From positions 248,001-312,000 of the forward strand of contig NZ_CP152052.1 of the NCBI RefSeq assembly GCF_038637725.1: DNA of 64,000 nt. The letters are read 5' to 3'. The notes under the pieces were generated by a model. It had not been told where the DNA came from and did not search any database. It was given only the letters and a program-made list of their open reading frames with translations. The position numbers and the translations under genes are program-made. Positions 1-64,000 of the stretch are shown one piece after another. The number at the start of each line of letters is the position of its first letter. The stretch's first letter is position 1. Origin of the DNA: Psychrobacillus sp. FSL H8-0483 (GTDB taxonomy: Bacteria > Bacillota > Bacilli > Bacillales_A > Planococcaceae).

Positions 1-557
1 ATAGTTCAACATCAGGATTTGTGGTTCCATCATCATCAATTATCGCTCATTATGCAGAGAAGTCAGGCTTTGAAAATTTAGTACCAGAAGATTTGATGGA
101 AGGCGGACCTCTTTTCTCTCAAGTATTATTCGGTAACTCACACCAAGGTTCTGCAGTAAATCTATTAAGTAACAATTCAGAGGTAGCGGCTTTCTGTGAT
201 ACTTGCGTAGAAAACTACGTAGATGTGGTGGAAGGTGAAAAAAACAAAGCTGGATCCGTTTATAAAGTAAAAGATGACGCAGCAGAGCCTTTTAACACAG
301 TACCAGGTAAAGAATTTGTTTTGATGTCTGTAACTCCGGTATTAAACGCACCATTCGCAGCAAATTTAGAAGCTTTAGGTCAAGAGGATTATGATACATT
401 GCTAGAACTATTCACTTCAGATGAAGTGGCAAACAATGAAAAAATCTTTGTTCCTAAAGATTCAGGACAACCAGGATTATTCTTCAAAACGGAAAGTGAA
501 AGATTCGCAGAAGTGGAAGACGCATGGTTTAACCCAATTCGTGAGCTTTCTAAATAA
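1..557 (+). CDS. phnD: phosphonate ABC transporter substrate-binding protein, 5' end cut off
   Basis: The reading frame is open from base 3, giving SSTSGFVVP, so the gene starts before the window. That serine/threonine-rich stretch followed by FVVPSS is typical of PhnD-type periplasmic/lipoprotein binders, where it helps hold the phosphonate group. About 184 C-terminal residues are present; the family is usually near 300. An internal ATG at 21 is not the start. The genes just downstream are a matching ATPase and two permeases in phnDCEE order, which supports the call. The protein would capture phosphonate, phosphate ester or phosphite outside the membrane. The exact ligand cannot be read from this fragment. 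Confidence 0.85.
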   Translation, partial: SSTSGFVVPSSSIIAHYAEKSGFENLVPEDLMEGGPLFSQVLFGNSHQGSAVNLLSNNSEVAAFCDTCVENYVDVVEGEKNKAGSVYKVKDDAAEPFNTVPGKEFVLMSVTPVLNAPFAANLEALGQEDYDTLLELFTSDEVANNEKIFVPKDSGQPGLFFKTESERFAEVEDAWFNPIRELSK

Positions 558-649
558 AAAAATGAATGGCATTAGTAAGGAATTAGAGTATGCATGCGAT
601 TACGTGCATGCTCTAATTTTATAAATTAGCTTAAAGGGAGTCGAATCAT

Positions 650-1423
650 ATGTCCTTAGTTAAAGTGGAGAAGTTAGGGAAATCATATAACGCAGAAACG
701 AAAGTTTTAAAGGACGTTAGTTTTGAGGTAGGAGCAGGAGAATTTGTTTCCATCATTGGGTCATCAGGGGCAGGGAAATCAACACTTTTACGCTGTATTA
801 ATCGAATGGTTGAAATCGATGAAGGAAAAGTCATTTTTGATGGTCTAGACGTAGGGACTTTGAACAAGAAAGAACTACGCAAAATGCGTACGAACATTGG
901 CATGATCTTTCAACATTATAATCTCGTGCCGCGTTTATCGGTGATAGAAAATGTGCTACATGGTCGATTTGGATATAAAACAACGCTTCAAGGTATTCTG
1001 GGAAGGTTTTCAGAAGCAGAGAAGGAGCATGCCTTTTTCCTTCTTAAAAAATTAGGAATAGAAGAACATGCTTATAAACGATGCGATCAGCTAAGTGGAG
1101 GTCAACAACAACGTGTAGGTATTGCTCGCTCACTTATTCAAGAGCCAAAAATCGTTCTTTGTGATGAACCGATCGCTTCTCTTGATCCCAATGCATCCAA
1201 AGTGATTATGGATTATTTAAAAATGATTACGATGGAACTTAATATTACTTGCATCGTGAATTTGCATCAAGTGGAAGTTGCACGTGAATATTCTGATCGC
1301 ATTATTGGTTTAAGTAAAGGGAGCATCGTATTTGATGGACCAAGCTATAGACTGAATACAGACAGTACAGACTTAATTTATGGAACAAAAACTGTAGAGA
1401 AAAGACAGTTAGTAACTGTGTAA
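650..1423 (+). CDS. phnC: phosphonate ABC transporter ATP-binding protein
   Basis: This is a 257-residue ABC ATPase that powers phosphonate import at the inner face of the membrane. The Walker A motif GSSGAGKST lies at residues 37-45, the Q-loop at IFQHYNLVPR near 89, the signature LSGGQQQR near 147 and Walker B LCDEPIASLDP near 167-177. Length and motif spacing fit PhnC. The ATG follows an AAAGGGAG-type binding site. It sits 92 bp after phnD and 12 bp before the first permease gene, so the four genes form one operon whose promoter lies outside the window. Confidence 0.92.
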   Translation: MSLVKVEKLGKSYNAETKVLKDVSFEVGAGEFVSIIGSSGAGKSTLLRCINRMVEIDEGKVIFDGLDVGTLNKKELRKMRTNIGMIFQHYNLVPRLSVIENVLHGRFGYKTTLQGILGRFSEAEKEHAFFLLKKLGIEEHAYKRCDQLSGGQQQRVGIARSLIQEPKIVLCDEPIASLDPNASKVIMDYLKMITMELNITCIVNLHQVEVAREYSDRIIGLSKGSIVFDGPSYRLNTDSTDLIYGTKTVEKRQLVTV

Positions 1424-1435
1424 GGAGCAACCAAA

Positions 1436-2224
1436 GTGAATGAAAAAGTAATGAGAAACCAGCGGAAATGGCAGACGATACTATTTGCCACCATTATTAT
1501 CGTCTTGACGTATTTATCATCTGACATAACGAACTTTAATATCATTCATGGAATTGCAACGTTACCGAATGCCGTTACTTGGATATTCTCCAATATGATT
1601 GTTACCCAAGAAACCCTAGAAAGACTGCCGAAGATATTAGAAAAATTAGCCGAGACTATCCTTATGTCCATTGCAGCGACGACAACTGGGACTGTTGTTT
1701 CTCTCTTTTTAGGATTAATGGGATCTAAAACAACAGGAACGAGCAGAGTGTTAGGCATTTTTGCACGCTTCGTAGCATCTGTTGCACGAAATATTCCAGT
1801 CGTTGCTTGGGCATTAATATTGTTGCTTTCATTTGGTCAAAACTCGGTAACAGGTTACTTGGCGTTATTTGTTGGATCAGTTGGATTCTTAACGAGAGCA
1901 TTTATCGAATCCATTGATGAAGCGAGTCACAGTGCAGTGGAAGCATTGCAAGCAACTGGAGCCACATACTTTCAAATTGTCTATAAAGCAGTTATTCCCC
2001 AATGTTTGCCACAGATGATTAGCTGGATTTTGTTTATGATCGAGACGAACATCAGAAGTGCTACACTCGTTGGTATTTTAACTGGTACTGGAATTGGGTA
2101 CTCATTCGACCTCTATTACAAAACCCTTAACTATAATGCAGTAGCACTAGTAACACTTAGTATCGTCATTTCCGTCATTGCTATTGAGTTAATTTCAAAC
2201 CATATACGGAAGGTGATTCTATAA
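1436..2224 (+). CDS. phnE: phosphonate ABC transporter permease, first copy
   Basis: A 262-residue membrane protein with about six hydrophobic segments. The binding-protein-dependent permease loop EALQATGATYFQIVYKAVIP lies near residues 166-185; this is the contact point for the ATPase. The start is GTG at 1436, with AAGGAG at 1422-1427 overlapping the end of phnC. It shares the tail TAATG with the next gene (1-bp overlap), so translation is probably coupled. Two unequal PhnE proteins per operon are common in Firmicutes and are assumed to form the transmembrane heterodimer. Confidence 0.9.
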   Translation: MNEKVMRNQRKWQTILFATIIIVLTYLSSDITNFNIIHGIATLPNAVTWIFSNMIVTQETLERLPKILEKLAETILMSIAATTTGTVVSLFLGLMGSKTTGTSRVLGIFARFVASVARNIPVVAWALILLLSFGQNSVTGYLALFVGSVGFLTRAFIESIDEASHSAVEALQATGATYFQIVYKAVIPQCLPQMISWILFMIETNIRSATLVGILTGTGIGYSFDLYYKTLNYNAVALVTLSIVISVIAIELISNHIRKVIL

Positions 2225-3084
2225 TGGAAGCAACAACTACCACTACATCGACATATATCAAAAGAAAATCAGATGGCCGTATCTCTCTTAAATCAGGTAA
2301 CAAAGTGGAACGCGTGATGAAATGGACCATTCTACTACTTACTGCTCTAACCATTTTAGCGTTTCTGTTTTTTAACTATACGGGCTTGGATTTAGCGACA
2401 GCTATCCCTGAAACCATTTATAACTTGAAAACGATGTTCTTAGAACCAGCATTAACTCATTTCACATGGGGAGAAGCTATTTATCAAGTAGGGATTACGC
2501 TTGGATTAGCATTCCTTTCGACGATTTTAGGAGCGGTCATTGCGCTTTTCCTAGCGTTAATGGCGGCAACTAATCTATCCAACAAGTGGGTATCTCAAAC
2601 GATTCGAATCGTGGTTGCTTTTATCCGAGCAGTTCCAACCGTATTATGGGTATTAATTTTTGCAATTGCAGCAGGGCTAGGAAGTGAAGCTGCCGTTCTA
2701 GGTATGCTTTTCCACTCTATTGCATATTTAGTAAAAGCTTTTTCAGAAGCGTTTGAAGAAGTGGATAAAGGAATAATGGAAGCGCTACGTGCAACAGGAG
2801 CCAATTGGTGGCATATTGTGACACATGCTGTCTTGCCGTCCACCTTCACGTATCTGTTATCCTGGACGTTTTTACGATTTGAAATTAACTTCTCTGTAGC
2901 TGTAGCAATGGGAGCAGCAGCAGGAGCGGGTGGTATTGGCTTTGAATTGTTCATGGCATCTGGCTTCTACTTTGATATGCGCGAAGTCGGGTTAATCACC
3001 TATATGATTTTACTTTTAGCGATTATTTTAGAGTTAACTTCTACTAAATTGAAAAGTCGTTACTTCCCAGCCTCAGCCAAATAA
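2224..3084 (+). CDS. phnE: phosphonate ABC transporter permease, second copy
   Basis: A 286-residue PhnE paralogue. The first ~35 residues are hydrophilic and Thr/Lys-rich, then come about six membrane segments, with the ATPase-contact loop EALRATGANWWHIVTHAVLP near residues 181-200. It probably pairs with the preceding permease. Its ATG overlaps the previous stop codon in TAATG. A rho-independent terminator follows at once, so this is the last gene of the phn operon. No C-P lyase or phosphonatase gene accompanies the transporter inside the window. Confidence 0.9.
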   Translation: MEATTTTTSTYIKRKSDGRISLKSGNKVERVMKWTILLLTALTILAFLFFNYTGLDLATAIPETIYNLKTMFLEPALTHFTWGEAIYQVGITLGLAFLSTILGAVIALFLALMAATNLSNKWVSQTIRIVVAFIRAVPTVLWVLIFAIAAGLGSEAAVLGMLFHSIAYLVKAFSEAFEEVDKGIMEALRATGANWWHIVTHAVLPSTFTYLLSWTFLRFEINFSVAVAMGAAAGAGGIGFELFMASGFYFDMREVGLITYMILLLAIILELTSTKLKSRYFPASAK

Positions 3085-3087
3085 ACG

Positions 3088-3125
3088 AAAAAGGATTTTC
3101 CGGTTTAGATGGGAAATCCTTTTTC
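3088..3125 (+). terminator. rho-independent terminator of the phn operon
   Basis: The stem AAAAAGGATTTCC-type arm pairs with GGAAATCCTTTTT, with a short loop and a T-run at 3119-3125. It lies directly after the phnE stop codon. Confidence 0.85.
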
Positions 3126-3137
3126 CTATGAAATGGA

Positions 3138-3187
3138 ATAAATGATCCGATGCGAGAGCAAAGACGACAGACTCCAGGGCAATCGAG
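3138..3187 (+). repeat. possible decayed copy of the GC-rich palindromic repeat
   Basis: The string reads GCGAGAGC, then AGACGACAGACTCC, a GGGC/GCCC inverted pair and ACGGATA. These blocks occur in the same order in the well-preserved repeat at 23583-23697 (GCGAAAGC, GACGAGGAGACT, AGCGTCC, ACGGAAA). It fills part of the gap between the phn operon and the phosphatase gene. The match was made by eye, so this remains a guess. Confidence 0.35.
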
Positions 3188-3286
3188 CGCCCAACGGATA
3201 GTTTAACAGAGCCTTTACCACCGATTTGTAAGAAGGTAAAGAAGGGTAAATGCTTATAAAACATACAACGATATAAGGAGGATCTT

Positions 3287-4048
3287 ATGAATAAACTATT
3301 AAATGCAATACAGTTTGAAGCCATTCACAATTTTCGAGATATGGGTGGCTACAAGTCTAAAGATGGCCGTACAGTAAAAGAAGGGGTACTATTTCGCTCT
3401 GGTGAATTAGGAAATATGAAAGAAGTTGATCTGGAAAAGCTTCAACAATTAAGTTTGCATACTATTTTTGATTATCGTGATGAAGTGGAGGCACAAACCA
3501 ATGTAACCCCTCTTATTGGTGGAGTAAACAATATTCGTATTCCTGCACAAAAACAAAATGAGACCCAAACTGCTGCCATGAAAGAAATATTAAAAAATGA
3601 AGCATTTTCTAATATAGATGAACACTCATTTACTTTATTTTACGTTGAATTACCGATAAATAATGCTTCCTATAAAAAGCTAGTAGAGATTTTTGTTGAG
3701 GGGAAGGGACCATTATTACATCACTGTACAGCAGGTAAAGACCGCACTGGAGTAGGAGCAGCAATTATTTTGATGATTTTAGATATTCCAATCGAGACCA
3801 TTATCGAAGATTACTTAAAAACGAATGAATTTTTACAAGAAAGTACACCAAAATGGTTAGAAAAAATGAAGGTAATAATTCAAGACGATGAAACAGTGGC
3901 AATACTTGCAAGCTGTAGAGAAATCTATATTCAAAGCGCATATAATAGTATTTTATCGGTGTACGGGAGTGTAGATGCATATTTACTGGAGGAATTTGGG
4001 ATAGATGCAGGTGTAAGAGAGAAAGTGAAATCACATTACTTAGTTTAA
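3287..4048 (+). CDS. tyrosine/serine protein phosphatase (DSP/PTP-like)
   Basis: A 253-residue soluble protein with the phosphatase loop HCTAGKDRTGVG near residues 145-156. In this loop the Cys attacks the phosphate and the Arg binds it. The N-terminal NFRDMGGYKSKDGRTVKEGVLFRSGEL is typical of the bacterial Y_phosphatase3 family, which acts on phosphotyrosine, phosphoserine or phosphoinositides. The start is ATG with AAGGAGG at 3274-3280. It stands alone between two terminators, 200 bp after the phn operon. The substrate is unknown. Confidence 0.88.
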   Translation: MNKLLNAIQFEAIHNFRDMGGYKSKDGRTVKEGVLFRSGELGNMKEVDLEKLQQLSLHTIFDYRDEVEAQTNVTPLIGGVNNIRIPAQKQNETQTAAMKEILKNEAFSNIDEHSFTLFYVELPINNASYKKLVEIFVEGKGPLLHHCTAGKDRTGVGAAIILMILDIPIETIIEDYLKTNEFLQESTPKWLEKMKVIIQDDETVAILASCREIYIQSAYNSILSVYGSVDAYLLEEFGIDAGVREKVKSHYLV

Positions 4049-4075
4049 CCAATTTAGTGAAGGCAATATAGAACA

Positions 4076-4100
4076 TGTCCGCGATTGCGGGCTTTTTTTT
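4076..4100 (+). terminator. terminator after the phosphatase gene
   Basis: The hairpin GTCCGC-GATT-GCGGGC is followed by a run of nine T residues. It separates the phosphatase gene from the defence module. Confidence 0.8.
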
Positions 4101-4233
4101 TGAAATAAATAGCGTCTACGAATGAGACCAAACTGACTTTTATTGTTAGATGGAAAACTATAGCGATATGATAAAATATTTGTATAGATTACTTCTTGCC
4201 TAAAACGACAATAAGTAGTGAGGAGTGAAAAGA

Positions 4234-7200
4234 ATGGTAGTTGCAATGCTTGATAATAAAAGAAATGGAAGTGTAGGCGAAGCTTTGATTCCACATTTAA
4301 AAAGGGGATCAAAAGTATCGATCATGTCATCTCTATTCAGTATTTATGCTTTTGAACATTTGAAAAAAGAACTGAACAGTGTGGATTCCGTTAGACTTCT
4401 TCTATCAGAACCAGCTTTCACGAACAAGCCCTACAGTGAAAATGATACAAAAAAAGTCAGACTGGAAAAAGAAGCTGCATTAGCAGGTACTCCACAAGAA
4501 TATTACCTTCGAAATAATTTGAATCAGGCAAAGATAGCTAAAGAGTGTGCAGAATGGTTGAAACAAAAAGTGGAAATAAGATCCACAACTGAACTAAATT
4601 CAGGATTAAATCTGATTATCTCACAAGAATCTAAAGGGGAAGGAGCAAGCATTCAAGGTTCTTCCCCATTTACTGCAGAGGGACTAGGGTATGTATCCTC
4701 TCCTACCCTGTTTATGAATACATACATAACGGAAACAAAAGACTACATTACTTGGTTCAATGAAATTTGGAATGATAAAAATAAAATCGAGCCGATTAAA
4801 GAAGAGCTATTAAAAAGACTCGAACTACTATATCGAGAACAAACCCCTGAATTCCTATACTTTGTTACTCTTTATAACATTTTTCAAGAATACATAGAAG
4901 ACTTTTCAGAGGAAGAAATTATTAAAGAAAAAACAGGATTCAAAGACACGTCTATTTGGAATAAGCTTTACAAGTTTCAAAAAGATGGAGTGTTAGGTGC
5001 AATTGATAAGTTAGAAAAGTATAACGGGTGTATTATTGCGGATAGTGTAGGACTCGGTAAAACATTTGAAGCCCTAGCTGTTATTAAATATTACGAACTT
5101 AGAAACGATCGTGTACTGGTGCTTTGCCCTAAAAAACTTCGTGAAAACTGGCTAGTCTATACGCAAAATGATACTAGAAATAGTTTAAGTTCTGATAGAT
5201 TTAACTATGATGTGCTGAATCATACAGATTTGAGTAGATATGAAGGGTTATCAGGTGACATTAATTTATCCACCATTAATTGGTCAAACTATGACTTAGT
5301 TGTAATAGATGAATCACACAATTTTAGAAATAACCAAGCTCGTAAAGATAGAGATACACGTTATTCGAGAATGATGAAAGACATCATACAGGCTGGTGTA
5401 AAAACGAAAGTGCTCATGCTTTCAGCAACTCCAGTAAATAACAAAATGAACGATTTGAAAAACCAAGTTGCCTTTATAACCGAAGGAAAAGATAACGCAT
5501 TGTCCGCAGCAGGTATCGATAGTGTCGAATCAACGCTTCGGAATGCACAAATGGTTTTTAATAAATGGCTCAAATTAAGTGAAAATGAAAGAACTTCTGA
5601 AAATCTTCTCGAGCTACTAAACTTTGACTATTTTCGGTTATTAGATACACTTACGATTGCTAGATCTAGAAAACATATTGAAAAGTATTACAATATGAGC
5701 GAAATTGGAAAGTTTCCAGAGCGCTTAAAGCCTATCAATATCAAAGCAGATATAGACGAAGAAGGTTCCTTTCCAAAAATAAGTGAGATTAATAAAGTGA
5801 TCAATCGCTTAACTTTAAGTGCCTATGCACCATTGAAATATATACTTCCAGAAAAAGAATTAGAATACAGCAAGAAGTATGACTTGCGTTTAAAAGGCGG
5901 TTCTGTGTTTAAACAAAAAGACCGTGAGTCGAGCCTTATTCATTTAATGCGCGTTAATATGTTAAAGCGGATGGAAAGCTCTATAAGTTCGTTTGGCTTT
6001 ACTGTATCTACATTACTAAGAAGAATAGATGATTTAATCGTGAAATTAGAATCAAGTAAAGGTAATGCGAGGACAGATGTATCTATTCAGGATATCAATT
6101 TTGATGATGAAGAATTCGACAGTCAACTAATAGGGTCTAAAGTAAAAGTATTATTACAAGACGTCGATCAAGTAAAATGGCTTGGAGATCTAAAAGATGA
6201 TCAATCAAAGCTAGAGAGTCTTCTTAAGGAAGCAGCGAAAATCAATGCAAATCGCGATGCTAAATTGAATCTATTGAAGCAGACAATTTCAGATAAAATA
6301 GACAACCCCTTAAATGATGCCAATAAAAAAGTGTTAGTATTCACCGCATTTGCCGATACTGCAACTTATCTATACGAACATCTTTCCCTTTGGATGAAAG
6401 AAAAATATGGACTTGAAACGGCACTAGTTATTGGTTCTGGAGGGAACAAAACTACCCATTCCACAATTTCACGTGACCTGAATTCTATCCTGACTAATTT
6501 TTCTCCGAAATCGAAAGAGCGAAGTAAAACAAGTTATAGTGAAGCTGCTGAAATAGATTTATTAATAGCAACGGATTGTATTTCCGAAGGACAGAACTTA
6601 CAAGATTGTGATTTTCTCGTAAATTATGATATCCATTGGAACCCAGTACGCATCATTCAACGATTTGGACGAGTAGATCGATTAGGTTCAGTAAATGACG
6701 TCATTCAACTAGTTAATTTTTGGCCTAATATGGAGCTAGAAGAGTATATTGATTTAGAAAATCGTGTAAGTGGACGTATGGTTCTACTAGATATTTCAGC
6801 GACAGGTGAAGAAAATGTCATCGATGATTCTAATGGCAAAATGAACGATTTGGAATACCGTTCCAATCAGTTGAAGCAACTACAAGAAACAGTACTTGAT
6901 CTAGAAGATATTTCAGGAAGCATCTCTATTACAGATTTAACGTTGAATGACTTTAAAATGGACTTGATAAGTTATATGGAGGGGAATAAAGAGGAAGTTT
7001 CGAATGCCCAACGTGGGTTATTTACAATAGCTGACAAAGCAAAGCTACCAGAGGGATATCGGGAAGAGGGAGTTATTTTCTGTCTCCGCCATACGGAACA
7101 AAACAATCATATTAATGAAAAAAGTGCTCTGTATCCTTTCTTTTTGGTTTATATGGATAAAGACGGTGACGTCAAACTTAGTCATAGTAAAACAAAACAA

Positions 7201-7464
7201 ATCCTCGATCTTTTTAGAAAAGCATGCCAAGGGGAAACGAATGTGTATCCAGATTTAATCCAGTCATTTAATGAAGAAACAAGCAATCAAGAAGATATGG
7301 GGAATTACACATATCTATTAAAAAAATCGACTGAATTTGTACTTGGTATCGTAGAGGAAACAGGAATGGCCTCATTATTTTCGTTAGGTCAAACAGCAGT
7401 ACTTCAAAACGTCGCTTCTTCCACAGACGATTTTGAGGTTATTTCATTCTTAATCATAAAGTAG
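4234..7464 (+). CDS. SNF2-type helicase with degenerate PLD-like N-terminus, defence-associated
   Basis: A 1076-residue protein. Residues ~1-160 resemble the PLD-like domain found in defence helicases (EALIPHLKRGSKVSIMSSLF, then GSSPFTAEGLG in the place of the usual GSSNLT), but the catalytic HxK is not visible. An SNF2/DEAD helicase core follows, with Walker A ADSVGLGKT near 269, DESHNFRN near 359, SATPVNN near 395 and motif VI QRFGRVDR near 808. AGGAG at 4221-4225 places the start at ATG 4234 rather than GTG 4225. The next three genes (DUF4391, Mod, Res) are packed against it. I infer that it translocates on DNA for a type III-like restriction system. It is not DISARM, because drmA and drmB are missing. 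Confidence 0.82.
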   Translation: MVVAMLDNKRNGSVGEALIPHLKRGSKVSIMSSLFSIYAFEHLKKELNSVDSVRLLLSEPAFTNKPYSENDTKKVRLEKEAALAGTPQEYYLRNNLNQAKIAKECAEWLKQKVEIRSTTELNSGLNLIISQESKGEGASIQGSSPFTAEGLGYVSSPTLFMNTYITETKDYITWFNEIWNDKNKIEPIKEELLKRLELLYREQTPEFLYFVTLYNIFQEYIEDFSEEEIIKEKTGFKDTSIWNKLYKFQKDGVLGAIDKLEKYNGCIIADSVGLGKTFEALAVIKYYELRNDRVLVLCPKKLRENWLVYTQNDTRNSLSSDRFNYDVLNHTDLSRYEGLSGDINLSTINWSNYDLVVIDESHNFRNNQARKDRDTRYSRMMKDIIQAGVKTKVLMLSATPVNNKMNDLKNQVAFITEGKDNALSAAGIDSVESTLRNAQMVFNKWLKLSENERTSENLLELLNFDYFRLLDTLTIARSRKHIEKYYNMSEIGKFPERLKPINIKADIDEEGSFPKISEINKVINRLTLSAYAPLKYILPEKELEYSKKYDLRLKGGSVFKQKDRESSLIHLMRVNMLKRMESSISSFGFTVSTLLRRIDDLIVKLESSKGNARTDVSIQDINFDDEEFDSQLIGSKVKVLLQDVDQVKWLGDLKDDQSKLESLLKEAAKINANRDAKLNLLKQTISDKIDNPLNDANKKVLVFTAFADTATYLYEHLSLWMKEKYGLETALVIGSGGNKTTHSTISRDLNSILTNFSPKSKERSKTSYSEAAEIDLLIATDCISEGQNLQDCDFLVNYDIHWNPVRIIQRFGRVDRLGSVNDVIQLVNFWPNMELEEYIDLENRVSGRMVLLDISATGEENVIDDSNGKMNDLEYRSNQLKQLQETVLDLEDISGSISITDLTLNDFKMDLISYMEGNKEEVSNAQRGLFTIADKAKLPEGYREEGVIFCLRHTEQNNHINEKSALYPFFLVYMDKDGDVKLSHSKTKQILDLFRKACQGETNVYPDLIQSFNEETSNQEDMGNYTYLLKKSTEFVLGIVEETGMASLFSLGQTAVLQNVASSTDDFEVISFLIIK

Positions 7465-7473
7465 GTGCTTTTA

Positions 7474-8229
7474 ATGAAAGATGAACTAATGGAATGTTTA
7501 GATTTTCCAAAGAAAAGCATTGTCAATCGAATATTAGCTAAAAACATTATTGCGCAATCAGCAGATTTATCGCCAAAGGAAAAAGAGTACTTGACGAACG
7601 AAATTGAGCGAGTTTATATTCTAGCTTCTCTAAATGAGCCAAGCACGAACATTCCGGTTTTTAAATCAGAACAATACCGATACGAAGAAATTTTATGTTT
7701 GTATGTGCAGTTACGTTCAACAACAAAATTGGAGCATCTTAAAAAGATGTTCCATGCTATTTTTCCAAATCCAGTATTACTTGTTTTCGAATCTCCAGAC
7801 AATAAGTTAATGATCAGCACATGTCATAAGCGCTTAAACTTACAAGATATAAGTAAAGTAGTGGATGAACAAATTAAATCTACTGATTGGTTCCATATAG
7901 AAAAAGAATTTGAAAAGTTCATCCGTTCCATTACCTATCGTCAACTGTCATTCATCGATTTGTTCCAACTGTATGATTCTTATCATTCTCATATTCGACT
8001 AACTAAGTGTGTGCAATATATGGATAACTATCCGAAAGAGGTATCCAGTTTAGATGAACTACTAAATCATTTAGATCTAATAGAACAGGTGGATCATTCG
8101 ATAGAATTATTAAAAAAACAACAGAAGAAAGCAATAGAGTTTAATGAAAAGATGGAATGGCATATGAAGATAAAACGAGAAGAAAAAAAGAGAACGAAAG
8201 AAATTGAAACACTGAAAGGTATGATTTAA
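7474..8229 (+). CDS. DUF4391 family protein of the defence module
   Basis: A 251-residue soluble protein with no enzymatic motif that I can see. The fold is probably alpha/beta in the first 150 residues. The last ~55 residues are strongly charged and helical (KKQQKKAIEFNEKMEWH onward), which suggests a coiled coil or a docking tail. DUF4391 proteins are known mostly as neighbours of SNF2 helicases and type III-like methylases, so it is probably a structural or specificity partner. The start is ATG 7474 with TAGGTG at 7462-7467, rather than GTG 7465. Its stop touches the start of the methylase gene, so the genes are coupled. Confidence 0.72.
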   Translation: MKDELMECLDFPKKSIVNRILAKNIIAQSADLSPKEKEYLTNEIERVYILASLNEPSTNIPVFKSEQYRYEEILCLYVQLRSTTKLEHLKKMFHAIFPNPVLLVFESPDNKLMISTCHKRLNLQDISKVVDEQIKSTDWFHIEKEFEKFIRSITYRQLSFIDLFQLYDSYHSHIRLTKCVQYMDNYPKEVSSLDELLNHLDLIEQVDHSIELLKKQQKKAIEFNEKMEWHMKIKREEKKRTKEIETLKGMI

Positions 8230-10134
8230 ATGGAAAAATTAGAAGGAAAAACGTTAGATGTCGTGAAAGACAATGTGGAAAAACTTCAAGAGCTATTCCC
8301 AGAAGTTTTTACAGAACAAAAGATAGATTTTGAAAAACTAAAGCTCGCTTTAGGAGACCGTGTACAATCAGAAAAAGAAAGATATGAATTTACATGGAAC
8401 GGAAAAACAGAAGCGATTCAAATGGCACAAAAACAATCAACAGGAACCCTACGTCCTTGCCAGGAAGAGAGCGTGGAATGGGATACGACGCAAAACTTAT
8501 ATATAGAAGGAGATAACTTAGAAGTCCTGAGACTCCTTCAAAACTCGTATAGAGATAAAGTGAAAATGATCTACATTGATCCGCCATATAACACTGGAAA
8601 AGATTTTGTCTATAAAGATAACTTCCATAACAATATTAAAAACTATACAGAAATGATGGAGGAAAGCTATAAATCCAATGCGGAGACAAATGGAAGGTAT
8701 CATACGGATTGGCTAAATATGATTTATCCAAGATTGAAGTTAGCAAAGAGTTTATTGAAAGATGATGGAGTTATTTTTGTCAGTATTGATGACTCGGAGC
8801 AAAGTAACCTAAAAAAAATAATGGATGAAATATTCGGGGAAGCAAATTTTATTGCCTCTGTCACGAGAAATACAAATAGTGCAAAAAACCAAGCCATCTT
8901 TTTCTCTGTAAGTCATGATTATTGTTTGGTCTATGCTAAAAATATTGGTAGCTTAAATGTAAAATATGCCGAAAATAAATGGGCAGTAGCCAAAAATAAT
9001 GTGAATGATTATTTAAGAAAAATTGAAGAGCTTCGAAATATGAATTTAAGCCATGATGAAATTACGGAAGAATTAAAACAAATTACGAAATATCCTCGAT
9101 TTACGGATTTTGTGAACTACTGGTATATGGACGATAAAGGAGTGTACCAAAAAGATAATCTAGGTGGGGTAAAGAACGGGAACATTGTAACTATCATGAA
9201 TCCTCTTACTTTAAAGGAAGACCCGATTCCTCCAGGAGGATTTAGATATAGTGCAGAGAAACTGCAACAATTAATAGGGGAAGATAGAATTCATTTTCAT
9301 ATAGATGGAAGCCTTCCTAGACTTAAAAGATATTTAACAGATAATCTAGAGCAAAGACCAAAATCCATTATGTCAGATGACCAAAGACCGGACTATTCTT
9401 TGTTAAAAGAGTTCAATACACCATTTGATAATCCAAAACAATTAAGCTTCATTAAGCGATTACTAAGCATTTTTGAAAACGATGAAATTTATCTAGATTT
9501 CTTTTCGGGATCAGCAACAACAGCCCATGCGGTCATGGATTTAAATGCTGCAGACGGAGGTAGCAGGAAATTTATTATGGTGCAGATTCCAGAAACAACG
9601 GATGAAAAGTCAGATGCTTACAAAGCGGGTTATAAGAACATTTGTGAAATCGGTAAAGAACGTATTCGACGTGCTGGTTTAAAAGTAAAAGAAGAAAATA
9701 AAGATAAAGACGGATTAGACAATCTGGATTTTGGATTTAAAGTTTTCAAGTTAGATGAGACAAATTTAAAAACGTGGGATGAGGATGCAGAGGATATTGA
9801 AAATAATCTCTTATTCTTTGAAGGAGCAGTAAAAGAAGGGCGTACGCAGGAAGATGTACTTTATGAGATTTTATTGAAGTACGGCATTCCTTTAACTGTG
9901 CCAATGGAAGAAGAAAAAGTGGGAGATATTACTTCATTCTCAGTAGGGTTTGGTTATTTAGTGATTTGTTTGGATAAAAATCTAACAACTAAAAATATAG
10001 AAGAACTAGTCTTACATTACCCAGAGTGTAAACGTATGGTGTTTTTAGATGATGGATTTGCGTCTGATGAGGCGAAAATTAATGCAGAACAACTATTGAA
10101 AAGAAGTGGTGTCGATGACATTCGAGTAATTTAA
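8230..10134 (+). CDS. type III restriction-modification methyltransferase (Mod), adenine-specific
   Basis: A 634-residue N6-adenine DNA methyltransferase. The catalytic motif DPPYNTGKDF lies near residues 117-126, and the AdoMet-binding motif DFFSGSATTAHA lies near 422-433. Motif IV before motif I is the beta-class order of type III Mod subunits. The middle (~170-400) should hold the target-recognition region. In type III systems Mod sets the site and can methylate alone, while cutting needs Mod plus Res. It starts directly after the DUF4391 stop codon and ends 13 bp before res. The FSGSATT motif has Ala where many relatives have Gly; this is common and no sign of loss. Confidence 0.92.
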   Translation: MEKLEGKTLDVVKDNVEKLQELFPEVFTEQKIDFEKLKLALGDRVQSEKERYEFTWNGKTEAIQMAQKQSTGTLRPCQEESVEWDTTQNLYIEGDNLEVLRLLQNSYRDKVKMIYIDPPYNTGKDFVYKDNFHNNIKNYTEMMEESYKSNAETNGRYHTDWLNMIYPRLKLAKSLLKDDGVIFVSIDDSEQSNLKKIMDEIFGEANFIASVTRNTNSAKNQAIFFSVSHDYCLVYAKNIGSLNVKYAENKWAVAKNNVNDYLRKIEELRNMNLSHDEITEELKQITKYPRFTDFVNYWYMDDKGVYQKDNLGGVKNGNIVTIMNPLTLKEDPIPPGGFRYSAEKLQQLIGEDRIHFHIDGSLPRLKRYLTDNLEQRPKSIMSDDQRPDYSLLKEFNTPFDNPKQLSFIKRLLSIFENDEIYLDFFSGSATTAHAVMDLNAADGGSRKFIMVQIPETTDEKSDAYKAGYKNICEIGKERIRRAGLKVKEENKDKDGLDNLDFGFKVFKLDETNLKTWDEDAEDIENNLLFFEGAVKEGRTQEDVLYEILLKYGIPLTVPMEEEKVGDITSFSVGFGYLVICLDKNLTTKNIEELVLHYPECKRMVFLDDGFASDEAKINAEQLLKRSGVDDIRVI

Positions 10135-10147
10135 GGAGGTGCATCAA

Positions 10148-13141
10148 ATGAAGATTAAATTTGATAAACAACAGTATCAGTTTGATGCAATTCAATCGAT
10201 TACGGATCTTTTTAAAGGTCAATCAAGTAATGTATCCAATTTTACTGTTAGTATGGGCGATATTGTGGGTTCAGAGGTTACCGCTTTAGGTGTAGGAAAT
10301 AAACTAGAGCTATCCGCGTTAGATGTAATGGAAAATTTACAAGAAGTACAAGTTCGAAACCATTTGAAAAAAGATCACCATATTCAAGATTGGAATTTCA
10401 CGATTGAAATGGAAACAGGAACAGGGAAAACGTATGTCTATACACGTTCTATCTTTGAACTAAACAAGCTATACGGCTTTACCAAATTTATCATAGTTGT
10501 TCCGAGTGTTGCTATTCGTGAGGGAGTTTATAAATCTCTTGAAATGACGGAAACTCATTTTAAAGAAGAGTATCCAGGTCAAAACTGTCATTTCTTTAAA
10601 TACGATTCGTCGAATTTAGAGCAGGTGAGAGACTTTGCTACCAGTACGAATATTGAAGTAATGATTATTAATATAGATGCGTTCCGTAAAAGTTTTGATG
10701 ATCCGGAGAAAGACAATAAAGCAAATCTTATTCACCGAGAACGAGACACGATGAATGGCATGCGCCCTATTCAGTTCATTCAAGAAACGAATCCAATTGT
10801 CATTATTGATGAACCTCAAAGCGTAGATAATACGGCTACTGCTAAAAAAGCAATTGCTTCCTTAAATCCAATGTGTAAGCTTCGTTTTTCCGCAACACAT
10901 AAAGAAACGTATAATCTTATCTATAAATTAGATGCAGTCGATGCCTATGATCAGAAGTTAGTGAAAAAGATTGAAGTACTTTCGGTTACTTCTGGAGATG
11001 ATCATAACGATGCTTATATAAAACTTGTGAGTGTATCAAACAGTGGTGGATATAAAGCCAAGGTAGAAATAGATGAACAGAAAAAAGATGGCACAGTAAA
11101 ACGTGTTGTAAAAGAAATAAATCCAAGTACGAAGAGTAACTTATTTACAATCTCAGGCGAACGCGACTTGTATAAAGGGTATGTTCTAGAAGGTATAAAT
11201 GCAGAACCAGGAAATGAATCCATTGAATTCGCGAATGGAAAGTTCCTAAAAATAGGTGGTGTCATCGGTGGTTTGGATGATCAACAACTAAAAAGATTAC
11301 AAATTAGAGAAGCCGTTCGTGCACATTTAGATAAGGAATTATCACTTGTTCATAAAGGAATTAAAGTTCTGAGCTTATTCTTTATTGATCGAGTGGAAAA
11401 TTATCGCATATATCCTGAAGGTTCTTCCTGGAAAAAGGGAATTTATGCAACCATGTTTGAAGAGGAATATAACAATCTTATGAAACTTCCAAAATACCAT
11501 ACGCTATTAGAGGAAAATCAGTATTTAGCAAACCAAAAAGCTTCTGAAGTACATGATGGTTATTTTTCGAAAGATGGAAAAGGTAAATACAAAAATAGTG
11601 CTATGAGCAAAACAGGGGAACTTCGCAGTAATAAAGAGGATGAATCCACTTTTGAACTAATCATGAAAGAAAAAGAAAAGTTACTAAGCTTTGAAACACC
11701 TTTACGATTTATCTTTTCCCACTCAGCTTTAAAAGAGGGTTGGGACAATCCGAATGTCTTTCAAATATGTACGCTGGTAGAGTCAAAAGATCCTCTAACG
11801 AAACGACAAAAAATTGGGCGTGGTCTTCGATTACCTGTAAATAAAGATGGGATCAGACAATACGATCAAAATTTGAACATATTGACTGTCATCGCAAACG
11901 AATCTTACCATGACTTTGCAGAAAGTCTTCAAAAAGAAATGGAAGAGGAAACTGGCGTTAAGTTTGGATTCATTGAAGAACAAACCTTTGCCACGCTTAC
12001 AATTGAGGATAAAGAAACAGGTAAAGAAATAGAGATTGGCTATGAGCGTTCGGCAGAAGTGTTTGCCTATCTGGTAAAAGAAAACTATGTTTCTAAAAAT
12101 GGAGAAGTGAAAGAAAAGTTAAAGAAGGAATTGTCAGAAGAGGAATTCCGAGTACCAGAAAAGTTCACGGATATTCACTATGGCATAACAGAAGTATTAA
12201 AGAAATCGATCAAAAAGCTTCCTGTTTTCAAAAAGGACGATCGTGTAGATATCCAACTGAACAAACAAGTTTTCTTGACCGATGAATTCAATGAACTATG
12301 GGACCGTATCAAATATAAAACGACATATTCTGTATCATTGGATTCCGAAAAATTAATAGAGAAATGTGTAGAAAAAGTAAAAAAATTAGAAGAGATTTCA
12401 GCGCGCAAAATTCGAACGGAAAAAGCAGATATTCGTACTGAACGCAAGGGGATAACGGGAGAAGGGAAGGGCTTCCGAGTTACGGAACTAAAAGAAGAGA
12501 AACGGAAACTTCCAGATATACTACGTTATTTACAAGATCATACAACGCTGAAAAGAAAAACATTAATAGATATTTTAATTCAGTCGGGAAGACTAGATGA
12601 CTTTAAAAAGAATCCACAAGCATTTATGGAAGCGGTAGTAAAAATTATCCATAAGGAAAAACAAAGTATGATTATTGATGGGATTAAATATGAAAAAATC
12701 GGTGAACAGGAATATTTTTCCCAATCCTTATTTGAAGAGCAAGAACTGATTGGATACTTGAAAAAGAATACATTAGAAGTATCGGGTGAAAAATCGGTCT
12801 ATAACTATATTCAATACGACTCGGACGTTGAAAAGGCATTTGCGGAAGACCTTGATAATGATGAAGACGTAAAGCTATTCGTGAAACTACCGTCTTCCTT
12901 TGTCATTGGAACACCACTCGGCAACTACAATCCCGACTGGGCAATCTTATTAGATAAAGATGGAGTAGAAAAACTCTTCTTCGTCATCGAAACAAAAGGT
13001 ACAACGGACTTAGATGGACTCCGAAACCGAGAAAGCGCAAAAATCAAATGCGGTGAAAAGCATTTCGAAGCGCTACAAACAGATGTGGCATACAAAGTTT
13101 CCGATAGCTATGAAGCGTTTAAAGAGAAGGTTAATTACTAA
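10148..13141 (+). CDS. type III restriction enzyme helicase/nuclease subunit (Res)
   Basis: A 997-residue subunit. Superfamily 2 helicase motifs are METGTGKT near 87-94, IIDEPQ near 219, FSATH near 245, SALKEGWDNPNVFQICT near 530 and KIGRGLRLP near 557. A C-terminal PD-(D/E)xK nuclease is seen as NPDWAIL near 928 and the ETKG near 947. With Mod it would translocate or diffuse along DNA and cut unmodified sites. The start is ATG 10148 with a perfect AAGGAGGT at 10133-10140; the upstream GTG at 10139 lies inside that site. All expected catalytic residues are present, so the system looks intact. A terminator follows. Confidence 0.92.
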   Translation: MKIKFDKQQYQFDAIQSITDLFKGQSSNVSNFTVSMGDIVGSEVTALGVGNKLELSALDVMENLQEVQVRNHLKKDHHIQDWNFTIEMETGTGKTYVYTRSIFELNKLYGFTKFIIVVPSVAIREGVYKSLEMTETHFKEEYPGQNCHFFKYDSSNLEQVRDFATSTNIEVMIINIDAFRKSFDDPEKDNKANLIHRERDTMNGMRPIQFIQETNPIVIIDEPQSVDNTATAKKAIASLNPMCKLRFSATHKETYNLIYKLDAVDAYDQKLVKKIEVLSVTSGDDHNDAYIKLVSVSNSGGYKAKVEIDEQKKDGTVKRVVKEINPSTKSNLFTISGERDLYKGYVLEGINAEPGNESIEFANGKFLKIGGVIGGLDDQQLKRLQIREAVRAHLDKELSLVHKGIKVLSLFFIDRVENYRIYPEGSSWKKGIYATMFEEEYNNLMKLPKYHTLLEENQYLANQKASEVHDGYFSKDGKGKYKNSAMSKTGELRSNKEDESTFELIMKEKEKLLSFETPLRFIFSHSALKEGWDNPNVFQICTLVESKDPLTKRQKIGRGLRLPVNKDGIRQYDQNLNILTVIANESYHDFAESLQKEMEEETGVKFGFIEEQTFATLTIEDKETGKEIEIGYERSAEVFAYLVKENYVSKNGEVKEKLKKELSEEEFRVPEKFTDIHYGITEVLKKSIKKLPVFKKDDRVDIQLNKQVFLTDEFNELWDRIKYKTTYSVSLDSEKLIEKCVEKVKKLEEISARKIRTEKADIRTERKGITGEGKGFRVTELKEEKRKLPDILRYLQDHTTLKRKTLIDILIQSGRLDDFKKNPQAFMEAVVKIIHKEKQSMIIDGIKYEKIGEQEYFSQSLFEEQELIGYLKKNTLEVSGEKSVYNYIQYDSDVEKAFAEDLDNDEDVKLFVKLPSSFVIGTPLGNYNPDWAILLDKDGVEKLFFVIETKGTTDLDGLRNRESAKIKCGEKHFEALQTDVAYKVSDSYEAFKEKVNY

Positions 13142-13167
13142 AAGAATGAATGTGAAAGAAAGAATGG

Positions 13168-13207
13168 AGGGGCTAACTTGTTTTTTTGTAGTTAGTCCCT
13201 TATTTTT
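13168..13207 (+). terminator. terminator of the defence module
   Basis: AGGGGCTAAC pairs with GTTAGTCCCT across a short T-rich loop and is followed by TATTTTTG. It lies 27 bp after the res stop codon. Confidence 0.75.
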
Positions 13208-13229
13208 GAAGATATTGCTGGTATCTTTT

Positions 13230-13344
13230 ACTGTTGTTCTTAGCGTTTATATTATTGTAGAATCCGCGCGAGACTCCTGCGGGAAAGCGAGCCAGACGAG
13301 ACCCCGCAGTAAACATGCGGATTCTACACAATAACAACAGTGTT
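13230..13344. repeat. GC-rich palindromic repeat with long inverted arms
   Basis: The outer arms ACTGTTGTT and AACAACAGT are exact complements. Inside them TTATTGTAGAATCCGC pairs with GCGGATTCTACACAATAA. The core carries GAGACTCCTGCGGGAAAGCGAG and GACGAGACCCCGCAG, the hallmark words of a repeat family common in Bacillales intergenic regions. Related copies are at 22667-22756 (opposite orientation) and 23583-23697. The left arm holds about 13 extra bases. Confidence 0.75.
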
Positions 13345-13424
13345 ATTTATTAGCCCTTAAAAATAACCTGAATGGTAAAATGTGATTATCGAAAGATTAT
13401 TATCTACTCGGAGGGAAACATAGC

Positions 13425-14543
13425 ATGGAAAAGCCTGCTTATTTTTATCAATATCTTGAACCGATGTCCAAAGAGCTTGCATTGGTTGCACGTGAACTAG
13501 AAAATAGTATTTTCACAAGTCCACGGACGATGCTAACGCATGCGCGAATATTTGTAGAAAATATACTCCAACAGGTGATTCGAGCGGAACAGTTGCCTGA
13601 CGAACCCTGGACAAACTTGAAGGATCGAATTGACTTACTTAACCAAAATGGTTATTTGACTCCTGAAATTCGAGATGGTCTTCATTTTGTTCGACAAACT
13701 GGGAACCAAGCCGCGCATGATACGCGAATGTTTCGCTACTCGGAAGCATTATTGTCATGGGAATCGGTGTATCGCATTGTGAAATGGTATGTGGAAGTGT
13801 ACGGTCCAGTGGATTTTGTGGTTCCAGCTTATCAAGATCCATCTCCACAGATGACACAATCGTATGAGATTACCGAAATCGAAGAACGCCTCAAGTCTTT
13901 AGAGAAATTGCTTATTTCTTCTTTGCAAAAACCTATTGAAGAATCTAGTATTACCGAAGTGGCCGCAACTGTTGTCGATACGCCTTTACAACCTGAACGT
14001 CCAGGTTTCACAACAATTCGAACACTTACATATAAAAACCAACAAATAGAAATTCCGTACTTCTTACGTGACGCATTCCTCTTGCCTCAAAGGTTTGCAA
14101 TTTCGGAGACATTTCTTATTAGACTGGGAGCAGAGCAGCAAGCACGAATCATGAGCGAATTACCTAATAATCTAGATGGAATCCATAAGCATGTGAAACG
14201 CTACAATGAGAAGAATGACGAAAATCTCTTCGAGGAATTAAAAATCTTTATCGAGGAAGAGAAAACACGTAGACAGCTTACAATTGAACGACCAGGTGAG
14301 TTATTCTTTTTTTATAAAGATGACTATATCGTTGTCACAGAGGGGTTGTCTAAGATACCTCTCACAACAGATGAATTCACTGGAATTCCCAATCTACTTA
14401 GACAGCTAAACGAAGATCAAATGGAAACGGTTCAACAATTACCAAAAGAGCTCGTTATTCTAGCCAAATATGAAAATGTAGGGATTGGGATAGTTGGAAA
14501 GTTATTTGAACAGTTGAAAGAGAAGCAACAAAGTAAAGCGTAG
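13425..14543 (+). CDS. DUF4145-domain protein next to the defence module
   Basis: A 372-residue soluble protein. Residues ~5-130 match the DUF4145 pattern seen at the N-terminus of some restriction HsdR-type proteins: ELENSIFTSPRTMLTHARIF, then GNQAAHD near residues 98-104. The rest (~190-372) is charged, with no motif I recognise. The start is ATG with GGAGGG at 13411-13416. It lies 283 bp after res, beyond a terminator and a GC-rich repeat, so it has its own transcription unit. Its position and domain suggest a defence accessory role, but nothing here proves that. Confidence 0.65.
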   Translation: MEKPAYFYQYLEPMSKELALVARELENSIFTSPRTMLTHARIFVENILQQVIRAEQLPDEPWTNLKDRIDLLNQNGYLTPEIRDGLHFVRQTGNQAAHDTRMFRYSEALLSWESVYRIVKWYVEVYGPVDFVVPAYQDPSPQMTQSYEITEIEERLKSLEKLLISSLQKPIEESSITEVAATVVDTPLQPERPGFTTIRTLTYKNQQIEIPYFLRDAFLLPQRFAISETFLIRLGAEQQARIMSELPNNLDGIHKHVKRYNEKNDENLFEELKIFIEEEKTRRQLTIERPGELFFFYKDDYIVVTEGLSKIPLTTDEFTGIPNLLRQLNEDQMETVQQLPKELVILAKYENVGIGIVGKLFEQLKEKQQSKA

Positions 14544-14621
14544 TGATTTATAAATGGATGGATTTACAATGAGTAATATATGCTTAATAAAGCATTTTAA
14601 CTAAGAAGGGATGTAAATATA

Positions 14622-14849
14622 ATGGCAGAAATTAAATACGATATTAAGGAAACGATTTCGGTGTTGTCTGAGGGAAGTAAAGGATGGACGAAAGAGCTGA
14701 ATTTGGTTAGCTGGAATGACCGAGAAGCGAAATACGATATTCGAGAATGGTCAGAGGACCATGAAAAAATGCGTAAGGGTGTTACGTTTACACTATCGGA
14801 ATTGCAGGCTTTGAAAGCTGCATTAAATGAATTGCAAGATTTAGATTAA
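14622..14849 (+). CDS. YdbC/PC4-like single-stranded DNA-binding protein
   Basis: A 75-residue protein of the YdbC family, bacterial relatives of the PC4 transcription coactivator fold. It shows an antiparallel sheet pattern (IKYDIKETISVLSE, WTKELNLVSWN, AKYDIREWSEDHEKM) and a C-terminal helix (TLSELQALKAALNELQDL), as in YdbC. Members bind single-stranded DNA. GGGATG lies 7-12 bp before the ATG. A strong terminator follows at 14875. It is a short gene that is commonly chromosomal, so it need not belong to the defence locus. Confidence 0.82.
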   Translation: MAEIKYDIKETISVLSEGSKGWTKELNLVSWNDREAKYDIREWSEDHEKMRKGVTFTLSELQALKAALNELQDLD

Positions 14850-14874
14850 AGAAATGTACTATAAACCCTATAAA

Positions 14875-14914
14875 AACCAGCCAATAGAAAGCAATTTTCT
14901 ATTGGCTGGTTTTG
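14875..14914 (+). terminator. terminator after the ydbC-like gene
   Basis: AAACCAGCCAATAGAAA pairs with TTTCTATTGGCTGGTTT across a four-base loop and runs into TTTTG. The long perfect stem may work in both directions. Confidence 0.88.
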
Positions 14915-15104
14915 TTTATACTGGTCCAAGTAAATCTATTTATTTTCAGCCCACTAACAATTTTATTAGGTACCGAAATGAAAATTTTATTGAATTTTTT
15001 GTCGAATTCTCTAGAAAGTTTATGTCGAAATATGTATAAACTTGTTATAATACGTACAGATACTAGTATTATTTACATATTTTTTGAGCCTTGGAGGCAA
15101 TTGA

Positions 15105-16544
15105 ATGAAAAATTATAGCTTTGTTGGACCAATAATCGCCATGACCTTACCCCTAGTCCTATTTCTTTGTTTAAGATTTGGACTTATGACAGATCCGTAT
15201 TTAATGAACCTTAAAAGACACTTTTACATAGTAAGTGCTATCGCGTCTTTGTCTACGATTATTGCCATAGCAGTAGGGATTGCGGGTAAAAGATTGCGTA
15301 ATATTAAAGTAAGCTTTTTGGCATTGTCTTTTATTTCACTTGCGCTGCTGTTTTTATTGCATGGTTTATCAACACCTCATTTATTGCTTCCTGAAACGGA
15401 TTTAGCGGGTGTTGCAGCGCAGTTGAGTATGTTACTAGCAACGATTTGGTTGTGGCTTTCCTCGCTACCTTCCGACAATAAGTTAGTTGAATTGTTATCT
15501 GGAAGGCATAAGTTGCTTCTTCCCGTTTGGATTGTCTTAATGAGTATTGTGGTGATCATTGGTATGTTTTTTCCTCATATCATTGTGCCATTATATGTAC
15601 AATCGTTTGAATTGGCGATCATATTTATTACTTTATTATTAAATCTTATTACGATGTTTCGTTATTACCAGACATACAGATTTTCCCGTTTTCCACTTCA
15701 ACTTGCCATTGTCTATATCACCGGATGGTTTATGTTAACCCAAATTATTATGGTTACAGGAGAGACTTGGCGACTAAGCTGGTGGATCTATCATTACCTA
15801 TTACTTGCTTCGATGATTGTGATGCTAATTGGGTTAGTAAAGCAGTATGCTACAAAAGGTACATTAATCTCTGCCATGCGAGCTCTATTTACGAATGATC
15901 CTTTTGAAAGAATTACGAACAGTATTTCTCCAAGTGTGAAAGATTTAGTGATAGCAACAGAGAAAAAAGATAAATATACCGTAGGCCATACATTTCGAGT
16001 AACAATGTATGCACTGCATTTAGCAGAAGAACTTCAGTTAAAACCAGAGCAGCTTCGCGTGATAGCACAAGGTGCATTAGTCCATGATGTCGGGAAAATT
16101 AATATTCCAGATGATATTCTAAATAAACCAGGAAAACTTTCCAACGAGGAAAGAGAAATAATTGAACAGCATCCCGTAAGTGGTTACGAGATGTGTAGAG
16201 AACTCGGGTTTATGAAAGAGGAACTAAGTATTATTCGTTCTCACCATGAAAAATGGGACGGAAGTGGGTATCCGGACAGGCTTATGGGAGATGAAATTGA
16301 TTTGTTAGCGAGAATCGTGGCGGTAGCAGACGTGTATGATGCGCTGACTTCCGAGAGATCTTACCGTAAGGCATGGTCCCATAACGAGGCAATGAATGTA
16401 TTAGTAGAGGAAAAAGGGAAACATTTTGATCCGACATGTGTAGATGCATGGGTGTCCCTATGTGAACGAAACTCATCTGTTTATCTATACCCTTCCACTG
16501 CTATTAATGATGATACGACTGGTGACTTGATTTCTACAATTTAG
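15105..16544 (+). CDS. membrane-bound HD-GYP phosphodiesterase
   Basis: A 479-residue protein. About seven hydrophobic helices fill residues 5-245. A cytoplasmic HD-GYP domain follows, with GHTFRVTMYALHLAEE near 300, HDVGKINIPDDILNKPG near 326 and HHEKWDGSGYP near 380-390. The HD pair binds metal, and the GYP signature points to cyclic-di-GMP hydrolysis rather than a plain HD domain. The membrane half probably senses a signal I cannot identify. The start is ATG with GGAGG at 15093-15097. A TATAAT at 15046-15051 may be the -10 box, but no good -35 was found. Confidence 0.87.
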   Translation: MKNYSFVGPIIAMTLPLVLFLCLRFGLMTDPYLMNLKRHFYIVSAIASLSTIIAIAVGIAGKRLRNIKVSFLALSFISLALLFLLHGLSTPHLLLPETDLAGVAAQLSMLLATIWLWLSSLPSDNKLVELLSGRHKLLLPVWIVLMSIVVIIGMFFPHIIVPLYVQSFELAIIFITLLLNLITMFRYYQTYRFSRFPLQLAIVYITGWFMLTQIIMVTGETWRLSWWIYHYLLLASMIVMLIGLVKQYATKGTLISAMRALFTNDPFERITNSISPSVKDLVIATEKKDKYTVGHTFRVTMYALHLAEELQLKPEQLRVIAQGALVHDVGKINIPDDILNKPGKLSNEEREIIEQHPVSGYEMCRELGFMKEELSIIRSHHEKWDGSGYPDRLMGDEIDLLARIVAVADVYDALTSERSYRKAWSHNEAMNVLVEEKGKHFDPTCVDAWVSLCERNSSVYLYPSTAINDDTTGDLISTI

Positions 16545-16576
16545 GAATATTTTTATCAAACTTAAACTTTTTTTTT

Positions 16577-16609
16577 ACACCCTTGCACATATGCTTGGGT
16601 GTATTTTTT
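16577..16609 (+). terminator. terminator after the HD-GYP gene
   Basis: ACACCC (16577-16582) pairs with GGGTGT (16597-16602), followed by ATTTTTT. A T-run also precedes the stem on the other side. Confidence 0.7.
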
Positions 16610-16647
16610 ATGAATGCACACTCACAGAAATCATTCATCAGTAAAAT

Positions 16648-16688
16648 AAAATGCTTGGTGTCCTAATTTAGGGTTATGAGCATTTTTT
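16648..16688. other. second hairpin in the gap before ugpC
   Basis: AAAATGCT pairs with AGCATTTT across a 23-base loop and is followed by TT. It may be a back-up terminator. The rest of 16545-16903 holds no gene; besides this hairpin it carries the PhoP-like box listed separately. Confidence 0.4.
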
Positions 16689-16767
16689 AATTGTTAAAGT
16701 AATGAAGAACAACGTCTAAAAAGCTAATAATAAGTCGTACAATCGTGCTATTTCACTTGCACACAAA

Positions 16768-16833
16768 TGTAAAAAATGTAAAGTATCCATTAATTTTTTG
16801 GGATTTGTAAAATATTAGTTAAAAGACTGTAAA
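16768..16833 (-). promoter_or_regulatory. PhoP-box-like direct repeats upstream of ugpCAEB
   Basis: TGTAAA at 16806-16811, AGTTAA at 16817-16822 and TGTAAA at 16828-16833 are spaced exactly 11 bp apart. Read on the minus strand they are TTTACA-N5-TTAACT-N5-TTTACA, the Bacillus PhoP pattern TT(A/T/C)A(C/T)A with 5-bp gaps. Two more TGTAAA words lie at 16768 and 16777 but are out of phase. Phosphate control of ugp fits biology known in other bacteria. The minus orientation leaves open whether PhoP would activate or repress. Confidence 0.55.
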
Positions 16834-16903
16834 TTTCCTTTTTTAAGTAATTCTTTATGTTTTAATAACTATGCGCCCAAATTTAAAAAAGGGGAGGTTG
16901 GGT

Positions 16904-18022
16904 ATGAGCCGAATTGAGTTAGTTGAGGTTTCGAAGTCATACGATAAACAACAAGGCGTATTGAACGAAATCAATTTAATAATAGACGAAGGTGAGTTCT
17001 TTGTTCTTGTTGGTCCTTCTGGATCTGGAAAGAGTACATTACTCAGAATGATTGCAGGATTGGAAGAAATTACTGGAGGTATTTTAAAGATTAACGGTAA
17101 ATCTGTGAATCACATGCCACCAAAGGAACGAAATTTATCAATGGTTTTTCAAAACTATGCCTTATATCCACATTTATCCGTAGAGGAGAATATTCTCTTT
17201 GGCTTAAAGGCAAAAAAAGTAGATAAACAAGAACGACAAAGAAGATTATTAGAAGCGGCTGAAATGATGGGACTAACTGAATTGTTAGAACGTAAACCGA
17301 GGGAGCTTTCCGGTGGTCAAAGACAACGTGTTGCATTAGCACGAGCTATTGTAAGTCAAGCGCCACTTTGTTTGATGGACGAGCCACTTTCCAACTTGGA
17401 TGCGAAACTTCGAGCTAATATGCGGGTCCAAATTCGTAGATTGCAAAAAAAAATTGGAATGACATTGATATATGTTACGCATGATCAAGTAGAAGCGATG
17501 ACCATGGGTGACAGAATAATGGTTTTAAATGATGGGGAAATTCAACAGGTTGGTAAACCAATTACCCTTTATAATGAACCAGCCAATCTATTTGTTGCTT
17601 CTTTTATTGGATCTCCAAAGATGAATATGGGAATAGCAAGATTTTCAGAAGACGGCAAGGAATTAATTGTTGAAGGTCAACTACATATCGCCTTCGATTC
17701 TGCATTTGTAAAGGATTTACGCAATCATAAAAAGTTAACTATTGGTATTCGGGCGGAGCATTTACTGCCTGGGACAAATGAAAATACAAATCACTTTTTA
17801 GAAGTGGTCAATGTGGAACAATTGGGAAATGAAACATCGATTGCATTTGACGTTGGTTCAGAATTATGGACGGCTAAATGGCCAGGACAATGGTCCATCC
17901 ATGTAGGTCAAAAAGTACCTGTCCAAATATTACCTGAAAATCTATTATTCTTTGATTCTGAAACAGGTGATTTAATTCAATCAGCCTTGAAAGATAAAGA
18001 ACAAGAGGTTTTAGCTATATGA
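16904..18022 (+). CDS. ugpC: sn-glycerol-3-phosphate ABC transporter ATP-binding protein
   Basis: A 372-residue ABC ATPase of the UgpC/MalK/MsmX type. Walker [10 protein letters not shown] is at residues 37-45, the signature LSGGQRQR lies near 134, Walker [15 protein letters not shown] near 154-167, and the C-terminal ~130 residues form an OB-fold regulatory domain. The start is ATG 16904, behind GGGGAGG at 16891-16897; the upstream ATG at 16871 has no binding site. It overlaps ugpA by ATGA. The gene order C-A-E-B and the downstream UgpB support the glycerol-3-phosphate assignment. Confidence 0.88.
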
Positions 18023-18960
18023 GTATGACTAACACAGCTCAAATATATGAAACCAGTCTATTAGATATGGAGCAAGTAAAAAAGAAACAACGAATCAAAA
18101 GCTTTATAAAAGGGATGGCTTTTTTATTACCATCCATTATTTTATTTAGCGTTTTCTTATTTTATCCGATGTTTCGTACTATTTATCTAAGTTTTTTCTT
18201 AACAAAAGCTAACGGAGATCCAACAGTATTTGTTGGTTTGGAAAACTATTTAAATATGTTTAGCTCACCGATTTTTCTAAAAAGTATGAAGTCTACGTTT
18301 TTGTTTGTTCTATATACAGTTCCTGCATCAGTAATCATTAGTTTATTTCTCGCCATTATTGCTAATGAAAAACTAAAAGGGATTGGCTTTTTTCGAACGA
18401 TATATTCCTCAACGATGGGAGTATCTGTTGCAGCTGCATCTGTATTTTGGTTGTATTTATTTAATCCATCGATGGGATTACTTAACCAATTATTGGGATC
18501 GTTTGGGATTGAAGCAATTGGATGGCTAACAGACCCGAAATGGGCTCTAATAGCTGTATCTATCACTACAATTTGGATGAATGTTGGATTTACTTTTTTA
18601 ATATTGTTAGGTGGTTTGCAATCTATCGATTCATCTTTATATGAAAGTGCTGATATTGAAGGTGCAGGATATTTATACAAATTAAGAAGAATAACTATTC
18701 CAATGCTGTCTCCGACCATGTTTTTTGTCATTACGGTAACGATTATTAATGCTTTTCAATCCTTTGGTCAAATCGATATCTTAACACAGGGCGGTCCAAT
18801 AAATGAAACGAATTTAATCGTTTATTCGATTTATCGAGAGGCTTTTGTGAATTATAAATTTGGATCCGCGAGTGCCCAAGCAATTGTATTATTCATCCTG
18901 ATTTTATTGATGACAGCATTGCAATTTAAGCTTGGGGAAAGGAAGGTTCACTATCAATGA
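18019..18960 (+). CDS. ugpA: glycerol-3-phosphate ABC transporter permease
   Basis: A 313-residue permease with six membrane helices starting near residue 32, after a charged N-terminal tail. The ATPase-contact loop [21 protein letters not shown] lies near residues 211-231. [12 protein letters not shown] near 247 is typical of UgpA/MalF-like subunits. ATGA overlaps on both sides (4 bp with ugpC, 4 bp with ugpE) indicate tight translational coupling. It forms the channel together with UgpE. Confidence 0.87.
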
Positions 18961-19772
18961 CCATATCTAAAAGCCGAAAAGTCATTTTTTATGTATTACT
19001 GATCCTTTCAGCTCTTATTTTAGCAGGACCAATGATTATGGCCATTGTGATGAGCTTCATGACCAATCAAGATATTTTAACCGGAAGTATACCTAGTACA
19101 TTTACTTTAGATAACTATGTCCGTGCATTTGAACGCTTTCCTTTATTTCAGTATTTATTTAATAGTTTAGTAGTGTCTATTGTGATTATGATTGGACAGC
19201 TTGTCTTATCTAGTTTAGCAGCCTATGCTTTTGTCTTTCTGGAGTTTAAAGGAAGAGATTTATTATTCTACGTATTTATCGCAACGATGATGGTACCCTT
19301 TGAAGCATCGATCATTCCTAACTTTCAAATCATCCGTGATTTAGGATGGATTGATACTTATTCAGGTTTGGCAGTGCCATTCTTTGCAACAGCCTTTGGT
19401 ACATTTTTGTTAAGGCAAAACTTTAAACAAATACCAAAGGAGTTAAGAGAAGCCAGTCAAATTGCAGGTATGGGTGATTTTAAATATTATGTAACAGTCG
19501 TGTTACCTGTATCCAAGGCTAGTTTAGTTACATTAGGCATTTATGGATTTTTATCCTCTTGGAATATGTACTTATGGCCACTATTGGCGACGACAAATGA
19601 TACGGTACGTACAGTACAAATTGGCTTGAAGCAATTACAAACCCAGGAACAATTAAACGAATGGGGTGTCATAATGGCAGGTGCTGTCATTGTTATTATT
19701 CCAACATTACTATTATTGTTCTTTGGACAGAAAAAGCTTCAAAAAGGTTTAACTGAAGGTGCCTTAAAATAA
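18957..19772 (+). CDS. ugpE: glycerol-3-phosphate ABC transporter permease
   Basis: A 271-residue MalG/UgpE-type permease with six membrane segments. The contact loop ELREASQIAGMGDFKYYVTV lies near residues 161-180. FLSSWNMYLWPLLAT near 199-213 is characteristic of this subunit. It follows ugpA with a 4-bp overlap and precedes ugpB by 42 bp, a gap that contains AAAGGAG before the ugpB start. Confidence 0.87.
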   Translation: MTISKSRKVIFYVLLILSALILAGPMIMAIVMSFMTNQDILTGSIPSTFTLDNYVRAFERFPLFQYLFNSLVVSIVIMIGQLVLSSLAAYAFVFLEFKGRDLLFYVFIATMMVPFEASIIPNFQIIRDLGWIDTYSGLAVPFFATAFGTFLLRQNFKQIPKELREASQIAGMGDFKYYVTVVLPVSKASLVTLGIYGFLSSWNMYLWPLLATTNDTVRTVQIGLKQLQTQEQLNEWGVIMAGAVIVIIPTLLLLFFGQKKLQKGLTEGALK

Positions 19773-19814
19773 TTTTAAATTTAAACCATTCAAAACAAAA
19801 AAAGGAGAATAACA

Positions 19815-21185
19815 ATGAAAAAATTATTCGTATTCTTTACACTGATGATTGCTTTATTTTTAGCAGCATGTAATTCAGAAGGAAGCTCAACAACCACCGA
19901 ATCTGAAAGTAATGGAGAAACGTCTGGTTCAACAGAAAGTGCAGAAACCGAAGAAAAACAAGTGGTAACTTTTTGGCACTCTATGGGAGGAAAAGGTCAA
20001 GAAGCATTGAACAAAATTGTGGAAAAATATAATACGTCTCAAGATGGTATTCAAGTAAATGCTGAATATCAAGGAACTTATGATGAATCATTAACCAAGT
20101 TTAATGCTGTTGCTGGTTCAGATAGTGCACCTACAGTAATTCAAACGTTTGAAATTGGAACAATGTCAATGATTAATAGCGGACAAATTACGCCAATTCA
20201 AGAGTTCGTTGATGCGGATAACTATGATATGAGCGGCTTAGAAAAAAATATTACTAATTACTATTCTTTAGATGGTACATTCTATTCAATGCCATTTAAC
20301 TCATCAACACCTGTTATGTATTACAACAAAGATGCATTTAAAGCAGCAGGACTTGATCCAGAGGCTCCACCAGCAACATTCGAAGAGGTAGAAGAAGCAA
20401 GCAAAAAAATCGTTGAATCTAATCCAGAGATGAAGGGTTTTGCATTACAAGCGTATGGTTGGTTGTGGGAGCAATTATTAGCTAACCAAGGTGCACAATT
20501 ATTGAATAATGATAATGGACGTACGGAAACTCCTACTGAAATTGGTTGGACTGAAGAAGAAGGTAAATCCATTTTAGAATGGGTAAAACGTATGGTTGAT
20601 GATAAAACATTTGCTAACTATGGTACAAATGGAGATAACATGATGGCTGGTTTCTTAGCAGGTGATGTGTCAATGTTTTTACAATCCTCTGCAAGTTCAA
20701 GAGATGTAATTGACAATGCACCATTTGAGGTAGGAATTGCTTACTTACCACATCCAGAAGATAAAGAACGTCAAGGTGTTGTTATCGGTGGGGCAAGTCT
20801 TTGGATGATTGATGGTAAATCAGAAGAAGAACAAAAAGCTGCTTGGGAGTTCATGAAATACTTACAAACTCCAGAAATCCAAGCCGAGTGGCATGTTGGT
20901 ACAGGTTACTTTGCTATCAACCCAGCTGCATATGAAGAACAAGTTGTAAAAGATGCTCATGCTGAAAAACCACAATTACAAGTTACAGTTGACCAGTTAC
21001 AAGATACAAAAGCTTCTTATGCAACACAAGGTGCTTTAATGGATATGCTTCCTGAAGGACGTAAAATTATGGAAACTGCTCTTGAAACGATCTATAATGG
21101 CGGAGATGTAAACGAAGCATATACTACTGCAGTTGACCAATATAATGCTGCTATTGAACAAGCAAATGCTGCAAGAGGCAAGTAA
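19815..21185 (+). CDS. ugpB: glycerol-3-phosphate-binding lipoprotein
   Basis: A 456-residue lipoprotein. The signal peptide ends in the lipobox LAAC with Cys19, followed by a long Ser/Thr/Glu linker. Motifs shared with enterobacterial UgpB are clear: VTFWHSMGGKGQEALNKIV, PFNSSTPVMYYNKDAFKAAG, VVIGGASLW and AEWHVGTGYFAINPAAYE. These include the tryptophan and serine residues known to bind glycerol-3-phosphate or glycerophosphodiesters in that family. It is the last gene of the ugp operon and is followed by a terminator. Confidence 0.9.
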   Translation: MKKLFVFFTLMIALFLAACNSEGSSTTTESESNGETSGSTESAETEEKQVVTFWHSMGGKGQEALNKIVEKYNTSQDGIQVNAEYQGTYDESLTKFNAVAGSDSAPTVIQTFEIGTMSMINSGQITPIQEFVDADNYDMSGLEKNITNYYSLDGTFYSMPFNSSTPVMYYNKDAFKAAGLDPEAPPATFEEVEEASKKIVESNPEMKGFALQAYGWLWEQLLANQGAQLLNNDNGRTETPTEIGWTEEEGKSILEWVKRMVDDKTFANYGTNGDNMMAGFLAGDVSMFLQSSASSRDVIDNAPFEVGIAYLPHPEDKERQGVVIGGASLWMIDGKSEEEQKAAWEFMKYLQTPEIQAEWHVGTGYFAINPAAYEEQVVKDAHAEKPQLQVTVDQLQDTKASYATQGALMDMLPEGRKIMETALETIYNGGDVNEAYTTAVDQYNAAIEQANAARGK

Positions 21186-21207
21186 TTAAATTTCAAGAAT
21201 AATATTC

Positions 21208-21250
21208 GAGAGAAAAAAGTATGCTTGTTCATACTTTTTTCTCTTATTTT
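21208..21250 (+). terminator. terminator of the ugp operon
   Basis: AGAGAAAAAAGTATG pairs with CATACTTTTTTCTCT around CTTGTT and is followed by TATTTT. It starts 23 bp after the ugpB stop codon. Confidence 0.85.
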
Positions 21251-21335
21251 CTCTAGTTTTGTTTATTATGAAAGATAAACAAAAACAGATAGGGAAGATA
21301 GAGAATGAATATCCTTTAGAAATGAGCGGGAGTAA

Positions 21336-21415
21336 TTGACCAAAAAAATGTTTTAATTACTATTCTGTTAATGGTAGCAATCGTGTCTATTTTACTGGCA
21401 CCGAAACAAACATGA
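21336..21415 (+). pseudogene. possible small membrane peptide with a one-base shift at an A7 run
   Basis: GGGAG at 21328-21332 is followed by TTG at 21336, then codons for TKK, then a run of seven A residues. In the frame entered at the run the sequence encodes a hydrophobic segment, VLITILLMVAIVSILLAPKQT-like, ending in TGA at 21413. As written, the TTG frame stops after six codons. One extra A would give a 26-residue membrane peptide. A strong terminator hairpin follows 58 bp later. It could be a decayed gene, a sequencing error or slippage at the A-run. Confidence 0.3.
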
Positions 21416-21473
21416 ATGTTTATATAAATATGATTGTTTGAACAATGATGATAATTCATTTAGAAAAAATTGC

Positions 21474-21508
21474 GCTGCCTCGCATAAAAACCGGGGCGGC
21501 TTTTTTTC
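21474..21508 (+). terminator. GC-rich terminator hairpin without an annotated gene before it
   Basis: GCTGCCTCG pairs with CGGGGCGGC (two G-U pairs) around CATAAAAAC and is followed by TTTTTTT. The nearest reading frame before it is the doubtful small peptide at 21336. Confidence 0.7.
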
Positions 21509-21637
21509 GTAGAACACAGAAGCACGCTACTCCGAGCGCTTAATTTATTTCCATAAATGGATTTAAATTTTCACACTATCATTACTACTTGAATAAGATG
21601 TCTAATTGGAAATACTTATAGCAGGGAGTACGAGAGA

Positions 21638-22627
21638 GTGAAAAGATGGATTGTTGCACTGGTAATTTTATGTTCAATAGGACTGGCAGGTTGTCTTCAA
21701 AAATCAGCAAATGAAGAAGTAAAAACAAATGATAATGAACAGAAACAACCGAAGGAGGAGCAAAAAAAAACAGTTACCTATAGTGAAGAAGCTGAAAAGG
21801 AAATAAAGCCTTTAGTTGTAAATATTGTTGATCCAAATACATTAGAAATAATTAAAACTATATCACCGAAAGATTTAGGATACGAAGCAGATTTCGCAAC
21901 ATATAAAAAGGAAATTGAAAAGTTAGCTTATGAGTTGGCAAGAGGTACAGAAACAGAAGCTGGTTATGACAAAAGAATGGTTCTTGATAAAGTGGATGCA
22001 GACGGTCAGATTATTAAGGGAAGCCCGAGGATTATTTTAAAAGAAAGTGAATTAGTGAAAAGGATTGTAGAAGCTTCATCCACTGGCAAGGACGTTGAAA
22101 TTCCTTTGTCTGTGACAGAAAGTAGTTATAACATTGAAGATATTGCTCGTTTAGAGGAAGTAATAATTGCTTCTTATACAACTTATTTTAACCCCTCGGA
22201 TGTAAACAGGAACAAAAATATAGAAATTTCAGCGAAGGCTATCCATAATGTAATCGTTGGAAGTGGGGATTATTTCTCGTTTAATGAGATGACAGGTCCG
22301 AGAGACGAAGCAAACGGCTACCAACCCGCACCGGAAATTATTAATAAGAAACACGTCATGGGTATCGGGGGAGGGGTTTGCCAAACGTCCTCTACACTTT
22401 TTAACGTAGTAGACGAATTATCCGTAAAATATGTTGAAAGACATCATCATTCATTAGATGTAGGCTACGTTCCAAAAGGAAGAGATGCAACTGTTTCATA
22501 TGGTGCATTAGATTTTAGATTTCAAAATACAAGTGAAGCACCATTTTTAATAAAAGCGATCTATGGCAATGGCTTTCTTACGATAGAAGTAAGAACTTCT
22601 AAGGAATATGAAGATATTGTGGAGTAA
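21638..22627 (+). CDS. VanW-domain lipoprotein
   Basis: A 329-residue exported protein. The signal peptide ends in LAGC with Cys19, followed by a Lys/Glu-rich linker. Residues ~190-325 form the VanW domain: NVIVGSGDYFSFNEMTGPR, then GIGGGVCQTSSTLFN, then ERHHHSLDVGYVPKGRDATV, with the conserved Cys and His residues intact. VanW proteins occur near vancomycin-resistance genes, but most, as here, stand outside such clusters and their biochemical role is unknown. The start is GTG 21638 with GGGAG at 21624-21628. Residues 60-180 lack a motif I recognise. Confidence 0.85.
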   Translation: MKRWIVALVILCSIGLAGCLQKSANEEVKTNDNEQKQPKEEQKKTVTYSEEAEKEIKPLVVNIVDPNTLEIIKTISPKDLGYEADFATYKKEIEKLAYELARGTETEAGYDKRMVLDKVDADGQIIKGSPRIILKESELVKRIVEASSTGKDVEIPLSVTESSYNIEDIARLEEVIIASYTTYFNPSDVNRNKNIEISAKAIHNVIVGSGDYFSFNEMTGPRDEANGYQPAPEIINKKHVMGIGGGVCQTSSTLFNVVDELSVKYVERHHHSLDVGYVPKGRDATVSYGALDFRFQNTSEAPFLIKAIYGNGFLTIEVRTSKEYEDIVE

Positions 22628-22666
22628 GTCTGTAAAGAGTGAAATTGAATCTGGATAAAGATACTA

Positions 22667-22756
22667 GCTTTCCGCGGATGAACCATTTAGCCTCCTCCTT
22701 TTCGTGCGAGGTCTCGTTGGTCCGTTCTTCCGCGGGAGTCTCGCATCTTTTTCCTC
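22667..22756 (-). repeat. GC-rich palindromic repeat, opposite orientation
   Basis: The minus strand reads GATGCGAGACTCCCGCGGAA, later GAGACCTCGCACG, AGGAGGAGGC and CCGCGGAAAGC. These are the same words in the same order as in the copy at 23583-23697. The minus-strand open frames that cross this region are explained by the repeat. Confidence 0.65.
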
Positions 22757-22885
22757 CTTCTATTAATCCAGGGGTATTCGAATAAGGTATATCTAAATGT
22801 AGTTGTCTGTCCAAACGTGCTAAAATATAACCAACTGAACCGATACAAGAGATAACCGAAAGAGTGATCGAGAAAGGATTGGAAA

Positions 22886-23152
22886 ATGAATTTTTCGATG
22901 AACGAAACGAAAATTAAGCAATTATGCGGCATTACTGCTTATAAAAAAGGGAAAATCTATTACCAAGCAGGAAAAGTGAATCTTGACTCCTTTCAAGAAG
23001 ATAATCCAGAAATTAAAGCCAGAGTGAAAGCAGGGGATGATTTTAACTTCAGCGACCCTGAGTTAGAAACATCCACGTTAATTCAAACAATCGTGAATGT
23101 TTACACTTTCATGTTTGTTTCTGGCACAGGGACGCGATTTTCAAATCGTTGA
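22886..23152 (+). pseudogene. truncated SWIM/SNF2-associated protein N-terminus
   Basis: An 88-codon frame. Its first ~55 residues (MNETKIKQLCGITAYKKGK, then IYYQAGKV) resemble the N-terminus of SWIM zinc-finger or SNF2-associated proteins of Bacillales. The frame then runs through two sequences that are repeated elsewhere in the window: 23047-23090 (again at 23454-23497) and 23114-23141 (again at 29661-29688), and it ends shortly after. The full-length family is hundreds of residues longer. I read it as a gene fragment interrupted by repeat DNA. It has a plausible GGATTGG binding site, so a short product is possible. Confidence 0.5.
23047..23090 (+). repeat. 44-bp direct repeat, copy 1
   Basis: Shares the words GTTAGAAACAT and CACGTTAATTCAAA, with only about five differences, with 23454-23497 roughly 400 bp downstream. 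Copy 1 lies inside the SWIM-like fragment, and copy 2 is non-coding. Confidence 0.7.
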
Positions 23153-23188
23153 AGATTTACAAAGTGAATGCTACGGGGGAGTAAAAAG

Positions 23189-23389
23189 ATGAGTGAAACT
23201 ATCGGTAAGAAGACTTGCCCGCTTTGTGGTAAGAACAATAAGTGTTGTAATAATAATCAAAAAGACGTAGGGAATTGCTGGTGTGATAAGAGACATTTTC
23301 CGGATGAAATTTTCGAGCATGTTCCGCCAGAAAGTGTACGCAAACATTGTATTTGCGAGGAATGTCTAGATGAATTTATTGAAGAGTAA
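23189..23389 (+). CDS. cysteine-rich CWC family protein
   Basis: A 66-residue protein with cysteine pairs at the start and the end: CPLCGKNNKCC near 10-20, NCWCDKR near 30-36 and CICEECLDEF near 53-62. This spacing fits the cysteine-rich CWC family, small presumed metal-binding proteins of unknown function. The start is ATG 23189, behind GGGGGAG at 23176-23182; the ATG at 23168 has no binding site. It lies between repeats and gene debris but looks complete. Confidence 0.75.
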   Translation: MSETIGKKTCPLCGKNNKCCNNNQKDVGNCWCDKRHFPDEIFEHVPPESVRKHCICEECLDEFIEE

Positions 23390-23453
23390 GTTTCTAGTTT
23401 AGTATAATAAAGGCTGAGGGATTTAGATGCCGAAAGTAGGTTATCTAACTGGA

Positions 23454-23497
23454 ATTTCAGCGCCCCTGTGTTAGAAACATTCACGTTAATTCAAAGG
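23454..23497 (+). repeat. 44-bp direct repeat, copy 2
   Basis: Non-coding partner of 23047-23090. It sits at the end of the CWC gene's 3' region, just before a terminator-like hairpin. Confidence 0.7.
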
Positions 23498-23525
23498 GGC
23501 TGTCCAATAAGCCCATAAATTGAAG

Positions 23526-23566
23526 CAGGTGTAGAAAAACGAGTCTTTTTCTACACCTGTTTTTTG
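23526..23566. terminator. strong terminator hairpin, probably of the CWC gene
   Basis: CAGGTGTAGAAAAA pairs exactly with TTTTTCTACACCTG around CGAGTC and is followed by TTTTTTG. The plus-strand T-run suggests it serves the upstream plus-strand gene. Confidence 0.75.
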
Positions 23567-23582
23567 TAGGCAATTGATTGTA

Positions 23583-23697
23583 GAGGAAGACGGCGACTCC
23601 AGCGGGAATAGCATGAGCTGAAGGCCCCGCAGGAGCGAAAGCGACGAGGAGACTGAAGCCATGCCCGCGGAAAGCGTCCGTCTGGAACGGAAATCAA
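23583..23697 (+). repeat. GC-rich palindromic repeat, best-preserved copy
   Basis: Contains GCGACTCCAGCGGGAATAGC, GGCCCCGCAGGAGCGAAAGC, GACGAGGAGACTGAAGCC and CCCGCGGAAAGCGTCC. The ends carry ATTGATT and AATCAAT as an inverted pair. This is the standard form of a repeat spread through many Bacillales genomes, with no coding function. Confidence 0.8.
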
Positions 23698-23704
23698 TAC
23701 ATTG

Positions 23705-23755
23705 GAAAAGGGACCATCTCTCAGTCACTATATGACTTTAGAGAAAGGCCCTTTG
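23705..23755 (-). terminator. terminator of the liv/hydroxyacid-oxidase operon
   Basis: On the minus strand, AAAGGGCC-TTTCTCT pairs with AGAGATGGTCCCTTTT across a loop, and T residues follow. It lies about 27 bp past the oxidase stop codon. Confidence 0.65.
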
Positions 23756-23781
23756 TCGTATAACTATTTGTAGCCTCAGTT

Positions 23782-24906
23782 TTACATTTTTCTGCGAATG
23801 ATAGACTCATTAACTTGGCTCATGGATGAGCATCCTGTTAACGCCAAGGAGGTGTCGATATCATTTATAAAGTCCTTTAGAACGTGTCGAACACCTTGTT
23901 CCCCTGCAACAGCTAATCCATAGACAAAGGGTCTGCCTAGTAAAACCGCTGAAGCACCAAGAGCACGTGCTTTAATAACGTCGGATCCTCTTCGAATTCC
24001 ACTGTCTAACAAAATCGGTATTCTACCCTGAATTACATCAGCAATAGGAGGTAAGGCTTCTAATGAAGAGATACAACCATCAAGTTGTCTACCACCATGA
24101 TTGGAAACAATTAGTCCATCCACCCCGTAATCCAGTGCCTTAGATGCATCCTCTTCGTGAAGAATACCCTTTAATAAGATTGGTAGAGAGGTATGCTTTT
24201 TAATCGTACGTAAATCTTCCCAAGTTAACGAAGGATTAAATAATACGTCCCCTATTTTTTCTATAACACCCTTGTCATCAGAAGAAGGGCGAGTTTTGAA
24301 TCTCTCTAGGAAAACAGGATCATTTATATAGTTAGCTGATCCCTTCCCTAGTTTAAGAGGAGAGTAACCATTATTTAAGTCTCGTTCCCGGTTTCCAATT
24401 AAAGATGTATCAACCGTAATGACGATAGCGGAGTAACCTGCTTTTTCTGCCCGTTTAACCATGCTTATTGCTAACTCCTCATCCTTAGACCAATATAATT
24501 GAAACCAGCGAGGGGTATCTCCAAGATGAGTAGCAATTTCCTCAAGTGAATGTGATGTTAAAGTACTAGCGATAAACGGCACCCCGTGGTGGGCAGCTGA
24601 TCGTGCTGAAGCTAGCTCTCCTTCTGGATGGAAGATGCTTTGTACACCAACAGGAGCTAATGCGAAAGAATTAGGAAATGTAGTACCTAATATTTTGGAG
24701 GAAGTATCCCGAATGTTGACGTCATTTAAATATTTAGGGACGATTTGCCAACTTTCAAAAGCATCTATATTAGCTTTTAACGTAATTTCATTACCAGCTC
24801 CACTATGAACATATGTAAAAGGGCCGTTTTCTATAGACTCAGCGGCCATTTTTTCTAATAGTGAAACAGAATGGGGTAATTCTAGATGAGAAATAGAATT
24901 TGTCAT
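23782..24906 (-). CDS. FMN-dependent alpha-hydroxy-acid oxidase (lactate monooxygenase-like)
   Basis: A 374-residue TIM-barrel flavoenzyme that oxidises 2-hydroxy acids. Visible motifs are FALAPVGVQSIFHPEGE, PRWFQLYWSKDEE, VITVDT, and the catalytic and FMN-binding SNHGGRQLDG. RGSDVIKARALGASAVLLGRP near residues 306-326 binds the FMN phosphate. The PRWFQLYW and RERDLNNGY details resemble lactate 2-monooxygenases more than glycolate oxidases. The start is placed at the second Met (24906), because AAGGAAGGAAG lies just before it and nothing precedes the ATG at 24930. It follows livF by 53 bp, so it is probably the last gene of the transporter operon. The transporter may bring in its hydroxy-acid substrate or a precursor. 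Confidence 0.82.
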   Translation of the reverse strand: MTNSISHLELPHSVSLLEKMAAESIENGPFTYVHSGAGNEITLKANIDAFESWQIVPKYLNDVNIRDTSSKILGTTFPNSFALAPVGVQSIFHPEGELASARSAAHHGVPFIASTLTSHSLEEIATHLGDTPRWFQLYWSKDEELAISMVKRAEKAGYSAIVITVDTSLIGNRERDLNNGYSPLKLGKGSANYINDPVFLERFKTRPSSDDKGVIEKIGDVLFNPSLTWEDLRTIKKHTSLPILLKGILHEEDASKALDYGVDGLIVSNHGGRQLDGCISSLEALPPIADVIQGRIPILLDSGIRRGSDVIKARALGASAVLLGRPFVYGLAVAGEQGVRHVLKDFINDIDTSLALTGCSSMSQVNESIIRRKM

Positions 24907-24959
24907 TGGTATCTTCCTTCCTTGCCTCATTGGATGTGTAAAAAGAGTTTTTCGTCACA

Positions 24960-25676
24960 TTAACTTGATCTTTTGCCAAGATAAGCTTCTACGATTCTTG
25001 AATCTTCTAGTAAACTTTTAGCCTCACCATTGATAATTACTTTCCCGGTTTCCATCACGTAACCATAATCAGCAACTTTTAGAGCTTGCTTTGCATTTTG
25101 TTCTACCAGAAGGACTGTCGTTCCATTCTCTTTTATTTCTCGAATCATTTTAAAGATATCAGCTACAATTAATGGAGCTAATCCCATAGAAGGTTCATCT
25201 AGTAGTAATAATTTCGGCTTGGAAAGTAAAGCTCTAGCTATAGCAAGCATTTGTTGTTGTCCGCCTGAAAGTGTACCTCCAAGTTGTTCTTTTCGTTCTT
25301 TTAAAATAGGAAATTGGGACATTACTTCTTCAATATCTCTTTTTATCTCTTTATCATTTCGATGGTAGGCACCCATTTCTAGATTTTCCATAACGGTCAT
25401 ACTGGATAATATTGCTCTACCTTCAGGTACAAGAGCAATTCCTTTTCTTAGAAGCTGATCGGGTCTAAGTCCAGTAATATTTTCCCCTAAGAATTCAACT
25501 GTTCCATGCTTTGGTTTCAATAATCCAGAGATAGTTTTCATCGTCGTTGTTTTTCCTGCACCGTTTGCACCAAGAAGAGTTACGACCTGACCTTGTTCCA
25601 CTTCAAGGCTTACTCTTTTAAGAGCCTGAATTTTCCCGTAAAAAGTTTCAATGCCCGTTACTTTAAGCAATTTCAT
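24960..25676 (-). CDS. livF: branched-chain amino-acid-type ABC transporter ATPase
   Basis: A 238-residue ABC ATPase. Walker A GANGAGKTT lies near residues 36-44, and the signature LSGGQQQM and Walker B LLLLDEPSMGLAP lie downstream. RKGIALVPEGR is typical of LivF. The start is ATG 25676, which overlaps the end of livG by 14 bp; the longer open frame to 25763 only runs through livG. It is one of two different ATPases in the system, as expected for the Liv family. Confidence 0.88.
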   Translation of the reverse strand: MKLLKVTGIETFYGKIQALKRVSLEVEQGQVVTLLGANGAGKTTTMKTISGLLKPKHGTVEFLGENITGLRPDQLLRKGIALVPEGRAILSSMTVMENLEMGAYHRNDKEIKRDIEEVMSQFPILKERKEQLGGTLSGGQQQMLAIARALLSKPKLLLLDEPSMGLAPLIVADIFKMIREIKENGTTVLLVEQNAKQALKVADYGYVMETGKVIINGEAKSLLEDSRIVEAYLGKRSS

Positions 25677-26436
25677 CGTCCTCCTCTGCACCGAGGTATG
25701 CCTCAATAACTTCTTGGTTGTTTTGGATTTCTGCTGGTGTTCCTTCTGCAAGTTTCTTCCCAAAATTCAAAACGGTAATCCTATCACATAGTTTCATAAC
25801 AAAGGGCATATCGTGTTCGATTAATAGCACGGTGACGCCTCTTTTTTGCACTTTTTTTATTAAATCAAATAGGCTTTCTGTTTCGGTTTCATTCATTCCA
25901 GCTGCCGGCTCATCTAACAGTAACAGTTTCGGGTTACTAGCCAAAGCTCTAGCAATTTCAAGTCTTCTTTGTTGTCCGTATGCTAAATTTTCGGCACTAG
26001 AGTCTTGAAATTTAGATAAGCCTACTAGTTCTAATAGTTCTAATGCGGCTTCAAGTGAATTAGTTTCTTCTTTACGTTGCGATTTAGTTCTCAAAACACT
26101 GTTGATCACACCTGATTTACTGCGGCAATGGCCTCCAACTAAAACATTTTCTAGTACCGACATTTGCGAAAAAAGTCGGATGTTCTGGAATGTACGACAA
26201 ATTCCTTTATCGGTAATTTTATGTGGTTTAAGGCCCGATATTTTTTCACCAAGAAAGCTGATTTCTCCAGAAGTAGGGGAGAACATGTTCGTAATCACAT
26301 TAAATAAGGTCGTTTTTCCAGCTCCATTAGGTCCGATTAAACCGAATATTTCACCCTCATTAATTTTGAAGGATACATCTGTTAAAGCGGAGATCCCGCC
26401 AAAGTTCTTAGTTATATTTTTTAGTTCCAATACCAT
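25663..26436 (-). CDS. livG: branched-chain amino-acid-type ABC transporter ATPase
   Basis: A 257-residue ABC ATPase of the LivG type. Walker A is GPNGAGKTT. RTFQNIRLFSQMSVLENVLVG is a LivG hallmark. In place of the usual LSGGQ the signature reads LAYGQQRR, normal for LivG proteins, and Walker B is LLLLDEPAAGMN. It overlaps livM by 29 bp and livF by 14 bp, so translation is coupled. GGGGGGTC precedes the ATG inside livM. Confidence 0.88.
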   Translation of the reverse strand: MVLELKNITKNFGGISALTDVSFKINEGEIFGLIGPNGAGKTTLFNVITNMFSPTSGEISFLGEKISGLKPHKITDKGICRTFQNIRLFSQMSVLENVLVGGHCRSKSGVINSVLRTKSQRKEETNSLEAALELLELVGLSKFQDSSAENLAYGQQRRLEIARALASNPKLLLLDEPAAGMNETETESLFDLIKKVQKRGVTVLLIEHDMPFVMKLCDRITVLNFGKKLAEGTPAEIQNNQEVIEAYLGAEEDDEIA

Positions 26437-27388
26437 GGCTGACCCCCCTTTTTAACTTTAAATTCTTTTTGAACCACTTTAGAAGAGACACATCTATAAT
26501 TCCTTGAGGACGGAATGCCATCATAGCAATAAGGATTACACCATAAATCATATAACGGTAATCACTTATAAATCGTAAAGCCTCAGGTAAAATGGTCATA
26601 AATGTTGCTCCGAATATCGCACCCCAGATTAATTCACTACCGCCAAATATGGAGAAGATTAGGATATCTATTGCGCGGTGATAAGCAAAGTCAGCAGGAC
26701 TGATATAAGCCATTACATGGGCATACAAGGCACCAGCAAAGCCAGCCAAAATGGCTCCTTGCGTAAAGGACAGAACTTTATAATAGGTAATATTTATACC
26801 CATGGACTCTGCAGCTTTTTCATCCATTTTAATGGCTGCAAAAGCTCTTCCAACACGTGATTTATTTTGTCTAATAAAGAACCATACGAGTAAAATGTTC
26901 ACTAATAATAAGATCAACACGACTAGTAAATAAATAAATTGATTGTTCTTTAACCCGAGCATGTCTGGATCGAATCCTGTAAGCTTAAAGGTCTTAAATA
27001 GTTCTCTTCCTAGATGTGGAATACCAGATAGACCTATGGAACCCTGTGTAATAGATTCCCAATTAACAAAGATTACCCGAATAACTTCACCAAAACCTAA
27101 GGTAGCAATGGCCAAATAGACTCCAGATAGTCTAAGTGCAGGAATACCAATTAGAATCCCAAATACACCTGCCACAACTGCACCTAAGATGATGCCTAGG
27201 AAAATTGGAAGATCAAAGTTAATTGTTAATAAGGCGGAAGTATAAGCCCCGATTCCCATAAAACCAGCATTTCCTAAAGATAGTTGACCTGAGGAAAGGG
27301 TTATGTAAATACTTATTCCTAGAATTATATTAATAAGAATAAAAGAGACTATTTGTAAATGATATGGATTTATCATATCTCCTAACAT
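26408..27388 (-). CDS. livM: branched-chain amino-acid-type ABC transporter permease
   Basis: A 326-residue permease with about nine to ten hydrophobic segments. LSSGQLSLGNAGFMGIGAYTSA near residue 27, GVYLAIATLGFGEVIRVIF, and the ATPase-contact region FAAIKMDEKAAESMGINIT near residues 184-202 are LivM features. It lies 7 bp after livH in the operon. The charged C-terminus (KWFKKNLKLKRG) faces the cytoplasm. Confidence 0.87.
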   Translation of the reverse strand: MLGDMINPYHLQIVSFILINIILGISIYITLSSGQLSLGNAGFMGIGAYTSALLTINFDLPIFLGIILGAVVAGVFGILIGIPALRLSGVYLAIATLGFGEVIRVIFVNWESITQGSIGLSGIPHLGRELFKTFKLTGFDPDMLGLKNNQFIYLLVVLILLLVNILLVWFFIRQNKSRVGRAFAAIKMDEKAAESMGINITYYKVLSFTQGAILAGFAGALYAHVMAYISPADFAYHRAIDILIFSIFGGSELIWGAIFGATFMTILPEALRFISDYRYMIYGVILIAMMAFRPQGIIDVSLLKWFKKNLKLKRGVSHGIGTKKYN

Positions 27389-27395
27389 CCCATCA

Positions 27396-28280
27396 TCACC
27401 TTCCTGCCTCAGCGGTATTCTTACCGAAAATTCCCTGTGGTCGTAAGAGAAGAATGAATATGATTGTTATAAAGGCAACCGCATCACGATATCCGGAGTC
27501 ACCATAGGCAACAATCATCGTTTCAGCAAGACCAAGAAGTAATCCTCCTGCCATTGCTCCTTTGACATTCCCCATTCCACCTAAAATAATAATTGCTAAA
27601 CCCTTTAGTCCCATTGATAATCCCATTTGGGGGTTAACGGAGTTAAATGCCATTCCTACTAAAATACCAGCTATCCCACCCAGTGCAGAAGCAATAATTA
27701 CTGTTGTTGTTATCGTTCGTTTTGTATTCACACCAAGCAGACTTGCCGTTTCTAAATTTTCTGCTGTAGCACGAAGGGCTTTCCCTGCTTTCGTTTTGGA
27801 AAGCCAATAGGAGAGTACAACCATTAATGTAATTGATATGACAAATATTAAAATTTGTACAAGATAAACGGTTATGGAACCAACTTGAAACTGAATCTGT
27901 GCAAAAGAATGACGGAAGGGATGGTTACCAGCCCCAAATATATGATGGGAGAGATTCTCCAATAAAATAGAAACTCCGATCGTACTTATTAAAGGAGCAA
28001 GATGTGAAACACCTTGTTTACCGCGAAGAGGGCGTAATGCAATACGCTCAAGCATATAACCTAAAATAACTGTGACTCCAATTGCAGCAATGAACGCAAT
28101 CCACAGTGGCAATCCCAACACACTTGTTATTAGTACCCCAATAAAAGCCCCAATCATAAAAATCTCGCCATGTGCCATATTAATAATGCCAAGTACACCA
28201 AATACAAGAGTAAAACCTAGGGCAACAATGGCATAAATGCTTCCAAGTGTTATTCCATTGATTATTTGTTCTAATAGCAA
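27396..28280 (-). CDS. livH: branched-chain amino-acid-type ABC transporter permease
   Basis: A 294-residue permease. GITLGSIYAIVALGFTLVFGVLG at the N-terminus, INMAHGEIFMIGAF near residues 33-46, and the contact loop ALRATAENLETASLLGVN near 168-185 are typical of LivH. The spacing is 79 bp from livK and 7 bp to livM. The true ligand of the system cannot be fixed by sequence: Liv-type transporters also carry other amino acids, amides and carboxylates. Confidence 0.87.
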   Translation of the reverse strand: MLLEQIINGITLGSIYAIVALGFTLVFGVLGIINMAHGEIFMIGAFIGVLITSVLGLPLWIAFIAAIGVTVILGYMLERIALRPLRGKQGVSHLAPLISTIGVSILLENLSHHIFGAGNHPFRHSFAQIQFQVGSITVYLVQILIFVISITLMVVLSYWLSKTKAGKALRATAENLETASLLGVNTKRTITTTVIIASALGGIAGILVGMAFNSVNPQMGLSMGLKGLAIIILGGMGNVKGAMAGGLLLGLAETMIVAYGDSGYRDAVAFITIIFILLLRPQGIFGKNTAEAGR

Positions 28281-28359
28281 GAAATCTCACCCTTTCAAAT
28301 TAGGTAAGGGCAAGTTACCCCTACCTGTATTTGTACAAAATGGTTAAGTGCAAACCTAC

Positions 28360-29508
28360 TTACTCAAATAGTTGGAATGCCCCATCCTTAATAATGAGTA
28401 CTGTTGGTTCCATGATGACATCGCCATCTTCATCAAATGAAAATTTCCCAAGTATACCGTCTAAGTCCTTTATCTCAGCAAGAGCATCACGAAGTGCGTC
28501 TCTATCAGCTTCTCCAGCGTTCTTCAAGCCCTCAGCCATAATATAAAGTGCATCATACGCTTGTGCAGCAAATTGATCTGGTTTATGACCATATGCAGTT
28601 TCATACTTTTTAACAAAATCTTGCACTTTTGAATCATCCTTTTCACCAAACCAAGGAGTTGCAACTATTAAGCCTTCTGATGCTTCTCCAGCTATTTCTA
28701 TAACTTGTGGAGAGTTAAATCCATTTCCTCCTACAAAAGGTAAATCAATTCCCATTTTTCTTGCTTGATCCATAATAACGGCACCTTCATTGTAAAGAGC
28801 TGAAGCTAAGATCAAATCTGGTTGAAGATCCTTGATTTTTGTTAGTTGTGCATTATAATCCGATTGCCCTTTTTGGAAAGTTTCAATTGTTACAATGTCT
28901 AGGCCCATTTTTTCTGCTTCCGCTTTCATCGTGTCAAATCCCGACTGTGTAAACAAATCGTCATTTCCGTATAGAATTGCAACCTTTTTTGCCCCATATT
29001 TATTCACTGCTTTTTCTAAAGCAGCAGGTATTGCTAGAGATTCAGGTATCGAATTCCTAAAAACATACTCACCAATCTGTGGAATGCCTGCAGCGGTTGT
29101 AGAAGTTCCCATGATAGGAATTCCGTTTATGTCTGCTTCTGGTCCAACAACATTCATTTCAGTACTTAAAGTTGGTCCAAGTAAACCTACAATATCATCT
29201 CTACTCATCAGTTTTTGAGCAACAGTCAATGCTTGGTCTTGTTTTCCAGCAGAATCTTCAATAACAAGCTCTATCTTCACATCGCCTTTTTCATTAATCT
29301 CATCTAAGGCTAAGTTAAATCCATTTGTGATGGCTTCCCCGTATGCTGCCCCAGGGCCGGTCATATATGATATAACGCCTATTTTTGCTGAAACAGGACC
29401 TCCAGATTTTGCACTTGATGTATTCGTATCATCCTCACTACATGCAGCTAACATAACTACCATTAGAACTGAGACTAATAGATATACTTTTTTAAAACTA
29501 TTTCTCAT
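28360..29508 (-). CDS. livK: Liv-type substrate-binding lipoprotein
   Basis: A 382-residue lipoprotein with signal peptide and lipobox LAAC (Cys23). The periplasmic-binding fold shows IGVISYMTGPGAAYGEAITNG, GLLGPTLSTEMNVVGPEADING and GTSTTAAGIPQIGEYVFRN, the regions that contact an amino-acid-like ligand. It is the first gene of a five-gene transporter plus oxidase operon on the minus strand. GGGGGTAGAG precedes the ATG. A palindrome ATCCA-TTAAAC-TGGAT lies about 45-60 bp upstream and could be an operator. Confidence 0.86.
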   Translation of the reverse strand: MRNSFKKVYLLVSVLMVVMLAACSEDDTNTSSAKSGGPVSAKIGVISYMTGPGAAYGEAITNGFNLALDEINEKGDVKIELVIEDSAGKQDQALTVAQKLMSRDDIVGLLGPTLSTEMNVVGPEADINGIPIMGTSTTAAGIPQIGEYVFRNSIPESLAIPAALEKAVNKYGAKKVAILYGNDDLFTQSGFDTMKAEAEKMGLDIVTIETFQKGQSDYNAQLTKIKDLQPDLILASALYNEGAVIMDQARKMGIDLPFVGGNGFNSPQVIEIAGEASEGLIVATPWFGEKDDSKVQDFVKKYETAYGHKPDQFAAQAYDALYIMAEGLKNAGEADRDALRDALAEIKDLDGILGKFSFDEDGDVIMEPTVLIIKDGAFQLFE

Positions 29509-29660
29509 CTCTCTACCCCCTATAAATTCTTTTAACGTACAATTCTATTAAATCCATTAAACTGGATAAAGTAAAGAGATTATTTAGAATTATTTAAATA
29601 TTTTATACAAAAGGCGGCGGAATTAGATTAAAAGCTTCTTGCTTTTAAAGAAGACGATCA

Positions 29661-29688
29661 TTTGTTTCTGGCACAGGGACGAGATTTT
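29661..29688 (+). repeat. 28-bp word shared with 23114-23141
   Basis: TTTCTGGCACAGGGACGAGA and its surroundings match 23114-23141 at 27 of 28 positions. It lies in the 363-bp gap between livK and the next plus-strand gene. That gap also holds the hairpin TTAAAAGC-TTCTT-GCTTTTAA and a weak promoter TTGAAT (29796-29801) / TATAGT (29817-29822), with no gene. Confidence 0.65.
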
Positions 29689-29871
29689 AATGAGGGAAAT
29701 TATTGTTTTTATAATAGTGATTGCTCAAAAAATGCTTTTAATCTAACAAGTCTGTTAGTTTGGAATTACCTTTTGATTATGAGAGGAATTTCCAATTGAA
29801 TGTCGAATAATTAATTTATAGTAGGCCAGTAAATTGTCTTTAATCTAATTTTGATCCAAGGGGTGGGGAAA

Positions 29872-30741
29872 TTGGTTAAAATCTTTGATTCAATTTATGT
29901 AAATAATGGTCAAAAAATTGTTCTCGACTTAAAGAATATTACTCCGAAGGGATATACAGAAAAATATAGAAGGAAATTATTTTGCTCTACAGAGGGATGC
30001 AATGCGAAGTTATCATTTGTCGCAAAGTCTGGGAATAGAAGCTATCTAAGAACTTGGAGGTATAACTTACATTCCAAACATTGTCCACATTTTTTGGATA
30101 AAGAAGAAGGGGAAATGGGTAGCAGGAGAACAAATGTGCAAATTGGTGTGGTTTATGGTGACCAAATGAATAGATCGCAAAAAGAAGCGTTTGAATTGGA
30201 AGTGTTGAGTGAAGAAGAAAGAGTAAAACGATTAGAAAATAAAAGTCGCCACAAAAATAAAAGGAAACTAACAAGGGGAAGAAGGACTTCAGAACAACTC
30301 ACTATTCATATGATTCTTGATCCTAGTAAGTTAACGGAGGACTTTCCAAAATTAAAAGCGAGATTGTACAAAAGAGATGTAGACACATTAAAGAAAAGCG
30401 ACTTGGGTCAAGCTAGAATGCTGATAGGTAGAATACAAAGTGTAGAATATTCAGCGAGAAATGTAATCGTAAGGATCTTCAAAAACGATACGTATATGAA
30501 TGTGAAATTTGAAGAAGCTTTTTTTGCTTCAGCTCCAACTTACATTAATATGTTTCCATATATTCAACGTTTTTCGGAAGAGAATGATTCTGTTATTTTC
30601 TGTGCCACTGGTGAAGTTAGAAAAAACATGGAAAATGATGAATTTGAATTAATTGTATTTAATAAAGAAGGATTATTAATTCACGGAATGACCTTGCCTT
30701 CTTTAGTAGCTTCATATGCGACACAACAACTTTCATTTTAA
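29872..30741 (+). CDS. unrecognised protein with N-terminal Cys/His metal-site pattern
   Basis: A 289-residue protein whose family I do not recognise. Near residues 38-71 it has FCSTEGCNAKLSFV and then HSKHCPHF, which could form a zinc site (C-x4-C, then H-x3-C-x-H). Residues ~115-150 are very basic (RHKNKRKLTRGRRTSEQ). The C-terminal ~130 residues look like a beta-rich domain (VEYSARNVIVRIFKND, SVIFCATGEVRKN). A metal site plus a basic stretch suggests nucleic-acid binding, but that is inference. The start is taken as TTG 29872, behind AAGGGGTG at 29858-29865. It stands alone on the plus strand near the Nudix/helicase pair. Confidence 0.6.
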   Translation: MVKIFDSIYVNNGQKIVLDLKNITPKGYTEKYRRKLFCSTEGCNAKLSFVAKSGNRSYLRTWRYNLHSKHCPHFLDKEEGEMGSRRTNVQIGVVYGDQMNRSQKEAFELEVLSEEERVKRLENKSRHKNKRKLTRGRRTSEQLTIHMILDPSKLTEDFPKLKARLYKRDVDTLKKSDLGQARMLIGRIQSVEYSARNVIVRIFKNDTYMNVKFEEAFFASAPTYINMFPYIQRFSEENDSVIFCATGEVRKNMENDEFELIVFNKEGLLIHGMTLPSLVASYATQQLSF

Positions 30742-31243
30742 GGGATCTTCATCTGAAATGTGGGTGATAATAAAGAACTCTTCATCGAGAAATCGATGAC
30801 GCGTTTTTATTTATGTCGGTTTGTCTCAATAGTTTTTCTATAAGAACTGATTGGATGGATTCCATGTCTACACTCCATGTAAGACCTACTACCCATTTTC
30901 TCAATCTTTTCTCATAAGCTTTTGAGTGATTTTTCAGGATTGTTGTAGTAGGTGCTCCTAGCAGATGCCATAATGATCGATATTGATGGAAACTATGTGG
31001 GGATTATTCGCAATGAAATCCAAGGAGAGTCTATTCCCGAATATGTATGGAAGTATTAGCCGAACCAATTATGACAAACTCTTTTGGATATAAAAATGGA
31101 AAAGGTGATTTTTACGAGGTTTGGTTGAAAAAAGATGAAGTTTAAAAAGATTCAAACCTTTTATTGAAATGAAAATAGAGTATCTGCAAGCATAATAGCT
31201 TGTTTAGATACTCCATAAACATTGTTAAGGGATTTTAAGTATG
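30742..31243. other. gap with short coding remnants
   Basis: Holds a small hairpin (TCATCGA-GAAA-TCGATGA near 30786) but no complete gene. Two adjoining frames look like pieces of one gene: MIDIDGNYVGIIRNEIQGES onward, from 30973 to a stop near 31057, and MEVLAEPIMTNSFGYKNGK onward, ending in a stop near 31144. They overlap in different frames, as expected from a frameshift. I do not recognise the family. Confidence 0.4.
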
Positions 31244-34129
31244 TTATTCTTCCACCAAATAATGATAAATATCATATTGTACTGGTTGTTCTAGTATCAT
31301 GTTCATTGTTACTACGGGGATTTGTTTGCCATTTTTGTCGAACATTTTTTCTTCTTTGGGGCTGTTTTCTGTGATAGAAGTTGTTCCCATGTAGTAGAAG
31401 TCAAATCCTTCGCCGTCGTCTTTTTTTGTGAATAGGTGAATGTCTAGTCCTGTTTGTTCTGCGGCTAATATTGCTTTTACTTCATTTGACTCTAGTGTTA
31501 ATTTACTTCGTGTGAACCAACGAAATATATCTGCAGATAAAAATTCATCGCCATAATTTACACTTGAGTCTACTTCGTCCTTTTTATGATAGGTTACGAA
31601 AATTGGACAAGTGCCATGCTTTACTCGATAGCCATATATTGTGGAGGAATCGTCCTTTGCCCAATTCAATAGACGGCAAGCATCTCTTCGTGAATATTTT
31701 TTATAAAGAGTAAGTTGACGTTTTGGATCATATTGTTTGTTTTTAATACGTGCACAAGCGACAATATCTTCAAAAAAGGCTTTGTAGAATGGATCGCGTA
31801 AACTTGTTTGAATTTCTTCATTAAATCGATAGCTTCCGTTATGCAATTCTATGATTGGCTTAGAGCCGAATTTGTTCTGATCATTTGTAACATGGAATTT
31901 TAATGCAAATATATTTTCAACTGATTCAATTGTTTCCTTATCCACATATGTGCCAAACTCTATTAATTTTACAATATACTCATCTTTTCCAATTAGATCA
32001 TTTCGAAGTAGAGCCTCTACCAATAGAACTTCATGGATTCTTTTACCGTTTAGAATTTCTTTTGATAACATTGTTAAAACGGACAATTCATAGTCTGAGA
32101 GTGTAGCAACTTCTTCTTTCATTTTCAAAAGAAATGCATAGTAATTTTCTGAGTAGCCGGTAATGACTTCGGGATCGAGTGAACTTTGTTCGATGAAATC
32201 ATGCATCGTTGGTATTCTGCCAAGGCGATTTTTCACTTCGGTGTAGGCATCTTTCAATGTTTTTAATGTTGAGAGATTAGTATTGTTAATGGCATCAAAA
32301 ATACGTTTCTTTGCAATTTCCTCAAAGTTAATTGTTGAAACCCCTTGGATGTAATCTGTGTTTACAGTTTTCCGGCGTACGTTATCTTTATTCATAGACT
32401 GGTCGCCAGAGAGAGCGATTGGGATTAAATAGTTATTTTTATAGTTTCCGATAAAGTCGATAATCGTTACGTAATCTTTTGTATCGTGTTTTCGTAGGCC
32501 ACGCCCAAGTTGTTGGATGAATATAATGCTTGATTGTGTTTGGCGCAGCATCACAATTTGATTTAAAAATGGAATATCGATTCCCTCATTAAAAATATCC
32601 ACTGTTAAAATATACTCGAGTTCGTAATGTTCTAATTTACTAATGGCATCTTCTCGTTCTGGCTGAGAATTATCCCCTGTAAGAGCAATAGTTTTTAGTC
32701 CACGTGCGTTTAAGGCTGCAGAAAGTTCATATGCTTCTTGTTTTGAACTACAGAACATTAATCCTCGAATGTGTTTTCCAGAATAACCATAGTAATTTGT
32801 TTTTTCCAGAATATGATGAATACGTTCATTTGATACGAGATGTTGCAAGGTAGAGGCATCATCAATGATTTCTCCGTCTTTTTCGTAATCGGTCACACCA
32901 AAATAGTGAAATGGGCAAAGCATCTCTTCTTCAAGAGCAGCTTGCAGGCGAATTTCGTAAGCAATATTGTAATCAAAGAGTTCAAAAATATTAAAACTAT
33001 CAGTACGTTCTGGCGTAGCAGTCATACCAAGCAAAAATTCAGGTTCAAAATAATTGATAATGTTTAGATAGGAATCTGCGCCTGCACGATGGACTTCATC
33101 TATTAAAATATAGTCAAATTCGTCTTTCGCGAATTGTTGCAAATGTCGGTTAGAAGATAGGGTTTGAACCGTTGCAAACAAATATTTAGAATGAACGTCT
33201 TTTGAGTTACCAGAGAGTATGCCGAAATCATCTTCGTGACCACCCAATACTTTTCGGTAATCTTGAAGTGCTTTCTTTAAAATTTGTTCACGATGAACGA
33301 CAAAGAGCATTTTTTTAGGGGCAAAGTTACGCACATCAAATGCAGATAAATAGGTTTTTCCAGTCCCAGTGGCTGAGATAATCAAACCTTTTTTTGCCTC
33401 AGTCGCTCTTAGAGTTTTTAATTGTTCAAGGGCAGCTGTTTGCATTTTATTTGGTTGAATTGCAAGGCTATCTGCTAACGGGTTTGATAAATATTCTGCG
33501 TTGACTTGAAATACATTTGAAGCTGCTTGTTTAATGAACGGTTGTTGCTCGTAACTTAGATTGTAATTGTTAATCCAATCTGTGGTTAAAGGAGAAGCTT
33601 CGTTCCAAGCCTCTTCAAATTGGTTTTTAAAGTGATGGATAATTTCACCATCTTCTAGTGAAGTTAGAAAGACATTCCACTCGTAATTAGCTTTTAAGGC
33701 ACTATCCGTTAAATTAGAGCTACCAACGATTAATGAATAATAGTCTTTATGCTCAAATATGTAGCCTTTTGAGTGAAATCCTTTGACACCAGTTAAGCGG
33801 ACTTCCACATTTTCAAGTTTTAATAGTTCTTTAAACATTTTTGGTTGATTAAAGTTTAAAAAAGTAGATGTTAAAATTCGACCTTTAATTCCTTTTAACT
33901 GAAGGTCATAGAGCATCGTTTTTAACGTAGCTAAACCACCTTCTGTAATAAAAGCAACTGAAAAAGTAAAGGTTTCACATGTTTTCATTTCTTGAAGAAG
34001 TGTTGATAAAACATTCTCATGTGATTTATTTAATAGTAGCTTTGGTTTAAAATGTCCTGATACGGGATTAGTCTGATCTATAAAACTCTTATATAAAGAA
34101 TTCTTCATTTTGTGAACCAGTTGTTCCAT
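31244..34129 (-). CDS. PLD-domain superfamily 2 helicase with DUF3427 C-terminus
   Basis: A 961-residue protein. Residues ~20-185 form a PLD-like nuclease domain with intact catalytic words FHSKGYIFEHKD and GSSNLTDSALK. The helicase core follows with SATGTGKT near 253, LIDEVHRAG, GMTATPERTD, VDIFNEGIDIP and the motif VI QQLGRGLRK. The last ~300 residues match DUF3427 (YSRRDACRLLNWAKDDSSTI, GTCPIFVTYHK). Such proteins are found with a Nudix partner in bacterial genomic islands and are suspected antiphage or repair factors. Here a MutT-type gene lies 33 bp upstream on the same strand. No strong binding site is visible before the ATG, so its translation may be low or coupled. Confidence 0.83.
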   Translation of the reverse strand: MEQLVHKMKNSLYKSFIDQTNPVSGHFKPKLLLNKSHENVLSTLLQEMKTCETFTFSVAFITEGGLATLKTMLYDLQLKGIKGRILTSTFLNFNQPKMFKELLKLENVEVRLTGVKGFHSKGYIFEHKDYYSLIVGSSNLTDSALKANYEWNVFLTSLEDGEIIHHFKNQFEEAWNEASPLTTDWINNYNLSYEQQPFIKQAASNVFQVNAEYLSNPLADSLAIQPNKMQTAALEQLKTLRATEAKKGLIISATGTGKTYLSAFDVRNFAPKKMLFVVHREQILKKALQDYRKVLGGHEDDFGILSGNSKDVHSKYLFATVQTLSSNRHLQQFAKDEFDYILIDEVHRAGADSYLNIINYFEPEFLLGMTATPERTDSFNIFELFDYNIAYEIRLQAALEEEMLCPFHYFGVTDYEKDGEIIDDASTLQHLVSNERIHHILEKTNYYGYSGKHIRGLMFCSSKQEAYELSAALNARGLKTIALTGDNSQPEREDAISKLEHYELEYILTVDIFNEGIDIPFLNQIVMLRQTQSSIIFIQQLGRGLRKHDTKDYVTIIDFIGNYKNNYLIPIALSGDQSMNKDNVRRKTVNTDYIQGVSTINFEEIAKKRIFDAINNTNLSTLKTLKDAYTEVKNRLGRIPTMHDFIEQSSLDPEVITGYSENYYAFLLKMKEEVATLSDYELSVLTMLSKEILNGKRIHEVLLVEALLRNDLIGKDEYIVKLIEFGTYVDKETIESVENIFALKFHVTNDQNKFGSKPIIELHNGSYRFNEEIQTSLRDPFYKAFFEDIVACARIKNKQYDPKRQLTLYKKYSRRDACRLLNWAKDDSSTIYGYRVKHGTCPIFVTYHKKDEVDSSVNYGDEFLSADIFRWFTRSKLTLESNEVKAILAAEQTGLDIHLFTKKDDGEGFDFYYMGTTSITENSPKEEKMFDKNGKQIPVVTMNMILEQPVQYDIYHYLVEE

Positions 34130-34162
34130 TTAAATCACGTCATTTCTTCCAAATTTTTCAAA

Positions 34163-34561
34163 CTAATATTCTTCTTTGACGATTTTTTCAACTGCTGGAA
34201 TATCTGCTGGTGCGAAATTAAGTTTATGTAAATTATCACGAGTTACCCACTTCGTATCTGAATGCTCAAGTGCAATGGGCTTGCCTTTTAATAATGTTGC
34301 CATATAAGTTTCTAATCTAACGATGACTTTCTCATATTCATAAGTTGTATCTTCCACTTTTTCACCAACTGTAATCGAGCAATTAAATTCCTCATTTATT
34401 TCACGTTGCAATGCTTCCTCTGGTGTTTCGCCAACTTCAATTTTTCCACCAGGAAACTCCCAATAGTTTGCCAAAGACATTTCAGGACCTCTTAGTGCAC
34501 AGAAAATTTCTTTGTTTTCATTTTCAATTATTGCTCCAACTACGTGGACTGATTTTTTCAT
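34163..34561 (-). CDS. Nudix (MutT-like) nucleoside triphosphate pyrophosphohydrolase
   Basis: A 132-residue Nudix hydrolase. The Nudix box GKIEVGETPEEALQREINEEF (G-x5-E-x7-REUxEExx pattern) is complete, and YWEFPGG precedes it. The CTP/8-oxo-dGTP pyrophosphatase type is most similar. The start is ATG 34561 with AGGGTG six bases before it; the longer frame begins at a GTG inside that site. It is the first gene of a two-gene unit with the PLD helicase and may act on nucleotides linked to that system rather than in general housecleaning. Confidence 0.85.
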   Translation of the reverse strand: MKKSVHVVGAIIENENKEIFCALRGPEMSLANYWEFPGGKIEVGETPEEALQREINEEFNCSITVGEKVEDTTYEYEKVIVRLETYMATLLKGKPIALEHSDTKWVTRDNLHKLNFAPADIPAVEKIVKEEY

Positions 34562-34639
34562 TTTATTCACCCTAAAAAATATTTGATAATTCTATCATAA
34601 TGTATTTACTCTAAAATTAGCATCAAAATTTCGAAACTA

Positions 34640-34875
34640 TTTTCATGAAATAAATCGAAAATGGACCAACATAACTCTTTCTGAACCTAAAGATAGGTTA
34701 GATATTGTGATAAATTAATTTAAAGAAGCAAGATCTATAAATGAAGAGATTATCAGGCGCGGATTCAATTTAGGAACCAAGGGTTTTAGTTTAGAGACTT
34801 TTGATTATACAATAGGTGCATTAGAAGCGATAAAGCATGACAGATATGATGATTTAGAAGAGTTAGTGATATTAT
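34640..34875 (+). pseudogene. decayed gene fragment upstream of the Nudix gene
   Basis: One frame reads EPKDRLDIVIN, a stop codon, then FKEARSINEEIIRRGFNLG and GFSLETFDYTIGALEA, ending with EELVIL and a stop at 34875. The composition is protein-like but there is an in-frame stop and no proper start. I do not recognise the parent. The next bases, 34876-35030, show nothing convincing. Confidence 0.4.
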
Positions 34876-35030
34876 AATAATATATAATTGAGTGCTATAT
34901 AGAAATGTACTTCCCCGTGTTACACACAAGAAGTGTGTTTTGGAAACTTACGATTACTTGAGAAAAGATCAACATTTATTTATGTTTCACCTTCTAGAAT
35001 GTATGAACACAATACAATCGATTAGTGTAG

Positions 35031-35081
35031 AGTACCAGGTTCTAAAACAATTCCGAATTGTATTAGAACCTGGTACTTTTC
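35031..35081. terminator. very strong bidirectional terminator hairpin
   Basis: AGTACCAGGTTCTAA pairs with TTAGAACCTGGTACT, and the inner ACAATTC/GAATTGT extends the stem. TTTTC follows on the plus strand. No intact plus-strand gene precedes it, so it may be left from the decayed gene at 34640. Confidence 0.7.
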
Positions 35082-35203
35082 AATGTTCATTTGACTTCAT
35101 CTAATAATGCCGAGGTGGCTCTAGATTCAATATAGTTAATCCATCTTGTTATGATACGATATCTAATAAGCAATAACGATATTTATTGAATGGAGGAATT
35201 TGT

Positions 35204-36235
35204 TTGTATAGTTTCAAGAATGATTACGCTGAAGGAGCACATCCAAGAATTTTACAAGCCTTAATTGAGTCCAACTTTGTACAAGAAGAAGGCTATGGTG
35301 GGGATAGTTTTACTCTTAAAGCAATTGAGCTTTTGAAGGAGAAATTAGGGAGACAGGACGTTGATATACACCTACTATCGGGTGGGACCCAAACAAATTT
35401 AACGGCAATTTCTGCTTTTCTTCGACCACATGAAGCGGCAATCGCTGCAAGTACAGGTCATATTCTTACACATGAAACAGGTGCGATTGAAGCTACTGGA
35501 CATAAAGTCATATCAGTAGAAACGAAAGATGGAAAACTGAATCCTTCTCTAATAAAAGAAGTTCTGGACTTACATACAGATGAACATATGGTAAAACCAA
35601 AATTGGTTTACCTATCAAATTCAACAGAAATTGGCTCTATCTATAATAAGAGTGAACTGACGAATTTAAAAGATTTTTGTGAAGAAAATAATCTTATACT
35701 ATATATGGATGGGGCAAGACTTGGGTCAGCGCTGTGCTCTGTTGAAAATGACTTGAAGCTAAGTGACATTCCTGCACTTGTGGATGCTTTCTATATTGGT
35801 GGGACCAAGAACGGTGCCTTACTGGGAGAAGCATTAGTCATTTGCCGTGATTCTTTAAAAGAAGATTTTCGTTTTCATTTGAAGCAAAAAGGGGCTCTTC
35901 TTGCAAAAGGGAGACTGTTAGGCATTCAATTCTATGAGCTGTTCAAAGATGATTTGTTTTTTGAATTGGCTCAGCGTGCGAATAAGATGGCAAACATTCT
36001 TGGGGAAGCATGTAGCAATGCCAAATTTTCATTTTTGACCCATTCTCCATCAAATCAAATCTTTCCGATATTACCCAACGAAATTATTGTGGAGCTTCAA
36101 AAAAATTACTCGTTTATTGTATGGGAAAAGGTTGATTCTACACACTCTGCGATTCGATTAGTAACATCATGGGCAACTAAAGAAGAAGAGGTAAGAAAAT
36201 TTGTAGAAGATTTGAAAGAATTGTATAGTAAGTGA
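35204..36235 (+). CDS. low-specificity L-threonine aldolase-type PLP enzyme
   Basis: A 343-residue PLP enzyme of the beta-eliminating lyase/threonine aldolase family, which cleaves threonine or other beta-hydroxy amino acids to glycine plus an aldehyde. Visible signs are FKNDYAEGAHPRILQAL at the start, HLLSGGTQTNLTAI near 57, HETGAIEATGHKV near 87, MDGARLGSAL near 173 and the PLP lysine in YIGGTKNGALLGEA near residue 202. The start is TTG 35204, behind GGAGG at 35192-35196; the TTG at 35186 has no binding site. It stands alone with a terminator downstream. Confidence 0.85.
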   Translation: MYSFKNDYAEGAHPRILQALIESNFVQEEGYGGDSFTLKAIELLKEKLGRQDVDIHLLSGGTQTNLTAISAFLRPHEAAIAASTGHILTHETGAIEATGHKVISVETKDGKLNPSLIKEVLDLHTDEHMVKPKLVYLSNSTEIGSIYNKSELTNLKDFCEENNLILYMDGARLGSALCSVENDLKLSDIPALVDAFYIGGTKNGALLGEALVICRDSLKEDFRFHLKQKGALLAKGRLLGIQFYELFKDDLFFELAQRANKMANILGEACSNAKFSFLTHSPSNQIFPILPNEIIVELQKNYSFIVWEKVDSTHSAIRLVTSWATKEEEVRKFVEDLKELYSK

Positions 36236-36372
36236 CCTAAAAAAAAGCACATAGCAGCCGAAATTGCATCTTCTACTGCTTACTCTTTTCTCTATATATA
36301 AAACCCTGAAATTTTAGATCAATACATGCCCTGGTCAAAAACAATCCAGGTAGCATGTGGTAAGTAATAAAA

Positions 36373-36418
36373 TAAGCCGTCTATTCGATTAAAGAAATCG
36401 GACTAGACGGTTATTTGT
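36373..36418 (+). terminator. terminator between the aldolase and SLH genes
   Basis: CCGTCTA pairs with TAGACGG, and CGATT with AATCG inside, followed by TTATTTG. The 300-base gap to the SLH gene holds nothing else clear. Confidence 0.6.
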
Positions 36419-36563
36419 AATGTGTACCAAAAAAGGTGCGCTTTTTTATCTATTAACTTACATTATTTCCTTGTTATTGACATATTATTCCTGTATTCTT
36501 TTAAGTATATATTGAGTAATATATTCATAGTATTAGAGATTGATAATGAGAGGGGTCAAACCA

Positions 36564-37688
36564 TTGAAGACAGTTCGTATTTTATTAGTTTTACTTGTTA
36601 CTTTTGTTCTTTTTCCTATAACACCTACTTTTGCAGCAGAAAAAACCATTGATCAATATTACATGGATGATGTAGATTATGGGCATGGGGCTTATGAACA
36701 ATTAGAACGCTTCTTGTATTCAGATATCATAGATGGATATGAAGAAACAGAGGTTTATGAAGAAGATGGAGAAGTATATGAATATACATCCATTCTTATA
36801 AAACCAGAAAATAGTATTACCCGTGCACAATTCACAAAAATTTTGGTTAATGCTATGAATTTAACAAGTGGTGAGATTAAAAAAACGTTCCCTGATGTAA
36901 ATTCTTCAGCTTGGTATTATAACTATGTCCAAATTGCTAGTAGCAGAGGGATTATTACTGGAAAAGAAGATGGAACCTTTAAACCAAATGATAAGATTAC
37001 ACGTGCTCAAATGGCTACTATGATTTATCGTGCATTTAATGAGACGGTGGATTTTTCAACAACAGGAAAAACTTTCAAAGATGTAACTAAAAAAAGCAGC
37101 GCTTATGAAGCAGTTGTAAAAACAGCAGGTGTCGGAATTGTAAATGGTTATGGAGACGAGTTCAAACCGAATAATTTCGCTAAACGTTCCCATGCCGTAT
37201 TGATGATTGACCGTGCATTACATCTAGAATCTGGAACAGCTGAAGACGAACTTTCAGTGATTCAAACTGTAAATCGTAACATCACAGGAGAGTTGTCACT
37301 TTACTCTGAACAACAAAATCATGAAGCGTTGGAAGCTCTTTATCGCGAAACAACAATGGGTTATTATCTAGCTTATTCACTTGATAACCAGATTCTACTA
37401 GATGACCCTGAATATTCATTGGGTTCCGTTAAGATGGAACAAGTAGGTAAGCATTCAAGCAGTATTGTTTCCTTAAATAAGCGTTTTGCAGAAGTTAAAG
37501 TAGACAATCTAAAGGTTCATGTTTCCGTGAGTGAACCAGAAATGGACATGAATTTTGAAGTGACAGTGGATTTATCAAGTACTGCATATTTAAAGAAAAC
37601 AGAAGGCGGAACTTGGAAAATTTATAACCTTGTCTTTGATGATGAGGACTATGAAGATACGCTAACTGCAGCTATGGCTGGTAATTAA
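36564..37688 (+). CDS. exported SLH-domain protein
   Basis: A 374-residue secreted protein with signal peptide MKTVRILLVLLVTFVLFPIT and a cleavage site near TFAAE. Three S-layer homology modules cover residues ~30-215: ITRAQFTKILVNA, FPDVNSSAWYYNYVQIA, GTFKPNDKITRAQMATMIYRA, and VNGYGDEFKPNNFAKRSHAV. They anchor the protein to pyruvylated cell-wall polymer. The C-terminal ~150 residues have no family I recognise. The start is TTG 36564, with AGAGGGG at 36549-36555 and seven to eight bases of spacing; the ATG at 36546 has no binding site. A terminator follows directly. Confidence 0.83.
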   Translation: MKTVRILLVLLVTFVLFPITPTFAAEKTIDQYYMDDVDYGHGAYEQLERFLYSDIIDGYEETEVYEEDGEVYEYTSILIKPENSITRAQFTKILVNAMNLTSGEIKKTFPDVNSSAWYYNYVQIASSRGIITGKEDGTFKPNDKITRAQMATMIYRAFNETVDFSTTGKTFKDVTKKSSAYEAVVKTAGVGIVNGYGDEFKPNNFAKRSHAVLMIDRALHLESGTAEDELSVIQTVNRNITGELSLYSEQQNHEALEALYRETTMGYYLAYSLDNQILLDDPEYSLGSVKMEQVGKHSSSIVSLNKRFAEVKVDNLKVHVSVSEPEMDMNFEVTVDLSSTAYLKKTEGGTWKIYNLVFDDEDYEDTLTAAMAGN

Positions 37689-37690
37689 CC

Positions 37691-37739
37691 TAAAAAAGAT
37701 TCCCAACTCTACTTTAAAGAGGAGGGAATCTTTTTTTTC
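37691..37739 (+). terminator. terminator after the SLH gene
   Basis: AAAAAAGATTCCC pairs with GGGAATCTTTTTT across an 18-base loop and is followed by TTTT. Confidence 0.85.
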
Positions 37740-37750
37740 AGAATTTAGAT

Positions 37751-38490
37751 ATAGACTTATACACAAACTGTCCCCAAAATCCTTTTAGCATTAAAAATTT
37801 GATAGGAATTTAATCTGGTTGGTCTTCAAAAAATCGCAATCTGAGTTAAAAAGTTAAGCTTTTAAAGTATTTTCTAAAATTCTATATACTTATACACAAA
37901 ACTGTCCCCAAAATCCGTTTAGTATTAAAAATTTGATAGGAATATAATCTTGATGGTCTTCAAAAAATCGCAATCGGAGTTAGAAACTTAAGCTTTTAAA
38001 GTATTTTCTAAGATTCTATATACTTATACACATAACTGTCCCCAAAAATCCGTTTAGCATTAATAATTTGATAGGAATTTATTCTGGATGTTCTTCAAAA
38101 AATCGTAATCTGAGTTATAAAGGTGATGTTCAAAGATTCTATAGACTTATACACAAACTGTCCCCAAAATCCTTTTAGTATTAAAAAATAAATAGGAATT
38201 TAATCTGGATGGTCTTCAAAAAATCGCAATCGGAGTTAAAAAGTTAAGCTTTTAATGTATTTTCTAAGATTCTATATACTTATACACAAAACTGTCCCCA
38301 AAATCCGTTTAGCATTAATAATTTGATAGGAATTTATTCTGGATGTTCTTCAAAAAACCATAATCTGAATCATAAAAGTGATGTATTTAAAGTATTTTTT
38401 AAAAATCTATCTACTTATACACAAAACTGTCCCCAAAATCTGTAAAACATTAAAAATTTGATAGGAATTTTTATTCTGGATGGTCTTAGA
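37751..38490 (+). repeat. six tandem ~134-bp repeats, each with TTATACACA and CTGTCCCCAAAATC
   Basis: The word CTGTCCCC recurs at 37768, 37902, 38036, 38158, 38292 and 38427, so the period is 134, 134, 122, 134 and 135. Each unit also carries TTATACACA (37757, 37890, 38024, 38147, 38280, 38415), ATTTGATAGGAAT (changed in unit 4) and GGTCTTCAAAAAATCG-like words. Units 1 and 4 share TATAGACTTATACACAAACTG, and units 3 and 5 share CATTAATAATTTG, which suggests block duplication. There is no coding frame and there are no unique spacers, so it is not a CRISPR array. TTATACACA is one mismatch from the DnaA box TTATCCACA. Confidence 0.92.
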
Positions 38491-38535
38491 CTGTAAAAGT
38501 ATATTAACTTAATTAAAATTAGCTTGTCAACTACC

Positions 38536-38548
38536 TATAATACTAAGG
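38536..38548 (-). promoter_or_regulatory. candidate GntR operator upstream of its own gene
   Basis: TATAATACTAAGG is the reverse complement of CCTTAGTATTATA. The same CTTAGTATTATA occurs at 39543 before the transporter genes. Both lie next to a GTTGACAA/TTGTCAAC word. It sits 125 bp before the regulator's reading frame. Confidence 0.45.
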
Positions 38549-38660
38549 ATTAATATTTATGCTGCTTCTGATTGCATTAATGGTTAGTATCATATATTGT
38601 TGTAAATGCTAATACTTTGAGTTATTATAATTTTTAAAAAGTAAGTGAGGTGGAAGAATC

Positions 38661-39386
38661 ATATTACAAACAAAGCCAGCTTATCAAATCATATATGACA
38701 CGATTCAACAGAAAATACTCGATGGTATTTTTCAACAAGGTGATATTTTGCCTTCAGAAGTTGAGTTAGAGAAGATGTTTAATGTTAGTCGAACACCTGT
38801 AAGGCAGGCATTAAAACAGCTTGAAAATGATCGACTTATTTACAGGGTGCAAGGTAAGGGATCATTTGTAGCAAATCAGCAGCCAAAAGAAACATGGACG
38901 AACATGTCAGGGTTTCGAAATCAATACAGTACCGATTGGGAGAAAATATCCGTAAGAACAATCGAACTAAAAAAAGTAGTAGATCCCCATTTTTGTAGCC
39001 TTCTACATGTAGGAGAAAATGAAGAATTGATTTATTTGAAGAGAATTAGATATTTGAATAATCAGCCTATGATTTACCTGGAACATTATATTCGTTCCAT
39101 ATTGCCCATAGAGGTTTATCAAGAAGATAGTGCATTTTCTTCTGTCCAAAAGTTGCTGAAAGAAAAAGCCGGTATCGAGTTAATAGAAGTTGAGGACGAA
39201 ATAGAAGCTGTAATAGCGGATCCTTATATTTCCGGTGCATTGCAAATTCCTAATTCGTCAGCAGTCTTAAAAGGAACCAGGATTTCCTATACAGAAAATA
39301 GAACGCCAATCGATTTGAATATTTTTTATATAAACACAAATAACTGGAAATATTACTCCCATTATCAAAATCATTCTCAAACTTAA
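38661..39386 (+). CDS. GntR/HutC-type regulator with no standard start codon
   Basis: A 241-residue transcription factor. The DNA-binding domain begins with LQTKPAYQIIYDTIQQKIL and continues as PSEVELEKMFNVSRTPVRQAL and RVQGKGSF; the C-terminal half is a UTRA ligand-binding domain (ELIYLKRIRYLNNQPMIYLE). The first in-frame standard start, TTG 38748, would cut off the first helix. Between the upstream stop (38646) and 38748 there is no ATG, GTG or TTG. GAGGTGG at 38647-38653 points to ATA 38661 as an unusual start, with 7-bp spacing. A start-codon mutation is the alternative. It probably controls the following transporter operon. Confidence 0.72.
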   Translation: MLQTKPAYQIIYDTIQQKILDGIFQQGDILPSEVELEKMFNVSRTPVRQALKQLENDRLIYRVQGKGSFVANQQPKETWTNMSGFRNQYSTDWEKISVRTIELKKVVDPHFCSLLHVGENEELIYLKRIRYLNNQPMIYLEHYIRSILPIEVYQEDSAFSSVQKLLKEKAGIELIEVEDEIEAVIADPYISGALQIPNSSAVLKGTRISYTENRTPIDLNIFYINTNNWKYYSHYQNHSQT

Positions 39387-39417
39387 AATAAAAAATGTAT
39401 TAAATTAAAAATGAGAC

Positions 39418-39446
39418 AAAAAACACCTATGATAAAGGTGTTTTTC
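39418..39446 (+). terminator. terminator after the GntR gene
   Basis: AAAAACACCT pairs with AAGGTGTTTTT around ATGAT and is followed by a T-run. Confidence 0.8.
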
Positions 39447-39541
39447 TATTAATACGAATATCTCCAAAGTAACACGATATAGACAGTTTTTAAAGAAAAA
39501 AGCTAAATGGAAAAAATACTATCTTAATTTTAAAAAATGAT

Positions 39542-39588
39542 ACTTAGTATTATATCTTGTTGACAACTATTAATCCTATCATTTATTA
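39542..39588 (+). promoter_or_regulatory. promoter and operator of the amino-acid transporter operon
   Basis: The -35 box TTGACA is at 39560-39565. An AT-rich -10 region (TTATTA near 39583) follows at 17 bp. Directly upstream lies ACTTAGTATTATA (39542-39554), the word shared with the regulator's own upstream region and with 42023-42036. Downstream, CAGAAAATA (39608-39616) and TATTTTCTG (39627-39635) form a perfect 9-bp inverted repeat in the leader. Confidence 0.5.
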
Positions 39589-39686
39589 TTTAATTATTCA
39601 CATCTGTCAGAAAATAAACAATATTATATTTTCTGAGAATGTGATTTCAACAAGTCTGTCAACAATACAAAAAAGGGGGATTTTTT

Positions 39687-40475
39687 ATGTTTAAGTTTAA
39701 AAAACTGTTGATGTTATCTGCATTAATTGGACTATTGTCTATTATCATGATGGGATGTAGTGGCGAAAGTTCTAAATCCAGCGCTGATGGAAAGAAAGAC
39801 GAAACATCAAAAGTTAGTATTGCAGCATTAAATAATTATCCACCACTTATGTTCAAAAAAGAGGGTAAGCTGGTCGGTTTTGAACATGATATTTTGGAAG
39901 CGATTGCAAAAGAAGAAAATCTTGATATTGAATATAAAGAGATGAAATTTGATGGATTTATTCCAGGATTGCAATCAAATCAAGTGGATGTTGCATCGTC
40001 ATTACTAATACGTGAAGAACGTAAAGAAGTAGTAGACTTTGCAGACGTATTCTTAAAATCCGGACTCGTATTAGTTGTTGCTAAAGATAGTCCAATCCAA
40101 TCATTAGAAGATCTGAAAGGTAAAACAATTGTCGCTACACAGGGCTCTACAACTTTAGAAAAGGCAAAAGAATTGGCAGCAAAATATGGTGGGGAAGCAA
40201 AGCCTCTAAAAGAAACTGATGCCCTTTACATGGATGTAGAAAATGGGAACTCAGATGCTCTCGTGCTCAACTCACCAACTGTTGACTACCGTTTAAAAGT
40301 GGATGGAGACAATGTTAAATTCAGAATCGTAGGAGAACATCTGACTGTTGATGAACATGCTTTTGCTGTTAAAAAAGGAAATACAGAATTAGTAGAAAAA
40401 ATAAATTCAGGATTAAAGACCATTAAAGAAAATGGAGAATTCAATAAAATTCATGCTGAGTGGTTCGGTGAATAA
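39687..40475 (+). CDS. polar amino-acid-type ABC transporter binding lipoprotein
   Basis: A 262-residue lipoprotein with lipobox MMGC (Cys24). The family-3 solute-binding fold shows YPPLMFKKEGKLVGFEHDIL, LQSNQVDVASSLLIREERKE, LKGKTIVATQGSTTLEKAKE and EHAFAVKKGNTELVEKINSG. Binding-site acidic and arginine residues (the Arg in REERKE, the Asp in ENGNSDALV) are conserved, which implies an amino-acid-like ligand. GGGGG lies 7 bp before the ATG. It is the first gene of a three-gene transporter operon. Confidence 0.86.
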   Translation: MFKFKKLLMLSALIGLLSIIMMGCSGESSKSSADGKKDETSKVSIAALNNYPPLMFKKEGKLVGFEHDILEAIAKEENLDIEYKEMKFDGFIPGLQSNQVDVASSLLIREERKEVVDFADVFLKSGLVLVVAKDSPIQSLEDLKGKTIVATQGSTTLEKAKELAAKYGGEAKPLKETDALYMDVENGNSDALVLNSPTVDYRLKVDGDNVKFRIVGEHLTVDEHAFAVKKGNTELVEKINSGLKTIKENGEFNKIHAEWFGE

Positions 40476-40545
40476 CAACTTGTATAAGGACTTGGAATAA
40501 ACGTTGCTATTTACAACTGTTAAATTATAGAAAAGAGGTGTTTTT

Positions 40546-41202
40546 ATGGGAACAACACTAAAAGTAATTGAAGAAGCATTGCCATACCTCTTGCAAGGGT
40601 TGTACATGACAGTTTTAATCTCTGTCGTATCAATAATCATATCGCTTGGTATCGGTTTGGTCGCTTGTTTTATGCGAATGTCAAAGTATGCCATTTTGCG
40701 GTATCCTGCTGCAATGTATGTAAACCTCATTCGTGGGACTCCAATACTGATTCAAATATTATTCATCTATTTTGGTGCACCGTCTGTTCTGGATATAAGA
40801 CTTTCCGCTTTAACTGCGGGACTAATTGCAATAAGTTTAAACATTGGGGCATATAATACAGAAATTTTTCGTGGCGGTATCGAATCGATTAGTAAAGGGC
40901 AAATGGAAGCTGGCAGATCACTTGGCTTTTCATATTCTCAAACAATGGCATTAATTATTTTACCTCAGGCAATACGTCGAATGATTCCTTCATTCGTTAA
41001 TCAATTGACTCATGCCATTAAGGATACGTCTATGCTTTCCGTAATAGGAATAGCGGAATTGACAATGGTTGGACAATCAATTTACGCAATGAACTTCAGG
41101 TCCTTTGAAATATTGACGGTAGTGGGTGCATTTTACTTTATCACCATTTATACCGTTTCTCTTATTTCAACTAGGATGGAACGGAGGTTTGTGATTACAT
41201 GA
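40546..41202 (+). CDS. polar amino-acid ABC transporter permease
   Basis: A 218-residue permease of the HisMQ type with four to five helices. [17 protein letters not shown] near residue 62 and the contact loop [22 protein letters not shown] near residues 121-142 are family hallmarks. It serves as a homodimer, since no second permease gene exists. AGAGGTG precedes the ATG, and the stop overlaps the ATPase start in ATGA. Confidence 0.88.
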
Positions 41203-41921
41203 TTAAAGTTGAGAATCTTTCCAAGTCATTTGGAAACTTAGAAGTCTTAAAAAATATTAGTACGTATATTGCACCACAAGAAGTGGTTTGCATTATCGGC
41301 TCTTCTGGTTCTGGAAAAAGCACGTTCTTAAGATGTCTAAATCTCTTGGAAGAACCCACAGGTGGACAAATTATCGTTGAAGACGAAAACATAGTAGATA
41401 AAGACACGGATATTAATAAGCTCCGTCAAAAAATGGGGATGGTTTTTCAACAATTTAATCTTTTTCCACAAAAAAGTGTCATTGAAAATATCACATTAGC
41501 CCCAATGAAATTAAAAAAGAAATCTAAAAAAGATGCCAAAACGCAAGCGATGGAACTATTAAAAAAAGTTGGGCTATCTGAAAAAGCCGACGTTTATCCT
41601 ACTAATCTGTCCGGTGGTCAACAACAGCGAGTAGCCATTGCAAGAGCATTGGCTATGGAACCTCATGTCATGTTATTTGACGAACCGACTTCTGCACTTG
41701 ATCCTGAAATGGTAGGTGAAGTTCTAAGAGTTATGAAGCAACTGGCAAAAGAGGGGATGACGATGGTCATCGTAACTCATGAAATGGGCTTTGCTCGTGA
41801 AGTGGCAGACCGAGTAATTTATATTGATGGTGGATGTATTATTGAGGAAGGTAACCCACAGGATTTATTTTCAAACCCAACTCATGAGAGAACAAAAGCA
41901 TTTTTATCAAAAGTTTTATAA
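41199..41921 (+). CDS. polar amino-acid ABC transporter ATPase
   Basis: A 240-residue GlnQ/HisP-type ATPase. Walker [10 protein letters not shown] lies near residues 33-41, the Q-loop at FQQFNLFPQ, the signature LSGGQQQR near 134 and Walker [15 protein letters not shown] near 153-166. A terminator follows at 41936, so the transporter operon ends here and the catabolic genes have their own promoter. Confidence 0.9.
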
Positions 41922-41935
41922 ATGTATTTAGATTA

Positions 41936-41992
41936 GCCCTTCGTTTTTCATAGGATATCTAATCATTACGAAAAACGAAGGCTCACACTTTT
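41936..41992 (+). terminator. terminator of the amino-acid transporter operon
   Basis: GCCCTTCGTTTTTC pairs with GAAAAACGAAGGC across a 20-base loop, and CTTTT follows shortly after. Confidence 0.7.
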
Positions 41993-42022
41993 GAAGGAAG
42001 TAGTCAAAAATTTTTCGAGTAT

Positions 42023-42036
42023 CTTAGTATACTAAG
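42023..42036. promoter_or_regulatory. perfect 14-bp palindrome, candidate GntR operator
   Basis: CTTAGTATACTAAG is a perfect palindrome 39 bp before the next ATG. Its left half CTTAGTAT matches 39543 and the complement of 38540-38547. This links regulator, transporter and catabolic genes. Confidence 0.55.
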
Positions 42037-42074
42037 TATTATATTTATATGTTTTTTTAAGAAGGAGAAGTCAG

Positions 42075-43094
42075 ATGACCAAAACTGTCCTATTAATTGA
42101 ACCTACTATCCGTCCGATTGGAGTAGATTATTTAACTAGCAATTTCAATGTAGTAGTAGCACCTAATGGATTAGAAGAAACGATTATAGAATATATAAAT
42201 GAGCATAAAGCTCATGCAGTTATTATTAGAACAGAAAAAATCACTAAAAATATTTTAGAACAATGCCCCACTTTAGAGGTGATCGGTATGCACGGAGTTG
42301 GATTAGATACTATTGACGTGCCAAGCGCAACAGAGTATGGAGTAATGGTATTGAATGCTCCATTCAGCAATTATACGTCAGTAGCCGAACACTCTATTAT
42401 GTCGATTCTCGCACTGAGTAGAGATTTAAGAGTAAGTGATTCAAAAGTTAGAAATAACGAATGGAATCACAGAGAAGTTTATTTTCCAATGGAAATAAAC
42501 GCTAAAACTCTTTTGATTGTTGGAATGGGTAAAGTTGGGCAGGATTTAGCTAAAAAAGCGAAAGCGTTTAATATGAATGTGTTAGGATTTGATCCATTTT
42601 TATCAGAATCAGAAATGAAAATACATGGTGTATTAAAGGTAGATGATGTGAACTTATATCTTCCACAATGCGACTTCATCTCATTACATGCACCACTTAC
42701 AAAGAGTACTTATCACATGTTTTCTGCAGAACAATTTGAATTAATGAAAAATACATCGTTCATTATCAACTTAGGTAGGGGCTCTTTGATAAATGAAGAA
42801 GCACTGCTAGATGCTTTAGTTCATAAAAAAATAAGCGGTGCCGCATTAGATGTTTTGGAACAAGAACCTCCAAATAGTGATAATCCCTTGTTCAAATTAG
42901 AAAATGTAATCTTCACCCCTCATTTTGGCGGCGATACATTGGAAGCAAAGGATAGATGCTCTGAATCAATAACAAAAGAAGTTGGTATTGTTCTTCAAGG
43001 TCAAATATCTCGAAACTTAGTGAATCTGCAAGTGTTAGGAAATGCCAAATATTTAAATAAAAATTCAAAAATTCAATTAGAAGGAGTTAAATAA
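42075..43094 (+). CDS. NAD-dependent 2-hydroxyacid dehydrogenase (SerA-like)
   Basis: A 339-residue D-isomer-specific 2-hydroxyacid dehydrogenase. MHGVGLDTIDV near residue 75, the nucleotide-binding LLIVGMGKVGQDLAKKA near 143, NLGRGSLINEEAL near 235 (catalytic Arg), DVLEQEPP near 258 (Glu) and FTPHFGGDT near 280 (His) are all present. There is no ACT regulatory domain, so phosphoglycerate dehydrogenase of serine synthesis is unlikely. AAGAAGGAGAAG precedes the ATG. The next gene starts 2 bp after its stop codon. Confidence 0.83.
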   Translation: MTKTVLLIEPTIRPIGVDYLTSNFNVVVAPNGLEETIIEYINEHKAHAVIIRTEKITKNILEQCPTLEVIGMHGVGLDTIDVPSATEYGVMVLNAPFSNYTSVAEHSIMSILALSRDLRVSDSKVRNNEWNHREVYFPMEINAKTLLIVGMGKVGQDLAKKAKAFNMNVLGFDPFLSESEMKIHGVLKVDDVNLYLPQCDFISLHAPLTKSTYHMFSAEQFELMKNTSFIINLGRGSLINEEALLDALVHKKISGAALDVLEQEPPNSDNPLFKLENVIFTPHFGGDTLEAKDRCSESITKEVGIVLQGQISRNLVNLQVLGNAKYLNKNSKIQLEGVK

Positions 43095-43095
43095 A

Positions 43096-43983
43096 ATGAA
43101 ATATAAAGGAATTATGACTGCTTTAGTTACCCCGATGGATGAAAATGGATTAGTTGATAAACAAAGTTTTGCAAATTTAATTCAAGATCAATTAAATAAT
43201 AATATTCATTCTTTACTTGTATTAGGCGGAACAGGTGAATATACTGCACTTAATATGGAACAACGAAAAATAGCGATTGATGTTGCAATAAGCGAAGTTA
43301 ATGGCAAGGTACCGGTAGTAGTCGGTTTGCTTTCTCCTGGGTTGGGAGACAATATAGAATTAGGAAAATATGCAAAACAAGCTGGTGCCGATTCTGTAAT
43401 GGCCGTTACACCGTTTTATGTAAGCCCGACAAAAGAAGGTTTCATTCAATACTATGAAGTCCTTGATAAAGCTTTGGACATGCCGATTATCCTCTATAAC
43501 ATTCCGTATAAAACAGGCATTAATATGACGAATGATGTGGTGGAAAAAATTGTTGGGAAAATTCCGAACGTAGTGGGAATGAAAGTTTGTTCCGATAACA
43601 TGGGAGATGTAATTGAATTAATCCAATCTGTTGGAGATAAAATCTCAGTTCTTTGCGGAGAGGATTATAGAGCGGTTTCATCATTTATAACAGGAGCACC
43701 TGGTGCTATTACGGCCAGTTCCAACCTTATCCCAGACGTTTGGGTGAAAATCTATGATTTGGTTCAACAAAAAGAATACGATGAAGCAGTAGAGCTCCAT
43801 AAAAAGTTTTTCCCACTCATGAAAGCACTCTACAGAGAAGGAAATCCGGGTCCTCTAAAAGCAGCGTTAAATATGATTGGCTTGCCAGTCAGTTCTGTTT
43901 CAGTTCCATTATTAGATCCTTCACTCCAAGTAGTAGAAGAACTGAAGAGTAAACTGGATGAATTAATCGTACCTGTAAGGTAA
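43096..43983 (+). CDS. DapA/NanA-family aldolase or dehydratase
   Basis: A 295-residue TIM-barrel lyase of the dihydrodipicolinate synthase/N-acetylneuraminate lyase family. GGTGEYTALN near residue 44 binds the keto acid. The family tyrosine is in PIILYNIPYKTG near 132 and the Schiff-base lysine in VVGMKVCSDN near 162. Being paired with a dehydrogenase and an amino-acid importer, it is more likely catabolic (a 2-keto-acid aldolase or deaminating dehydratase) than a lysine-synthesis enzyme. AAGGAG lies inside the end of the previous gene. Confidence 0.8.
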   Translation: MKYKGIMTALVTPMDENGLVDKQSFANLIQDQLNNNIHSLLVLGGTGEYTALNMEQRKIAIDVAISEVNGKVPVVVGLLSPGLGDNIELGKYAKQAGADSVMAVTPFYVSPTKEGFIQYYEVLDKALDMPIILYNIPYKTGINMTNDVVEKIVGKIPNVVGMKVCSDNMGDVIELIQSVGDKISVLCGEDYRAVSSFITGAPGAITASSNLIPDVWVKIYDLVQQKEYDEAVELHKKFFPLMKALYREGNPGPLKAALNMIGLPVSSVSVPLLDPSLQVVEELKSKLDELIVPVR

Positions 43984-44054
43984 CCTTTAATAGTGTTGGG
44001 TACCTATTAGACGTAATATTCAGTAAATACACTATAGTTGTGTGTAATAAAAAC

Positions 44055-44094
44055 GAGAAACCAGTCATGATAAGAATTGACTGGTTTCTTAACT
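44055..44094 (+). terminator. terminator after the dapA-like gene
   Basis: GAGAAACCAGTC pairs with GACTGGTTTCTT across a 12-base loop. The T-run is weak. The following 285 bases before rocA show only AT-rich sequence. Confidence 0.65.
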
Positions 44095-44379
44095 GAATTT
44101 TGTTTCTTTTGTGGATTTTAGTTTATATGTCACTTCAATTATTTGAGGGAATTCCACAAAATATAAAGCGATACTAAATTTTTAATAATTTTCATGATAG
44201 ATTTGGGGTTAATAATCAAAAAAATAGACTTGTTTACTAGATTAGAAAATTCCAAGGAAACTGAGAACCGATTCAATGAAATTGTCATTAGCATGAACTG
44301 TCAATAAAGCTAAAAAGCTAGAATGGTTATAGAAAATTCATTAAAGATGCTAAAAAAATATATTTCGGAGGTTATTCAC

Positions 44380-45927
44380 ATGGTAATCGCATATAAACAC
44401 GAACCTTTTACAGATTTTACTAAGGAAGAAAATAAAGAGGCATTTAAAGAGGCACTTAAATTAGTACAATCATATCTTGGAAAAGACTATGATTTAATCA
44501 TAGGCGGGGAGCGTATCTCAACAGAAGACAAAATTGTTTCTGTCAATCCGTCAAATAAAGAAGAAGTGGTTGGTCGTGTATCCAAAGCCAACCAGGAGCT
44601 TGCTGAAAAGGCAATGAAAATTGCTGATAAAGCGTTCAATACATGGAAGAAAACAAAGGCTGAAGTAAGGGCTGATGTTTTATTCCGTTCAGCAGCAATT
44701 GTAAGACGCCGTAAACACGAATTCTCAGCTATCTTAGTAAAAGAAGCTGGGAAGCCATGGAATGAAGCAGACGCAGATACTGCTGAAGCTATTGATTTTA
44801 TGGAATATTATGGGCGGCAGATGTTGAAATTAAAAGATGGAGTGCCAGTAGAAAGTCGTCCAATCGAGCATAATAGTTTTAATTATATTTCGCTTGGTGT
44901 TGGAGTGATCATTTCGCCTTGGAACTTTGCATTTGCTATTATGGCAGGCATGACAACAGCAGCTATCGTTTCTGGCAATACCGTATTATTAAAGCCAGCA
45001 AGTACCACTCCAGTTGTGGCAGCTAAATTTATAGAAGTACTTGAAGAAGCTGGACTTCCTAAAGGGGTTGTCAATTTCGTACCTGGGAACGGGGCTGAGG
45101 TAGGAGATTATTTAGTTGACCACCCCCAAACTCGCTTTATTAGTTTCACTGGATCACGAGATATAGGTCTTCGCATTTTCGAACGGGCCTCAATACTAAG
45201 TGAGGGTCAAATTTGGTTAAAACGTGTTATTGCTGAGATGGGTGGTAAAGATACCATCGTTGTTGACAAAGAAGCGGATTTGGAATTGGCTGCAAAGTCT
45301 ATCGTATTATCGGCTTTTGGTTTCTCAGGTCAAAAATGCTCTGCTTGTTCACGTGCAGTTATTGTAGAAGATGTATACGATTCAGTATTAAACCGTGCTA
45401 TTGAACTTACAAAAGAATTAACCGTAGGAGATGGAGCAGATCCATCGAATTATATGGGGCCAGTAAATGACCAAAACGCATTCGATAAAGTCATGAGCTA
45501 TATAGAGATTGGTAAGCAAGAAGGTAAACTCCTTGCTGGTGGTGAGGGAGATGACACCAAAGGATGGTTCATCCAACCAACAATCATTGCTGATGTAGCA
45601 GAAGATGCACGTATAATGAAAGAAGAAATATTTGGTCCAGTTGTAGCATTCTGTAAAGCACGTGATTTTGATCATGCCATTGAAATTGCGAATAACACAG
45701 AATATGGTTTAACAGGAGCTGTAATTTCTAATAACCGAGAAAATATCGAAAAGGCACGTGAGGATTTCCATGTTGGGAATCTATATTTCAATAGAGGATG
45801 TACGGGTGCTATTGTGGGATACCAACCATTTGGTGGATTTAATATGTCAGGAACGGATTCAAAAGCTGGCGGACCAGATTATTTAATTCAGCATATGCAG
45901 GGTAAGACAACATCAGAAATGCTTTGA
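44380..45927 (+). CDS. rocA: 1-pyrroline-5-carboxylate (glutamate semialdehyde) dehydrogenase
   Basis: A 515-residue aldehyde dehydrogenase that oxidises glutamate-5-semialdehyde to glutamate in proline and arginine breakdown. [19 protein letters not shown] at the start, [15 protein letters not shown] near 185, [11 protein letters not shown] near 286, the catalytic Cys in [15 protein letters not shown] near residue 320 and [10 protein letters not shown] near 415 match RocA/PruA. The length equals the family norm once the start is set at ATG 44380, with GGAGG at 44367-44371; the upstream frame to 44323 is not supported. A terminator follows at 46016. It may be co-functional with, but is transcribed apart from, the upstream cluster. 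Confidence 0.9.
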
Positions 45928-46015
45928 TAATGATTTGTTGATGATCTGAAGAAGTATTTATGAATCATATAATAACCAAGCCCATTTGATTTTACAGATA
46001 AAGATAAAAATTCTT

Positions 46016-46045
46016 AAACACGCTCAATATGCGTGTTTTTTTTTG
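46016..46045 (+). terminator. terminator after rocA
   Basis: AACACGC pairs with GCGTGTT around TCAATAT and is followed by about eight T residues. Confidence 0.85.
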
Positions 46046-46189
46046 CAAAATATTTTAGGTTTAGACATTTGAATGGGATTGTTCACTTGGAGTACAACCT
46101 AATAATAGAAAAAGGGTTTGTAATACATAGTGTTGGACAAAAATGATTGCAGAGCTATTTAGTTGTACTGATTGTATGAGGAAAATGGT

Positions 46190-46527
46190 TTTAGGAGAAA
46201 GTGGGGGAGATGTTGGAGCATAATAAATAAGTAGATATCTCTACCTGACACAAGTAGAAATATCTACTTTTCTATGTTTCCATGGTTCATTATTAATCTA
46301 AAATCTCCCCCTATGCGACAATCGTTTGTAATAATAGTTTCAATAACTCTTCTAATGTTTCTGGTAATAGTTCTGGTAAATCTATTGGACTCTTCATTTC
46401 TATTCCTCCTTGAATCTCGTATTCTATTAACAATATAGGCAATCTATTTCGATTTTATACATAGATTTAGAAGAAAATTTTAAAAATGTTGATAATCTAT
46501 TAAAAAAGAGATTATCGGTCTAAATTA
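46190..46527. repeat. ~340-bp duplicated element, copy 1
   Basis: Nearly identical to 63332-63670. It contains the hairpin GTAGATATCTCTAC-N9-GTAGAAATATCTAC, an outer pair GGGGGAGAT/ATCTCCCCC, a small minus-strand ORF region with GGAGG, and a final stem GATAATCT...AGAGATTATC. Here the small ORF has lost one base. No transposase is present and no clear target-site duplication was seen. Confidence 0.88.
46312..46397 (-). pseudogene. frameshifted copy of a 28-codon small ORF
   Basis: Same sequence as the intact ORF at 63452-63538, but it reads GATTACC where the intact copy has GATTTACC, one T less on the minus strand. The frame therefore changes after six codons and stops early. GGAGGAATAGAA is still present before the ATG. 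Confidence 0.55.
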
Positions 46528-46534
46528 CTGTCTG

Positions 46535-46561
46535 AAGTCAATGTTAGTGACTTCTTTTTTG
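46535..46561 (+). terminator. orphan terminator between the repeat and the GntR gene
   Basis: GAAGTCA pairs with TGACTTC around ATGTTAG and is followed by TTTTTT. No gene lies directly upstream on this strand, so it may end a small RNA from the repeat or stop read-through. Confidence 0.65.
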
Positions 46562-46649
46562 TATGCAGTTGACGTCCTTCGGATTGTCATCATACACAAG
46601 TTACAGGTGTTACCCTTAATTTGTTAAAAAATAAAGAATAAACAGACTA

Positions 46650-46678
46650 TTGACACTAATAAGTTATTGTTTTATTAT
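46650..46678 (+). promoter_or_regulatory. sigma-A promoter of the second GntR gene
   Basis: TTGACA (46650-46655), a 17-bp spacer and TATTAT (46673-46678). Just downstream, ACTTGTACACATAAGT is a short imperfect palindrome suited to autoregulation by the GntR protein encoded next. Confidence 0.65.
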
Positions 46679-46733
46679 TAACTTGTACACATAAGTGGTC
46701 AACTACTTTAATGTGAATGAAGGAGGATTTGAA

Positions 46734-47450
46734 TTGCTAGATAAGAATGATTTTACTCCTTTGTATATTCAACTGTATCGTCAATTGAGGTTGAAGATAG
46801 TAAATGGTGAGTATATACAAGGGGAAGCGATTCCATCTGAAACAGAGATGATGAAGTTGTTTGATACGACTCGCGGTACCATTAGAAAAGCCTTGTCTTT
46901 GTTAGTGAATGAGGGGCTAGTCCATCAAGTTCGTGGGAAAGGTACTTTCGTTCGACTAAGTCCACTTCAGTACAGTATTACCAATTTTGGTGGCTTTACT
47001 GATTATTTGAAAAACCGTAATGAGCTAGCCGTTTCGAAAGTATTAGAACAAAACAGGGTGACAATTGATGGAACAGAATACTATCAGTTGACGCGAGCCC
47101 GTGGCGTACAAAAGGAAGATTCCGTTACCTACTTGATGATTGATACTTCATTGCTTCCAGTGAACTTATTTCCAGACCTAGACAAAAATAATTTTGAAAA
47201 TGAATCGCTTTACAAAATACTGCGTGAACAGTATCGAGTTAAGCCGACTCGGTCGGAAGTCTCTTTGTCACCGATTTTAATTGATGACCAAATGAGAAAC
47301 ATACTAGAGTTAAATGGAGAAGAAGTTGCATTACTGAAAGCGGAAGGTAATGTATACGATCAAAACAATAGAAAGATAGAAAAAGTGAAAATCGTTTATG
47401 CACCCACTATTGAATTCAATATAATGACGAGTATTAACTCGTCCAAATAA
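46734..47450 (+). CDS. GntR/HutC-type regulator of the ECF operon
   Basis: A 238-residue regulator. The winged-helix domain contains FTPLYIQLYRQLRLKIVNGE, PSETEMMKLFDTTRGTIRKAL and HQVRGKGTFV. The UTRA-type effector domain fills the rest (SVTYLMIDTSLLPVNLFPD, EVALLKAEGNVYDQN). The start is TTG 46734 with AAGGAGG at 46720-46726; the GTG at 46695 has no binding site. It precedes an ECF transporter and catabolic genes on the same strand and is the likely local repressor. Its effector is unknown. Confidence 0.82.
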   Translation: MLDKNDFTPLYIQLYRQLRLKIVNGEYIQGEAIPSETEMMKLFDTTRGTIRKALSLLVNEGLVHQVRGKGTFVRLSPLQYSITNFGGFTDYLKNRNELAVSKVLEQNRVTIDGTEYYQLTRARGVQKEDSVTYLMIDTSLLPVNLFPDLDKNNFENESLYKILREQYRVKPTRSEVSLSPILIDDQMRNILELNGEEVALLKAEGNVYDQNNRKIEKVKIVYAPTIEFNIMTSINSSK

Positions 47451-47559
47451 ATTTTTTAATTTGATGGAAGCGTATACATTTCGGAAAGTGATGTATTCAG
47501 ATTGTAAAGATTAAATAATTTTATTTAATTTCTATAAAAAATTAAAAGGGGGATGTCGT

Positions 47560-48168
47560 GTGAAAAAAATGAATAAGTTAACAATCTTTTTAATTCCAAT
47601 TGGGATTGCGGTCAACTTTATAGGGGGTCAAATTGCACTCTTATTAAAATTACCGCTCTATCTGGATTCGATTGGAACAATTACAGTAGGTGCACTTTGC
47701 GGGGGAATACCAGGAGCAATTGTTGGAGCAATCACAAACGTTAGTATTTCCGTTACAAATCCAACATCACTTGCTTACATTTGGTTGAATATCGGTTTCG
47801 GTTTACTTGCTGGTTATTTATCGAAAAAAGGTGTATTTAAAAAACTATGGAAAACAGTTTTTGCTGGTTTGGGTTTCGCTATTATTGGCGGAGGCGTTGG
47901 ATCAATGATTACTATTTTGTTATTTGATGGTTTAGGTGCAGGGACGACAGGTATGATTACTGGCGTGCTAATGACAATGGGGTTATCGGTACAGGCAGGT
48001 GCATTTATTTCTGAGTTATTTGCTGATTTACTTGATAAAGTTCCGACGTTAATTATTGTATTTTTCATTCTTAAAAGTATTCCAGTACGAACATTGGCTA
48101 AGCTTCCACTTGGACACGTTCTAATTGACAAGGATAAGTTGCAAGGTGCGACTGTAAAAGTAGCATAA
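47560..48168 (+). CDS. ECF transporter substrate-binding (S) component
   Basis: A 202-residue membrane protein with about five to six helices. PIGIAVNFIGGQIALLLKLP, LDSIGTITVGALCGGIPGAIVGA and NPTSLAYIWLNIGFGLLAG are typical of ECF S subunits, which bind the substrate inside the membrane and dock on the EcfT/ATPase motor. The substrate is not evident; the neighbouring PfkB kinase suggests a sugar-, nucleoside- or vitamin-like molecule. The start is GTG 47560 behind GGGGGATG. A terminator at 48202 separates it from ecfT. Confidence 0.8.
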   Translation: MKKMNKLTIFLIPIGIAVNFIGGQIALLLKLPLYLDSIGTITVGALCGGIPGAIVGAITNVSISVTNPTSLAYIWLNIGFGLLAGYLSKKGVFKKLWKTVFAGLGFAIIGGGVGSMITILLFDGLGAGTTGMITGVLMTMGLSVQAGAFISELFADLLDKVPTLIIVFFILKSIPVRTLAKLPLGHVLIDKDKLQGATVKVA

Positions 48169-48201
48169 CAGTGAGTAGAACTTTATAGTGTATTCGCTTA
48201 T

Positions 48202-48243
48202 CCCCCCATGTAGCGTATTTCTGCATGTGGGGAAATTTTTTTT
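48202..48243 (+). terminator. internal terminator between the S component and ecfT
   Basis: CCCCCCATG pairs with CATGTGGGG across a 13-base loop and is followed by AAATTTTTTTT. It would reduce transcription of the motor genes relative to the S component. Confidence 0.8.
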
Positions 48244-48294
48244 ACATAATTTGAATGATAGAACTACCACCACTTTTGAAGAGGAGACATGTAC

Positions 48295-49080
48295 ATGGAT
48301 TATGCATTTATCGATTCGTTTAGAAAAGCACAAGTACAAAATAATTGGTTTTTAGATCTTAATCCACTAAGTAAGTTAAATATTATCCTCATTTTAGCGA
48401 TTATCCCGATTGTCGCTAAGAGTTGGATAGTTAGTGTAGCGGTTATCCTTTTTTATTTTATTCTCGCAACAGCGTCCAGTCGTATCAAACAGTTCTCAAA
48501 AGTCTATATTCGGCTTGGACTTCTAATTGGTTCGTTACTCTTCATAATGAGGGCGATGTTCATACCCGGAGAAGATGTACTGATGAAATTCGGCTTTCTA
48601 ACAATTACGCAAGAAGGCGTGGACCACGGAATACAGTTTGCTACATTAGTTGTGGCAATTTGCGGAGCGCTTGTATTTTATAGTGTTGCGACGCAAGCGA
48701 AAGACTTAATGCTTGCCCTAGAAAAAAAGGGTGTCTCTCCTACGGCTACCTACGTTATTCTTTCTTCGCTCCAGTCCATTATTGACCTTGGAAGCATGTC
48801 GAAGCTAATTATGGAATCACAGAAAGCGAGGGGAATCGAGACGGAGGGAAAAGCCATTAATCGCATCAAAGCTTTTTTCCCGATACTAGGACCATTGTTT
48901 TTAGGGGCTATCTCCAATTCAGAAGAAAAGGCGATTGCAATGGATGCAAGAGCATTTTATGCACCCGCAAAAAATACGCATTTACGCGAATTACGGCCGG
49001 TTCCTCTGTCTGAGAAAATAATTTTGCTTATCGTCAATCTTGCTTTTATAGGATTTATCGTATGGAGGGTTGTTGGATGA
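48295..49080 (+). CDS. ecfT: ECF transporter transmembrane component
   Basis: A 261-residue EcfT. LDLNPLSKLNIILILAIIP near the start, several helices, and the two ATPase-contact helices ESQKARGIETEG near 179 and AISNSEEKAIAMDARAFYA near 206 (the A-R-G and A-R-A arginine words). These couple ATPase movement to the S component. The start is ATG 48295, with AGGAG at 48282-48286 and 8-bp spacing. It overlaps the first ATPase gene in ATGA. Confidence 0.85.
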   Translation: MDYAFIDSFRKAQVQNNWFLDLNPLSKLNIILILAIIPIVAKSWIVSVAVILFYFILATASSRIKQFSKVYIRLGLLIGSLLFIMRAMFIPGEDVLMKFGFLTITQEGVDHGIQFATLVVAICGALVFYSVATQAKDLMLALEKKGVSPTATYVILSSLQSIIDLGSMSKLIMESQKARGIETEGKAINRIKAFFPILGPLFLGAISNSEEKAIAMDARAFYAPAKNTHLRELRPVPLSEKIILLIVNLAFIGFIVWRVVG

Positions 49081-49925
49081 ACTGTATTTCACTTAAAAAT
49101 GTATCCTATAAGTATCCCTATACAGAAGAATTCGCTCTCCAAGAGCTGAATTATGCGTTTGAAACAGGGAAATGCTACGGTATTATTGGAGCCAACGGAA
49201 GTGGAAAAACAACATTTTGTAATTTACTTAGAGGGATGATTCCTCATTTTTTTGAAGGTGATCTTACGGGTGATGTTTTGATTGAAGGGAAAGATGTTCG
49301 CAATTGGGATAGTAATTTATTATCCACCAAAATAGGATATATATTTCAAAATCCGTTTACGCAGATCAGTGGCATTAAAGACACTGTCTTTGAAGAAATT
49401 GCGCTAGGCCTTGAAAATCTAGGTGTGGAAAAAGAAGAGTTGATCGATAGAGTCATCGAAGTTGTGAAGCTTTTAAAACTGGAACAACTTATCAAGAAAA
49501 ACCCGAATAATCTTTCAGGTGGTCAAAAACAACGCGTTGCATTTGCATCCATTATTGCCATGAATAACGATATCCTTGTGATCGATGAACCGACTTCACA
49601 GCTCGATCCGGAGAGTACTGCTGAGATTTTTGCGATTATCAATTTGTTAAAGGAACAAGGGAAAACTATTTTTCTAGTTGAACATAAAGTGGATTTGATA
49701 GCGGAATACTCGGATGAGGTTATCGTGTTAAAAGATGGTCGGATTGCCTTAAGCGGTTCAACGCTAGATGTGCTTTCCAATATAGAGCTTCTTCAGATGG
49801 GTGTTATGCTTCCTCAAGCAGCTATGCTTAGTTACGACATGCAAAAGGCGGATGAAGCTTTCGATACAATCGCGATAACGAAATCCCAGGTAATAGAACA
49901 GATCAAACAAAGGGTAGGTGTGTAA
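49077..49925 (+). CDS. ECF transporter ATPase, canonical subunit
   Basis: A 282-residue EcfA-type ATPase. Walker A GANGSGKTT lies near residues 36-44, the Q-loop at IFQNPFTQIS, the intact signature LSGGQKQR near 143 and Walker B LVIDEPTSQLDPES near 162-175. The start is ATG 49077 with GGAGGG at 49064-49069. It probably forms a heterodimer with the next gene product. Confidence 0.85.
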   Translation: MNCISLKNVSYKYPYTEEFALQELNYAFETGKCYGIIGANGSGKTTFCNLLRGMIPHFFEGDLTGDVLIEGKDVRNWDSNLLSTKIGYIFQNPFTQISGIKDTVFEEIALGLENLGVEKEELIDRVIEVVKLLKLEQLIKKNPNNLSGGQKQRVAFASIIAMNNDILVIDEPTSQLDPESTAEIFAIINLLKEQGKTIFLVEHKVDLIAEYSDEVIVLKDGRIALSGSTLDVLSNIELLQMGVMLPQAAMLSYDMQKADEAFDTIAITKSQVIEQIKQRVGV

Positions 49926-50729
49926 ATGGAAGCGATTGAGTTAAAGAATGTTTCGTTTGCTTACCCTGATGGACATGTAGCTAACGAAGAGCTAAATTTG
50001 ATCATAAGAAAAGGGGAAAGAGTAGCAATTGTAGGACAGAATGGAGCGGGAAAGACGACAGCGGTGAAGTTAATGAATGGGTTAAACAAACCTACGAGCG
50101 GTGATGTGCTCATTAATGGCGTGAATACCAAAGCGCAAACCACGGCCCAAACTTCCGCCTATGTTGGCTACGTTTTTCAAAATCCAGATGATCAGATTTT
50201 TAATAGTAATGTGCAAAAAGAAATTGAATACATGCTTCATTATTTAAAACTAGGTGCACAGGAAATCGAGCGGCGTGTAAGTAGAGCAGTTGAATTGACT
50301 GGGATCAAAGGCTATTTAAATATGAATCCATTCGATGTGCCCTATTCGATCAGGAAATTTGTAACTATAGCCATGGTGTTGGCCTTAGAAACTCCATATA
50401 TCATCCTTGATGAACCAACTGCAGGACAAGATTTACATGGTATTCAAACACTCACAAACTTGTTAGATAGATTACAGGAAGAGGGTAAATGTGTCATTAC
50501 AATTACTCATGATATGGAGTTTGTAGCAGATAATTTTACACGTGTGATAACCATGGCAAATAAAAGGATTATTGCAGATGATTCGGCACGGAATACATTT
50601 TGGTCTACAGAAATCTTAAAGGAGGCCAGGCTTAAAAAGCCTCAAATTGGAGAGATTTCTGAAGAACTCGGCATGGAAGGGAATATCATCTACCGACATG
50701 AACTGGTGGAACTACTAAACAAGAAATAA
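49926..50729 (+). CDS. ECF transporter ATPase, subunit with degenerate signature
   Basis: A 267-residue EcfA-type ATPase. Walker A GQNGAGKTT lies near residues 37-45, the Q-loop at VFQNPDDQIF and Walker B YIILDEPTAGQDLHG near 158-172. Where LSGGQ is expected it reads VPYSIRKFVTIA. The ABC signature is thus absent or strongly altered, so only one of the two composite ATP sites may be active. Many heterodimeric ABC proteins show such asymmetry. It follows the first ATPase with no gap. Confidence 0.83.
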   Translation: MEAIELKNVSFAYPDGHVANEELNLIIRKGERVAIVGQNGAGKTTAVKLMNGLNKPTSGDVLINGVNTKAQTTAQTSAYVGYVFQNPDDQIFNSNVQKEIEYMLHYLKLGAQEIERRVSRAVELTGIKGYLNMNPFDVPYSIRKFVTIAMVLALETPYIILDEPTAGQDLHGIQTLTNLLDRLQEEGKCVITITHDMEFVADNFTRVITMANKRIIADDSARNTFWSTEILKEARLKKPQIGEISEELGMEGNIIYRHELVELLNKK

Positions 50730-50769
50730 TGAATACATAAACACAAAAAAATGGTATGAGGTGAAGGGA

Positions 50770-51513
50770 TTGCGTATTCAAACAGAGGATTTTCTAAGCT
50801 TATTTAATGTGAACAAACCTATATTGGCAATGATTCATTTGAAAGGTGAAAGCAATGAAGAAAAGGTTGAAATTGCTAAACTGGAAATCGATCAATTGAT
50901 TGACAATGGCGTTGACGCTGTAATCATTGAAAATTATTTCGGTCCCCCTGAAGTGGTGGAAGAAGTGTTGAACTATCTATATTCAGAACGAAAAAACATC
51001 ATTTATGGTGTCAATGTTCTTGATAATGATAAGAAAGCGTTTGAACTTGCTGTTAAATACGATGTGAAATTCATTCAGTTGGATTCGGTTGCAGGACATC
51101 TGCACCTAGATGAAGATCGTGAGTTTGATGAATGGATTATGGATGCACGCAAACAAACGAATGCCTTTGTACTTGGTGGCGTCAGATTTAAATATCAACC
51201 TTATTTGTCAGGAAGAACGTTAGAAGAGGATTTAACAATTGGGATGACTAGATGCGACGCAATCGTTGTGACAGGCGAGGGGACAGGTCTAGAAACAGAT
51301 ATTACGAAAATCAAGGAATTTAGAAGGATTATGGGGAATGACTTTCAGCTTGTTATTGGTGCGGGTCTAACTGCAGATAACTTTAAAGAGCAACTTGAAG
51401 TAGCGGATGCTGCAATTGTAGGAAGCTATTTGAAGGACACATTTAAGGATGATGGAAATGTTAGTGTTGAAAACGTGCGTCATTTTATGACTCAAATAAA
51501 GAACGTACGATAG
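50770..51513 (+). CDS. BtpA/SgcQ-family TIM-barrel protein
   Basis: A 247-residue protein. KPILAMIHLKG at the start, GVDAVIIENYFGPP near 53, FIQLDSVAGHLHLDEDREFD near 100, CDAIVVTGEGTG near 165 and LVIGAGLTADNF near 198 fit the BtpA family. That family is a TIM barrel named after a photosystem I factor, but in heterotrophs it lies in sugar or nucleoside operons (SgcQ) and its reaction is unknown. The start is TTG 50770 with GAGGTG at 50758-50763. It lies 40 bp after the ECF ATPase gene. Confidence 0.78.
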   Translation: MRIQTEDFLSLFNVNKPILAMIHLKGESNEEKVEIAKLEIDQLIDNGVDAVIIENYFGPPEVVEEVLNYLYSERKNIIYGVNVLDNDKKAFELAVKYDVKFIQLDSVAGHLHLDEDREFDEWIMDARKQTNAFVLGGVRFKYQPYLSGRTLEEDLTIGMTRCDAIVVTGEGTGLETDITKIKEFRRIMGNDFQLVIGAGLTADNFKEQLEVADAAIVGSYLKDTFKDDGNVSVENVRHFMTQIKNVR

Positions 51514-51542
51514 GCTTTTCCTATCGGTAAGGAGGGGTACAC

Positions 51543-52508
51543 ATGAAGAGTGATTATTCTTTTTTTGTTGGAGACATTGCGTTAGACCAATATTATAGGT
51601 CTCCGTATTGGCCTGGGATTCGTGAAAAAGTCCTTGTGGAGACGTTAGACGCTTACGTCGGCGGAATGATAGCGAATGCAGCAAGTGTCTATGCAGCTTT
51701 TAATGAAAACATTTACTATCTTGCTTTGCTTAATAGTGGAAGTATTACACAAATTCTCTGTAAGGATTTACAAGATAGAGGAATAGATACACGGTATATT
51801 CTCTATGATGATTCGCTGCCAGATGCGAAGAATATGATTATATTAGCAGAAGATGACCATACATTATTTATCCCGACATTGGGCATTACTCATTTTGAAA
51901 TAACGAATGAAATTATCGATGCAATGTGTAAGGCAAAATACGTATATACATGTATTTCAGAAATCAGACCTTTACGATGTGGAGATATGGACGCACTCGA
52001 TATTATTAAGAAAGTCAGAGCAAGTGGTGCGAAAATGGTCTATGATTTGGATGTCGCTCATTTAGAAGCAGGTGACGAATTATTTATTGAAGAGATGGAC
52101 ATTGTATTTTTCAACACGATTGGTTTTGACACCTATCGAAAAGAGAAAACAGCTGAACAAGCTGTTGCCCAATTATTTGAATTTGGAACGGAAATCGTAG
52201 TCGTTACACATGCAGAAGACGGGTGTGTTGTATATACAAAGGATGAGCAGATTCAAGTTCCAGGAATCCCAGTTGAAGTTGTTGATGTAACTGGAGCAGG
52301 AGATACATTTTGCAGTTCGTTTATCCATGCCCTAAATAAAAGTGATAATTTAACACTTGTAGCCCGTTATGCAAACGCTGCTGCTGCTCGAGCAGTAACT
52401 GTCATGGGTCCTCGTGGAGGAGTGGCTTCAAACGAGGAGATTATCGACTTTATGAAAGAGCAGAATGTTCTCCTAGACAATACGTTCGACTGTTTCATGT
52501 CTAAATGA
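51543..52508 (+). CDS. PfkB/ribokinase-family kinase
   Basis: A 321-residue sugar or nucleoside kinase. VETLDAYVGGMIANAASVYAAF near residue 31 is the substrate-side motif, and VVDVTGAGDTFCSSFIHAL near residue 245 carries the catalytic Asp and the anion hole. AAGGAGGGG precedes the ATG. It probably phosphorylates what the ECF transporter imports, or a breakdown product handled by the BtpA-family enzyme. The specificity cannot be read from sequence. Confidence 0.83.
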   Translation: MKSDYSFFVGDIALDQYYRSPYWPGIREKVLVETLDAYVGGMIANAASVYAAFNENIYYLALLNSGSITQILCKDLQDRGIDTRYILYDDSLPDAKNMIILAEDDHTLFIPTLGITHFEITNEIIDAMCKAKYVYTCISEIRPLRCGDMDALDIIKKVRASGAKMVYDLDVAHLEAGDELFIEEMDIVFFNTIGFDTYRKEKTAEQAVAQLFEFGTEIVVVTHAEDGCVVYTKDEQIQVPGIPVEVVDVTGAGDTFCSSFIHALNKSDNLTLVARYANAAAARAVTVMGPRGGVASNEEIIDFMKEQNVLLDNTFDCFMSK

Positions 52509-52534
52509 CATAAATAACGGGGAGAGGGTAAGGT

Positions 52535-52699
52535 ATGAAAATCATTGCACAACCTGTTTCATCAATTGATTTCTCGGAATATGGAAAGTACTACAATATG
52601 AGTAATCAACCACATAATGTTATACGTTCGGAAGGCGATGGATGGAAAGATAGTATGACGGATGCACCTCTTATTAACTCAGAGGGGTTTTGGGTTTAA
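52535..52699 (+). CDS. short, probably truncated ureidoglycolate-lyase-like N-terminus
   Basis: A 54-codon frame, MKIIAQPVSSIDFSEYGKYY then GDGWKDSMTDAPLINSEGF, ending at a stop at 52697. The start resembles the first residues of AllA/ureidoglycolate lyase-like or DUF4867 proteins, which are about three times longer. GGGGAGAGGG precedes the ATG, 26 bp after the kinase gene, so it belongs to the operon. A terminator lies 22 bp later. The frame was probably cut by a deletion, and the family call is weak. Confidence 0.5.
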   Translation: MKIIAQPVSSIDFSEYGKYYNMSNQPHNVIRSEGDGWKDSMTDAPLINSEGFWV

Positions 52700-52720
52700 A
52701 TTAAATAGGATGCTCTTTGT

Positions 52721-52775
52721 AAAGCCTCAAACAGTTAGGGATGTGAGTTCCACTCTCTAACTATTTGAGGCTTTA
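52721..52775. terminator. strong bidirectional terminator of the ECF operon
   Basis: AAAGCCTCAAACAGTTAG pairs with CTAACTATTTGAGGCTTT with one mismatch. It lies between convergent genes, the ECF operon and gbsR. Confidence 0.88.
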
Positions 52776-52861
52776 TGTATTTCAAAAAGTTTTGTAAAAA
52801 AATGATGAAAATCTTTTATTAAACCTTCTCTAAAATGTATCAGCTATCTTGTCGATAAAAC

Positions 52862-53410
52862 CTATTTCTGATCTGGAAATCCATTGTCCATCAGATTGTT
52901 TACAAACTGCTGAAGCCAAGTATAATATTCGACACCGTGTCGCAGCTTATTGAGGTCTCGAAGTAATTCCTGCCTCTCTTCATCACTGAGGTCTTTCGAA
53001 AGTACGATCTCCGAAAGTTCGGGAAGCACCTCGTTAATTGCCCCGAGCATGACATCGATTTCTCTCTGTAGCTTCATTGTAAAAAAGACACGGAATGTTT
53101 GGAAAAAATCAGTCTCTGCCACATATAGATCCTTTCGGTCCTTTTTTTCCTCTAGTTTTGTGACCATTCTAGATTCAAGCAGTGAACGGATAGCATAGCT
53201 CATGTTGCTCTTGCTCATGTTCATATATTCTTTCATATCCTCAAGTGTCATCGGTTTATCTTCGAAAAACATGAAGCCATAAAGTTTCCCGAATGAATAA
53301 TTGGCTCCGTATAGATCCATCGTTTGCGCAATGGCATCAATGATATGATTTCTTAATTCTGCGATGCGTAGAGACATCTCTTTCTCAGTTTGTGTAGTTG
53401 TCTTATTCAT
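52862..53410 (-). CDS. GbsR/MarR-type transcriptional regulator
   Basis: A 182-residue regulator of the GbsR family, whose best-known member is the choline-sensing repressor of glycine betaine synthesis. MDLYGANYSFGKLYGFMFFEDKPMTLEDM near residues 32-60, then the recognition helix MSKSNMSYAIRSLLESRMV and EEKKDRKDLYVAE. No betaine-synthesis genes are near, so it may instead act on the divergent operon at 53797. GGAGAG precedes the ATG. A PhoP-like box lies 39-77 bp upstream, over its probable -35 region. Confidence 0.78.
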   Translation of the reverse strand: MNKTTTQTEKEMSLRIAELRNHIIDAIAQTMDLYGANYSFGKLYGFMFFEDKPMTLEDMKEYMNMSKSNMSYAIRSLLESRMVTKLEEKKDRKDLYVAETDFFQTFRVFFTMKLQREIDVMLGAINEVLPELSEIVLSKDLSDEERQELLRDLNKLRHGVEYYTWLQQFVNNLMDNGFPDQK

Positions 53411-53448
53411 GATACTCTCCTATCCTTTATACAATTCTACGAGGCTAC

Positions 53449-53487
53449 TTAACAAAGAATTTACCTAAGGTTAATACTTAGTTCACA
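53449..53487 (+). promoter_or_regulatory. four-repeat PhoP box upstream of the organophosphorus operon
   Basis: TTAACA (53449), TTTACC (53460), TTAATA (53471) and TTCACA (53482) are direct repeats with exact 11-bp phasing and 5-bp gaps, matching TT(A/T/C)A(C/T)A of Bacillus PhoP boxes. A possible -10 box TACAAT lies at 53508-53513, about 20 bp further on. The box also overlaps the likely gbsR-like promoter on the other strand. The rest of 53411-53796 holds the near-palindrome TTGTAAAATTTACAA at 53589-53603 and no gene. Confidence 0.7.
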
Positions 53488-53796
53488 TTAAGATTTTATA
53501 TTGAGTGTACAATATTTTTTGTACGCAAACGTGTTGCAAATCAATAATACCAAATATAAAATGCGAAATAAACATAAAATTAAAAATATTGTAAAATTTA
53601 CAAATGAAAAAAAGATAAATCGAGGATGTGTAGATTAGCTGCCAGAATTTTGCTAAGGATTATTTGTTTTTACTTTTGTATATCGGCTTCCTTAGGTGTT
53701 TAAGATGTGGCTTCAAAAGTCCAGTTAAAGTAATCGTTGTCGTGTAGCTGGAACAATGACGCCAACTATAAGAATTTGATGAGGAGATTTTTTAAG

Positions 53797-54885
53797 ATGT
53801 CAACTATTACGTTAAAGTCATTGTCGAAACAATATACGAATGAAAAAAAAACACTAGATGATATAAGTCTGGATATTAAAGATAAAGAGTTCTTAGTGTT
53901 GCTTGGTCCATCTGGATGTGGTAAATCCACTTTGCTGAGAATGATTGCTGGAATTGAAGATATTACACAAGGTGATGTATACATTGGTGATGTTTGTGTA
54001 AACGAAGTGGAACCGAAGGACCGAGGAGTAGCGATGGTTTTTCAAAATTATGCTCTTTATCCACATATGACTGTATTTGAAAATATGGCTTATGGTTTGA
54101 AAATAAAGAAGGTCAAAAAGATTGAAAGAGAAAGACGGATCAATAATGCGGCAGAGATATTGCAAATTACTTCATTATTGAAACGTTTTCCTAGCCAATT
54201 GTCAGGAGGCCAAAAGCAGCGTGTTGCAATAGGAAGAGCTATTGTAAAAGAACCGAAAGTTTTTTTGATGGACGAGCCGTTATCTAATTTAGATGCAAAG
54301 TTAAGAAATGAAATGAGAATTGAAATTAAAAAGCTTCATGAGCGCTTGAACTCCACTTTTATTTATGTAACGCATGATCAGGTGGAAGCTGTTACTCTAG
54401 GCGATCGAATCGCGATTATGGCAGAAGGGGAATTTAGGCAAATAGGTACTCCTATGGAAATAATAAACTGCCCTGTAGATATGTTCGTAGCTAACTTTAT
54501 CAGTTCACCTCCCATCAATTATTTAGATGCTACTCTAGTACATCAAAATCAACAAGTTCATGTCGATATTGACGGGGTTTTATTGGAGACAGACCTGCCA
54601 TTAGAAACGATTAAAGATAATCCAAATGTTGTAGCAGGAATTAGACCCGAGCATTGTTACATTACAGAAGAAGAGCATAATGCACTAAAAATGGAGGTCT
54701 TGTTTACAGAAATTATAGGTACTGATGTGTTAATACACTTAAAATATAAGACACTCAATTTCCTTGTGAAAGAAAGCTTTACTCAAACCTATGAAAAAGG
54801 TCAAAAGTTAAATGTGAAAATGAAAGCGAACAATCTTAACATGTTTGACAAAAATACTCAAAAAAATTTAAGGAGATTCCAATGA
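53797..54885 (+). CDS. Ugp/Msm-type ABC transporter ATPase
   Basis: A 362-residue importer ATPase, paralogous to UgpC at 16904. Walker A GPSGCGKST lies near residues 37-45, the Q-loop at [11 protein letters not shown], the signature LSGGQKQR near 134, Walker [15 protein letters not shown] near 154 and an OB-fold tail. The start is ATG 53797 with GAGGAG at 53781-53786. It is the first gene after the PhoP box and overlaps the hydrolase gene by 4 bp (ATGA). Confidence 0.85.
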   Translation: MSTITLKSLSKQYTNEKKTLDDISLDIKDKEFLVLLGPSGCGKSTLLRMIAGIEDITQGDVYIGDVCVNEVEPKDRGVAMVFQNYALYPHMTVFENMAYGLKIKKVKKIERERRINNAAEILQITSLLKRFPSQLSGGQKQRVAIGRAIVKEPKVFLMDEPLSNLDAKLRNEMRIEIKKLHERLNSTFIYVTHDQVEAVTLGDRIAIMAEGEFRQIGTPMEIINCPVDMFVANFISSPPINYLDATLVHQNQQVHVDIDGVLLETDLPLETIKDNPNVVAGIRPEHCYITEEEHNALKMEVLFTEIIGTDVLIHLKYKTLNFLVKESFTQTYEKGQKLNVKMKANNLNMFDKNTQKNLRRFQ

Positions 54886-56036
54886 ATGTTCTTATTTCAA
54901 TAGATGGTTTAAGTTATAAAATTTTTGAGCGTTATTCACAGCAATTCATTAGTAATGGATTTTCGTATATCAAGAAAATCATCACAACGTTTCCTTCGGT
55001 TACATTTAATGCTCATGCTACAGCAATAACCGGGAACAATCATCATAAACATAGTGTGTTTGATAATATTTTATCTCGTTCCGAAACAATAGAAAGAATC
55101 CCGTTGTATGACGATCATGAAATCATTTGTAATGAAGCTTTACATAGACAAACATTATTTCACTCACTTTCTATGAATAACTTGAAGAGTAGTTCTATCC
55201 ATTGGCCGCTAACGTCTGGTAACCCATATATTAATCATTTAGTTACTGAATCAAGTAGTAAAAAAAAGATTCAAAAACCTGATTCTGTATACGAGATTGA
55301 TAGAATCGCATTGCATGAAACGATGCAGTCGATTGAATCGAATTCTTATCCTTTTATAGCTACAAGGTTCATTGGTTATGATGCCCTGTCCCATAAATAC
55401 GGAAAGGACTCTTTAGAGGCAACTGAACATGTACAAATTTTATTTGAATATGTTAATCAAATTTATAACATGTTAGAAAAATCCCAAAAATCATACAACC
55501 TGCTTGTATTTTCAGATCATGGTCAAAGTGATGTTGAAACGTTCTTTTATCCAAATGAAGTATTGGCACAAACTCGTTGGAAGAAGCATTTGTTTGAGCA
55601 GGAAATAAGATTTATTACCGATGGAAGCGGCTCATTGTTGTTTTACAGCTTGTTGGACCGCCAGCAAAACAGAGAAATTATGGACTATTTCAATGATTTG
55701 AATGAAGTGAATCATTTCTATGAGGTAGAAGCCGAGTCTAATTCACAGTTTAAACCTGTTGGCATCTTGGATTTAAAACACACGGTATGCGGTGAAGATA
55801 TTTTCACTCCAGAAGAACCGAAATACAAGGAATTGAAAAGTTTACATGGGTATCACCCTACCGCGGTTGATGAAATGAATGGATTTATGGTATGCATTGG
55901 CGATCAAATCAACAAGGGAAAGATTATCGAACAAGAGCGAATAGAAAATATTGCACCTACTTTAGCCAAATTGTCTCAAATCCAGCACGATTGCAATGGT
56001 GAGGAAATTAATGACATCATTAGGGAGTTTGAATAA
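54882..56036 (+). CDS. alkaline-phosphatase-superfamily phosphodiesterase/phosphonate hydrolase
   Basis: A 384-residue metal-dependent hydrolase. LISIDGL holds a metal-binding Asp8. FPSVTFNAHATAITG near residues 37-51 holds the likely nucleophile Thr41. YDALSHKYG near 166, FSDHGQSDV near 209 and LHGYHPT near 327 supply the remaining Asp and His metal ligands. The superfamily includes nucleotide pyrophosphatases, phosphodiesterases and phosphonoacetate hydrolase. There is no signal peptide, so it is cytoplasmic and acts after import. It sits inside a transporter operon, overlapping the ATPase gene by 4 bp and touching the permease gene. Its substrate is probably the imported phosphorus compound. 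Confidence 0.83.
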   Translation: MNVLISIDGLSYKIFERYSQQFISNGFSYIKKIITTFPSVTFNAHATAITGNNHHKHSVFDNILSRSETIERIPLYDDHEIICNEALHRQTLFHSLSMNNLKSSSIHWPLTSGNPYINHLVTESSSKKKIQKPDSVYEIDRIALHETMQSIESNSYPFIATRFIGYDALSHKYGKDSLEATEHVQILFEYVNQIYNMLEKSQKSYNLLVFSDHGQSDVETFFYPNEVLAQTRWKKHLFEQEIRFITDGSGSLLFYSLLDRQQNREIMDYFNDLNEVNHFYEVEAESNSQFKPVGILDLKHTVCGEDIFTPEEPKYKELKSLHGYHPTAVDEMNGFMVCIGDQINKGKIIEQERIENIAPTLAKLSQIQHDCNGEEINDIIREFE

Positions 56037-56924
56037 ATGAGTGGATTAACTAGCAGAAGTATAAAAGATAACTTATGGTCGTTCGCCCTGTTACTGCCAA
56101 TACTAATTCCATTAGTTGTTTTTTGGATATACCCTATGGTTAGTACTTTTCACATTAGTTTTACAGATTGGAACTACATTTCCCCCGAATTTAATTATGT
56201 GGGATTGGAAAATTATAAAGACTTTATAGGTGATTCATTTTTTATAAAAGTATTAATTAATACGCTGGTGTTTACTACCTTTACAGTAGTGCCGCCAATC
56301 ATTCTAGGATTGTACGTGGCTATCCTATTGAGCAAAATAAAAGCACTTCGTACTTTCTTTGTTGCTACTATTTTCTCATCATGGATTACGCCAACTATCG
56401 TTGTTTCAATGGTATGGGTTAGTGTTTTCGATAAAGATACGGGAATCATTAATGCAATATTAGAAGTTGTAGGCATCGCACCGGTTGAGTGGTTGGGTGG
56501 ACAAACTAGCTCCATGATTGTAGTAATCGTCGTAACTGTTTGGCGATATTTAGGTTTATCTATCTTGTTACTAACCTCTTCTTTGGCAAAGTTAGACCCT
56601 GAGGTGGAGAAAGCAAATGATTTGGATGGAGGCAAAGGATTAAGAAAATTAACGAAAATTACATTGCCGGCTATTTCTCCAATGCTTTTATTTTTGTTTA
56701 TCTTATTTACTTTAGATTCGCTTAAAGCGTACGACCAAATTTACATTTTAACACAAGGCGGCCCTTCTGGTGCGACTTCCACGATCATGTACTATTTTTA
56801 TGTGTTAGCTTTTGAATGGTATGAAACTGGACCAGCTTCTGCTTTGGCAATAATATTCCTTGTGATTTGTCTTCTGATCAGCTCTATAAATTATATTATA
56901 TCCAAACTATTGTTTAATAAATGA
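56037..56924 (+). CDS. UgpA-type ABC transporter permease
   Basis: A 295-residue permease with six helices starting near residue 13. The contact loop EKANDLDGGKGLRKLTKITLPAI lies near 191-213. YDQIYILTQGGPSGAT near 236-251 is typical of UgpA/MsmE-linked permeases. It starts directly after the hydrolase stop codon. It pairs with the next gene product. Confidence 0.85.
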   Translation: MSGLTSRSIKDNLWSFALLLPILIPLVVFWIYPMVSTFHISFTDWNYISPEFNYVGLENYKDFIGDSFFIKVLINTLVFTTFTVVPPIILGLYVAILLSKIKALRTFFVATIFSSWITPTIVVSMVWVSVFDKDTGIINAILEVVGIAPVEWLGGQTSSMIVVIVVTVWRYLGLSILLLTSSLAKLDPEVEKANDLDGGKGLRKLTKITLPAISPMLLFLFILFTLDSLKAYDQIYILTQGGPSGATSTIMYYFYVLAFEWYETGPASALAIIFLVICLLISSINYIISKLLFNK

Positions 56925-56936
56925 GGTGGAGTTGTC

Positions 56937-57758
56937 TTGCCAAGAGTTAAGAAAGGCTTAAATTATTTAATACTATTTTTATTAGTGTTCATTATGATAT
57001 TTCCGTATATTTGGATGTTTCTTGTTTCTATCAAACCTAAAAGCGAGCTTTACAGTGGAAATATTTTACCTTCAACTTTTCACTTTGAAAATTATCTAAG
57101 AGTATTTACTGAAACTAAGATGTTCCTTTTTTTAGGGAACAGTATTTATGTCAGCTTAATAATCATTGTGTTTCAGGTCTTATCAGCTATTTTAGCTGCT
57201 TATGTTTTTGCAATGATTAAGAAAAAATGGGTGCAATTTTGTTTTGTTATTATATTGGCAACGTACATGTTGCCAGCAGCTATAACCTACATTCCCTCAT
57301 TCATCCTTATTTCAAAAATGAATTTGTTGGATACGCATTTAGGTTATATCTTGAGTGAATTTATCAGTATTTTTGCTATTTTCTTTTTGCGACAAACATT
57401 CGTTCAAGTTCCGAAAGAAGTGGTTTATGCAGCTAAATTGGATGGTGCTGGTCATTTAAGGCTAATATTCACAGTATTTATTCCTTATTCCAAAAATGCG
57501 ATTGCATCATTAATACTGATTACTTTCATTTACAGTTACAACAACTATATGTGGCCTTCATTGTTAATCAAATCAGAGGATAACATGTTCGTAACAATTG
57601 GCTTGAGAAGATTGTTCATGAGTCAGGCTGGTTATGGTATGGATTTACCTTTAGCTATGGCTGCCTCGGCTGTTTCGTTGCTTCCAATGTTTATACTATT
57701 GGCAGTTTCAAATAAGAAAATTATTAATTCGATGTCTAGTCTTTATGTAAATAAATAA
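56937..57758 (+). CDS. UgpE-type ABC transporter permease
   Basis: A 273-residue permease with six helices. The contact loop EVVYAAKLDGAGHLRLIFTVFIP lies near 160-182, and YSYNNYMWPSLLI near 200 is the UgpE/MalG hallmark. The start is TTG 56937, with GAGGTGGAG at 56923-56931 overlapping the previous stop codon. The 95 bp to the next gene hold a short run of sequence without a supported ORF. Confidence 0.85.
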   Translation: MPRVKKGLNYLILFLLVFIMIFPYIWMFLVSIKPKSELYSGNILPSTFHFENYLRVFTETKMFLFLGNSIYVSLIIIVFQVLSAILAAYVFAMIKKKWVQFCFVIILATYMLPAAITYIPSFILISKMNLLDTHLGYILSEFISIFAIFFLRQTFVQVPKEVVYAAKLDGAGHLRLIFTVFIPYSKNAIASLILITFIYSYNNYMWPSLLIKSEDNMFVTIGLRRLFMSQAGYGMDLPLAMAASAVSLLPMFILLAVSNKKIINSMSSLYVNK

Positions 57759-57853
57759 AAGGTGGTGATGAATGTTAACTATATCCTACTAATTGATAAG
57801 TTAGAAAAGTACTTAATAAAACAAAAGTAGCATATTTTCGGAGGGATCATATT

Positions 57854-59170
57854 GTGGAAAATCAGAACAAGACAATAAAAAAAATATTGATTTATTCTAT
57901 GATTTTTATATTTATTTTGGCTGGAGTGATAGGGTGCTCGAATAGTACTACAACGGAAAAAGATACGTCCGAAAGTAATGAAAAAATTAAAATTGAATTT
58001 TACTATGGTCTTGGCGGCAAACTTGGAGATACGATGGGAAAAATAGTACAAGATTTTAATAATAGTAATGAACAATATGAAATCGTACCGATCATCCAAG
58101 GAGATTATGGCGAAACTTTACAAGCTTTGCAAGCTTCACTAGCAGCTAAAAAGCCGCCCGCTTTAGCAATTAATCGATACCCAGAATTTATGAAGTTGGC
58201 AAAAAATGATGTGTTGCTACCATTAGATGAAAATATCAATAACCCAGAATATAACAAAGAAGATTTTCTCCTTCTGGAGCAAGGAAAATATAATGATGCA
58301 ATCTTAGGTGTCCCGGCATATATTGCGTCACCAATGATGTATTACAGAAAAGATATCTTTGAAAAATACAATATTGATTACGATTCTTTAGAAAACTTCG
58401 AACAATTAGCAGAAGCAGCAAAACTTATCAAGGAAAAAGAAGGAATTAGTGGATGGTCCATTATGTGGTATGCAGAACACATGATAGATTATGCTCGTTC
58501 AGCAGGTGGAGATATAGTTAGCGAAGATGGTAAGACCGTTACTATCGACTCGGAAGAATGGATTTATGCTTGGGACCAGATTAGAAAATGGATTCATGAG
58601 GATAAAATCATGGATACCGTATACGGTGGAAATGGATGGGAATGGTGGTATAAAACGATTGACAATATGATGAATGGGAAATCTGCAGGATATACGGGTT
58701 CTTCTGGTGATGGAGGAGATTTGGATTTCACTAAAGTTGCAACTGGAATGCAGAAAGGTTTTAAAGGAAGCGAGCCGAGACCTGTAGCTACTGCTGTCAT
58801 GTTTAACTTATTCAAGGATACTCCTAAAGAACAACAACAGGGAGCTTGGGAGTTTGTGAAGTACTTTACAGAAGCAGAGCAAACAGCATACTGGGCCGTG
58901 GAAACTGGATATATCCCAGTGAGAGATAGTGCTGTGGATACGGAAGTCTATCAAAATAAGTTAAAAGAAAATCCATACTTATCGGTTCCATTGGAACAAG
59001 CAAAGACAAATGGCATTGCTCCTTTTGTAGATCCAACGGGTGGTAAAATTTACAATGAAATAGAATTGGCGAAAGATAAGGTATTAATTGAAAATATACC
59101 AGCAGCAGAAGCATTAAAAGAGGCGAAAATAAAAGCTCAAGAAGAGCTTGATAAAGCACTTAATCAGTAA
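57854..59170 (+). CDS. UgpB-like substrate-binding lipoprotein
   Basis: A 438-residue lipoprotein with lipobox VIGC (Cys28). The family-1 binding fold shows FYYGLGGKLGDTMGKIVQDF, a glycine-rich version of the UgpB FWHSMGG motif, then VPAYIASPMMYYRKDIF, FKDTPKEQQQGAWEFVKYF and AYWAVETGYIPVRDSA. The Trp/His of UgpB's FWHSM is replaced by FYYGL, so the ligand may differ from glycerol-3-phosphate. The start is GTG 57854 with GGAGGG. A perfect hairpin follows it. Confidence 0.84.
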   Translation: MENQNKTIKKILIYSMIFIFILAGVIGCSNSTTTEKDTSESNEKIKIEFYYGLGGKLGDTMGKIVQDFNNSNEQYEIVPIIQGDYGETLQALQASLAAKKPPALAINRYPEFMKLAKNDVLLPLDENINNPEYNKEDFLLLEQGKYNDAILGVPAYIASPMMYYRKDIFEKYNIDYDSLENFEQLAEAAKLIKEKEGISGWSIMWYAEHMIDYARSAGGDIVSEDGKTVTIDSEEWIYAWDQIRKWIHEDKIMDTVYGGNGWEWWYKTIDNMMNGKSAGYTGSSGDGGDLDFTKVATGMQKGFKGSEPRPVATAVMFNLFKDTPKEQQQGAWEFVKYFTEAEQTAYWAVETGYIPVRDSAVDTEVYQNKLKENPYLSVPLEQAKTNGIAPFVDPTGGKIYNEIELAKDKVLIENIPAAEALKEAKIKAQEELDKALNQ

Positions 59171-59183
59171 CTGTAATAACTAA

Positions 59184-59211
59184 AACTCTCTGTGTAGAGT
59201 CACAGAGAGTT
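59184..59211 (+). other. perfect intercistronic hairpin, probably mRNA-stabilising
   Basis: AACTCTCTGTG and CACAGAGAGTT are exact complements around TAGAGT, forming an 11-bp stem. There is no T-run afterwards, so it is probably not a terminator. It could protect the transporter mRNA 3' end after processing. Confidence 0.6.
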
Positions 59212-59245
59212 CTATATTAAATTATGAGAATTGGAGAGATTAATA

Positions 59246-59980
59246 ATGAAAGAAAATATTGCATTAGCTGTATTTGATCTAGCTGGAACATTGGTAGAGG
59301 ATAATAATGGGGTAAGAGATTGTCTGCACAAAGCGGCTATTGAGTATGGGTTAAACGTAACTAAAGATGAAATTAGCACTCATATGGGAACGAACAAGAT
59401 CCATTTATATCAATTTTTAATTGCGAGAGCAAATGGAAAAGAGATTGATTTCAAAAATTTCGAGGTAGATATTGACGATACAACACATGATGAAGCTGTA
59501 AAAATATATCATAAATATACAGAATACATGATTTCCTATTATAAAGAAAACTGTCGAGAAATTGAAGGTGCCACAGAAACCCTGAGATGGTGCAAGGAAA
59601 ATGGAATAAAGGTAGCGACGGGAACAGGTTTTCATAAAGATATTAACAATGTAATTATGGAATCATTAGGTTGGGTAAAAGATGGTTTAATTGATTATGC
59701 AGTAGACCTTGATATGGTCCCAGAAGGTAAAGGACGACCTGCACCTTTTATGGTTTTTAAAGCTATGGAGTATTTAAATGTTCAAAACATCAGACAAGTT
59801 ATTAAAATCGGTGATACACCAGCTGACATGCTCGAAGGATATAATGCAGGCTGTCGAGCGGTAATTGGCGTGACTCAAGGGTCGACTCCAATTGAAGTGT
59901 GGGGTAAGTATTGGCATACTCATGTTATAAGTACTGTGAAAGAACTGCCAGAGCTTATTGAGTCAGGTAAAATTGTGTAA
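59246..59980 (+). CDS. phosphonatase-like HAD hydrolase
   Basis: A 244-residue HAD enzyme. The nucleophile motif is DLAGT (Asp11) with Ala13 at the +2 position, where ordinary HAD phosphatases have Asp; DxAGT is the hallmark of phosphonoacetaldehyde hydrolase and its relatives. MGTNK places Lys51 close to the Schiff-base Lys53 of PhnX. GRPAPFMVFKAM near 167 and IGDTPADMLEGYNAGC near 188 also match this clade. It may cleave a C-P bond or a related phosphate. The start is ATG 59246 with GGAGAG at 59233-59238. It overlaps the next gene by 1 bp. Confidence 0.82.
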   Translation: MKENIALAVFDLAGTLVEDNNGVRDCLHKAAIEYGLNVTKDEISTHMGTNKIHLYQFLIARANGKEIDFKNFEVDIDDTTHDEAVKIYHKYTEYMISYYKENCREIEGATETLRWCKENGIKVATGTGFHKDINNVIMESLGWVKDGLIDYAVDLDMVPEGKGRPAPFMVFKAMEYLNVQNIRQVIKIGDTPADMLEGYNAGCRAVIGVTQGSTPIEVWGKYWHTHVISTVKELPELIESGKIV

Positions 59981-60909
59981 TGATTCCATACGAAAAAGCG
60001 GCAAGTATAGGCATTGTGTTACCTAAGTTATTTCCATTCTCTCAAAGCAAACCAGAAGAGATGATTTCAAGTCTTATTACTATACTGGAAGATCCTTTTT
60101 TTACGGCAGTTGAAGTCTCTTATATTGCTGATAAAGAGGCAAGAGAGATGGTTAAAAAATATTTAGATTATAGTTGTGTGGAAACCATTTTCAATGGTGG
60201 AGATGCTTTCAGAGAATTAAAGATTAATTTAAGTTCTTTAGATCCTGATATTAGAAAACAGTCTATTCTTCAGTGTCAAATGCTGGTTGACCATTGCTAC
60301 GAGATGGGTGCAAAAATTATGCATATCGTCACAGGGAAATTTGAAGGAGAAGAAAGTAAACATCAGAATATAAATGCTTTTATTGATTCAACAATGAAGT
60401 TGTGTAAGTACGCTAAAGATAAAGCTGATGCATATGAGCTTAGCATCTCTCTAGAAATTGGCGATAGGCATGTTGACCGTAAATACTTGTTGGGCCCTAC
60501 CCATGAGGCAGTAAACGTAGCAAGAATTATTCAAAGTGAATACAATAATTTTGGTCTCCTACTTGACCAAAGTCACCTTCCTATTATGGGAGAAGATCCG
60601 AATAAATCACTGTGGCTTGCCAAAGATTATCTAACTCACATCCATATAGGGAATAGTTACATTAAAAATAGAGACGTCAGTTATTTTGGTGATAAGCACA
60701 TTCCATTTGGGGTTAAGGATTCTGAAGTTGGTGTTGTTGAGCTTACAAAGTTTATCACAACTTTGCATGATATAGATTTTTTTAAGAGTCCTAAACCTAC
60801 AAGCAAGCCAGTAATTACATTTGAAGTCGGTTGTCTTGAAAATGAGTCACCAAAGCTAGTAATTGCAAATTTAAAACGTACTTTCTTTGAAGCTTGGGCA
60901 AATGCATAA
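59980..60909 (+). CDS. xylose-isomerase-like TIM-barrel isomerase/epimerase
   Basis: A 309-residue protein of the sugar phosphate isomerase/epimerase family. Metal-binding residues appear in order: Glu in SLEIGDR near 165, Asp and His in LLDQSHLP near 195, His in HIHIGNS near 222 and Glu in ITFEVGC near 285. It would interconvert aldose/ketose or epimerise a hydroxy compound. It is coupled to the HAD gene by TAATG and lies 25 bp before the dehydrogenase gene, so it works on the same pathway. Confidence 0.75.
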   Translation: MIPYEKAASIGIVLPKLFPFSQSKPEEMISSLITILEDPFFTAVEVSYIADKEAREMVKKYLDYSCVETIFNGGDAFRELKINLSSLDPDIRKQSILQCQMLVDHCYEMGAKIMHIVTGKFEGEESKHQNINAFIDSTMKLCKYAKDKADAYELSISLEIGDRHVDRKYLLGPTHEAVNVARIIQSEYNNFGLLLDQSHLPIMGEDPNKSLWLAKDYLTHIHIGNSYIKNRDVSYFGDKHIPFGVKDSEVGVVELTKFITTLHDIDFFKSPKPTSKPVITFEVGCLENESPKLVIANLKRTFFEAWANA

Positions 60910-60934
60910 ACTGATTGCAAGGAGTGTTATATAA

Positions 60935-61873
60935 ATGAATGTTGTAATTACAGGTTACTTTAACGATCAATCTAAACAGAGAGTTATTCAGTCGTTTCCG
61001 GAGGATTGGAAGATTCAAATCGTTGAACCTCAGCAAATCGATGAATTCATTGGTGAAGCCGATGTGTTAATTCCAGAACATATCGAAGTAAACGAATCCT
61101 TATTAAATAAAGCACATCATTTGAGATTTGTTCAAACGGGTGCAGGTTTTGATAATGTTGATATTGAAGCGTGTTCTAACAGGAAAATTTGGGTAAGTAA
61201 TGCGGCTGGAGTAAATGCTAATGCAGTCGCTGAACATATTCTAGCTTTAATACTAAATCATTATAAAAATATTTCATATCTAGATCGATTTATGAAGAAT
61301 AGAGAAGATGAAACGAAACTAGAGTATGTTGGCGGAGAGCTGTTTGGAAAAACAATAGGTACAATTGGCTTCGGTGCAATTGGTTCCAGAGTAGCTGAAC
61401 TGGCAAAAGCTTTCAACATGAAAGTGCTCGCTTATGATACAAATAAAAATATTCAAAGTGATGACGTTGAATTGGTTGATTTAGATACATTGATTAAAAA
61501 CTCTGACGTTATTACAATTAATATTTTCCTTGATGATTCTACAAGAAATTTAGTAGATAGTACATTTTTAAATAATATGAAAAACAATGCGTTGCTTGTG
61601 AATACAGCAAGAGGACCTATTGTATGTGAAGAAGATTTGATAAAAGCACTAAAAGATAATGTGATTGGTGGAGCTTGCCTTGATGTATTTACGGAGGAAC
61701 CCTTGAGTTTGGATAGTGAGTTGAGAAAATTAGGAAATGTTGTATTGACTCCTCATACAGCTGGTATGCCTGATGGAACGAAATTTCATGAAAAAAGGTA
61801 TCGTTTCTTTGTGCAAAATATATTGAGAATCCAACGTAATGAGACACCGATAAATAATTTAAATCAAGTATAG
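60935..61873 (+). CDS. NAD-dependent D-2-hydroxyacid dehydrogenase
   Basis: A 312-residue dehydrogenase. TGAGFDNVDIEAC near residue 70, the cofactor motif TIGFGAIGSRVAELA near 145, NTARGPIVCEEDL near 226 (Arg), DVFTEEPLS near 251 (Glu) and LTPHTAG near 272 (His) are intact. It lacks the Lys of phosphite dehydrogenase (GAG where PtxD has LKG), so phosphite oxidation is unlikely. AAGGAG precedes the ATG. It is the last gene of the operon, with a terminator after it. Confidence 0.83.
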   Translation: MNVVITGYFNDQSKQRVIQSFPEDWKIQIVEPQQIDEFIGEADVLIPEHIEVNESLLNKAHHLRFVQTGAGFDNVDIEACSNRKIWVSNAAGVNANAVAEHILALILNHYKNISYLDRFMKNREDETKLEYVGGELFGKTIGTIGFGAIGSRVAELAKAFNMKVLAYDTNKNIQSDDVELVDLDTLIKNSDVITINIFLDDSTRNLVDSTFLNNMKNNALLVNTARGPIVCEEDLIKALKDNVIGGACLDVFTEEPLSLDSELRKLGNVVLTPHTAGMPDGTKFHEKRYRFFVQNILRIQRNETPINNLNQV

Positions 61874-61883
61874 TAAATTTTGA

Positions 61884-61926
61884 GGAAACAAGCTGGAATC
61901 AGTATTATCTGACTCCAGCTTGTTTC
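61884..61926 (+). terminator. terminator of the organophosphorus operon
   Basis: GAAACAAGCTGGA pairs with TCCAGCTTGTTTC, with inner TCAG/CTGA. The remaining 340 bases to 62268 hold no gene; GATGCGGAAAGCG near 61974 may be a trace of the GC-rich repeat. Confidence 0.85.
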
Positions 61927-62268
61927 AATAGATATTTTGTACATGTATTGTGAGAGTTTTGTCACCTGTTGCGATGCGGAAAGCGTACTGAAATTCGTAA
62001 AGAAATAGTTCTAAGTGGAGTTGGGACTGGTCGTCCTTCCATCAAAAACTACATAGTAGATCATCTGTACAAACCTTTTACTTTTCTTAGCTACACATTT
62101 TAAAAAATGTATTATCAAGGCTAAGGGAAGCGACGGTTAAAGATCAGTAACAGTACTACCAAAAAGAAATGAGCTCATGGAAGTAACCATCCATTTACAT
62201 CAACTCTCGTTTCCCCGTTAAAGGAGTAGACGATGAGCAGTCCCAAACTCACAACTATAAGTTTTTAC

Positions 62269-63087
62269 CTAAATCTTTTCTAAAACCCCTTTAATCAATC
62301 CAACAAATTTAGTTTTTACTTTACTCGCAACTTCGATGACTTCATCATGATTTAATGGCTGATCTAATATCCCGCATGCCATATTTGTTAAGCAAGAAAT
62401 ACCAAGTACCTTCATATTTCCGTGTGTGGCTACAATAGCTTCTGGTACTGTTGACATACCTACAGCGTCAGCTCCTAGTGTTCGAATCATACGAATTTCT
62501 GCTGGAGTTTCGTAGGCGGGGCCGCTCCACCAAGCATAGACTCCGTGCTGCAAAGGTATATTTTGTTCGGATGCTACTGTAGTGGCGATATTACGTAGCT
62601 CCTTGTTATATACTTGCGATAAATCAGGAAAGCGAGTTCCTAGCTCATCATTGTTTGGTCCCATTAATGGATTTGTCCCAACTAAATTAATATGGTCTGT
62701 AATGATCATTAAATCTCCGGGACTAAAGCTTGTATTAACAGCACCACAAGCGTTTGTAATAATCACATTCTCTATACCAAGTGCTTTCATTACACGTACT
62801 GGGAAGGTTACTTCATCCAAAGTAAACCCTTCATAATAATGAAAACGACCTTTCATCGCTGCTACAATCTTTCCATTTAATTCTCCTATAACAAGTTCGT
62901 TCGCATGACCAATTGCTTCAGACTTTGCAAAGTGAGGAATTTCACTATAAGGAATTTTGACCGGATTCTTAATTTCATCCGCAAGTGTTCCTAAGCCTGA
63001 GCCTAGAATCAGTCCAATCACAGGACGATCGTCTGTCTTATTCATAATGAAATCTCTAGTTTCTAAAATATCTTGGATGTTATGCAT
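62269..63087 (-). CDS. purine nucleoside phosphorylase
   Basis: A 272-residue type I (trimeric) purine nucleoside phosphorylase that splits inosine or guanosine with phosphate. GLILGSGLGTLADEI near residue 25, GRFHYYEG near 80, ITNACGAVN near 110, VYAWWSGPAYETPAEIRM near 187 and DAVGMSTVPEAIVA near 210 match the PunA/PupG family. GGAGG precedes the ATG on the minus strand. It stands alone, without the usual deoxyribomutase neighbour. Confidence 0.9.
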   Translation of the reverse strand: MHNIQDILETRDFIMNKTDDRPVIGLILGSGLGTLADEIKNPVKIPYSEIPHFAKSEAIGHANELVIGELNGKIVAAMKGRFHYYEGFTLDEVTFPVRVMKALGIENVIITNACGAVNTSFSPGDLMIITDHINLVGTNPLMGPNNDELGTRFPDLSQVYNKELRNIATTVASEQNIPLQHGVYAWWSGPAYETPAEIRMIRTLGADAVGMSTVPEAIVATHGNMKVLGISCLTNMACGILDQPLNHDEVIEVASKVKTKFVGLIKGVLEKI

Positions 63088-63331
63088 TAATATTTCCTCC
63101 TTGGATCGTTATCATTAAAGTTTAGTATTAAAAAAACTACACATGTAGTCTACATTTACTAGCAAAAATATAGCATGTTATCGTTAAAAGTTTAATGGAG
63201 GGAAGTATCATTGTAAAGGAAACTTCATAAATGTACTTATATTCCAAACAGTTTACTTGCAGTCTTGAATTTTTATAACACAGGGGCATAAGGGTATGTT
63301 TTTTGATCAAAAAAAGTAGCTTTTTATTACT

Positions 63332-63670
63332 TAGGAGAGGATGAGGGAGATGTTGGAGTAGAATGAATAAGTAGATATCTCTACCTGACACAAGTAGAAA
63401 TATCTACTATTCTATGTTTCCAAGGTTCATTATTAATCTAAAATCTCCCCCCTATGCGACAATCGTTTGTAATAATAGTTTCAATAACTCTTCTAATGTT
63501 TCTGGTAATAGTTCTGGTAAATCTATTGGACTCTTCATTTCTATTCCTCCTTGAATCTCATATTCTATTACCAATATAGGCAATCTATTTCGATTTTATA
63601 CATAAATTTAGAAGAAAATATTAAAAATGTTGATAATCTCTTAAAAAAGAGATTATCGATCTAAATTACT
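63332..63670. repeat. ~340-bp duplicated element, copy 2
   Basis: Nearly identical to 46190-46527. The hairpin lies at 63371-63407 (GTAGATATCTCTAC/GTAGAAATATCTAC), the intact small ORF at 63452-63538 and the final stem GATAATCTCTT-AAAAA-AGAGATTATC at 63632-63657. The matching ends are near TTAGGAGA and CTAAATTACT. The preceding gap, 63088-63331, shows nothing. Confidence 0.88.
63452..63538 (-). CDS. 28-residue amphipathic small protein, unrecognised
   Basis: GGAGGAATAGAA lies directly before an ATG that opens 28 codons and ends in TAG. The peptide starts MKSPIDLPELLPETLEE and continues with leucine-rich turns ending in QTIVA. It is acidic and would form an amphipathic helix, not a clear membrane helix. 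A hairpin lies 45 bp downstream. The second copy of the locus is frameshifted. I do not recognise the family; a regulatory, toxin-like or signalling peptide is possible, as is chance coding in a mobile element. Confidence 0.5.
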   Translation of the reverse strand: MKSPIDLPELLPETLEELLKLLLQTIVA

Positions 63671-63748
63671 TTCATCAAAGTCCTAAACTCCCAAACTAAT
63701 ATCGGCATTTCCTACACATTTCTTCTAGTAATCTACATAAACGTTTAT

Positions 63749-63777
63749 TTGACGTTTTACAAAGTATTCTATATTAT
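63749..63777 (+). promoter_or_regulatory. promoter of the preQ1-controlled gene
   Basis: TTGACG (63749-63754), a 17-bp spacer and TATTAT (63772-63777) precede the riboswitch by 23 bp. Confidence 0.7.
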
Positions 63778-63800
63778 GAATAGGTACCCGAATGATCGGG

Positions 63801-63836
63801 AGAGGTTCATAGCTGATACCCTCTATAAAAAACTAT
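63801..63836 (+). ncRNA. preQ1-I riboswitch aptamer
   Basis: AGAGGTTCATAGCTGATACC followed by CTCTATAAAAAACTAT is the preQ1-I consensus: P1 stem AGAGG/CCTCT, loop TTCATAGC and the A-rich tail that forms the pseudoknot. A terminator hairpin follows at 63853, so preQ1 binding should stop transcription of the downstream gene. Confidence 0.9.
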
Positions 63837-63852
63837 GGATACATGACTATTC

Positions 63853-63884
63853 GCCATGTCCATATTTGGACGTGGCTTTTTTTA
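63853..63884 (+). terminator. riboswitch-controlled terminator
   Basis: GCCATGTCC pairs with GGACGTGGC (one G-U pair) around ATATTT and is followed by TTTTTTT. Confidence 0.85.
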
Positions 63885-63973
63885 TGTTTTTTATCCTATT
63901 TGTTTTATAGAACAGTTGCAGATGCCTCTCTTGATAAAGTGTTGGGAAACATTTTATTAGGAGGTTTTTTTTT

Positions 63974-64000
63974 ATGTCTAGCCGAAATCATGAAGAAAGT
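63974..64000 (+). CDS. first codons of a preQ1-regulated gene, probably queuosine synthesis (QueF-like)
   Basis: AGGAGG at 63960-63965 is followed by ATG and MSSRNHEES before the window ends. The riboswitch places it in queuosine/preQ1 metabolism or transport. An N-terminus of this kind (M-x-x-R-x-x-E-E) is seen in QueF proteins, but nine residues cannot prove that. Confidence 0.55.

Follow-up and report, generated by a model that had tools for sequence, protein, structure and literature searches.

In the cold-loving soil bacterium Psychrobacillus sp. FSL H8-0483, whose genome is a 4.14-Mb single contig with dnaA beginning at its first base, we analyzed a window of 64,000 nucleotides (the whole stretch of DNA studied, to which positions refer unless stated otherwise) holding a tandem array at 37750-38487 on the plus strand, about 286 kb from dnaA. 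To its left lies a segment with an S-layer-homology protein gene (36471-37736, plus strand) and to its right an operon comprising gntR, amino-acid ABC transporter, dehydrogenase, DapA-like and aldehyde dehydrogenase genes (38508-45987, plus strand). Delimited by TRF and self-BLAST, the array has a period of 134 bp, 5.6 copies and a score of 1013, with 83% matches and 5% indels between units; a higher-order period of 390 bp (1.9 copies) also fits it, and its G+C content is 27% vs 36% for the window. It is organized head to tail as about five and a half repeats with six copies of a 28-base box, all on the plus strand. Box 1 (TATAGACTTATACACA-AACTGTCCCCAAAAT; 37748-37780) forms the left edge and is followed by box 2 (37881-37914), box 3 (38015-38049), box 4 (38138-38170), box 5 (38271-38304) and box 6 (38406-38439), after which a partial spacer of about 50 bp runs up to 38487. 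The six units announced by a previous sequence-only reading are thus six boxes, but only five full spacers and a fraction of the sixth.

The six boxes read TATnnACTTATACACA(n)AACTGTCCCCAAAA. The word TTATACACA starts at 37757, 37890, 38024, 38147, 38280 and 38415, with spacings of 133, 134, 123, 133 and 135 bp and always in the same direction, and CTGTCCCCAAAA has six exact copies in the window, at these same six places; the repeats of about 134 bp with six boxes described from the sequence are therefore confirmed. A single unit contains both TTATACACA and CTGTCCCC. All six occurrences of TTATACACA in the window fall inside the array, vs 0.92 expected, and none of 100 shuffles reaches six; since the units descend from one unit by duplication, these are not six independent hits. 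Alignment of the units also bears out that the word is identical in all copies while its flanks vary, the invariant block, ACTTATACACA-(0/1 nt)-AACTGTCCCCAAAA, being even longer than claimed. The spacers vary, being about 104 bp long and 70-94% alike. A duplication of blocks of units, proposed from pairs 1/4 and 3/5, is supported by the spacer identities (94% for u3/u5 and 92% for u1/u4, most other pairs being at 70-90%) together with the 390-bp period, yet u1/u2 reach 91% too.

Regarding its distribution, the repeat unit occupies a single place, none other having been found in the 4.14-Mb genome (genome-wide counts were obtained through searches). Among 261 genomes of the family, strong matches to a sequence model occur only in this genome, P. 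insolitus (G128) and Psychrobacillus sp. OK032 (G141), the model's matches outside these three species being at chance level only (AT-rich, with E values from about 9e-4 upwards), and the array is absent from 16 of the 19 Psychrobacillus species. The exact box pattern, sought across the genomes of 85,000 species in a scan that may leave out the window's own genome, was found in P. insolitus, in OK032 and in one further match, from Epulopiscium, which seems to belong to a coding sequence and was put down to chance. In P. insolitus, 2.7 kb hold three copies of [box-spacer-box], which are about 84-87% alike; OK032 has three boxes and two spacers. In a tree of the dnaA-dnaN region, some deep nodes of which are weakly supported, OK032 nests in a group lacking the array and the three carriers are not monophyletic, implying several losses or transfers of the array.

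Between species, the right boxes are 93-94% identical vs 68-77% for the spacers, and this genome and P. insolitus share one stretch of 29 bp at 100% identity. In the alignment, no other run of 28 columns is as conserved as the right box (column-permutation p = 0.0006, a value that ignores the shared ancestry of the units), and the right half of the box, TCCCCAAAA, is at least as conserved as the left half. The left-hand boxes, at the array edges, are less conserved: TTATACACA is replaced by TTATTAACA in three of P. insolitus and by TTATAAACA in one of OK032, TCCCCAAAAT being retained in all but one case. Selection on the box is hence not uniform. Given the identity of the right boxes as compared with the spacers, the box is nevertheless probably under selection, and from this conservation between species we infer, fairly in our opinion, a sequence-specific binding protein. 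The protein-binding array listed among the earlier options thus gains indirect support, the box being far more conserved than its surroundings, although gene conversion among few related units could partly account for this conservation. The sequence-only reading had also named, besides a lack of DnaA binding, an observation that would count against it, namely a unit recurring across the genome in places without TTATACACA: the unit recurs nowhere else in the genome, but copies in relatives do lack the word.

The three carrier species all have the array in one and the same hypervariable region, with different adjoining genes in each, a result of neighborhood comparison beyond the reach of single-sequence reading. 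The conserved landmarks of this region are a segment at 27.4-30.8 kb, a DUF3427 helicase gene with a Nudix gene at 31.2-34.6 kb (left anchor, 31244-34570, minus strand), an aldolase-type gene at 35.1-36.2 kb and a phosphorylase gene at 62.3-63.1 kb (right anchor, 62269-63087, minus strand, named purine-nucleoside-phosphorylase-like from its sequence). The array sits between the aldolase and phosphorylase genes, within a 26-kb insert, in this genome; between the Nudix and aldolase genes in P. insolitus; and between the orthologue of the 27.4-30.8 kb segment and the aldolase gene in OK032, where its neighbors are a type II restriction-modification set and a fragment that matches DndH in part. 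As to the suggested chromosome-organization site, what the species share is the hypervariable region only, and no fixed position relative to the origin emerged. As for the anchor genes themselves, PADLOC assigns the DUF3427/PLD helicase (31244-34570) to type IV methyl-directed restriction enzymes with 1042 bits, and the adjacent Nudix gene matches the candidate defense family PDC-S07.

The segments bordering the array are found in other species, in other contexts. The left one (36471-37736) is 93% identical to its counterpart in genome G137, vs 83% for dnaA-recF, and the right one (38508-45987) is 97.8% identical to that of genome G133, vs 84% for dnaA-recF, the right segment thus being a recent horizontal transfer. 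The array ends about 12 and 20 bp from these two segments and was found beside the matching segment in neither G133 nor G137; the gntR operon being kept at 97.8% identity in G133 without the array, we discarded an operator function for this operon. The arrays of all three species start at a box, and we found no recombinase next to the array. Elsewhere in the window, direct repeats of 343 bp, 95% identical, at 46191-46532 and 63331-63673, enclose 17 kb of genes for transport and sugar metabolism, an arrangement suggestive of an inserted island, and a PreQ1 riboswitch lies at 63796-63842 (Rfam RF00522, 41.3 bits). A separate, partly palindromic dispersed short repeat, CCCTGTGTTA...GTTTCTAACGCAG, occurs in intergenic places of the genus (23045-23102 and 23453-23495 in the window; 3586-3634 of locus L018 and 8526-8610 of L019).

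Several classes of elements were considered and rejected. As anticipated from the sequence, the array has no coding capacity, and it is no coding remnant: its longest internal open reading frames span 27-40 amino acids and its period is not divisible by 3. The option of a small-RNA array or structured element, on the other hand, did not survive, since no Rfam family matches the array at gathering or permissive thresholds, alignment folding of ten units from three species gives no consensus pairs and no conserved fold, and in single-sequence folding the minimum free energy is weaker than that of shuffles (z +3.8). A CRISPR array, made of short identical repeats, unrelated spacers and cas genes, is at odds with spacers of this length and likeness, and no cas genes were recognized among the neighboring open reading frames read; a MITE, with the lack of any inverted repeat of 10 bp or more inside the array. 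A plasmid or phage origin was set aside, as the array matches no plasmid or phage and IMG/VR viral contigs do not contain the box pattern. In P. insolitus, a fragment between two repeat copies resembles the tail of a PDDEXK_2 gene by BLASTN; an Rpn/PD-(D/E)XK element was dismissed, given that intact PDDEXK_2 genes of the genus have no box nearby and that this genome has no PDDEXK_2. A literature search on CTGTCCCCAAAA returned unrelated papers only.

The DnaA box consensus is TTATNCACA (PMC4447404, PMC5295017), to which TTATACACA is a perfect match; that the word lies one base off the DnaA box holds only against TTATCCACA. This exact fit makes binding plausible in vitro, and DnaA may possibly bind the array: the left half of the box being a perfect DnaA box, DnaA is a candidate binder, while it does not account for the right half, TCCCCAAAA. 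That the array would titrate DnaA or otherwise tune replication initiation, as do the clusters of Bacillus subtilis or datA of Escherichia coli, we nevertheless regard as improbable. Such a role could draw on six perfect TTATNCACA boxes in 667 bp, on the use of TTATACACA in the dnaA-dnaN origin region of the same genome, and on the early initiation of B. subtilis deprived of its six DnaA-box clusters (PMC5295017, PMC13220808). However, the array has six exact and no one-mismatch boxes in 744 bp, whereas the region upstream of oriC has seven exact and four one-mismatch boxes in 330 bp, and a cluster of the same genome (contig C1, 442976-443348; locus L109, 1977-2349) six exact and six one-mismatch boxes in 390 bp, on both strands, that is, 12-17 one-mismatch boxes per kb at these two loci. 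Taking them as the yardstick for grouping with weaker boxes, in place of a formal definition, the array has several perfect boxes (six exact TTATNCACA) but not their close grouping with weaker ones, and the DnaA word is not kept in homologous loci, four of the relatives' left boxes having TTATTAACA or TTATAAACA instead. Moreover, the boxes stand 123-135 bp apart in one direction throughout, conservation spans all of CTGTCCCCAAAA, TTATMCACA shows no genome-wide enrichment (132 vs 130 for the reversed control), the six copies amount to one duplicated site, and most species of the genus manage without the array. DnaA titration by the array, as put forward from the sequence, is therefore not supported. 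The cluster at 443.0-443.35 kb, outside the window, looks conventional and would suit the role of a DnaA-titration or regulatory locus better than the array does. A second stretch resembling dnaN, with about 72% identity to it, is present at C1:3829901-3831036 and in several species of the genus.

The explanation that we favor, giving it about an even chance, is a non-coding satellite-type repeat with a selected 28-bp protein-binding box, resident in a hypervariable region of three Psychrobacillus species. This region is a hotspot where genes are gained and lost, and units, judging from their relationships, would multiply and vanish there through unequal recombination or slippage, block duplication included. 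Each unit would carry one box, ACTTATACACA-AACTGTCCCCAAAA, selected as the site of a DNA-binding protein as its conservation suggests, so that the array would present several copies of this site at intervals of about 134 bp. Most likely, the array persists as a repeat residing in the hotspot, not as a locus that controls chromosomal replication; its persistence in one region could also reflect vertical inheritance with repeated loss, the hotspot playing no role.

A functionless satellite born of chance tandem duplication in a gene-poor hotspot, with few related copies giving an appearance of box conservation, seems rather unlikely to us: it would suit the patchy distribution, the variable copy number, the differing neighbors and the hypervariable position, but sits poorly with right boxes 94% identical between species whose spacers are at 68-77%, and with the 29 bp shared unchanged with P. 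insolitus. Very doubtful is a role of the box array as the hotspot's resident landing or recombination site, beside which foreign segments would join; this reading draws on the junctions about 12 and 20 bp away, on arrays starting at a box and on the turnover of adjacent genes, that is, on junction positions in few genomes. Leftward promoters on the minus strand, formed by GGGACA-17/18 nt-TAnnnT in most boxes, are highly improbable. GGGACA N17-18 TAGAAT does occur on this strand in boxes 2-5, with TATAAT in one P. insolitus box, and ten aligned right-hand boxes all keep the same T, A and T in the putative -10 element; against this, the promoter-like count in the region is 10, near that of shuffles (6.9, sd 2.7), the hexamers are no more conserved than the bases that separate them, and a transcript would oppose the upstream gene, with no terminator or open reading frame.

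If a protein does bind the box, the locus offers a natural test of how an intergenic repeat persists amid the gene turnover of a hotspot. If DnaA binds the array, DnaA-binding arrays can arise through satellite expansion, independently of known clusters. A perfect DnaA word repeated six times should be read with caution, as a single event copied six times.

Several known systems invite comparison. MITEs are defined by terminal inverted repeats and target duplication, and mobile intergenic repeats are short and non-coding. The array is likewise short and non-coding, and its three copies in P. insolitus are dispersed within 2.7 kb, but it has no terminal inverted repeats and no matching transposase nearby, and is not dispersed in this genome or in OK032. 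Like datA of E. coli, it is an intergenic locus with several DnaA boxes; the function of datA requires IHF and a particular box arrangement (PMC5835720), and B. subtilis has neither datA nor IHF (PMC13220808). With the six DnaA-box clusters that B. subtilis has outside oriC (PMC5295017, PMC13220808), it shares several perfect DnaA boxes in an intergenic array, but it differs by its lack of weak boxes, its wide and regular spacing, its additional conserved TCCCCAAAA and the loss of the DnaA word in relatives. Closest in form are prokaryotic satellites, defined as arrays with a minimum of 4 tandem units, each of 10-200 nt (PMC6749651). Indeed, the array is tandem and intergenic, has, according to TRF, 5.6 copies of a unit whose 134 nt are not divisible by 3, and is confined to one genus, with related arrays in few species; it is internally regular (83% matches, 5% indels, spacings of 123-135 bp), judging by these figures rather than by the regularity criterion of that study. 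What sets it apart from these satellites is that one short part of its unit is far more conserved than the remainder, and that the arrays stay within a single hypervariable region. The array is thus a real satellite-type repeat, of a kind already known in prokaryotes, with an unusually conserved core and set in a gene-swapping hotspot.
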